Shown one piece after another: positions 1 through 34,390 of a stretch of DNA of 34,390 bases (positions within the stretch are counted from its first letter, which is position 1; each line of letters opens with the position of its first letter). Under the pieces are notes generated by a model, which saw only the letters and a program-made list of their open reading frames with translations, ran no database searches and was not told the origin of the DNA. The DNA lies in contig NZ_JACXWX010000051.1 in assembly GCF_014764505.1 (NCBI RefSeq), positions 1 to 34,390 of the forward strand, in the 5' to 3' direction. This stretch comes from Phormidium tenue FACHB-886. Its GTDB lineage: Bacteria > Cyanobacteriota > Cyanobacteriia > Elainellales > Elainellaceae. A program made the translations under genes and the position numbers.

Positions 1-111
1 TGGTTTTACGATTGGGAAAGTGCGCCTCCACTCGATTTGAAGCGGGATCAGCAATTGATGCGTAAAATTGCGGCATCGATTCAGCAGCGTCAGGAAATTG
101 TGGAGAGTTAA
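1..111 (+). CDS. C-terminal end of an unrecognised gene (partial)
   Basis: The window opens inside a reading frame that runs 36 codons from base 1 to a TAA at 109-111. The residues are charged and helical in character (WFYDWESAPPLDLKRDQQLM, then RKIAASIQQRQEIVES), as expected for a real protein terminus rather than random sequence. The start and most of the gene lie outside the window, so no family can be named. It is read away from the MATE gene, which is transcribed toward it. An overlapping frame at 68-265 was not accepted as a gene. Confidence 0.4.
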   Translation, partial: WFYDWESAPPLDLKRDQQLMRKIAASIQQRQEIVES

Positions 112-319
112 TAGCACTGTGGAGCGTCGCGGCGGCATAACAACCCGGCTGGAGCAGACTGTTGGGAGCTTTGGTGGGGATATAAAAGTTACTTGCAGCC
201 GCTCAGCCGGAACGTTATGCTGTACAAGTGGAAAATGCTATGGGTATCCAGAGGATTACGGTTAACAGCCGGTAAAGCCATCGGTGGCGCGATCGCTCTA
301 GTTGTCGTCGCAAAAGAAA

Positions 320-1693
320 TTAGTTGAATTCCTCGCTTTTTCTGGAAATCAGCCTGCTAAAGCGCCAGAGGTAAACTGCGGCGGCTGTGATACTGCCAAG
401 ATAATAGCCCATCCACAACCCAGCACCTCCAAAGCCAAAGTAAAAGCCTAAAATATAGCCACTGACCAGCCCGATTCCAGCAAAGGATAGAACACCAAGC
501 ACCACGGGAGTTCGAGTGTCTTGCAATCCATATAGCGCCCCCAATGTTGTCTTCTGTACTCCATCAAAAACATGCCCGATCGCCACTACAATCAACATAG
601 GAGTCACCAGTTTTAACAGTGCTGCATTCTCAGGATTGCCAATATCAATATATAGCCCTACGACTTGTTGACGGAAGGTGAGCAGAGCAACTGCCACCAG
701 AGTTGTCGTACCAAGGGCAACAGTGATGCTGACGTAGCCTGCCCCTCTTGTTCGTTCCAGCTTTTGCTGTCCAAACCACTGACCGACACGAGCCGTTGCT
801 GCAAAGGACATACCTAATGGAATCATGAAAACGATGATTCCTGTTTGCAATGCGATTTGGTGGGCAGCCAAGACATCGGTTCCCAGAATGCCCATGAAAT
901 AGGTCATCACCAAGATCAGCCCATACTCAAAGGCGATCGAAACTCCAATTGGTGTACCGATTGTGACTAACTCTGACAATAACCGGAATTTAGGTTGATA
1001 CCAATTCTGGAATAGGTTGTAAATTCTTAGCTGCGGATGTTTGAGCAGGTAAATCAGCAATGCTAAGAACATGCCCCACCACGATGAAGTACTGGCTAAT
1101 GCTAAGCCTGCTAACTCCATGCGAGGAAAGCCAAATTTACCATAGCCCAAAACATAGTTGCCGAGGATGTTGAAGAGCGTTCCTCCAATTACAACCACTA
1201 CGATGGGACGAGCTTGCGACAGCCCAGACACCACTCCCCTGAGCATGGCAAACCCAACCGCCGGAAATAATCCCCACAGCATGACATTGAGATAGCTACT
1301 GGCTAGGGTAACGGTTTCAGGCGCTTGTCCTAATCGCAGCATTATGGTGTCTAGATGCGCGATGAGCCACATGGTTGCAATGGACAACCCGATCGTCAGC
1401 CATAATCCCTGTTGTGTCACCTGCTCAATCCGAGTTTTGCGTCCTGCGCCATAGGCTTCGGCAACCAGTGGACTGACTGCCATCGCCACACCGCCCAGAA
1501 CATTGAGAAACACTTGAAAGGTAAAGGAGGCTAATCCACCTGCGGCTAGGGCTTTCCATCCTAGATGCCCCATCATCACAGTATCAACGAATCCGGTAGC
1601 TGATTGAGCAATTTGGGCACTGACCAACGGGATTGCAAGGTGCAGAAACGCTTTGATTTCCGATCGAATGGGAGATACTGAAATTGAAGCCAT
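320..1693 (-). CDS. MATE-family multidrug/Na+ efflux transporter (NorM-like)
   Basis: This is a 457-residue integral membrane protein with about twelve hydrophobic segments in two similar halves, the usual MATE length and shape. The N-terminal half carries the family pattern of a first helix ending in FVDTVMMGHLG and a second with GGVAMAVSPLVAEAYGAG. The second half repeats it with AAHQIALQTGIIVFMIPLGMS. MATE proteins exchange Na+ or H+ for cationic drugs or metabolites at the inner membrane. The ATG at 1693 begins a short polar N-terminus immediately before helix 1. No neighbour suggests a particular substrate. The family call is firm and the substrate is unknown. Confidence 0.93.
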   Translation of the reverse strand: MASISVSPIRSEIKAFLHLAIPLVSAQIAQSATGFVDTVMMGHLGWKALAAGGLASFTFQVFLNVLGGVAMAVSPLVAEAYGAGRKTRIEQVTQQGLWLTIGLSIATMWLIAHLDTIMLRLGQAPETVTLASSYLNVMLWGLFPAVGFAMLRGVVSGLSQARPIVVVVIGGTLFNILGNYVLGYGKFGFPRMELAGLALASTSSWWGMFLALLIYLLKHPQLRIYNLFQNWYQPKFRLLSELVTIGTPIGVSIAFEYGLILVMTYFMGILGTDVLAAHQIALQTGIIVFMIPLGMSFAATARVGQWFGQQKLERTRGAGYVSITVALGTTTLVAVALLTFRQQVVGLYIDIGNPENAALLKLVTPMLIVVAIGHVFDGVQKTTLGALYGLQDTRTPVVLGVLSFAGIGLVSGYILGFYFGFGGAGLWMGYYLGSITAAAVYLWRFSRLISRKSEEFN

Positions 1694-1803
1694 GACTAAA
1701 GTTTCAAAAAAAGCACGACAAACTTGGCAACGATAGAGATATCACCGATGCGTTTAGAGCGATCTAGTTAAACTGTGGAAATGCTGACTAACTCAAGCCA
1801 AAG

Positions 1804-2070
1804 TTAAAAAATCCTTGATGCCGTTATAGATTTCTGGCAACTTTCCGATTTAAAAACTCGCTTTGTGGATGCAGGGTGTGCAATGAGTTCTGCCACAGGG
1901 CGAATGGGGCGATCAACAAATTCACCACCACAGTTTGGACAAGCCCTAAATAAAATTGTTTCAACACAGTGCTTACAGAAAGTACACTCAAATGAACAGA
2001 TCATTGCCTCTTCTGAATCTGGAGGAAGATCTCGATTACAACACTCGCAATTTGGGCGTAATTCCAGCAT
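1804..2070 (-). CDS. DUF1272 small zinc-ribbon protein
   Basis: This 88-residue protein is cysteine-rich: CECC near residue 8, then C25, C29, CKHC at 32-35 and CPNCGG at 45-50. The residues MLELRPNCECCNRDLPPDSE and the ending GGEFVDRPIRP match the DUF1272 family as I remember it, small proteins with two predicted zinc-binding knuckles and no established function. The C-terminal 30 residues beyond RPIRP are not part of the usual domain and look poorly conserved. The gene stands alone, 110 bases upstream of the MATE start and on the same strand. A role in nucleic-acid or protein binding is possible from the zinc ribbon, but nothing here shows it. Confidence 0.85.
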   Translation of the reverse strand: MLELRPNCECCNRDLPPDSEEAMICSFECTFCKHCVETILFRACPNCGGEFVDRPIRPVAELIAHPASTKRVFKSESCQKSITASRIF

Positions 2071-2139
2071 CTGAACTCATTCCTACGCTATAAAAAATCC
2101 ACTCACGCTCATTGAAAAGATACTTAGATATCAGTGACC

Positions 2140-3162
2140 TCACCATGCCTCTACAATAGGTGCAGGAGCTACATGAGTTGGAAAATAAGGCAACACCTTC
2201 TCGGCTAATTCAGCGATGACTTCACCGGCAGGACGGCGACCGTGTTGCACTCCAATCGCAGCGTGATTCACGCCTACGGACTGCCAACGCTTGAGCAAAT
2301 CAATTAATCCGTGTCGTCCAACTCGTGAAATTAATCCACCCCGAAGCGGTATGGGTTGTTCATCGGGATCTTCAGCCAAATCAATCCATTCATTTGTGGC
2401 ATGTGGTTTGAATATTTGATTGGGAATTAGCTTACGCCATCCCTCAATTTTCATACCCAGTTGAGCGGCTCCAGATAAATTCGATGTATTGCCTGGATAA
2501 GAAAGCCAGCCATCGCCATTGGCAGCAACCCACTCCATACTTTGACGGCTAGATCCTGTGATGAGCAGAGGAATGCTCCTAGTGAACGGCTTGGGTAATA
2601 GATCGCCACTGTTCAACTGACTGATTGGGGAATCAAGACTAGGAAAACTCTCTTGAAGATAACGACGAAATAGGCCGATCGCCTCTCGAAATCGTTCTGC
2701 ACGACTTTCGTAACGAATCCCATAGGCGGGAAATTCAATCGGACGATCGCCAGATGCAACACCTAACACCAATCGCCCATTGGAAAGCTGATCGATGGAA
2801 GCCGCAGCCTTAGCTAATTCGAGAGGATGGCGCAATGTGAAAATTGCACTACCAGCCGCCAATGCAATCGTTGTAGTGTGAGCCGCAAGATAACTGAGAT
2901 AGGTGAACGGATCAAAGACTTGCCCAACATCGCCAAAATTAGGATCATGAAGCGGCACATCGCGCACCCACACGGCTGCAAATCCTGCTTGTTCAGCCTG
3001 TTTAACCAGGGCAACTTGCCCTCGCATTGCCTCCATGCTGCCCTTGTATTGCCACAAGGGTAGAAATAGCCCTACCGTTAACTTTCCAGGTGCAAACATG
3101 CGGCAAAACCCAGGGTGATTGGCAAAGGCGATCATTTGGTGCGATTCAAGATTAGGAGTCAT
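2140..3162 (-). CDS. LLM-class flavin-dependent oxidoreductase (luciferase-like, BA3436-type)
   Basis: This is a 340-residue bacterial-luciferase-fold enzyme expected to use reduced FMN or F420-type flavin to oxidise a small organic substrate. Family landmarks are the N-terminal NHPGFCRMFAPGKLTVGLFLPL, the strand-helix AEQAGFAAVWVRDVPLHDP, the central GRLVLGVASGDRPIEFPAYG and the late ITGSSRQSMEWVAANGDGW. The N-terminal signature resembles the TIGR03571 (BA3436) subgroup. I chose the ATG at 3162 because GAGGGG stands 8 bases upstream. The frame is open to 3222 with other possible starts at 3186 and 3222. It is divergent from a MocR-type regulator, its likely controller through the sites at 3211-3250. 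The substrate is unknown. Confidence 0.85.
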   Translation of the reverse strand: MTPNLESHQMIAFANHPGFCRMFAPGKLTVGLFLPLWQYKGSMEAMRGQVALVKQAEQAGFAAVWVRDVPLHDPNFGDVGQVFDPFTYLSYLAAHTTTIALAAGSAIFTLRHPLELAKAAASIDQLSNGRLVLGVASGDRPIEFPAYGIRYESRAERFREAIGLFRRYLQESFPSLDSPISQLNSGDLLPKPFTRSIPLLITGSSRQSMEWVAANGDGWLSYPGNTSNLSGAAQLGMKIEGWRKLIPNQIFKPHATNEWIDLAEDPDEQPIPLRGGLISRVGRHGLIDLLKRWQSVGVNHAAIGVQHGRRPAGEVIAELAEKVLPYFPTHVAPAPIVEAW

Positions 3163-3210
3163 TGGTAGCCCCTCATGGTTGCTCATTCTTCTGCTAAGGT
3201 AATGAGTATT

Positions 3211-3250
3211 CTGGTATGACACAAGTACCAGCTTTAAAGTTCTATACCAG
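3211..3250. promoter_or_regulatory. Putative MocR operator: three ATACCAG-type half-sites
   Basis: The divergent intergenic region holds CTGGTAT at 3211-3217, GTACCAG at 3225-3231 and ATACCAG at 3244-3250. The last two form a direct repeat 19 bases apart start-to-start, and the first is the exact reverse complement of the third. GabR, a MocR regulator of Bacillus, is known to bind direct ATACCA repeats, so the word itself fits a MocR site. The assignment is by position and motif only. Confidence 0.5.
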
Positions 3251-3270
3251 ACCAGTTGAGCAAACTCACC

Positions 3271-4737
3271 ATGGATCTTGCATTAAAGCTGGAAACCACT
3301 TCGACCATTCCCTTGCATCGGCAGCTTTACGACGAATTGCGGCAGGCGATTCTGTCTGGTCGCTTAACATCTGGGCAACGGATGCCTTCGACTCGCGCCT
3401 TGGCAGAGACATTGGGCATCTCCCGCGCCACCGTGTTGTTCAGCTACGAGCAATTGCTCAGTGAAGGCTATCTCAATACCGTGCCTGCCTCCGGAACCTT
3501 TGTTGCCTGTCAATTGCCCGATGAACTGTTGCAATTAGCAACCGCTCCCTCCATTTCACCCCCATCCTCGCCCTGCATTGAATTATCGACCTATGGGGCA
3601 ACTCTGGCAAGGGTGGAATTGCCACCTGCACCAGGACAAAAACCCCTAATCAATTTCGGTTGCTATGGTAGACCCGCCTTTGAAGAGTTTCCCATCCATC
3701 TCTGGCGACGATTGTTGTCTCGTGCCTGTCGCCTCAGCAGCACCATTCTCGATTACCCGGCTGACCCACTGGGGTATCAACCGTTGCGAGAGGCGATCGC
3801 CCGTTATCTCAGGCAGTCCCGTGCAGTCCGGTGTGAACCGGATCAAGTGATAATCGTCAACGGCTCTCAGCAAGCCCTAGATCTGGTCGCTCGGTTGTTT
3901 TTGAATCAGGGCGATCGGGTGGTGATGGAAGACCCTGGCTATTTTGAGGCACGATACATCTTCCAGGCACAAGGGGCGGAGGTGTTACCAATTCCGGTGG
4001 ATTCTACAGGCTTGAACGTAGAACAGATCTCAACCCTGACCACGCCTATGAAGTTAGTATACGTCACCCCCTCTCATCAGTTTCCTACTGGGGTTGTGTT
4101 GTCGTTGCCCAGACGATTGGCACTGCTAGCTTGGGCACAACAAACGGGGATAATCATTCTTGAAGATGACTACGATAGCGAGTTTCGCTATGACGAACGC
4201 CCCATTCCAGCACTGCAAGGTTTAACCAATAGTGATTCCGTGATTTACATTGGCACGTTTTCGAAGATTCTATTTCCCTCCTTGCGAATGGGATATTTGG
4301 TTGTACCGCAGCAACTTGTTTCAGTAGTGGCGCGTGCTAAATGGTTGGTCGATCGCCAATCTCCCCTACTAGAGCAACATGCGTTAACCGATTTCATCAA
4401 CGAAGGACACTTAGACAGCCACATTCGACGAATGCGAGTTCTATATGCTAAACGTCGGAAAACACTTGTACAAGCATTAACTCAATACATAGGGAATCAA
4501 GTCACGATTATCGGTGAGAATGCTGGCATGAATGCGATGGTGCAATTTCATACCCATTTGAGTGATGAAGAGATGATCGATCGAGCAGAACAACAAGGAG
4601 TGGAGTTGATTAGTGCTTGTTCCTGCTACATGAATGTAGAGGACGGTAAGGGCATGTTTCTGCTGGGATGTACTGCCCTCAGTTCAGAGATGATTCAGGA
4701 AGGAGTATCGCGATTAGCTCAAATCCTCAAGACATAA
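3271..4737 (+). CDS. MocR-type (GntR-HTH plus aminotransferase-fold) transcriptional regulator
   Basis: The 488-residue protein joins an N-terminal winged helix-turn-helix of GntR type (about residues 8-75, with IPLHRQLYDELRQAILSGRL, then TRALAETLGISRATVLFSYE) to a class-I aminotransferase-like domain (about 115-485). The PLP-binding lysine is the K in YIGTFSKILFPSLRMGY, and the EDDYDSEFRY motif is also typical of MocR proteins. Members sense PLP adducts or amino compounds and act as activators or repressors; GabR and PdxR are the studied examples. The ATG at 3271 starts just before the HTH; a TTG at 3256 is an in-frame alternative. It is divergent from the luciferase-like oxidoreductase. No pdx or gab genes adjoin it, so its effector is open. 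Confidence 0.88.
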   Translation: MDLALKLETTSTIPLHRQLYDELRQAILSGRLTSGQRMPSTRALAETLGISRATVLFSYEQLLSEGYLNTVPASGTFVACQLPDELLQLATAPSISPPSSPCIELSTYGATLARVELPPAPGQKPLINFGCYGRPAFEEFPIHLWRRLLSRACRLSSTILDYPADPLGYQPLREAIARYLRQSRAVRCEPDQVIIVNGSQQALDLVARLFLNQGDRVVMEDPGYFEARYIFQAQGAEVLPIPVDSTGLNVEQISTLTTPMKLVYVTPSHQFPTGVVLSLPRRLALLAWAQQTGIIILEDDYDSEFRYDERPIPALQGLTNSDSVIYIGTFSKILFPSLRMGYLVVPQQLVSVVARAKWLVDRQSPLLEQHALTDFINEGHLDSHIRRMRVLYAKRRKTLVQALTQYIGNQVTIIGENAGMNAMVQFHTHLSDEEMIDRAEQQGVELISACSCYMNVEDGKGMFLLGCTALSSEMIQEGVSRLAQILKT

Positions 4738-4985
4738 GTTATCGTTCCATGATTAAGTAAACAAATGCTCTATTTAGATATGTCGATCTGAAATTACCAA
4801 ACTCATAGCTTTTCCCTCCAAATCTTAAATTTTTTACATAGATCGTAGTAGCCAAAGTAAGACAGGTTAGGTTGTTAACATATTCAACTTACAGTGGTAT
4901 GGCATAACATATTCCCTGAGCCGGACTGGGTCAAGAGTTAATCTGGAATTGCTAGTTGAGCAACCAAGGGAGAACCTTTCTTCTT

Positions 4986-5967
4986 CGAAACTGTCAGAAC
5001 TGGGTACTCGGCTTGAGGGCAGCAGCCCCGACTTGATAGACTGCTACTGCCCCCAATCTCTGCTCCATGAAGGCTCCATGAACTGCCCTGATTGTTACTC
5101 AGCCCATACCACTCGCCTGCAACGCACGACGAAGCTGAGTTATGCCATGTTTCGCTGCAGGGATTGTCATCGCACCTTCAACGAACGGACTGGCACACCC
5201 TTCAACTTTATCGAGGTGCCCACCGATACTGTGTTCCAAGTCCTGCTGTGCCGGTTGCGCTACAAGCTGAGCTTTCGAGATATTGCCGAATTCTTCCTGC
5301 TGCGAGGGTTCGAGTTCACCCATGAAACCGTGCGAGATTGGGAAGAACGCTTTGCTCCGATATTTGCCCAGCAGTTAAGAGCCAAACGCCAAGGAAAGGT
5401 GGGCAAGACTGGTTTGTGGACGAAACGTACATTCGAGTCGGCGGTCGGTGGTGTTACTTGTATCGAGGCATCGATGAATACGGAGATTGAGCCGATGTGA
5501 GGTTAAGCGAGAAGCGAGACATGGAAGCGGCTAAAGCGTTTTTTGCTCAAGCGTATGAGGTGGCAGAACAATCACCACAACGAGTAGCGACCGCTGGACA
5601 CAGGAGCTATCCCTGAGCTATAGCAGAAGAACTAGGAGAAGCGGTTGAACATGAGGTCAGGGATTGCAGAAGGAACCCGATTGAGCATAGCCATTGAGGG
5701 ATCAAGCAACGGTATTATCCAATGTTAGGATTTGGAGCGTTTGGATCAGCGCGGCGATTTTGTCAAGCATATGATGAGGTAAGCAACTTTATGAGACCCC
5801 AGCGCTATACGACAGAAGTAGTGTCTCTAGCTAAAAGAAGAGAACGATTTACAGAACGAGTCAGTGAACTACAAGTGATCTTCCAAACTGCTTAACAAAG
5901 AAAAAGGAAGGGAAGATATGTTTATGAAAAATAGAAAAGATTTGAATACTCAGTTCTGACAATTTTG
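4986..5967 (+). mobile_element. IS6-family insertion sequence, copy 1 (inactive)
   Basis: A 24-base imperfect terminal inverted repeat is visible: 4986-5009 against the complement of 5944-5967, matching at 20 of 24 positions around the core TGTCAGAACTG. The outer limits may be one to three bases shorter. Between the ends lies one degenerate transposase of IS6 (IS240-type DDE) family with an N-terminal zinc ribbon. I found no clear target-site duplication. A related copy in the same orientation lies at about 28.9 kb, so the two bracket the catabolic island. Confidence 0.75.
5078..5895 (+). pseudogene. IS6-family transposase, frameshifted and with several stops
   Basis: Reading from ATG 5078 gives a zinc ribbon (CPDC, then CRDC), the helix-rich IS6 N-terminus FQVLLCRLRYKLSFRDIAEF and the FTHETVRDWEERF block. 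Compared with the copy at 28.9 kb, one base is missing in the stretch GGCAAGACTGG near 5401-5411, which throws the frame just before the catalytic WFVDETYIRV segment. In the shifted frame, stops interrupt the DDE domain at about 5488, in the segment matching YPRAIKEGL, and in the segment matching EQSHRGIK. The frame ends at TAA 5893-5895. No functional transposase can be made from this copy alone. Confidence 0.85.
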
Positions 5968-6036
5968 ACATCACCTAATGCTCCTTGTCAGGTTGTGATG
6001 GAATATATATGCTTAGATTTTTAGCATATGCAGGCT

Positions 6037-8775
6037 CTAAGCTTGCAGTTTAAGGCTCTCCCAGACTCTTTCTGGCGTCATGGGAAGTTGGGTGAGACGA
6101 ACCCCCGTAGCTTGAGCGACAGCGTTGGCGATCGCGGGTGCCATGCAATTCGTGGTAATTTCTCCAACCCCCTTAGCGCCAAAAGGACCATGAGGATCAG
6201 TTGATTCAATCAACAGTGTATCCATTGGAGGAACATCTTCTGCAATTGGAATTCTGTAGGTCCGTAAAGAGGGATTGCAAAGCTGTCCTTGTTCATCCCA
6301 TATCAATTCCTCAGATAGAGCATATCCCAGCCCCATGACTGTGCCTCCCGTAATTTGTCCATGACAAATCCTGGGATTGATAGCAGTGCCCAAATCAAGA
6401 GCGTGTACTGAACGGAGAACTTTAATTTTCCCCGTTTCTGTGTCAACCTCAATTTCAACGCCCTGAACAGCAAAGGTCATGGAGCTTTGATCTGCTGCAT
6501 ATTCAACCTCGGCAACTAAATTCTGTTGTGCAACAATTTGAGCGAGTGATTGAAGCGAAATTTCTTGCTCGGAGGCTTGCAGGGATGCTCCAGTCAAGGT
6601 GATATGGTCTGGCTGAATTCCCCAAAGTTTTCCGCTGGCTTCCAATAATTGCGATCGCAGTTGCTGAGCTGCTAACTTCACTGCTTGTCCAGAGATGTAA
6701 ATGGTGCCAGATGCATAGACTCCCGAATCAAACGGTGTTTGCAAGGTATCGCCTGAAATTAAATCAATTTCTGTCACAGTTGTATTGAGAACTTGAGCTG
6801 CAATTTGTCGTAAGGTTGTCTCTGAGCCAGTTCCAATATCTACAGCGCCTGTCCTCAGTTCGTAACGTCCGTTCTCACTGAGAGAGAGTTTGACGCGCGC
6901 AATATGGATTTTAGAGATTCCACTCCCCTGCATTGATATTGCAAATCCAATCCCTCGTCGCACATGCTGATCATGATTCGAAGTGTTGTTTAAAGGGCTG
7001 TCAAATGCCTGTAGGATCTGATTAATGCAATCTTGAACTTTATAGCTACCGGTCAGATGAAATTTATGTTCACCTCTCCCAATAGTGATCACTTCTTCAG
7101 GACGAATAATATTCTGCAACCGTAACGTGAGTGGGTTGAGATGGAGCTTTCTTGCAATTTCATCTATCTGCGACTCTACAGCAAATGTTCCTTGTGTAAC
7201 CCCATATCCTCGAAAGGCCCCAGCAGGGACTGTATTGGTATAAACCGACTGCCCCATGAATCGTTGATGGGGACACCGATAGAGTCCTAGCGGAAATTGT
7301 CCACACAGGTACACTACGCCTTCACTGTGATTGCCGTAAGCTCCAGTGTTTGCAATGACCTGCATATCCTGTGCAACCAATGTGCCATCTGCCTTAACCC
7401 CAGTTTTGAGGTGAATGGTCATGGCATGACGGGTATTGGTGGCCGTGAATTCTTCGGTGCGGGTCAATTCCCATTGCACCGGTCGTCCGGTTTGCAAGGT
7501 TGCCCAGGCACAGAGATCTTCACTCAGAATTTCCTGTTTATTGCCAAATCCACCCCCAATTTTTGCCTTGAAGACACGGATCTGCCTGGGGTCCATGCTG
7601 AAAAGCCTTGATAGAACGCGCTGGCAATGGAAGGGCACCTGGGTGCTGGAGCGAATGACGAGGGTGCCATCGGGTTCAAGCCAGCTGATACTGGTATGCG
7701 GTTCTAGATGGATGTGCTGAACGGGTGGGAGGTGATAGGTCTTTTCCAAAATGAAATCAGCTTCAGCGAAACCCTGTTCAATATCCCCGTGTTCCATCAC
7801 AACTTGACATGCAATATTCCGCTGTCGGTCATAAATCTGGTACGATTCTGGCTCATCATGAATGATTTCGTCGAAGCTGGTCATTGCGGTGAGGGCATCC
7901 GTCACATGGGGCAGAACCTCATACTCAACCTCAATGAGTTGACAGGCTTGCTCTGCGATCGCCACCGATTCTGCAACGACCGCCGCTACGCGGTCGCCCA
8001 CAAACCTGACCTTGTAGTCTAACAAATAGTGATCATGCGGGTCTGGGACTGGATCAGCAAGCCCTGATGTACTGTAAGCGTAACGGGGAACCTCGTTGTA
8101 GGTAAGAACCAGGTGGACACCTGGCAGTGCTTTTGCCTTATCTGGATTGATGCGACGGATACGAGCATGGGCATAGGGCGATCGCAACACCTTCAAATGC
8201 AATAATCCAGGCGGCGACCAATCCGCTGTGTAGGCAGGGGTTCCCGTGACAATGGTGGTTCCGTCCTGTTTGGGAATATTCTGTCCAACACTGCCTTGAA
8301 TCGTTTCCTCCATTGCTTCACCGTGGGATGGTTCAGAGGTGGCAAGAATACTCTCAACAATTGCCTGATACCCTGTGCAGCGGCATAAATTACCTCTGAG
8401 TGCAGACCGAATTTCCGGTTCGGATTCAGCCTTTAACTGGGCTGCACTCATAATCATGCCCGGTGTGCAAAAGCCACATTGAAACCCCTGCTTCTCTAGA
8501 AATGCTTGCTGTATTTTAGTCAGAGAATTAGTTTGGGTTAGCCCTTCAATCGTTGTAACGTGATGTCCGGAGACTTGTACGGCTGGATAGATACAGCTGT
8601 GGATCGGGACATCATCCACCCAAACAGTGCAGCTTCCGCAGTCGCCAGATTCACAAACGCGACGCACACCTACCCAACCTAGATGACGCAGTAGGCTGAG
8701 CAGGCTAGTTCCGGCAGAACAGGTTTCAGTGTAGCTTTGTTGATTGATCTGGAAAGACAGAAGCTGTTGTTGCAT
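6037..8775 (-). CDS. XdhD-like fused iron-sulphur / molybdopterin dehydrogenase (xanthine dehydrogenase family)
   Basis: The 912-residue enzyme fuses two subunits of the molybdenum hydroxylase family. Residues 1-160 bind two [2Fe-2S] clusters: C41, C46, C49, C61 for the plant-type cluster and C100, C103, C131, C133 for the helical one. Residues about 175-905 form the molybdopterin domain, with GGGFGNKQE, the arginine motif GAFRGYG and the catalytic-glutamate motif GAKGVGE near the C-terminus. E. coli XdhD has the same FeS-Mo order and similar length, with separate FAD (YgfM) and maturation (MocA) proteins; both counterparts occur here at 25.5-27.0 kb. The position equivalent to bovine Glu802 appears to be Gln, so a purine substrate is plausible but not certain. 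I took ATG 8775; a TTG at 8787 is possible. It is the last gene leftward, 172 bases after gntR. Confidence 0.9.
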
Positions 8776-8947
8776 CTTGAGTCCCAATTTAAGAAGGTAC
8801 TGGTAAAAATGTCTTTCCTGCCTTTGCTACCTTTCCTCCAGGTGGATATAGTTGAGCTTAGGCAATTCAAGCGGGTATATGTAAACTCTGTAAATTGAAT
8901 TGAGTTTAGTCTCAGAAACTGCTTTTAAGGCCTATGGAGAGTGTGCC

Positions 8948-9676
8948 CTAGTCTTGAGCGAATCGAAACCAATCCGGAAGTTGGGTTGTATCTTTCATGT
9001 AAATTTGAGCGATTCCTTCTTTGATGACTTCTTCGAGCTGGCTGTATAGACGATTAATATGTGCTTGCATCAATTGGCTGCAGGTATCTCCATCTCGTTT
9101 TGTTAATGCCTCTAGGATTGCTTTATGTTCGTCACCGGTGGCATTTCGGCGGGAATTCTTTCCCATAAAGGTATAGCGAACGTAATATAGACGATTGTTG
9201 ATGTTTTTAAGGATTAGCAGGAGCTCTTCGTTGCCCGAGAGTTCAGCAATTCTTTCGTGAAAGGACTGATCAAACTGAACCAGTTCTTCAGAGGTGCACT
9301 GGGATAACTTCTTGCGGGCTTTTTCCCAGAATTTTGTCAGATCTGCAATGTCGCGATCGCTGGCCCGTTCAGCAGCCAGTTTGACGCTGATCATTTCGAT
9401 ACCACATCGAACTTCATAAAGGCTAAAGATCGTTTTCATATCCAGCGGACGACAGGAAAATCCATAGTTGGGGACAAATTGCAATAATCCTTCGGCGACT
9501 AAGCGATTCAGGACCTCCCGTAGAGGCGTGCGGCTTACCCCCAGACGCTCTGCCAGATCTACTTCATTCAAGCGTTCATCGGGGCGAAACTGATAGGTCA
9601 TGACCATTTTTTTGAGCTGGTCGTAGATTCGATTAACGCTACTTGATCTACGCGACTTGCGCTCATTCGTAACCAT
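8948..9676 (-). CDS. GntR-family transcriptional regulator with FCD domain
   Basis: This 242-residue regulator has an N-terminal winged helix (about 12-80: IYDQLKKMVMTYQFRPDERL, LAERLGVSRTPLREVLNRLV) followed by an all-helical FCD ligand domain (about 85-220). The FCD histidines and acid expected to hold a metal or carboxylate ligand are visible in FDQSFHERIAEL, in EHKAIL and in MQAHINRLY. FCD regulators usually repress catabolic operons until a pathway acid binds. The gene sits between the permease and dehydrogenase genes. A perfect TTGTATACAA lies 46 bases upstream of its ATG, and related sites lie at the other island promoters, so it is the best candidate for the island's regulator and probably controls itself. 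Confidence 0.92.
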   Translation of the reverse strand: MVTNERKSRRSSSVNRIYDQLKKMVMTYQFRPDERLNEVDLAERLGVSRTPLREVLNRLVAEGLLQFVPNYGFSCRPLDMKTIFSLYEVRCGIEMISVKLAAERASDRDIADLTKFWEKARKKLSQCTSEELVQFDQSFHERIAELSGNEELLLILKNINNRLYYVRYTFMGKNSRRNATGDEHKAILEALTKRDGDTCSQLMQAHINRLYSQLEEVIKEGIAQIYMKDTTQLPDWFRFAQD

Positions 9677-9721
9677 CGTTTTTAGCCCAGATATACTTAC
9701 ACACCAATGTCCGCTACACTA

Positions 9722-9731
9722 TTGTATACAA
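9722..9731. promoter_or_regulatory. Putative GntR operator TTGTATACAA (autoregulation site)
   Basis: The sequence is a perfect 10-base palindrome in the short gap between the upstream permease gene and gntR. FCD-type GntR proteins bind such palindromes; the Agrobacterium regulator Atu1419 is recalled to use ATGTATACAT. The core TGTATACA recurs twice in the central regulatory region, and TGTACACA precedes the second Rieske gene. Confidence 0.65.
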
Positions 9732-9770
9732 CTATGCAGATACCAGGTCATACAGCTAGTCAATCCTCTT

Positions 9771-10673
9771 CTAGCTCCGGTTAAATGGAACTGCCAGGGC
9801 TGCAGGGGGACGATGACGTCCCACAAAACCTGTAACCGCCAGAAATGCCAGGAGATAGGGCAGCATCACAAGTAGCGAGATGGGAAACCCAATCCCTAAA
9901 GCCTGGGCCTGAAATTGTAGAGCGATCGCCCCCCCAAATAGCAGGCAGGCTAACAGTGTGCGATAGCCGATCCAGCCTCCAAAAATGACAGCGGCAATCG
10001 CCAGATAGCCCCGTCCGTTGGTCATATTTTCTGTAAAGGTGTGGATATCGCCGAGGGACAAAAAAGCGCCTGCCAATCCAGCCATGGCTCCTGTAAACAA
10101 AACGGTGTAGTAGCGGATTGCGTTCACCGACAGGCCCATTTGATCTGCGGCACGGGGGTTCTCGCCCACTGCTCGAATGGACAGTCCCCAGGCGGTTTGA
10201 TCCAAGATAAACCAGGTGATCAACATCAGGACGAGTCCTCCATAGACCAAAAGATTTTGCTCAAATAAAACTCCTAACCCCGGTAGGTTATGCAGTCCGG
10301 GAATACGTAGTCTTTCAAATCCTGACACCATCTCATTGGATAGGGCTCCAAAAATTTCTCGGTAAGCGTAGGTGGTTATTCCCAGAGCCAGAATATTCAG
10401 ACCAATGCCGACGACCAACTGGTTGGCCTGTACAGAGACGCTCAGAAATGCTTGCAGAAGGGCAAAAATGACGGTTGCTGCGATCGCACATAGCACTCCA
10501 AGCAGGGGATTGCCACTGACATAAGACCCTAAGGCTCCCGTAAACGCCCCGACCAGCATCATTCCCTCCAGGCTGAGATTTAATACGCCTGCCCGTTCAC
10601 TGACTAACTCCCCGGTTGCAGCTAAAATCAACGGCATAGCCAAACGCAGGGTTGCATCAAAAAAATCATTCAT
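9771..10673 (-). CDS. ABC transporter permease, nucleoside/purine type (NupQ/YufQ-like)
   Basis: This 300-residue polytopic protein is of the permease family shared by sugar and BMP-type nucleoside importers. Landmarks are the N-terminal TGELVSERAGVLNLSLEGMMLVGAF, the cytoplasmic coupling segment TAWGLSIRAVGENPRAADQMG and TNGRGYLAIAAVIFGGW. The ATG at 10673 overlaps the preceding permease stop by 8 bases, showing translational coupling. It would pair with the 352-residue permease and the duplicated ATPase upstream as one importer. The family is firmly nucleoside/nucleobase-like by the company of BMP-type binding proteins; the exact cargo is not shown. Confidence 0.9.
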   Translation of the reverse strand: MNDFFDATLRLAMPLILAATGELVSERAGVLNLSLEGMMLVGAFTGALGSYVSGNPLLGVLCAIAATVIFALLQAFLSVSVQANQLVVGIGLNILALGITTYAYREIFGALSNEMVSGFERLRIPGLHNLPGLGVLFEQNLLVYGGLVLMLITWFILDQTAWGLSIRAVGENPRAADQMGLSVNAIRYYTVLFTGAMAGLAGAFLSLGDIHTFTENMTNGRGYLAIAAVIFGGWIGYRTLLACLLFGGAIALQFQAQALGIGFPISLLVMLPYLLAFLAVTGFVGRHRPPAALAVPFNRS

Positions 10674-11724
10674 GGTTGTACTCCTCAGTGAAGTAGTAGG
10701 CTCCTGCAACTGAGACGACTACCAGTCCCTGAATAATCAGGACGATTGCAGAAGGAACCTTTGCCGAAATTTCCATATTGATGCCACCAGAGCGGAGGAA
10801 TCCGAAGAATAGGGCTCCGAGGATTACACCAAGCGGGGAACCGCGAGATAGTAAGCCCACTACCAGTCCGTCAAATCCGTAACCTGACGAAAATCCTTCC
10901 CGTAATAGAGCCAACTCACCCTGAACAAGAATTGCACCTGCCAATCCGCCTAACCCTCCCGAAAAGGCTAGTGCCCAGATTAATAAGTAATTTGTTGGTA
11001 ACCCTGCCCTGCGAGACGCTTTTTTGTTCAAGCCGACGGCTTTCAGACGCAAACCAAAGGCTGTTTTAGCGAGTAGGGTTCCGACTAGGATTACAGCTAC
11101 AAGAGCCACTAAAATGCCGATATGCATCGGTGAATTAGCAAATAACAGTGGCAGCTGAGTGTTCTCTGGCAGGTCTAGAGAGGTTGGCAATGTGGCAGCA
11201 GATGTGCGAGGTTGTCGCAGGAGATACGTTTCCTGGACTGACCAGGAAACGAGTTGAATTGCAATGAAAGAGAGGAGCAACGTGCTAATCACTTCGTTTG
11301 TTCCGCGTCGCACCTTGATAAATCCTGCAATCCATCCCCAAATGGCTCCTCCGGTAAAGCCTGCTAATAAAGGGATGAGCACCGATAATCCAAAGGAAAG
11401 ATGGTGGGCTCCGTTGAGGGCAACAGCGGTAGATGCTAACCCCCCTAAATTGATCTGTCCTTCACCACCCACGTTTGTTAAGTTCGCGCGAAACGCTAAA
11501 ACAAAGCCAATTCCCACGAGCATGAGCGCAACCGCTCGGTTGATGGATCGCCCAATCGCATAGGGAGAACCGACCATGCCAGCCCAAAAAGCAGCGATCG
11601 CCTCAGATACTGAAACTCCCGTCAATGCAATAAGTCCCAGTCCAACTCCTAATGCAAAGCATGTTGCGAGAATGGAAATGAGAATATCATTCGGAATATA
11701 TTTGGTGATGGAATTTGATGACAA
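10666..11724 (-). CDS. ABC transporter permease, nucleoside/purine type (NupP/YufP-like)
   Basis: This 352-residue permease has eight to ten hydrophobic segments. Family landmarks are the MLVGIGFVLAFRANLTNVGGEGQINLGG block, the loop KVRRGTNEVISTLLLSFIA, the coupling segment KTAFGLRLKAVGLNKKASRRAG and the later SSGYGFDGLVVGLLSRGSPLG. The frame requires a TTG start at 11724, supported by AAGGAG about 9 bases upstream; the ATG seen between them is out of frame. It follows the ATPase stop by 6 bases and overlaps the next permease, so the ATPase-permease-permease block is one tight operon. Confidence 0.9.
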   Translation of the reverse strand: MSSNSITKYIPNDILISILATCFALGVGLGLIALTGVSVSEAIAAFWAGMVGSPYAIGRSINRAVALMLVGIGFVLAFRANLTNVGGEGQINLGGLASTAVALNGAHHLSFGLSVLIPLLAGFTGGAIWGWIAGFIKVRRGTNEVISTLLLSFIAIQLVSWSVQETYLLRQPRTSAATLPTSLDLPENTQLPLLFANSPMHIGILVALVAVILVGTLLAKTAFGLRLKAVGLNKKASRRAGLPTNYLLIWALAFSGGLGGLAGAILVQGELALLREGFSSGYGFDGLVVGLLSRGSPLGVILGALFFGFLRSGGINMEISAKVPSAIVLIIQGLVVVSVAGAYYFTEEYNHE

Positions 11725-11730
11725 CTCATT

Positions 11731-13326
11731 CTACTCCTTAATAAAACTATGGTTGCTTAAATGTTTCTCTGGTTGATGTCCTGACATCAATGCGCCAATC
11801 GCGGCTCGATTTTCAGAAATGGCGGACATTTCTCCCACAATTTGTCCTCGATATAGGACTAGAATTCGATCCGATAACGCTAACAATTCATCCAGTTCGC
11901 TAGAAATCAATAGAATGCCTGTCCCGTTGTGCTTCACCTCACGCAATCGGGAAAAGATTGCATCAATGGCTCCCACATCCAGTCCTCGGGTGGGTTGAGC
12001 GGCAAGCAGAAATTTTAGGGGTTGGATCGATAATTCGCGGGCTAGGACTACTTTTTGCTGGTTTCCTCCAGAAAGGCTCTTCATCGGCGCATCAGGTGTT
12101 GCAGCGCGAACATCGAAAGCTGTCATAAGTTTCTGTGCTGCCTGGGTGAGTGCCCTCCGTTGCAGGATGCCAAATCGTTGGAACTGGTCGAGTTTGCTGA
12201 GGAAGAGGTTTTCGGACACACTCAAGTCTTCGATACAGGCGATCGCATGACGGTCTTCCGGAACAATCCCGACCCCGGCTGCAGTGATTTCGACAGGAGA
12301 CCGTTGACTCAGGTTCTGCGTCCCGACCCAAATTTGTCCTGAGGAGGGGTGTTCTAACCCTGCCAGAATTTCACCCAGTTCGGTTTGTCCGTTCCCTTCT
12401 ACGCCTGCGATACCGACGATTTCTCCCGCCTGGACGCTAAAGCTGATTTGATTGAGACGGAGAATGCCGTTGCGATCACGAAAGCTCAGGTCTTGAACAG
12501 ATAAAGCATTTTTGGTCTCCACAGGCTGTTGCACGCGTGTTGAATAGCCCTTGCTAGCCGATACAGTATCTTCAACGCCAAAAGCGGTAGATACAGCATC
12601 ATTGATGGTTCTCAAGTCACGCCCAATCATCGCTTGAATCAGGGTATGGGTATCCGCCGTGTCTGCTGCAGGAGTGGATACAATTCGTCCGTTGCGAAGA
12701 ACGGTGATTCGGTCTGCGATCTGGGTAACTTCAGCGAGCTTGTGGGTCACGAGAATCACGCCACATCCCTGCTGAACCATTCGACGACAGAGCTGCAAGA
12801 GGGCCTCAATTTCTTCAGGGGGTAAGACTGCGGTGGGTTCGTCTAGTACAAGTAGTAGAGGATTGTGGATTAAGCATTTCAAGATTTCAAGCCGCTGGCG
12901 ATCGCCCACTGACAGTTCTTCAATCGGGCGATCGAAGTCAATTTGAATATTGAATTCAGCGGATAGCCGCTTGACTTTGGCAGTAAAGGCTTCGCGTTGT
13001 AAAATGCCTGAAACTCTTCCCAGCATCAGATTCTCGACGGCTGTCAGGGTTGGCACCAGGCTGAAATGTTGGTGAACCATGGCAATGCCAAACTGTAGAG
13101 CAACAGCCGGACTGGTGGGACGAAAGTCCTGACCTTGTAGTTTGATCGCTCCTGAACTGGGCTGGTGGACCCCAAAAATCAGGTTGCAGAGGGTGGATTT
13201 GCCAGCTCCGTTTTCCCCGAGCAAACAGTGAATTTCACCGGCGTTGACCGAGAATGTGATGTTCTCCAAGGCGCGAACTGCCCCAAAGGACTTGCTAATG
13301 GCACGTAGTTCGAGTAACGGATTCAT
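11731..13326 (-). CDS. ABC transporter ATP-binding protein with two ATPase domains (nucleoside importer, NupO/YufO-like)
   Basis: The 531-residue protein holds two tandem ABC domains. Domain 1 (about 5-225) has Walker A GENGAGKST, signature LSVGDRQR and Walker B LLVLDEPTAVL. Domain 2 (about 265-515) has the degenerate Walker A GVEGNGQTEL, signature LSGGNQQK and FLLAAQPTRGLDVGA. This pattern, with one strong and one degenerate nucleotide site, is standard for the ATPases of sugar and BMP-type nucleoside importers. The ATG at 13326 overlaps the upstream hydrolase stop as ATGA. It energises the two permeases immediately downstream, probably fed by the BMP protein at 13988-14998. Confidence 0.93.
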   Translation of the reverse strand: MNPLLELRAISKSFGAVRALENITFSVNAGEIHCLLGENGAGKSTLCNLIFGVHQPSSGAIKLQGQDFRPTSPAVALQFGIAMVHQHFSLVPTLTAVENLMLGRVSGILQREAFTAKVKRLSAEFNIQIDFDRPIEELSVGDRQRLEILKCLIHNPLLLVLDEPTAVLPPEEIEALLQLCRRMVQQGCGVILVTHKLAEVTQIADRITVLRNGRIVSTPAADTADTHTLIQAMIGRDLRTINDAVSTAFGVEDTVSASKGYSTRVQQPVETKNALSVQDLSFRDRNGILRLNQISFSVQAGEIVGIAGVEGNGQTELGEILAGLEHPSSGQIWVGTQNLSQRSPVEITAAGVGIVPEDRHAIACIEDLSVSENLFLSKLDQFQRFGILQRRALTQAAQKLMTAFDVRAATPDAPMKSLSGGNQQKVVLARELSIQPLKFLLAAQPTRGLDVGAIDAIFSRLREVKHNGTGILLISSELDELLALSDRILVLYRGQIVGEMSAISENRAAIGALMSGHQPEKHLSNHSFIKE

Positions 13327-13955
13327 GCGGTTGCCACTTGAGCAGGCTGCCAGACATTGACCAGGTCATCGGCAGAAACTACAATTCCAAATGCTAAATG
13401 CATTACCTCTAAGGCGGCTTGATGCATGCTTTCGGAATAAGCACCGGATGCATCACTAACGATCACAACCTCGAAATCTCGCATGAACCCATCTCGGACG
13501 GTAGACTCGACACAGATATTGGTTGCAACGCCACAAACCACAAGGGTATGGATGCCATGTTCCCGCAGCAAAGCTTCTAAAGGGGTATTCACAAAGCCGC
13601 TATAGCGGGGTTTGTAAATGATTGGCTCACCGGGTAACGGTTCAACCCCGGTATAGGGTGCTTCACCAAAGCTGTTAGGGGTACACAGTCCGGGTTGCTT
13701 TAACCGCAACAGTTGGCTGAGCCAGACCTCGGAGTCGTTCTGCCAATCTACGCGAAGAAAAATATGGACGATGAGAGAACCCGTCGCTCGGGCCGCCTTC
13801 AACAGTTTTCGCGCTCCTTCAACAGCATTCCAGGTTTCTGTGACCGGGTACCCGGCTTGCCCACAAATTCCATCAGGGTGACAGAAGTCATTCTGGATAT
13901 CAACAACCAGAAGTGCTGTGGTTGAGGGATCAAATTTAGCTAAATCTGCGGTCAT
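13323..13955 (-). CDS. Isochorismatase-fold cysteine hydrolase (amidohydrolase type)
   Basis: This 210-residue enzyme has the complete catalytic triad of the family: D19 in LLVVDIQNDF, K115 in IIYKPRYSGF and C148 in GVATNICVEST, with the cis-peptide segment GVATN before the cysteine. Relatives hydrolyse C-N bonds in small amides such as ureidoacrylate (RutB), N-carbamoylsarcosine and biuret, so release of ammonia or urea-type nitrogen from an oxidised ring fragment is a reasonable guess. ATG 13955 is chosen because AGGAG stands 8 bases upstream. It lies between a BMP-type binding protein and its ABC ATPase, overlapping the latter by 4 bases. The substrate cannot be deduced from sequence. Confidence 0.88.
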   Translation of the reverse strand: MTADLAKFDPSTTALLVVDIQNDFCHPDGICGQAGYPVTETWNAVEGARKLLKAARATGSLIVHIFLRVDWQNDSEVWLSQLLRLKQPGLCTPNSFGEAPYTGVEPLPGEPIIYKPRYSGFVNTPLEALLREHGIHTLVVCGVATNICVESTVRDGFMRDFEVVIVSDASGAYSESMHQAALEVMHLAFGIVVSADDLVNVWQPAQVATA

Positions 13956-13987
13956 GATCAATTCTCCTGAATTTTGGGTAGATCCAG

Positions 13988-14998
13988 TTAAGCGGGAAGT
14001 GTCTTGATTTTGCCGCTCACAATATCAGCTTTAATTTGGTCGATGGTTTGGGTGAATTTGGGGGTAGCCCCTGTACAGATCACGACATCGGAGGCTTGTG
14101 GCCCTGCCTGCAAACCAAAATCTTTGGCTTCTGGTTTCCATGTTCCTGCCAGCATTTGATCAATCGCATACTCAACCTCAAATCCAACCCCTGTTACGGA
14201 GTAGGCAACATAGAGGGGATCGGTACCACAACGAGCGGTGTAGCCTCCAAAGAGTTTAGTATTAGTTTCGCGGGCAGCCTGCTCTAAACCCCGTAACCCT
14301 AAGTTGAGAATGTGATAGGTGATGTCAACGCCTTGACTGATCCCTGCTAGGGCGGCTTCTTTGGCCTTCGCAACGTCATCAAAATCCCCTGTGGTTTGGG
14401 AATAGTATTGGATGTCTGGCTTCACGTACTGCGCTCCATTGCCAAACTCAATTCCGGCATTGACGATCGCCGGAATTTCAAATCCTCCCACGTAGCCAAC
14501 GGCTCCCGTTTTAGAGAGCAATGCGGCGGCGGCACCAGCCACAAACGCAATCTCAGCCTGCCTGACCCCATAACTGGCAACGTTGGGTGTTGGTGGTTTC
14601 GTGGCGCTGATAATGACAAATTTAACATTAGGGAAGTTTTCGGCTGCTTTCCGGCCGGCCTCCTCACTCTGCCCTCCCACCCCAATCACTAAATCACTCT
14701 TCTCAGCGAGCGAGACGAAGGACTGCTCCTTATCTGCTGCACTCACATTCTCAATCACCGAGGTTTGGATGCGATCTCCGTGCTTCGTTTGCGATCGCAT
14801 TAATCCGTCGAATCCAGATTCCATAAACCCTTTATCCGCCTTGGAACCTGGAAGTAACAACCCCACACGCAGGACATCAGACGATTGAGTGGAACTGATT
14901 CCCGACGAACTGTTAGTACATGCTTTGAGCAGAGAGGTTGTGCCAAGGGTGGCAGCACTGTAGGCCAAAAATTTACGGCGGCTGGTTGAATACCCCAT
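13988..14998 (-). CDS. BMP-family substrate-binding lipoprotein of ABC importer 1
   Basis: The 336-residue protein has a twin-arginine-like leader (TSRRKFLAYSAATLGTTSLL) ending in a lipobox with the cysteine in LLKAC, so it is probably a Tat- or Sec-exported lipoprotein facing the periplasm. The mature part has the BMP/PnrA fold pattern: VLRVGLLLPGSKADKGFMESG near the start, SDLVIGVGG and FPNVKFVIISATKPPTPNV mid-protein, and VGYVGGFEIPAIVNAGIEFG at the hinge. It differs clearly from the tandem pair at 17.3-19.6 kb, so it may bind a different ligand. An AAGGAGA about 8 bases before ATG 14998 supports the start. It belongs to the leftward operon and likely serves the ATPase and permeases downstream. 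Confidence 0.88.
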   Translation of the reverse strand: MGYSTSRRKFLAYSAATLGTTSLLKACTNSSSGISSTQSSDVLRVGLLLPGSKADKGFMESGFDGLMRSQTKHGDRIQTSVIENVSAADKEQSFVSLAEKSDLVIGVGGQSEEAGRKAAENFPNVKFVIISATKPPTPNVASYGVRQAEIAFVAGAAAALLSKTGAVGYVGGFEIPAIVNAGIEFGNGAQYVKPDIQYYSQTTGDFDDVAKAKEAALAGISQGVDITYHILNLGLRGLEQAARETNTKLFGGYTARCGTDPLYVAYSVTGVGFEVEYAIDQMLAGTWKPEAKDFGLQAGPQASDVVICTGATPKFTQTIDQIKADIVSGKIKTLPA

Positions 14999-15034
14999 AG
15001 AAGCTTTTCTCCTTGGTATGTAAAATCTGATAGC

Positions 15035-15484
15035 TCAGGAACCCAGTACAGTCAGGTTTGGGGATGCAGAATCTTGTACGTGCTCTGCCCCGTCTAACAT
15101 CAAGGACGTGATGGCGGTATAGGCATTAGTCCAGGCTTGCTGAGTTTCAGGAGTCCAGTCAGCGCCAAGGTATTGTTCAAAGGTTTTCAACAATGTATTG
15201 CCAACTAACGGATAGTGCTCTGGTCGTGCTCCATACTGCATATGACGTGTGCCCAAACCTTTCAGCGCATGGGTTAGCACCTCTGGCCGCCGCAGGTTTT
15301 CAATGACGAGAATCAGAGAATCCAGTAACTTCTTCTGCTGTGCAGCCATATTAGTGTGAGCAAAGAGTGGCTGTGCTTCTGGATAATCACTGAACAAATT
15401 GTGGTAGAAACTCGCTGCAAATTCTAGAGCATTCCCCTTTACCTTCTCAAAACTCTGCTCCAACCGTTCAAGATCTAATGTCAT
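15035..15484 (-). CDS. Single-domain haemoglobin (flavohaemoglobin/Vitreoscilla-like globin)
   Basis: This 149-residue globin has the expected haem-pocket residues: Y27 at position B10 (ASFYHNLF), F41 at CD1 (EAQPLFAHTN) and the proximal H81 at F8 (LGTRHMQYGARPEHYPLVG). The pattern matches the globin domain of bacterial flavohaemoglobins, but no flavin reductase domain follows. Such single-domain globins bind O2 or detoxify NO. Here the gene is locked between a Rieske oxygenase (37 bases upstream) and a binding protein in one transcription unit, so supplying or buffering O2 for the oxygenases is a plausible inference. NO protection is the alternative. The C-terminal dozen residues are extra and weakly conserved. 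Confidence 0.9.
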   Translation of the reverse strand: MTLDLERLEQSFEKVKGNALEFAASFYHNLFSDYPEAQPLFAHTNMAAQQKKLLDSLILVIENLRRPEVLTHALKGLGTRHMQYGARPEHYPLVGNTLLKTFEQYLGADWTPETQQAWTNAYTAITSLMLDGAEHVQDSASPNLTVLGS

Positions 15485-15520
15485 AGTCTGTACTCTGTGC
15501 GTGTTTAATTTTTGTGCAAG

Positions 15521-16795
15521 CTAGAAGTTGGGAATTGCAATTTTAGGATGGCGATCGCTCTCGGTCGCTGCAATACCAGCACGAACTGCATGGGTCCGGT
15601 ATCGAGCGGCTAACCACCGATTGAATTGGCTCAAAGTTTCCTCTAGATAACAGAATCGCCCTCGTGGGGAAAATTTAGAGTACTTTGCAACCTGCATGGC
15701 TAGATTGACTGTTGTATCCTGTTCTCCCAACTGGCGTGAACCTTCCATTAAACGGGCAGCTCTTTCACTGAAGTCTGGCAACTCTGCAGTTGATTTTGGG
15801 ACACACCATCCCCCTGCTGTGAACAAACCGCCACCCACGGTAAGACTGGTGGGACTGGTGGGGTAAATCAACCCATAGCAAAGCATATCCGGCGTGAAAA
15901 TAATATTCATGGTGGGCGGAACCATGCCAAACCCAACCCGCTTGCGTTGCTTCGGGTTCAATCCCGGAATCGTTGGAAAAGTTGCAGGAGCAGCCCATCC
16001 GCGATCCGTTAATCCGCCGTCTTCCTCTAAAAACGGGACACTTCGTACGATGACATTGTCACCCTCCTGCCAGGGATCGAACTCGACGCCAGTGCTGGGT
16101 GCAAAGTCATGGATGATGGCATGCACAAACTCCGTGTGGTAAGGCTCAATGTAATTTTCCAGCAGCATCTTCCAGTTCCAGGGAACGGGTTGGGATGTGA
16201 ATTGGGGTGCGATCGTAACCATCGCATCGAGGTCGTAATTTTCCAGGTAAGGATCGAGTTTCTTCATCGTGGGGGCGAGGGGTTTGGCATGGGGGTCAAA
16301 GTTGACGAAAATAAATCCTTGCCAGATTTCTACTTTGAGTTTTGGCAGCGATGATTCTTCCTTTAAGATTTCCAGTGGAATGGACTGTGCCATGTGGGGT
16401 GCGCCAACTAATGCCCCATCAAGTCCGTAGGTCCAACGGTGGTAGGGACAAACAAAATGACGGGTATTTCCCTGGCATCGTGCTTCTACCGGATGTCCTC
16501 GATGGCGACAAATGGCAGACATTGCCTGAATGGTATTGCTTTCATCTCGAACGACGATGATGGATTCCCCTACCAACGTCAGGCTCATAAAATCTCCAAT
16601 CCTGGGAATTTGTTGCACCCGACCGACACATAACCAGGAGTGCATAAACACAGCTTCTTTCTCAAACTCAAAGAAAGCTTCAGAGAAATAAGCTTTTGGC
16701 GATAGTACGCGGGCCTCGTCAACTGGCTTATCACTGATATCAAGAGTGGCTAAAACCTCAAGAATGTCAGGATGAACTTGGGTAGAACTCAACAT
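15521..16795 (-). CDS. Rieske non-haem iron oxygenase, catalytic (alpha) subunit 1
   Basis: The 424-residue protein has an N-terminal Rieske [2Fe-2S] domain with C96-x-H98 (CRHRGH) and C116-x2-H119 (CPYHRW), and a C-terminal catalytic domain with the mononuclear iron ligands H220 and H225 in NYIEPYHTEFVH and probably D360 in GEQDTTVN. All key residues are present. Rieske enzymes of this size perform ring hydroxylation, O- or N-demethylation; hypoxanthine oxidation by HpxD and caffeine N-demethylation by NdmA/B are known precedents in purine breakdown. It is the first gene of the leftward operon, directly facing the central operators. No beta subunit, ferredoxin or reductase is encoded nearby, so electrons must come from elsewhere. 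Confidence 0.93.
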   Translation of the reverse strand: MLSSTQVHPDILEVLATLDISDKPVDEARVLSPKAYFSEAFFEFEKEAVFMHSWLCVGRVQQIPRIGDFMSLTLVGESIIVVRDESNTIQAMSAICRHRGHPVEARCQGNTRHFVCPYHRWTYGLDGALVGAPHMAQSIPLEILKEESSLPKLKVEIWQGFIFVNFDPHAKPLAPTMKKLDPYLENYDLDAMVTIAPQFTSQPVPWNWKMLLENYIEPYHTEFVHAIIHDFAPSTGVEFDPWQEGDNVIVRSVPFLEEDGGLTDRGWAAPATFPTIPGLNPKQRKRVGFGMVPPTMNIIFTPDMLCYGLIYPTSPTSLTVGGGLFTAGGWCVPKSTAELPDFSERAARLMEGSRQLGEQDTTVNLAMQVAKYSKFSPRGRFCYLEETLSQFNRWLAARYRTHAVRAGIAATESDRHPKIAIPNF

Positions 16796-16892
16796 AAATG
16801 GTGTCCTGCTGATTGGCGTGTTTAGAGGCCAGCATCCTTCACCTAAAGGGATTCGAAGCTAGTTGCTGAAGCGGCCTCACAAAATCTTATAA

Positions 16893-16922
16893 TCTAAAGC
16901 TGTATACACTTTTGTGCTTAAG
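16893..16922 (+). repeat. 30-base operator repeat, copy 1
   Basis: This segment matches 17050-17079 at 27 of 30 positions, including the core CTGTATACACTTTTGTG. It lies about 100 bases before the Rieske start, so it is placed to control the leftward operon. Confidence 0.75.
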
Positions 16923-17049
16923 GGTGAATAATAAAGATGGATTCTGTGATTTTTTGTATTAGAAGATACAATTTTCCCTGGATTTAGAAAGAGTAAGAAA
17001 TTAAGACTCAAGAAGTTGAAAAAAACGTAGCTTTCAATACAAGTTTGTA

Positions 17050-17079
17050 TCTAAAACTGTATACACTTTTGTGTATAAG
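17050..17079 (+). repeat. 30-base operator repeat, copy 2
   Basis: This is the second copy of the element at 16893-16922, in the same orientation and 157 bases away. It abuts an ATACAAGTTTGTAT palindrome on its left, giving a compact double site about 190 bases before the first rightward gene. Confidence 0.75.
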
Positions 17080-17267
17080 ACCTCTAGATTGGCAGTTGTC
17101 AAACTGTTGTTCTCCTGCAGCGAAAGCCTTTTCTGAGGGGCTATTCGAAGTTTTGCAAAACTTACCTTGTCTGTTTTGGTTGATCCCTGAGTGCAGTTTA
17201 GCTGGGGGAATTCATCCAAATTGTGTTGTCCCAGCCACTCACGTTAATTGCAAATTATCCAAAAGCT

Positions 17268-18377
17268 ATGAAGATTAATCGTCGCAGATTCATCAGGTAT
17301 ACAGGATTAGCCGGTGGTGGATTGTTGTTTGCTGCGTGTACTCAGACGCCAGGAGCGAATTCAAAGTCAACGGCGGCAAAGTCTTTCAAAGTAGGGTTTA
17401 TCTATGTTGGGCCTGTTAAAGATGGGGGTTGGTCCTATGCCCATGATTTAGGGCGTCTAAAAATGGAGAAAGCTCTGAATGGAGAAGTCACGACATCTTT
17501 TGCAGAAGGTGTTTCCGAAGGAGCAGATGTTGAGCGTGTCTTGAGACAATTTGCCAACACTGGGCACAAACTGGTTGTGGCAACCAGTTTTGGTTACATG
17601 GAATCGGTGATTAAAGTTGCCAAAGAATTCCCAGACGTCGTGTTTCTTCATCAGGGTGGATACAAGCAAGCTCCCAACGTCATCACCTACCGACCCCGGT
17701 TTGAAGAACCCGCTTACCTGACCGGTATGATGGCGGGAAAGATAACTAAATCGAATACGATTGGATACATCGGGGGTTACCCGGTTCCCGATGTGTTGAG
17801 AGAGATGGGTGCATTTACGTTGGGAGTACGCTCTGTGAATCCCAGGGCGATCGTCAAAGTGGTTTGGGCACAGACCTGGTACAATCCCGCTAAAGAAAGA
17901 GAGGCCGCAGTTGCACTCCAGGGACTCGGTGCGGATATTTTAACCAACAACACAGACTCAACCGCTATTGTGCAATTTGCCCAAGAGAAGGGAATTTATG
18001 CCTTTGGTCGTTATGTGGATATGAGTGCTTTTGCGTCAAAAGCCCATTTGACTGCAACCACTGCGGATTGGGGTATTTTTTATACCCGAGTCGCTGAACA
18101 AGTTTTAGATGGAACTTGGAAAGCAGGTGATCACTGGTTGGGGATTAAGGATGTGATCGCAGATCTAGCTCCTATCAATACTCAAGTGCCTGAAATAGTG
18201 AGGACTTTGGTTCAGGCTAAACGCGAACAATTTATAAATGGCACTGTCCGTGCCTATGATGGCCCTGTCAAGGATCAGACTGGTAAGGTACGGGTTCCAT
18301 TAGGACAAACGCTCAGTGATGCGGAACAACTCAAAATGGATTGGTTTGTAGAAGGAATAGAAGGATCCATTTCATAA
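17268..18377 (+). CDS. BMP-family substrate-binding lipoprotein, tandem copy A (purine-type)
   Basis: The 369-residue protein starts with NRRRFIRYTGLAGGGLLFAAC, a twin-arginine motif running into a lipobox, so it should be a Tat-exported lipoprotein. The mature protein has the BMP pattern FKVGFIYVGPVKDGGWSYAHD, LVVATSFGYMESVIKVAKEFPDV, IGYIGGYPVPDVLREMGAF and VVWAQTWYNPAKEREAA. I recall close similarity to a Brucella BMP protein whose crystal structure held adenine (PDB 3S99), so a purine base or nucleoside is the best ligand guess. ATG 17268 is chosen because it sits directly before the leader; the frame is open from a TTG at 17223. It is the first gene of the rightward operon and is a clear paralogue of the next gene. 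Confidence 0.92.
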   Translation: MKINRRRFIRYTGLAGGGLLFAACTQTPGANSKSTAAKSFKVGFIYVGPVKDGGWSYAHDLGRLKMEKALNGEVTTSFAEGVSEGADVERVLRQFANTGHKLVVATSFGYMESVIKVAKEFPDVVFLHQGGYKQAPNVITYRPRFEEPAYLTGMMAGKITKSNTIGYIGGYPVPDVLREMGAFTLGVRSVNPRAIVKVVWAQTWYNPAKEREAAVALQGLGADILTNNTDSTAIVQFAQEKGIYAFGRYVDMSAFASKAHLTATTADWGIFYTRVAEQVLDGTWKAGDHWLGIKDVIADLAPINTQVPEIVRTLVQAKREQFINGTVRAYDGPVKDQTGKVRVPLGQTLSDAEQLKMDWFVEGIEGSIS

Positions 18378-18385
18378 AGCAGTTT

Positions 18386-18405
18386 GACTTTTAAGCGTGA
18401 AAGTC
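18386..18405 (+). promoter_or_regulatory. Intergenic hairpin between the tandem binding-protein genes
   Basis: GACTTT (18386-18391) and AAAGTC (18400-18405) form a 6-base stem with an 8-base loop, just after the first binding-protein stop. It has no T-run, so it is more likely an mRNA-stabilising or attenuating structure than a full terminator. Binding proteins are often kept above transporter genes in abundance this way. Confidence 0.35.
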
Positions 18406-18479
18406 TGCGCTGAAGCGGTTTACGGATCTCTTGTAGCCAGAACTCTGAAAGATTCATTTTTCAATTTGTAAGTCTTCCT

Positions 18480-19616
18480 ATGAGTATCAATCGCCGAAAG
18501 TTTATCAAGTATGTGGGATTAGCTGGCACCGGACTATCATTGGCTGCGTGCACTCAATCCATTACAACCGGTTCGAGTGTCCTCAGTTCCCCGTCTGCTC
18601 AATCCTCTGCAGCAGACAACCCCTTGAAGGCGGGATTCATTTATGTGGGGCCTGTGAAAGATGGCGGTTGGTCCTACGCTCACGATTTGGGTCGTCAGAA
18701 GGTGGAGTCAAGTCTCAGGGGTCAAGTGATGACCTCGTTTGCAGAGAGTGTCTCTGAGGGAGCGGATGTGGAGCGAGTGTTGCGACAATTTGCCAGCACT
18801 GGACACCGGATGATTGTGGCAGCGAGCTTTGGTTACATGGAGTCGGTGATCAAAATTGCCAAAGAGTTTCCAGAGGTTGCTTTTTTTCATCAGGGAGGAT
18901 ACAAACAGGCTTCTAATGTCGCAACCTATAAGGCTCGCTTTGAGGAACCGGCCTATCTCACGGGAATGATTGCCGGTCAGATGACCCAATCCAACATTAT
19001 TGGATATGTAGGAGGCTATCCCGTTCCGGCGATTCTTCGGGAAATGGGAGCCTTTGCCCTGGGGGTCAGGGCGGTTAATCCTCAAGCGGTGATCAAGGTA
19101 GTTTGGGCACAAGTCTGGTATGACCCCGCGAAGGAGAGAGAAGCTGCCGTTGCATTAGCAGGTCTGGGAGCAGATGTGCTGACACAAAACACCAATTCAA
19201 CTGCAATTGTGCAATTTGCTGAGGAAAAGGGAATTTACGCCTTTGGTCACTATGCCGATATGAGTGAATTTGGACCTAAAGCGCATCTGACTGCTCCGAT
19301 TGTGGATTGGGGCAGTTTTTACACGGACAAGGCAAAGCAGATTTTAAGCGGCAACTGGCAGACAGGGAATTACTGGCTGGGTATCCAGGATGGAATTACG
19401 AACCTTGCTCCTATGAACGACCAGGTACCGGATGCGGTTAAGGATGCCGTAAATGTTAAGCGTGAAGAGTTTGCGACGGGTAAGGCGCGGGCCTACGACG
19501 GGACTGTGAAGGATCAGAGTGGAAGAGAACGGGTTCCGGCAGGGCAAACGCTGAGCGATGAAGAGCAGTTAAAGATGGATTGGTTTGTTGAAGGGATTGA
19601 AGGCTCACTTTCATAG
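18480..19616 (+). CDS. BMP-family substrate-binding lipoprotein, tandem copy B (purine-type)
   Basis: This 378-residue paralogue of the previous gene has the same architecture: twin-arginine lipoprotein leader (NRRKFIKYVGLAGTGLSLAAC), a short serine-rich linker and the BMP domain with GFIYVGPVKDGGWSYAHD, ASFGYMESVIKIAKEFPEV and IGYVGGYPVPAILREMGAF. By eye well over half of aligned residues are identical to copy A, including the ending DWFVEGIEGS-S, so the pair arose by tandem duplication. Differences cluster in the leader, linker and some surface positions; pocket-lining segments such as DGGWSYAHD are unchanged. The gene starts at ATG 18480, 102 bases after copy A, and is followed after 11 bases by the 2OG oxygenase gene. 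Confidence 0.92.
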   Translation: MSINRRKFIKYVGLAGTGLSLAACTQSITTGSSVLSSPSAQSSAADNPLKAGFIYVGPVKDGGWSYAHDLGRQKVESSLRGQVMTSFAESVSEGADVERVLRQFASTGHRMIVAASFGYMESVIKIAKEFPEVAFFHQGGYKQASNVATYKARFEEPAYLTGMIAGQMTQSNIIGYVGGYPVPAILREMGAFALGVRAVNPQAVIKVVWAQVWYDPAKEREAAVALAGLGADVLTQNTNSTAIVQFAEEKGIYAFGHYADMSEFGPKAHLTAPIVDWGSFYTDKAKQILSGNWQTGNYWLGIQDGITNLAPMNDQVPDAVKDAVNVKREEFATGKARAYDGTVKDQSGRERVPAGQTLSDEEQLKMDWFVEGIEGSLS

Positions 19617-19627
19617 CGATAAGGGAT

Positions 19628-20566
19628 ATGACCACAGAAATTCCGGTGATTGATTTTGCGGCATTCAGTTCAGAGGATGCAGTTGAAAAGCAGGAGGTGA
19701 GCCGACTGATTTACCGAGCCTGTTCTGAAATCGGCTTTTTCTACGGGAGGAATCTAGGGGTTTCCCCAGTTCTGGCTGAACTCCTTTTTGAGCAACTTCG
19801 ACGATTCTTTGCCCTGCCTAATTCAGTCAAACAGCAGCTTCCCTGGTCTGGCCCCTACAGCAATCGGGGGTATCTGGGGTGTGGGCAGGAACAACTTGAT
19901 CCGGCGTATCCGGGTGATATTAAGGAAACATTTAATGTGGGTCGAGAGACGGGTCTGAAACAGCCAGAGCGTTCTAATCGATGGCCTTCTGGAATGGAGG
20001 ATTTTCGGACTCACGTTTTGGCATTCTATGATGCCTGTACGCTGGCTTCCGATCGCATTTTTGAAGCGTTCGCGATCGCCCTCGATCTCCCCACCGATTT
20101 CATCGTCAACCAACACAATCAGCAGAACAATATTTTACGGTTACTGCACTATCCTCCGGTTGATGGGGTTAAGCCAGATCATGCGCTGCGAGCCGGTGCC
20201 CATACCGACTACGGTAGCCTGACCCTGCTGTTTCAAGAGTCGGGCAGTTCCGGACTGGAAGTTCAGAATGGTCAGGGTGAGTGGATTGCTGCACCTGCGC
20301 TCGCCAACACCATCCTGGTCAATACGGGAGATTTAATGGAACACTGGACCAATGGTTTATTTCGTTCCACCAATCATCGCGTGGTAATTCCAGGAGACGA
20401 TTGGGCGAGCCATTCTCGCTATGCTGCCGCCTTTTTCTGTCATCCCAACGAAGATGCCGAAATTAGCTGTATTCCCAGTTGTCAATCCTCTGAACAGCCG
20501 CCCAGATATTCCACGGTGATGGCGGGAGAGTATATTCGCGATCGCATCCAGGCAAGTGGCTTATGA
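19628..20566 (+). CDS. Fe(II)/2-oxoglutarate oxygenase, isopenicillin-N-synthase family
   Basis: The 312-residue enzyme has the IPNS-like N-terminus IPVIDFAAF and ACSEIGFFYGRNLGV, the iron facial triad H192, D194 (AGAHTDYGSLTLL) and H250 (STNHRVV), and R264 in SRYAAAFF as the likely 2-oxoglutarate carboxylate binder. It should couple 2OG decarboxylation to hydroxylation or dealkylation of a small substrate. Fungal thymine 7-hydroxylase belongs to the same broad family and gives a nucleobase precedent. It lies between the binding proteins and the ABC ATPase and overlaps the latter by 4 bases (ATGA), so it acts in the same pathway. AAGGGAT stands just before the ATG. The substrate is unknown. 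Confidence 0.9.
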   Translation: MTTEIPVIDFAAFSSEDAVEKQEVSRLIYRACSEIGFFYGRNLGVSPVLAELLFEQLRRFFALPNSVKQQLPWSGPYSNRGYLGCGQEQLDPAYPGDIKETFNVGRETGLKQPERSNRWPSGMEDFRTHVLAFYDACTLASDRIFEAFAIALDLPTDFIVNQHNQQNNILRLLHYPPVDGVKPDHALRAGAHTDYGSLTLLFQESGSSGLEVQNGQGEWIAAPALANTILVNTGDLMEHWTNGLFRSTNHRVVIPGDDWASHSRYAAAFFCHPNEDAEISCIPSCQSSEQPPRYSTVMAGEYIRDRIQASGL

Positions 20567-22113
20567 CGAGTTCTTCCCAGGTTCCTCGACTCAGACTCAC
20601 CCAGATCACGAAACAATATCCCGGATGTCTGGCCAACGATCAGATTGATCTCAGCATCATGCCCGGTGAAATTCACGCATTGCTGGGTGAGAATGGTGCA
20701 GGTAAAAGTACGTTGATGAAAATTGCCTATGGGTCAGTCCGTCCTGACGCGGGAGTAGTGGAATGGGACGGTCAACCCGTCAAGATTGCGAACCCAGCAG
20801 AGGCGCGGGCTTTAGGCATTAACATGGTGTTTCAACATTTCTCTTTGTTTGAAACGTTAACTGTGACGGAAAATATTGCTTTAGCGACGGATAAATGTCA
20901 ACGCTGGGATTTAAAACAGTTGGCCCATCGCATTCAATCTCTATCCAACCGTTATGGCTTACAGGTAAATCCCGCACAGCCCATTCACACCTTGTCCGTC
21001 GGTGAACGCCAACGGGTCGAGATTCTTCGCTGTTTGTCTCAGGTGACTCGTCTGCTGATTCTGGATGAGCCAACCTCTGTCCTAACGGCATCCGAAACCG
21101 AGCAACTCTTCACCGTCCTGCATCAGATCGCTCAGGATGGCTGTAGCATCCTGTTCATCAGCCACAAACTGAAGGAGGTGCAAACGCTGTGCGATCGCGC
21201 CACTATCCTTAGGAATGGCAGGGTCGTAGCCCATTGCCAGCCTAAATCTGAAACGTTGAGTAGTCTGGCCCAGCTGATGGTAGGTCACAGTTTCTCCAGG
21301 AGGCAGACGGTGAAGTCCCCTGCGATCGGGGCAGTGCGGTTGGCTGTGAATAATCTAGGTCTCAGTCCGCAGCACCCCTTTGGGAAATCACTGCATCATA
21401 TTTGCTTTGAGGTTCGTTCTGGGGAAATTTTGGGGATTGCTGGAGTGGCGGGCAATGGGCAGAGTGAATTACTGGCGGCTTTGAGTGGGGAATATTTGTG
21501 TAAAGCGCAAATGATTCAATTGGGAAACCGTTCGGTGGGACATCTGGGTGTGGCGCAGCGGCGTGCTCTGGGACTAGCCTATGCACCGGGCGATCGCCTG
21601 GGTAAAGCAGCAGTGCCCCGTATGAGTCTGACGGAGAATGCCCTGCTCACCGGCTATTCCCAACATCTGGTCAAACGGGGCTGGATTCGTCGGGACAGAT
21701 TACACCAGTGGACGCAGCAGATTATTGACCAGTTCAATGTGAAACAGTCAGGCCGTTCCAGTAAGGCGCGCAGTCTTTCCGGTGGCAATTTGCAGAAATT
21801 TTTGATCGGTCGAGAAGTGTTGCAAGAACCACAGGTATTTCTGGTGGCCCATCCCACCTGGGGGGTGGATGTTCGATCGACAGCGAGCATTCATGAAGCC
21901 CTGATTCAACTGCGCAATTCTGGAACAGCTATTCTGCTGGTATCGGACGATTTAGACGAAATTTTTGCATTGTGCGATCGCGTCGCCGTCATCCATCAAG
22001 GCATCCTATCTCCAACCTATTCAGTTCAGGATTGTGACTTGAATCAACTCAGTGACTGGATGGGAGGGGTTGAGTCAAGCGTGAAGCCGAAGGAATTATT
22101 CTATGCAGATTAA
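20563..22113 (+). CDS. ABC transporter ATP-binding protein with two ATPase domains, importer 2
   Basis: This 516-residue duplicated ABC ATPase parallels the one at 11.7-13.3 kb. Domain 1 has Walker A GENGAGKST, signature LSVGERQR and Walker B LLILDEPTSVL. Domain 2 has degenerate Walker A GVAGNGQSEL, signature LSGGNLQK and the altered Walker B region FLVAHPTWGVDVRS, where the more usual PTRGLDVGA is changed. It overlaps the oxygenase stop by 4 bases and the next permease start by 11 bases, so all these genes are translationally coupled. It drives the second nucleobase-type importer with the two following permeases and the tandem binding proteins. Confidence 0.93.
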   Translation: MTSSSQVPRLRLTQITKQYPGCLANDQIDLSIMPGEIHALLGENGAGKSTLMKIAYGSVRPDAGVVEWDGQPVKIANPAEARALGINMVFQHFSLFETLTVTENIALATDKCQRWDLKQLAHRIQSLSNRYGLQVNPAQPIHTLSVGERQRVEILRCLSQVTRLLILDEPTSVLTASETEQLFTVLHQIAQDGCSILFISHKLKEVQTLCDRATILRNGRVVAHCQPKSETLSSLAQLMVGHSFSRRQTVKSPAIGAVRLAVNNLGLSPQHPFGKSLHHICFEVRSGEILGIAGVAGNGQSELLAALSGEYLCKAQMIQLGNRSVGHLGVAQRRALGLAYAPGDRLGKAAVPRMSLTENALLTGYSQHLVKRGWIRRDRLHQWTQQIIDQFNVKQSGRSSKARSLSGGNLQKFLIGREVLQEPQVFLVAHPTWGVDVRSTASIHEALIQLRNSGTAILLVSDDLDEIFALCDRVAVIHQGILSPTYSVQDCDLNQLSDWMGGVESSVKPKELFYAD

Positions 22114-23188
22114 ACTAGAGCCGCGTGCTGCGGCTCCGGGCTGGATGAAGTTGCTTTCTCCAGGGTTGGCAATCGCCCTGACGCTCAGTTTTGCATTGCT
22201 GTGGTTTGGGCTATTGGGAAAGCCACCGCTGGCAGCCCTGAACGCGATGCTGATTGCTCCGGTCAGTCACTTTTATGGCATTGCAGAAATATTTACGCGG
22301 GCGGCTCCGTTGACCTTAATGGCATCAGGCTTAGCCCTATGCTTTCGAGCCAACCTCTGGAATATTGGGGCTGAAGGGCAGTTTCTCATGGGTGCGGTCT
22401 TCAGTAGCGGTTTGGCTTTGGCTTTAGGAGGATGGAATACCCGCTGGATTTTGATTCCGATTGTGCTGGCTGGATGTTTGGGAGGTGCAATTTGGGGCAG
22501 TATTCCTGCTTTATTGCGCGTTAAATTCAACACGAATGAAACTCTAACCAGCTTAATGCTCAACTATGTAGCCGCTGCCGTTTTGAATTATCTGGTCTAC
22601 GGACCCTGGAAAAATCCTGCTGCATTCAACTTTCCAGAAACAGAGCTGTTTTCTCAATCTGCAACGCTACCGATTCTATTTTCTGGTACACGTATTCATC
22701 TGGGTGTTGTATTTGGAATTGTCGCAGCGATTGTAGTGGGCTTAGTGCTCAGTCGCACTCTATTCGGTTTTCAGGTGCGTGTGGTTGGCAATAGTTTGTC
22801 TGCTGCTCAATATTCAGGAATTTCGCACAACCAGATCATTTGGATGATTTTTCTAGTCAGTTCTGCCCTGGCAGGACTGGCAGGTGCGTGTGAAGTGACG
22901 GGTGCGATCGGGCAACTGCGCCCATCAATTTCCCCCGATTATGGTTACGCATCGATCGTTGCTGCGTTTATTGCAAGACTCAATCCAATTGGCGTAATTT
23001 TCTCCAGTCTTTTGATGGCACTGCTCTATATCGGTGGAGAAACAGCGCAGATTACCTTGAGTATTCCTCCGGCTGTTTCTGGCATGTTTCAGGGAACGCT
23101 TTTGCTATTCCTTTTAGCGACGGATGTTCTACTGTCCTATCGTGTTCGTTGGATTTCTAATCACCGTGAGGTCATTCCCAATTCATGA
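22103..23188 (+). CDS. ABC transporter permease, importer 2 (NupP/YufP-like)
   Basis: This 361-residue polytopic permease is equivalent to the 352-residue protein of importer 1. Landmarks are TLMASGLALCFRANLWNIGAEGQFLMG, the loop RVKFNTNETLTSLMLNYVA, the coupling helix RTLFGFQVRVVGNSLSAAQYSG and PDYGYASIVAAFIARLNPIG. GAAGGAA stands about 7 bases upstream of the ATG, inside the end of the ATPase gene. Its stop overlaps the next permease start as ATGA. The strong FRANLWNIGAEGQ motif places it in the nucleoside/BMP branch rather than among simple sugar permeases. Confidence 0.9.
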   Translation: MQIKLEPRAAAPGWMKLLSPGLAIALTLSFALLWFGLLGKPPLAALNAMLIAPVSHFYGIAEIFTRAAPLTLMASGLALCFRANLWNIGAEGQFLMGAVFSSGLALALGGWNTRWILIPIVLAGCLGGAIWGSIPALLRVKFNTNETLTSLMLNYVAAAVLNYLVYGPWKNPAAFNFPETELFSQSATLPILFSGTRIHLGVVFGIVAAIVVGLVLSRTLFGFQVRVVGNSLSAAQYSGISHNQIIWMIFLVSSALAGLAGACEVTGAIGQLRPSISPDYGYASIVAAFIARLNPIGVIFSSLLMALLYIGGETAQITLSIPPAVSGMFQGTLLLFLLATDVLLSYRVRWISNHREVIPNS

Positions 23189-24111
23189 CGATTGATATTT
23201 TGGTTTCCATTCTGAGTGGTACGGTTCGTGCGGCAACACCGTTAATTCTAGCGGGTTTGGGAGAGCTTGTAGCAGAAAAGTCTGGGGTTTTGAACCTGGG
23301 TGTAGAGGGCATGATGTTGATGGGAGCCGTAACGGGCTTTATTGTAGCGATTACCTCTGGAAATTTGTATCTAGGGTTGCTGGCAGCGGTTTTAGTGGGA
23401 GTTTTCATGGCAGCGATCCATGCCTTTCTGACCGTGAGTGCCAATGCTAACCAGATCGCCACAGGACTGGCCTTAAACATCTTTGCGCTGGGAATGAGTA
23501 CCTTCCTGGGAGATCCCTATGTCGGTCAACCCCTAGAGGGAATGAAGGCGATCGCCATCCCCCTCTTCAACCGGATTCCCGTCTTAGGAGACGCGCTGTT
23601 TAATCAAGACATCCTCGTATACGGAACTATTGGATTAACGCTATTAACCGTCTGGTTCTTAACGAAAACCCGTACTGGTTTGTCCTTACGAAGCGTTGGA
23701 GAATCCCCCCAGGCAGCCCACGCGATTGGATTACCAGTGATTCAGATTCGCTATCTTGCTGTACTGTTTGGCGGTGCCCTGGCAGGTCTGGCAGGAGCCT
23801 ATCTGTCCCTGGTTTACACCTCCCTTTGGGCAGAAAATATGGTGGCGGGTCGCGGCTGGATTGCGGTTGCTTTAGTCGTCTTTGCCAACTGGAAACCGGA
23901 GCGATTGCTGTTAGGCGGTTATCTCTTTGGGGGCATGACCCTTGTGCAACTGATCTTGCAGGGGTTTGGAATTGGATTTTCTCCCTTCTTCTTTCAATCG
24001 CTTCCCCATTTAGCAACCATTCTCGTTCTGGTTTTCATCTCTCAGGATACGTTTCGATCTTTCCTGGGAACGCCCGCTTCACTGGGGCTTCCATTTTATT
24101 TGCATCGTTGA
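23185..24111 (+). CDS. ABC transporter permease, importer 2 (NupQ/YufQ-like)
   Basis: This is a 308-residue permease matching the 300-residue one of importer 1, with GLGELVAEKSGVLNLGVEGMMLMGAV, the coupling segment TRTGLSLRSVGESPQAAHAIG and VAGRGWIAVALVVFANW. It begins four bases inside the previous permease gene and ends 4 bases before the amidase start, so transport and amide hydrolysis are joined in one operon. The two NupQ-like proteins of the island are related but clearly diverged, which points to separate acquisition or old duplication and perhaps different cargo. Confidence 0.9.
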   Translation: MTIDILVSILSGTVRAATPLILAGLGELVAEKSGVLNLGVEGMMLMGAVTGFIVAITSGNLYLGLLAAVLVGVFMAAIHAFLTVSANANQIATGLALNIFALGMSTFLGDPYVGQPLEGMKAIAIPLFNRIPVLGDALFNQDILVYGTIGLTLLTVWFLTKTRTGLSLRSVGESPQAAHAIGLPVIQIRYLAVLFGGALAGLAGAYLSLVYTSLWAENMVAGRGWIAVALVVFANWKPERLLLGGYLFGGMTLVQLILQGFGIGFSPFFFQSLPHLATILVLVFISQDTFRSFLGTPASLGLPFYLHR

Positions 24112-24115
24112 GGAA

Positions 24116-25549
24116 ATGAGTCAGGTTATGCGTGATTTAAGTATTCTTGAACAGCTCAGCCACGATCTACAAAATCGTTTTCTCAGTTCGCGAGAACTCG
24201 TAGAGCATGTGTTGGAGAACATCAAAACTCGCGATAGAACACTCAATAGTATTTCGGCAATTATTCCAGAACGGGCGCTTGCCATGGCCGATCGCTTAGA
24301 TCGGGAATTGGCGGAAGGCAAAATTCGCAGTCCCCTACACGGCATTCCGTTTGGCGTAAAGGATTTTCTGGATGTTGAGGGAGCGGTGACAACTGCGGGG
24401 TTTCCGGCTTATGCTCGGCGGAAAGGCATTGCGACCCAGGATGCAGAGTTGGTGGCTCGATTGGTGGCAGCCGGTGCAATTCCTGTGGCTAAAACCAGTA
24501 CCAACGAATTGGCTTATGGGTTAGACGGTTGTAATGTGCATTATGGTCAGGTCTACAATCCCTGGGATCCGGCGCGGGTTGCAGGGGGGTCTAGTTCTGG
24601 CTCCGGGGCAGCGGTTGCGGCTAACCTGCTTCCCTTCGCACTGGGGAGCGATACGGGCGGATCAATTCGGGTTCCCTGTGCCTATAACGGAATTTCGGGC
24701 ATTCGGGCTACCCACGGGCAGGTCTTTACAGGATGTGTTCCCCTCGCTCCTATTTTTGATACAGTTGGGCCAATGGCTCGGTGGGCAAGAGATGTGGCGA
24801 TCGCCCACGCCATCTTACAACAGGAAACTTTCCCCCAGGGCACCTTCAACCTGAACCCAGAAGAACGAATTCGAGGTTTGGTTTTGGGGGTTGTAGACGA
24901 TGCAGGACTCGCCAAACTTCCACCCGAAACGCTAGAAATTTATAAAAACAGCCTGAGAACTCTGGAAGCAGCAGGAGTTTACCTTGATCTGATTGATTTA
25001 CCCATCTTTGCAGGAGACGAAGCGTTCCAAACCTTCACAACGCTGCAAAGTGTCCAGGGTTTGTATTCCCACCTGAAACATTTTGAAGAAGATGCAGATG
25101 AGATGAGTCCTACCGTTCGCTCCCGAATGGAGCGGGGATTCCAGATTTCCGCCCTAGATTATGTGAGGGCTGAACAGGTGCGTCAATCCATCGTGGCTCG
25201 CGTCAAACAAGCGTTGGAGGGCAGAGCGGCTCTACTCCTACCGACTACACCTACCCCAGCCCATTATCCCGATATAGACACCTTTGATTTCAAGGGAAGT
25301 TTAGTGGAGCTGCGAAACAGTATCCTGCGGCTCTGCTGCATTGGAGCTTTATCGGGACATCCAATCGCAGCGGTTCCTGCAGGTCTTTATCAGGGTCTTC
25401 CGTTAGGGTGGCAGGTTGTGGGTGGCAAAAAGCAGGATTTAACCGTTTTAGCCTTAGCAGATGCCATTCAACACCTGATCACAATGCCCTTTCAGCCTGC
25501 CATTCACACAACGACTGGCTCACCATCTCGTCTCATCTCAACCCAATAA
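24116..25549 (+). CDS. Amidase-signature family hydrolase (AtzE/GatA-like)
   Basis: The 477-residue protein carries the Ser-cisSer-Lys catalytic set of the amidase signature family: K82 in PFGVKDFLD, the cis-serine in AGGSSSGSGAAVA (about 159-161) and the nucleophile S183 in GSDTGGSIRVP. Members hydrolyse small amides, carboxybiuret (AtzE), allophanate or amino-acid amides. GatA of the aminoacyl-tRNA amidotransferase is an unlikely alternative because no gatB or gatC is adjacent and the gene is embedded in a catabolic operon. The start ATG 24116 follows the permease stop by 4 bases, with GAGGAA overlapping that stop. It probably frees nitrogen from a product of the ring-oxidising enzymes; the substrate is unknown. 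Confidence 0.9.
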   Translation: MSQVMRDLSILEQLSHDLQNRFLSSRELVEHVLENIKTRDRTLNSISAIIPERALAMADRLDRELAEGKIRSPLHGIPFGVKDFLDVEGAVTTAGFPAYARRKGIATQDAELVARLVAAGAIPVAKTSTNELAYGLDGCNVHYGQVYNPWDPARVAGGSSSGSGAAVAANLLPFALGSDTGGSIRVPCAYNGISGIRATHGQVFTGCVPLAPIFDTVGPMARWARDVAIAHAILQQETFPQGTFNLNPEERIRGLVLGVVDDAGLAKLPPETLEIYKNSLRTLEAAGVYLDLIDLPIFAGDEAFQTFTTLQSVQGLYSHLKHFEEDADEMSPTVRSRMERGFQISALDYVRAEQVRQSIVARVKQALEGRAALLLPTTPTPAHYPDIDTFDFKGSLVELRNSILRLCCIGALSGHPIAAVPAGLYQGLPLGWQVVGGKKQDLTVLALADAIQHLITMPFQPAIHTTTGSPSRLISTQ

Positions 25550-25553
25550 GCCG

Positions 25554-26369
25554 ATGGACTTGCATCATATTGAAACTTACCTGTGTCCTATCAATTTCAA
25601 GGAGATTCAAACCTGGCAGCAGGGGTGGGTTTGGTTAGCAGGAGGCACGTGGATTTTTTCTGAACCGCAGCCTCAGATGCAGGCGTTAATCGATCTACAA
25701 AGCCTGAGCTGGTCAGAACTCAACGCCACTTCTACCGGACTCACCATTGGGGCAACCTGTGTCATGAATCGTCTATTGCACGCCCTCTATCCGGCGGAAT
25801 GGATTGGGGTGCAGGCTCTTCAAAGTGCGGTGCGGGAACTGGCTTCCTTCAAGGTGCAAAATGTCGCAACCGTTGCGGGAAATCTCTGCTTAGCTCTACC
25901 CGCCAGTACCTTTGCTCCCGTCATGTTGGCGCTGGGAGCAATCTATCAGATTCAGCCTCTGAGCGATTCCTCCTACTGGATTCCAGCCGCTTTGTTTCAG
26001 ACCGGGGCGAGACAAACGATTCTCAATCCGGGGGACGTCTTGCGGAAAATCTGGATTGCAAACGACAACCTGAAATGGCGCGTGAATTACCAGCGGATTT
26101 GTGTTGCGTCGGCTGGGGTAGCGATCGCCACGGTCGTCGGGGCTTACAACCCTGAAACCTCCCAGTTGCGGTTTGGCATTGGGGCCAGCATCCCTGCCCC
26201 TCAATTGATTGAATTTGATCATCTCCCAACGGTGGAAACACTAACTCAGACCTTAGATGAACAAATCCCGATTACGAATTACTTCAGTGATGTCAGTGCG
26301 AGTGCGGCATATCGCCATCATGTGACGAAAGTACTGCTGAGGCGATCGCTACAAGAACTCATCTCTTGA
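25554..26369 (+). CDS. FAD-binding subunit of molybdopterin dehydrogenase (YgfM/CoxM-like)
   Basis: The 271-residue protein has the two flavin-contact motifs of this subunit family: WVWLAGGTWIFSEP near residues 26-39 (family VAGGTDL) and NVATVAGNLCLALPAST near 103-119 (family IGGN-AxASPAxD). A small C-terminal domain follows. It should accept electrons from the iron-sulphur clusters of the XdhD-like protein encoded at 6.0-8.8 kb and pass them to NAD+ or oxygen. The acid usually closing the second motif (ASPAGD) is not obvious, so electron acceptor choice is uncertain. It starts 4 bases after the amidase stop and precedes the maturation gene by 9 bases. Confidence 0.87.
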   Translation: MDLHHIETYLCPINFKEIQTWQQGWVWLAGGTWIFSEPQPQMQALIDLQSLSWSELNATSTGLTIGATCVMNRLLHALYPAEWIGVQALQSAVRELASFKVQNVATVAGNLCLALPASTFAPVMLALGAIYQIQPLSDSSYWIPAALFQTGARQTILNPGDVLRKIWIANDNLKWRVNYQRICVASAGVAIATVVGAYNPETSQLRFGIGASIPAPQLIEFDHLPTVETLTQTLDEQIPITNYFSDVSASAAYRHHVTKVLLRRSLQELIS

Positions 26370-26378
26370 CCTTTAATC

Positions 26379-27002
26379 ATGCTGAGTAATAAAAATTTTG
26401 CGATCGTTCTGACCGCAGGACAGTCTAAACGCATGGGGACTTGTAAGGCTGGATTGCCGTGGTGCGATGGGCACACATTACTCACCTACCAGACCCATCA
26501 GTGGTTGATGGCTGGCGTAATCCCGATCGTTGTTCTGGGTCCTCATAATAAACATCAACAGGAGAACTGTCCCTATGGATGCCAGGTGGTTATCAACCCT
26601 GACCCCAACCGGGGCAAAACCAGCTCTGTTTTGCTGGGATTGCAGGCCCTGTCCCCGAAATTTAGAAATGTCATCATTTCTGCGGTGGATCAACCTCGTC
26701 CTCAACTAATCTACCAGATGCTGCTCCAATCCCATGAGCAACACAGGGCTGCCATCACAGTTCCCAGTTATGGAAACCGGATGGGACATCCCACGATTTT
26801 TTCTCAATCCATGCTGCCGCAATTGATGCTCATTCGCGAAGAGACTCAGGGACTACGGCAGTTGGTTCATCAGTGTAAGGCTCATCTTCACCAATTGGAA
26901 TTTAGAACCATGAATGTTCTCATGGACTTAAACACGCCGGAGGTCTATCAGGCTCATCGACTTGAGTTTATCGTACCAACTACCGAATCCTGTTACTCAT
27001 GA
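26379..27002 (+). CDS. MocA-like molybdopterin cytidylyltransferase (NTP transferase family)
   Basis: The 207-residue protein has the nucleotide-binding signature VLTAGQSKRMGTCKAGLPW of the MobA/MocA family, VINPDPNRGKTSSVLLGLQ, the metal-site region ISAVDQPRP and NRMGHPTIFS. In E. coli, MocA attaches CMP to molybdopterin to make the cofactor used by xanthine dehydrogenase-type enzymes, and it is the expected partner of an XdhD-like enzyme. Here it directly follows the FAD subunit, so it most likely prepares cofactor for the same enzyme. The usual VDQP motif has the form AVDQPR. Its stop overlaps the stop of the opposing small gene by about 10 bases. Confidence 0.85.
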   Translation: MLSNKNFAIVLTAGQSKRMGTCKAGLPWCDGHTLLTYQTHQWLMAGVIPIVVLGPHNKHQQENCPYGCQVVINPDPNRGKTSSVLLGLQALSPKFRNVIISAVDQPRPQLIYQMLLQSHEQHRAAITVPSYGNRMGHPTIFSQSMLPQLMLIREETQGLRQLVHQCKAHLHQLEFRTMNVLMDLNTPEVYQAHRLEFIVPTTESCYS

Positions 27003-27331
27003 AGAGGAATAAAGCGATCCAGCTCCCCATATTCCTGAAAACTGTTTAGTACCACCGTTTGCCCATACACTTCTACCGCAAAAGCCGCTTCACAGAGTGA
27101 AAAAGACAAATACATCAACCGTTGAGCATCCTCAGGCATTTGCTCTAAGGGGAACTGATTGAGATAGTCCAGAATGGATTCTATTCTCAGCAGCATGGCG
27201 TCATAAAATGTACGCAATTCGTCCATTGTACTGGTGAGTCGTTTATAGTTTCGGTCTGTTTCCTGAGGTAACGCCCATTCAATAAAGCGTTCAAGATCCA
27301 GGAATTGCTCTGGAAGCTGGTTACTAGACAC
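26993..27331 (-). CDS. Small helical protein linked to Rieske oxygenase 2 (unknown function)
   Basis: This is a 112-residue acidic, helix-rich protein with no membrane segment, signal peptide or metal motif. Recognisable stretches are LDLERFIEWALPQETDRNYK, TMDELRTFYDAMLLRIESIL and LNQFPLEQMPEDAQRLMYLS. I chose GTG 27331 because GGAGG stands 8 bases upstream and it lies 25 bases after the Rieske stop; the frame is open further upstream but only by running into the Rieske gene. The position suggests a partner, chaperone or small subunit of that oxygenase. It does not resemble the beta subunit of ring-hydroxylating dioxygenases, which is longer and of cone-like fold. I do not recognise the family by name. 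Confidence 0.75.
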   Translation of the reverse strand: MSSNQLPEQFLDLERFIEWALPQETDRNYKRLTSTMDELRTFYDAMLLRIESILDYLNQFPLEQMPEDAQRLMYLSFSLCEAAFAVEVYGQTVVLNSFQEYGELDRFIPLHE

Positions 27332-27356
27332 ATTAATATCCTCCAACGATGAGCAG

Positions 27357-28586
27357 CTACGGTTGATAGAAACCAACGTAATCTTCCAGCACCTTGTAAG
27401 AGTGTCGCAAAAGGATCTCATTATCTTGCAGAATGAAGTGAGTTTTAGCTCCAGAACGCAGCATGGTATGGGTATTCTCCATCGTGCTGGTATCCTCTAA
27501 CCAGTTTTCTCGCATCAACAGGTGAGCATACTCCTGGCTGAAGCGTTCTGCGGCGTTCCTTGCAGGAGGATAGTAGGTTTTGCCTTCCCATAACGTCTGG
27601 TTGACATTCAGGGGCCAGAATTGATGGGTGAAGTAGGTGCCATCCACCAGATGCAGCAGAAAGTTAGGGAAAATAGCCTGCTTCTCAAATGAAAAGTCTT
27701 GTCTACGATCGGGATTGACACTAGGGGGAAGGTTCTCAACTGAGACCCCTGCGCCCCGCTTTAAAAAGGTGGTGCCAAACTGATGGGCGATCGCCATCAC
27801 CGGAAAAGGTTTGTGGTCTGGATTGCCGTTGACTCCGCTGACCCGATGCCGCTGATACAGTTCAACATACAGTAAGTGACACAGCGGATTGTTGCTGCTT
27901 GTAAGCGCACCGCCTCCCCAGCGTCCATGCAGGAAGGGGACATGATACTCCTCTGTGAAAGCGTCTAAAATAATCTTCCAGTTGCAGTTCAGAACAACTT
28001 TGTAACCATAGCTAGCCGTGTACTTTTCGAATGGAAATCCACGGTTACGCTCTACCATCTCGCCTAAATACTCCTCCAGGGTTTCAGCAGGAGTTGGAGA
28101 GAGATTAATAAAAATAAAACCTTCCCATACCTCGGTTGCAACGGGCGTTAGCCCATGTTCGTGCTTGTCGAAATCAAAAAATAACGCCTCATCGGGGACG
28201 TTGACAAGCTGCCCCTGCATATCGTAAAGCCAGGTATGAAATTTACACTTAAAGCCCCGGCAGTTCCCCTGCTGATTCCACACCAGCTTATTGCCCCGGT
28301 GTGAGCACATATTATGGAAACCTCGGATCACTCCATCCTTACCTCTAACCAAAAGAATGGAAGTGCTGGCCACTGCCAGATCTTTAACCAGATAATCTCC
28401 GGGTTGAGGCATCTCCTCAACCCGAGCAACATAAAGCCATACCTCTTTAAAGACTCGCTCTTGCTCTAGCCTAAAGTACTCTTCAGACACACAAGGTTCT
28501 ACAGGCAGCGGCCCCCTACCTAACTCGGGATACCGCTCTGCCCACCTGATTTCGCTGTCGGTTCTCTTTCCCCTGGCAATGGTCAT
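27357..28586 (-). CDS. Rieske non-haem iron oxygenase, catalytic (alpha) subunit 2
   Basis: The 409-residue protein has Rieske ligands C94, H96 (CSHRGN) and C114, H117 (CKFHTW), then mononuclear iron ligands H215 and H220 in DAFTEEYHVPFLH and probably D365 in WLEDTSTMENTH. The catalytic domain is quite different from oxygenase 1, so the two are not a recent duplication and should act on different substrates. ATG 28586 is preferred because AAGGTGAG lies just upstream; a GTG at 28595 is possible. It is transcribed leftward from a promoter carrying a variant of the GntR operator, with the small helical gene following. No ferredoxin or reductase is nearby. Confidence 0.92.
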   Translation of the reverse strand: MTIARGKRTDSEIRWAERYPELGRGPLPVEPCVSEEYFRLEQERVFKEVWLYVARVEEMPQPGDYLVKDLAVASTSILLVRGKDGVIRGFHNMCSHRGNKLVWNQQGNCRGFKCKFHTWLYDMQGQLVNVPDEALFFDFDKHEHGLTPVATEVWEGFIFINLSPTPAETLEEYLGEMVERNRGFPFEKYTASYGYKVVLNCNWKIILDAFTEEYHVPFLHGRWGGGALTSSNNPLCHLLYVELYQRHRVSGVNGNPDHKPFPVMAIAHQFGTTFLKRGAGVSVENLPPSVNPDRRQDFSFEKQAIFPNFLLHLVDGTYFTHQFWPLNVNQTLWEGKTYYPPARNAAERFSQEYAHLLMRENWLEDTSTMENTHTMLRSGAKTHFILQDNEILLRHSYKVLEDYVGFYQP

Positions 28587-28652
28587 GCTGCTCACCTTTT
28601 ATCGAAGTTTGCCATGTCTCAACTTTTCGATTGCATTTTGAGGCAGCATAGC

Positions 28653-28672
28653 GTGTATTTAGTGCTGTACAC
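28653..28672. promoter_or_regulatory. Putative GntR operator before Rieske oxygenase 2
   Basis: GTGTAT and GTACAC form an imperfect inverted repeat across 20 bases, and the right part contains TGTACACA, one base from the TGTATACA core seen at the other island promoters. It lies about 70-85 bases upstream of the oxygenase start. Confidence 0.5.
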
Positions 28673-28802
28673 AAAAAAGGAGCTTAAAAGCTTAGCGAGG
28701 TTAAATCTGTATCGTAAATTGCTTTCTGAGTTCTGGTACGGACTGTGCTCAATTTGGTCTGGTTGATATTTGTCCTGTGGGTTTGCAAGACGGGATGTAG
28801 TT

Positions 28803-28820
28803 AGGGCTTGCTGAAAAAGT
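28803..28820. other. Possible terminal scar of another insertion sequence
   Basis: The stretch GGGCTTGCTGAAAAAGTC resembles the terminal repeat of several unrelated insertion sequences, which commonly begin GGGCTTGCTGAAAAA. No transposase belonging to it is present between here and the IS6 end at about 28896. The surrounding 28680-28895 shows no gene. Confidence 0.3.
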
Positions 28821-28986
28821 CTGGGAGCCCAAGATATAGGGTCGGGACTAGCCGTACTACGCTTAGTGGTGAGGATTACGCTACCGATAGACGGTAAAAC
28901 TGTCAGAACTGGGTACTCGAGTTGAGGTCAGAAGCCCTTACTTGATAGACTGCTACTACCCCCAATCTCCGCCCAGCGAACGCTCT

Positions 28987-29903
28987 ATGAACTGCCCTGA
29001 TTGTTACTCAGTCCACACCACTCGCTTGCAACGCAGGACAACTTGGGGTATGCCATGTTTCGCTGCAAGGATTATTGTCGCACCTTCAATGAGCGCCCCG
29101 GCGCCCCCTTCAACTTTATCGAGGTACCCACCGATATCGTCTTTCAAGTGCTGCTGTGTCGCTTGCGCTACAAGTTGAGCTTTCACGATATTGCCGAATT
29201 CTTCCTGCTACTAGGGTTCGAGTTTACTCATGAAACAGTACGGGATTGGGAAGAACGCTGTGCTCCCCTATTTGCCCAGTAGTTACTACCGGGAGCGGTA
29301 TTTGGTTAACACATCAACTCTGTAAAAGCCTTGCTTTAAGGCACCCCTGGAAAAACTGTTCACTATAACCCGCTCCCGTTAGTAAGAGCCAAACGCCAGG
29401 GAAAGGTAGGCAAGATTTGGTTTGTGGACGAGACGTACATCCGTGTCAAAGGTCAGTGGTGTTACTTGTACCGAGGGATAGATGAGGATGGCAATCTAGT
29501 CGACGTGAGGTTGAGCGAGAAGCGAGATATGGAAGGGGCAAAAGCGTTTTTTGCTCAAGCGTATGAGGTAGCAGAACAGCCGCCCGAACGAGTAGCAACG
29601 GATGGACACAGGAGCTATCCCAGAGCGATTAAGGAAGGACTGGGGGAAGGGGTGGAACACGAGGTCAGGGACTGCCGAGGAAATCCGATCGAACAGAGTC
29701 ATCGGGGAATCAAGCAACGCTACTATCCGATGCTAGGGTTTGGAGCGATTGAAAGTGCGACACGATTTTGTCAAGCATTTGATGAAGTGAAGCAGTGTTT
29801 GCGTCCCAGAGCAAGAATGGCAGAGTTAGTGTCTCTATCGAAGCGAAGGGAACAATTTGTTAAACGAGTGAATGAATTGCAGGATTTATTTCAAGCGATC
29901 TAA
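28987..29903 (+). pseudogene. IS6-family transposase, broken by frameshift, stop and MITE
   Basis: From ATG 28987 the frame gives MNCPDCYSVHTTRLQR, then loses one base relative to copy 1 near 29036-29050. The shifted frame continues CRDY-like residues to APLFAQ, where a CAG has become TAG, and directly after that a 97-base element interrupts the gene. The catalytic half is still fully open from about 29400 to TAA 29901-29903 and includes WFVDETYIRVKGQWCYLYRG, RVATDGHRSYPRAI and EQSHRGIKQRYYPM with the DDE residues. Thus the DDE domain is intact but detached from its DNA-binding N-terminus. Confidence 0.85.
29286..29382. mobile_element. 97-base MITE with TA target duplication
   Basis: The element lies inside the IS6 transposase at the site reading AGTTAAGAGCC in copy 1. 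Its ends, CTACCGGGAGCGG and the complement CTAACGGGAGCGG, match at 12 of 13 positions. It is flanked by TA at 29284-29285 and 29383-29384, and removing it plus one TA restores the copy-1 sequence exactly at the joint. A TA duplication points to mobilisation by an IS630/Tc1-mariner transposase, which is not in this window. The interior shows no coding capacity. Confidence 0.85.
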
Positions 29904-29949
29904 CCGAAAATAGGAAAGAGGAAGTTTCTGATGATAAAAGAAAAATCAT

Positions 29950-30096
29950 CGTTCCTTCCCCACTGATGAATCTGCCTTGAAGGTTATCTACTTGGCAATT
30001 GCCAATATCTCTAAAAAATGGACGATGCCGATTCGAGATTGGAAAGCAGCTTTGAATCGTTTTGCTATTGAATTTGAAGGCAGGTTTCCAATGTAA
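29950..30096 (+). pseudogene. IS256-family transposase, C-terminal remnant
   Basis: The frame from 29950 reads RSFPTDESALKVIYLAIANI, then SKKWTMPIRDWKAALNRFAI and EFEGRFPM before TAA. The KKWTMPIRDW...NRFAIEFEGR pattern is the standard C-terminus of IS256 (mutator-type) transposases. Only about 48 residues survive. The following TTTGACACAAACTACTTTAC and AATCCCC at about 30107-30130 resemble the right terminal repeat of such elements. The rest of the element is missing, its place being taken by the IS6 copy. Confidence 0.75.
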
Positions 30097-30169
30097 TATC
30101 CCCTTTGACACAAACTACTTTACAATCCCCTGTAATGCTTAGCTAACGGGGTTTTTGTCTACCCGACAC

Positions 30170-30340
30170 CTACCCGACACCCGAACCTTGATAAATTTCA
30201 ACACCTAAAGCTCTCCATTCCCTATCCTGCCAAATGCCTTGATTAAGAATCACTGCATTATGGACACGGCTACGTCTCCAAGTACGTAATGCTGAACTTG
30301 CAGTAGCTTGTCCCAAATCACCGCAAGCATTCTCATATCC
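30170..30340 (-). pseudogene. CAP/SCP-domain protein, C-terminal remnant
   Basis: On the minus strand a 57-codon open stretch between stops reads GYENACGDLGQATASSALRT, then WRRSRVHNAVILNQGIWQDR and EWRALGVEIYQGSGVG. The W..S..HNAVILN...W....WRALGV-IYQG pattern is that of the CAP (SCP/PR-1) domain C-terminal half. A TAA at 30341-30343 closes it on the upstream side and no start exists, so it is a fragment. Two tandem copies of CTACCCGACAC at its 3' end supply successive stop codons. The rest of 30097-30435 holds only the IS256 end and no other gene. Confidence 0.55.
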
Positions 30341-30435
30341 TTAACCTTTGTAGGCAGGGCCAAGCCACTAAGGTGCATTCCACATGCAAGAGGCTATGTC
30401 CCGTTTAACTTTGAGGTGTTTCTTTGACTGGCAAT

Positions 30436-31920
30436 CTAATTTTTACCACTGCTTGACTTAGAACCTGTGACCGAAGAAACGGTTTGAGTCATATTATTCA
30501 TTACTGATTTAGCACGTTCCCCGACCGTAAGATTCTGCGCTTCAACAGAACCACCTGTAACAATGACACCATTATTCAAAATAGTGTCTTGTCTTGCTCG
30601 TAGTTCGGAAGTATCAATATTATGAGCATCAAGAAAATCGATAATACTATCTAAAATCTGGCGCTCAACAAGTTTCAAGTACATTTCCTTGTCTAACTTC
30701 TGAAAATAGTGGTTGTATAAGTTTGAAGCTGCTAATTCTCGAATACTCGTTGAAGCACCATAGTCAAACATGGGATTTTCACGAATTAATCGCCGATTAG
30801 ATCTTCGTTGATTCCAACGGGAGATTGGACGAAAGAGTTCCCCACTCAGCAGAAAAATAGCTAATGGAAAGAGGACCACTGTCTTCACAAACGCCTCTTG
30901 AAGTATCTGTATCAATTGCCGCCAAGTAGGATTAGGCTGAATTCCATCGATCTTGCGATATTCCTGCTTCAGTGGTGGCAAAAAAAAGTAACTGGCTTCA
31001 ACAAATAGATTCTGACGAAGTTTAAGAAAACGTAGAAATACTGACAAGATGATTTCTCCTCGCCAACTAATTATGCGAATACATTTGTAGTGCCGAATTC
31101 CCTCTAATTGACCTCCGATAAACTCTTTTAAGGTAGAAGGGGCAACTTGCGTCAAAGGGCGACAAAACGGATCAGGCAGTAATCTCTCATCACCTCGAAT
31201 TTCTTGACCATTTACAAAAATTTTGTCTTGAATAATTGTTCCTTGCAGATGCAGTTTTTTGATATCTGAATCAACGTAGGAGTATAACTCCTCAACAGTA
31301 AAAGGCTCAGGTTTCTGGGCGACTCTCATTTCTTCTTTTCCTTTGCTTATATCCAAAGTAAAAGACCATCCGCCAATATCTGTACCTGAACCGACAAAAG
31401 GTGAAAAGCCACTATAGATAACTACGTTGCATTCTTCTTCGTTTATAACTCCAGATAGCTTACGACGTATCTTAGCTTCAGTTTCAGGCGCTAAAGTTAC
31501 GCTATCTGGGTTGAAGTTCTGCTTAAGCAAAGATTTAGCAATAATTTGATATCGAGTTATCCAAGTCTCAAATACAACTGCTGCCCATGCTAATAAGAAG
31601 TAGAAGGAAAAGAAAGACAAAAATATACTGAGAAAAAGAGCAGAGATAGGATCGGTATAGCCGTATTCAAATCCATAACTGATTTGTCCATAGGCACTTG
31701 CCCAAGCTATTACAAAAAGGATCGATATTATGATATTCCGAATCAACTCTCGGCGTTTGGCATCAAGACAGTGTTTAGCAACAGCTAATAAATCAACACC
31801 TGCTGGAATGCTGACAACACGATACTCTTCATCTAAAATCTTCTCCAGAACCTGAGTCCGAAAGTTACGATCAATATGGGCAGCAGCGCACAAATAGCGT
31901 GTAGTGTTAGACTTCTTCAT
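30436..31920 (-). CDS. Large membrane protein of unknown family with C-terminal glycine motif
   Basis: This 494-residue protein is not one I can name. The N-terminus RYLCAAAHIDRNFRTQVLEK and IPAGVDLLAVAKHCLDAKRR precedes two strong membrane segments at about 60-78 and 92-117. A soluble part follows, with VVIYSGFSPFVGSGTDIGGW at about 167-186, and a third hydrophobic segment at about 346-362. The C-terminus at 451-470 carries GVIVTGGSVEAQ-LTVGERA, nearly the same as the N-terminus of the small protein encoded just upstream. From memory, the N-terminal and PFVGSG patterns resemble large hypothetical membrane proteins common in actinomycetes. It is leftward and separated from the small gene by a strong hairpin. 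Confidence 0.75.
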   Translation of the reverse strand: MKKSNTTRYLCAAAHIDRNFRTQVLEKILDEEYRVVSIPAGVDLLAVAKHCLDAKRRELIRNIIISILFVIAWASAYGQISYGFEYGYTDPISALFLSIFLSFFSFYFLLAWAAVVFETWITRYQIIAKSLLKQNFNPDSVTLAPETEAKIRRKLSGVINEEECNVVIYSGFSPFVGSGTDIGGWSFTLDISKGKEEMRVAQKPEPFTVEELYSYVDSDIKKLHLQGTIIQDKIFVNGQEIRGDERLLPDPFCRPLTQVAPSTLKEFIGGQLEGIRHYKCIRIISWRGEIILSVFLRFLKLRQNLFVEASYFFLPPLKQEYRKIDGIQPNPTWRQLIQILQEAFVKTVVLFPLAIFLLSGELFRPISRWNQRRSNRRLIRENPMFDYGASTSIRELAASNLYNHYFQKLDKEMYLKLVERQILDSIIDFLDAHNIDTSELRARQDTILNNGVIVTGGSVEAQNLTVGERAKSVMNNMTQTVSSVTGSKSSSGKN

Positions 31921-31963
31921 GAATTTCCTGTAGGGAGAAAATTACGTACAAGCAGGTTTACCA

Positions 31964-32006
31964 CTTAAAAATCCCCTAAAGACTTTTAGCGTAGGGGATT
32001 TTTAAG
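31964..32006. terminator. Strong hairpin terminator, probably bidirectional
   Basis: A perfect 15-base stem (31964-31978 against 31992-32006, with CCCC/GGGG cores and A/T-rich outer ends) closes a 13-base loop. The T-rich outer arm gives a U-run on both strands. It lies just downstream of the small-protein stop and should limit readthrough into the membrane-protein gene. Confidence 0.75.
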
Positions 32007-32033
32007 TTTAAAGTTGGATCAGCATCTACTCTG

Positions 32034-32423
32034 CTACAACAAAGAGATTCCTGTAACTACTGCAATCGCCTTTTGCAAAAGTCCTATCTTTTCGACAATT
32101 TCCACTACTGAACTTACTGACTCTTTGACTGCATTCAGCAGTCCCTTTAAAGTCAGTTTACTTGGTTGTTCTTTCTTGACTTCCTCAGCAATTTGCTGAA
32201 CAGCTTGGGATACTTCATCATAATCAGCAATTTGAGGACGATGAGATTCAAGAGACGTAAGTAGTTCCGTGATTGCCTTGGCTAAGTCCTCTTTTCCTTC
32301 AGATTGAAACTCATTGGCAAGATTATAAGTAGTTTGAATCGCTTGAGCACCTTTACCAACGGTAACTTGTCCTGCATTGAAAGTGCCACCTGAAACAACC
32401 ACACCTTCATTGTTCTGACTCAT
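32034..32423 (-). CDS. Small helical protein with N-terminal glycine motif (unknown function)
   Basis: This 129-residue protein begins MSQNNEGVVVSGGTFNAGQV and TVGKGAQAIQTTYN, a short beta-rich motif (residues 7-26) shared with the C-terminus of the membrane protein at 30.4-31.9 kb. The remaining 100 residues are predicted helices with coiled-coil character: FQSEGKEDLAKAITELLTSL, then YDEVSQAVQQIAEEVKKE and a hydrophobic C-terminal helix LLQKAIAVVTGISLL. Similar GG-x-(F/V)-xG/A-x-VxVG stretches at the head of small helical proteins occur in multi-domain signalling or conflict systems of actinomycetes and cyanobacteria, as I recall. No enzyme motif is visible. It is followed by a strong terminator. 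Confidence 0.75.
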   Translation of the reverse strand: MSQNNEGVVVSGGTFNAGQVTVGKGAQAIQTTYNLANEFQSEGKEDLAKAITELLTSLESHRPQIADYDEVSQAVQQIAEEVKKEQPSKLTLKGLLNAVKESVSSVVEIVEKIGLLQKAIAVVTGISLL

Positions 32424-32547
32424 AGGGTTCTCCCATACATCAATAGCAGTTTGCTCTTTTATTATGCCTGCGAAGTGAAAATCATAAAATAACCCGTGAG
32501 GGTACTTCCTAATATTGATCTATGACCATAGAATCACAGCAACCTGC

Positions 32548-32574
32548 ACACTCTAGATCTACTTCCTAGAGTGT
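32548..32574. terminator. Hairpin overlapping the end of a small frame
   Basis: ACACTCTAG and CTAGAGTGT form a perfect 9-base stem with a 9-base loop. The stem includes the stop codon of the minus-strand frame at 32566-32697 and is followed on the plus strand by TTCTCT. It lacks a long T-run, so termination efficiency is uncertain. Confidence 0.4.
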
Positions 32575-32697
32575 TTCTCTTGCGGGTACTAAAGCAGGCT
32601 GGAACGCTACCACCAGAACAAATATCGCCAAGGCAATGAAGAACGAAAACAGTTTAAGAGGAAGGGGCGATCGGTTTACTAAACCATCAGGGTACAT
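32566..32697 (-). CDS. Possible 43-residue single-span membrane peptide
   Basis: From ATG 32697 the frame reads MYPDGLVNRSPLPLKLFSFF, then IALAIFVLVVAFQPALVPAR and ETL. It has one convincing membrane helix between a short basic N-terminus and a polar tail. A degenerate related DNA sequence lies at about 33786-33940 beyond the DUF421 gene, where the frame is broken by a 4-base gain near the PDG codons and by stops. Similarity between the two copies suggests the peptide was once a real gene. No ribosome site is obvious and the call is tentative. Confidence 0.35.
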   Translation of the reverse strand: MYPDGLVNRSPLPLKLFSFFIALAIFVLVVAFQPALVPARETL

Positions 32698-33190
32698 CTC
32701 TGATCGCCTAGCACAGTGTGCCCACCGCTGCTGCTTCCATCTCATGGAGTGCGGGGCTAATGTTGTTTGAAATAGCCGAAAGGACTGCAAGTGGAGGCTT
32801 TAAGGCTGCGGGGTCGATCGGCGTCGACTTGTGGAACCGCTCTCTAACTGCATGAAAACTGCATGGTGAGCTGTGCGATCGCGCCAAGTAAAAGGGTTCG
32901 CGTTGCCGCTGTTGCCGGAGGATTCGAGATTGAGCTGCCCCTGGGCGCTCGCTGGGCAGTATGGAAGGTGACAGGGCGAACCACAATGATGCCAAGTGCC
33001 CGCTCAGCGGCAATTCCGATCGCCTCAACCGTTCCAAAAAGGTTTTTCCTGTCTCCATCCGAGCCAGTACGCACTTTTGTTTGCTTGGGTTGACCTGGAT
33101 CTAGAATGCCTGCGCGAGGGACTTCCCATGTAACACTAATACTGCTGTTGTGTTAATAGCAAGACAAGCGCGTAAACTTCTTAAACACTC

Positions 33191-33727
33191 ATGAACTCAC
33201 TATTCCAGATTGATTGGCAACAGCTCTTCTTTCCCCACGTCTCCATCTTGGAGATGATTCTGCGGGGATCGATCGTTTACCTCATGCTGTTGGGGATTTT
33301 GCGCTTCATGCCTAGCCGCCAAGTCGGAACGGTAGGCGTTGCTGATCTGCTTGTGGTGCTGCTCTTTGCCAATGCTGTTCAGAATGCAATGGTGAGTAGC
33401 TATTCGTCGATTACGGATGGCTTCGTTCTCTTAATCACGCTCGTTTGCTGGAGCTACCTTTTCAATTGGTTAGGCTACAGGTTTCCCCGCTTTCAGCGCT
33501 TTCTTAGCCCATCGCCTTTGCTACTAGTCAAAGATGGTGAAGTGATTCAACAGAACCTAGAAAGAGGGTTGATTAGTAAACGTGATTTGATGAGTCAGCT
33601 GCGTCAGCAGGGCGTTCACAGTCTGAACAAAGTAAAGAAGGCGTATATTGAGGGGGGTGGACAGATTAGCATCTTCATCGACGACGATTTAGATGAGGGT
33701 GATACCTCCGAGCAGCAACTGGAATGA
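33191..33727 (+). CDS. DUF421 (YetF-like) membrane protein
   Basis: The 178-residue protein has the DUF421 architecture: three N-terminal membrane segments (about 20-40, 50-68 and 75-95, including LRGSIVYLMLLGILRFMPSR and VGVADLLVVLLFANAVQNAM) and a cytoplasmic domain beginning PLLLVKDGEVIQQNLERGLI with SKRDLMSQLRQQGVHSLNKV. The VADLLV..L.ANAVQNAM motif and the KDG segment are diagnostic. Bacillus members YetF and YfjT-type proteins are linked to spores and stress, but the molecular function is not settled. The C-terminal acidic tail (DDDLDEGDTSEQQLE) is typical. A weak hairpin, CCGTTT-N5-AAACGG at 33734-33750, follows the stop without a T-run. Confidence 0.9.
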   Translation: MNSLFQIDWQQLFFPHVSILEMILRGSIVYLMLLGILRFMPSRQVGTVGVADLLVVLLFANAVQNAMVSSYSSITDGFVLLITLVCWSYLFNWLGYRFPRFQRFLSPSPLLLVKDGEVIQQNLERGLISKRDLMSQLRQQGVHSLNKVKKAYIEGGGQISIFIDDDLDEGDTSEQQLE

Positions 33728-34326
33728 CTCGCCCCGTTTGACTAAAACGGCTCAATTAAGCTGTCTGCCTGCAGCAGTCTAGCACGTTGCCACCAGACGA
33801 AGACAGCCAGCACAATCAATAGAGCCAAAACAAGATTTATGGGGACAGTTCAAGAGGAAAAGGCGATCTGCTCACCGAAATTACCATCAGGATGGAATCA
33901 AGCGATCGCCCAATGTAGTGTTCCCACAACGGTAGTAGCAATAGCAACGGCAATTCATGTGAAATTACTCTGCCCCTTGAGGAGCGATCGTCGTCGTCAC
34001 TCAATACATTTACCAATGCTTAACCTGCATTATTCATGAGTGGTGACAAAGATGTACAAACAAAGCTTGATTGAGAACAGTACAAGGAATGCTGAGGTGA
34101 AACCTTCAATCAAGCTATGCAAATCTGTGCAAATAAGGACAAAAATAACTGAAACAGGCTGAACAAACTGCAAATAGACACACGAATCCTATGAGGGGTG
34201 GGAATTCAACTCAAAACTAACCCCTGGGATGAGAGCAATTGTTGGGTAATGAAGCGCAACTCCTCAGCAAAGGGACAATAAGCGGTTCTGTCGCAAGAAT
34301 TTCTAATGATGAATGATCTACATCAT
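33728..34326. other. Intergenic stretch with a degenerate repeat, no confident gene
   Basis: About 33786-33940 resembles 32610-32740 on the same strand: both share a CCACCAGA block, an AAGAGGAA-xx-GGCGATC block, CCATCAGG, GATCGCC and AGTGT-x-CCCAC in the same order. In minus reading the second copy still codes VLALLIVLAVFVWWQRARLL in one frame, but an in-frame TGA and lack of a start make it a relic. Beyond 34000 I see no gene, RNA or clear repeat. Confidence 0.4.
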
Positions 34327-34390
34327 TCACATTGCTCTATGCAACAATTCCAAAGCTTGATTCAATAAATCTGGCTTGAGATACACTATC
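34327..34390 (-). CDS. Possible C-terminal end of a gene entering from the right
   Basis: On the minus strand the last 64 bases read IVYLKPDLLNQALELLHRAM before TGA (34327-34329). The residues look like an amphipathic helix of a real protein. The segment is too short to name, and the rest would lie outside the window. Confidence 0.3.
   Translation of the reverse strand, partial: IVYLKPDLLNQALELLHRAM

Follow-up and report, generated by a model that had tools for sequence, protein, structure and literature searches.

Amyloid signalosomes of the BASS type, reportedly defined by Dyrka et al. in J Mol Biol in 2020, are the bacterial systems against which the gene pair described below is best compared. 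In the published accounts, as excerpted, adjacent genes encode proteins with a common short motif in which Gly, Val, Ala, and Asn abound, such signalosomes are reported from cyanobacteria, and CHAT is found among their effectors (PMC7889193; PMC8086366; PMC9815663; PMC12261475). The RHIM/PP core is given as G-(I,V)-Q-(I,V)-G in the relevant section of PMC7885112, and the excerpted account of EAD/death-like systems has small helical adaptors that are thought to bring effectors to the core by homotypic contacts (PMC8195603). According to passages of one review, searches for amyloid signaling have been biased to NLR/executor architectures, and the same passages ask whether bacteria have signaling amyloids in NLR-independent pathways (PMC7889193).

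The window analyzed here, a stretch of 34,390 nucleotides that is one contig of an 8.93-Mb genome, holds two neighboring minus-strand genes, whose open reading frames a preliminary description made from the sequence alone had placed correctly. One encodes M, a 494-aa membrane protein with a C-terminal motif (30436–31920; ORF list and profile search), and upstream of it lies the gene for S, a 129-aa protein with an N-terminal motif followed by a five-helix, DUF5955-like domain (32034–32423; ORF, Pfam, and AlphaFold2). The motif copies occupy 30496–30576 in M and 32331–32411 in S, both on the minus strand (motif profile A4, E = 5.3e-13 and 1.6e-12, respectively), and read NNGVIVTGGSVEAQNLTVGERAKSV in M and NEGVVVSGGTFNAGQVTVGKGAQAI in S, with M residues 449–473 matching S residues 5–29. 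Direct reading confirms the pattern first described, GV(I/V)V(T/S)GG(S/T)-x2-A-x2-(L/V)TVG-x2-A, at M 451–470 and S 7–26, where 10 of 20 positions are identical. BLASTP aligns M 449–493 with S 5–44 (30.4 bits, E = 1e-5), and this is the sole significant match between two proteins that were rightly called otherwise unrelated, the next match having E = 2.7. The gapped local alignment of M and S scores 69, a value that none of 500 shuffles of S reached (maximum 52). Chance similarity is rejected by the BLASTP value and the shuffles alike, and the match stays significant even if some hundreds of implicit ORF-pair comparisons in the window are allowed for. Elsewhere in its own genome the motif does not recur, these two sites being all that a motif profile of 27 positions detects at E ≤ 0.01.

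The likeness of this pair to BASS, which we draw from the published descriptions as excerpted rather than from BASS1–10 profile scores, lies in its layout: both consist of adjacent genes with a short motif shared at opposite termini and a helical domain on one side. They differ in the partner, for in BASS one of the two is an NLR, a STAND NTPase whose N-terminus bears the motif, whereas M/S has no NLR and a membrane protein of no family found stands in its place. Specifically, M has no family in Pfam, NCBIfam, PADLOC, or the PDB sequences (the last as profile A5), and no NTPase family match in Pfam (best TraD_N at 0.019, sub-threshold). The helical side differs as well: Bell proteins, in the descriptions as excerpted, carry the motif at the C-terminus, whereas in S the helical domain comes after it. 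As for the motif itself, RHIM, PP, and BASS3 likewise have short glycine-bounded V/I strands, and the S motif of two relatives (G028 and G303) reads G-I-Q-V-(S/T)-G, while on direct reading the RHIM/PP core is absent from M 451–457 and S 7–13, where the window has G-V-x-V-x-G-G. Pfam includes RHIM, and a Pfam scan of the window pair to E 10 returned no RHIM-type family. The EAD/death-like systems resemble M/S in their small helical adaptors but make contact via a helical domain where M/S has a matched beta-motif, and have a MoxR/vWA core where none was noticed in the window. Two-gene tag pairing is already known from BASS, and M/S would be a variant of it in which a membrane protein stands in place of the NLR.

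Co-occurrence, on which the preliminary description had staked the pairing, is borne out across genomes. The M profile matches 9 of 388 genomes of the class, eight of which hold the protein body (G000, G110, G008, G028, G303, G188, G312, and G038) and one, G021, the motif alone. The S profile matches 27 of the 388, and its seven strongest matches (E 2e-16 or better) all adjoin M; the other 20 are weaker, G021 again by the motif alone and the rest by the helical part, often reaching into the preceding segment and often within longer proteins. A close S is present in seven of the eight M genomes, adjacent every time (P = 3e-14 for all seven S genomes falling among the eight by chance, a guide only as it ignores genome relatedness), and in G312 the partner of M is a 140-aa protein whose helical part is weakly like S (E = 7e-6). 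Closer in, among 36 sampled genomes of the order, M occurs in three and full-length S in those same three, and family-level searches around G303, G188, and G038 gave matches in known genomes only (2 of 42, 1 of 63, and 1 of 2). Throughout, G110 and the contig L009 are treated as one genome, and weak copies may be missed since the whole-genome searches score part of the first-look candidates (4 for M in many genomes, at most 11 for S, and at most 21 for the motif).

Gene order and partner vary among these loci. The order is S-M in the window genome (G000) and G110, M-S in G008, G028, G303 (where M is split between two frames), G312, and G038, and divergent in G188. At a ninth locus (L010), from a Nostocales MAG, M is followed by a 238-aa CHAT protein (PF12770, 2.2e-6) that stands in place of S and bears the same N-terminal motif; direct reading finds in it the strings HLCGH and NTCYS, which we take to be the catalytic pair. 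The window pair itself has no CHAT match in Pfam.

The motif is also rare, which disposes of the concern that it might be too common to imply pairing: across the 388 genomes the 27-position profile yields 14 sites at E ≤ 0.01. Twelve of these are strong (3.3e-9 or better), 11 lying in M/S pairs and the remaining one in G021. G000, G110, G028, G008, and G303 carry a single site in each of the two genes and no other, as does the L010 genome; the S motif of G188 escapes the profile, as do both tags of G312 and both of G038. The G021 site lies in the middle of a TPR protein that also has a hydrophobic C-terminal stretch (L030, 3243–4676; window-type motif, E = 3.3e-9) and adjoins a P-loop ATPase; the M body finds no match in that genome.

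When M tails were scored against partner heads all-against-all over the nine loci, eight of the nine within-locus pairs exceeded all 500 shuffles, the exception being the G038 pair, whose 45 lies below what shuffling can reach (maximum 57). In three of the nine loci (G028, G312, and G038), the highest score of the row belongs to the cognate pair. Over eight loci (near-duplicate G110 omitted), the cognate sum is reached by 38 of 40320 permutations; within the six main-class loci, 38 of 720 do so, which gives no significant preference for the cognate partner. The main-class tags thus look interchangeable, and neither these permutations nor the row's-best counts support a pairing code that would tell main-class loci apart. 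By these scores the tags fall into classes, with G312 using another class on both proteins: its two tags, whose match was first spotted by eye before scoring, give 84 with each other and 18–33 with the other eight loci, while its M scores 50 against the segment before the helical module of an unlinked protein (L057). The bodies of the G312 and G038 M proteins are identical at 292 of 578 residues (45% in whole-length BLASTP), yet their tails align over 16 residues only, with a score of 24; the two thus carry dissimilar tags, each matching best with its own neighbor, though the G038 match is weak alone.

The helical module of S extends well beyond the pair. CHAT proteins can end in it (three by Pfam), and so can proteins in which hydrophobic stretches occur alongside pentapeptide-like repeats (one by Pfam, the rest by reading); by reading, a glycine- and asparagine-rich segment usually precedes it. 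Large repeat proteins ending in the module were seen in L039, L040, L042, L043, L045, L057, and L008 (L008 Pfam-tested). We assembled 20 helical-module loci, from 18 of the 19 other S-profile genomes (one with two sites; G311 omitted) plus G019, some of which end at contig edges, and took as testable those in which, no more than 300 nt downstream, the same strand holds an ORF of 200 aa or longer, as is the case in 10 of the 20. In seven of these 10 the tags match, i.e., the neighbor's N-terminus resembles the segment before the helical module, and by Pfam all seven neighbors belong to STAND families (NB-ARC one, NACHT two, of which one falls below its curated cut-off, and nSTAND1 four). In a mechanical test over all 20 loci, none of 200000 permutations reached the cognate sum; the cognate partner tops its row in five of the seven, and one non-cognate partner scores higher in L094 and L097. 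No tag match was found in the other three testable loci (L087, L090, and L096), and the NACHT neighbor of L090 shares the helical domain instead of the tag. L079 (4941–11976) is a dense conflict-type locus: it has a CHAT plus TRADD-like protein, a tag-matched NB-ARC protein, and finally a protein combining CHAT, TIR, and AAA. By analogy, the tagged helical-module/STAND pairs resemble the NLR-with-effector BASS signalosomes, as far as the excerpted sources describe these (PMC7889193; PMC8086366; PMC9815663). The window pair follows the same tag logic with the same helical module as these STAND/NLR loci, M replacing the NLR.

Which side of the membrane the M motif occupies matters for any such scheme. 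The structural model of M is poor (mean pLDDT 51), and hydropathy gives an N-terminal hydrophobic hairpin (31570–31746, minus strand; peak windows at residues 59–77 and 99–117). Per 15 residues, K/R number four before and zero after the first segment, and zero before and three after the second; because the positive residues flank the hairpin outside, we place both the N-terminus and what follows the hairpin on the cytoplasmic side. The window M also has a third stretch of hydrophobic residues, at about residues 339–363, that is absent in the M of L010 and G188; in the window, six K/R in 15 residues follow it, which disfavors a simple membrane crossing there. From the hairpin charges and the third stretch together, the C-terminal motif of M is most likely cytosolic.

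One branch of the family hints at what may lie upstream of M. The G312 M starts with an FHA domain (Pfam, 3.2e-8), and this region aligns with the G038 M, in which Pfam itself calls no FHA. In both genomes a divergent neighbor gene lies beside M, and the two neighbors are 33% identical; Pfam finds SH3 in both and a kinase match in that of G038 (6.2e-10), the kinase-like neighbor in G312 having SH3 alone. An FHA domain together with a kinase-like neighbor suggests a phospho-signaling input upstream of M in this branch, the FHA/kinase-like genes having been seen in two of nine loci (the M of G110 and G303 lay outside the Pfam scan).

We propose, with a probability of roughly 60%, that M and S form a receptor and adaptor/effector pair that meets through a homotypic beta-motif, an NLR-free relative of the BASS-type two-gene clusters of multicellular bacteria. 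A cue would change or cluster M in the cytoplasmic membrane, and the clustered cytosolic motifs at the M C-terminus would then template the N-terminal motif of S, or that of the CHAT protease in one relative, a pairing of motifs that the sequence comparisons support. The assembled motifs would in turn gather S helical domains or CHAT proteases, whose proximity would set off an output: with CHAT attached one would guess at proteolysis, and with S attached membrane or adaptor action would be possible. The parts of this proposal differ in strength. Matched-tag pairing of M and its partner is well supported, amyloid-like cross-beta templating would be the likeliest form of contact, and a defense or death role for the pair is possible.

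The pair appears, on one comparison, to move as a block of ~2.04 kb. In blastn of window positions 29501–33200 against L009, similarity (84.3% over 2042 columns) covers 30405–32444 only, i.e., both genes plus short edges, and fourfold-degenerate divergence from G110 is 0.29 for M and 0.35 for S as against 0.63 in a 1021-residue rpoB stretch; the GC contents of M and S (39.3 and 40.5%) lie below that of the window (48.2%). We infer travel as a small block from the low divergence, the sharp edges, and the low GC together. These signs of horizontal transfer, along with the sparse distribution, fit a dedicated anti-phage defense pair of abortive-infection type, as do the CHAT partner in L010 and the helical module, which adjoins NLR genes and resembles the PADLOC candidate PDC-M14B (1.2e-8), mainly in its C-terminal part (159–262 of 267). 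We nonetheless regard a dedicated defense role as somewhat unlikely, since the M proteins of the window and of L010 have no PADLOC match, no defense genes were recognized by reading among the window neighbors, and the FHA/kinase-like branch suggests other kinds of signaling. The preliminary description had offered defense as one role for the pair and a mobile-element graveyard as its setting. By reading, the neighbors are of purine/nucleoside type plus IS6 remnants, and the PDC-M14B likeness of S is mainly to one part of that protein; the IS remnants fall outside the unit, as the sequence ceases to resemble that of the nearest relative where the pair ends.

A second alternative sees in the motif a small ordered beta element (e.g., a beta-roll or a strand-swapped oligomer) and in S a constitutive subunit of M in fixed stoichiometry, without amyloid-like templating. 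The motif is short and glycine-rich with alternating small and hydrophobic residues, the two-site genomes hold one tagged partner only, and both genes are common to the nearest relative as one block, all of which would suit such a complex. The models leave the motif unstructured: AlphaFold2 gives S five helices (mean pLDDT 83), with the helical part at residues 24–124 (32052–32354, minus strand) and ten-residue blocks of 85–96 from residue 31 on, while S residues 1–21 are below 50, and the motif is below 50 in both single-chain models, so that the shared beta structure once suggested for the two proteins finds no backing there. The helical part matches DUF5955 in Pfam at 1.8e-5, below the curated cut-off (25.5 bits vs. 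27.1). The S model has no Foldseek match at E ≤ 0.001, the search retrieving generic helical bundles, among which the coiled-coil domains of plant NRG1 and Rx are noise (E 1.8 and 2.9); its best VIA match is a designed all-alpha protein (Z 9.3, rmsd 2.8 over 96 residues), and S profile A6 finds only weak matches among PDB sequences, mostly designed proteins and keratins (best E = 0.002). A fixed complex is unlikely in our judgment, given that the partner is exchangeable (CHAT in L010), that gene order is free, and that tags of broadly this kind link STAND/NLR genes to helical-module proteins, some of which carry CHAT; on these same three grounds an inducible signalosome fits better.

Codon sharing bears on how the two motif copies came to match. 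In G028, 18 of 25 motif residues are identical between M and S and only four of these 18 share a codon, from which it follows that the match is kept at the protein level, pointing to probable selection on the protein match itself. Shared codons among identical motif residues are likewise few in G312 (3/12), G008 (3/10), L010 (4/11), G110 (4/10), and the window (5/11), and recent DNA duplication or gene conversion is disfavored in these and in G028, though not in G303, where 8 of 13 are shared; the G038 count (2/21) comes from hand-placed ungapped segments and is uninformative, and G188 was left out. Both genes have been kept functional, as dN/dS against the G110 homologs is 0.126 for M and 0.073 for S. 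That the motif is a relic of a split or duplicated motif-bearing gene with no present pairing function is highly improbable: a motif-like segment and the helical domain do occur in one chain elsewhere, making a split possible, and G303 has its shared codons, but the motif is constrained (dN/dS 0.057 in M and 0.100 in S, 26 codons each), the G028 match is mostly without shared codons, and both G312 proteins carry another motif class.

The receptor–adaptor reading is itself weakened on several points: the motif is unstructured in both models and the RHIM/PP core is absent; the main-class tags look interchangeable, the G038 pair lies within noise, and the G312 M reaches its score of 50 with L057; most of the identical motif residues of G303 share their codons; and the FHA/kinase-like genes are seen in only two of nine loci. 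Of the original idea, in which a membrane protein and a small helical one are joined by an assembly tag that both carry, the tag endures on the strength of co-occurrence, rarity, and the matched tags of G312; a shared beta structure is likely and a defense role possible. The bolder reading, that this is NLR-independent bacterial amyloid signaling in which M, coupled in one branch to FHA and a kinase-like gene, templates exchangeable partners (a helical adaptor or a caspase-like CHAT protease) and the motif classes change in step on both proteins, falls short of an even chance, and we advance it tentatively. Still, the M/S family offers a concrete candidate for NLR-independent signaling, with two-gene units, a membrane protein as the putative receptor, and an exchangeable partner, and the loci with like and unlike tags are ready-made cognate and non-cognate sets for studying the partner choice of motifs.

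The spacer between S and M holds a terminator-like hairpin with a U run (31960–32010, minus strand; –22.5 kcal/mol, z –6.6), which may end part of the S transcripts and so lower M relative to S; a pattern scan for terminators with a loop limit of 3–8 listed none, and the corresponding G110 spacer hairpin is weak (z –1.5). Elsewhere in the window, positions 6037–28595 hold what looks by reading like a cluster for taking up and breaking down purine/nucleoside compounds; it includes two sets of ABC transporter genes, genes resembling xanthine dehydrogenase, and two oxygenases of the Rieske type. IS6-type transposase remnants lie at 4949–5500, 29001–29282, and 29424–29903; the last, the one remnant scanned, resembles NCBIfam transpos_IS6 (3.4e-33, just under the cut-off), and the ORFs at 4949 and 29001 have similar protein text. 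In the nearest relative, L009 carries two tandem, translation-identical copies of a small-gene pair (9730–10291 and 10480–11041), and one of these small genes ends in the same dozen residues as a neighboring 1030-aa gene.
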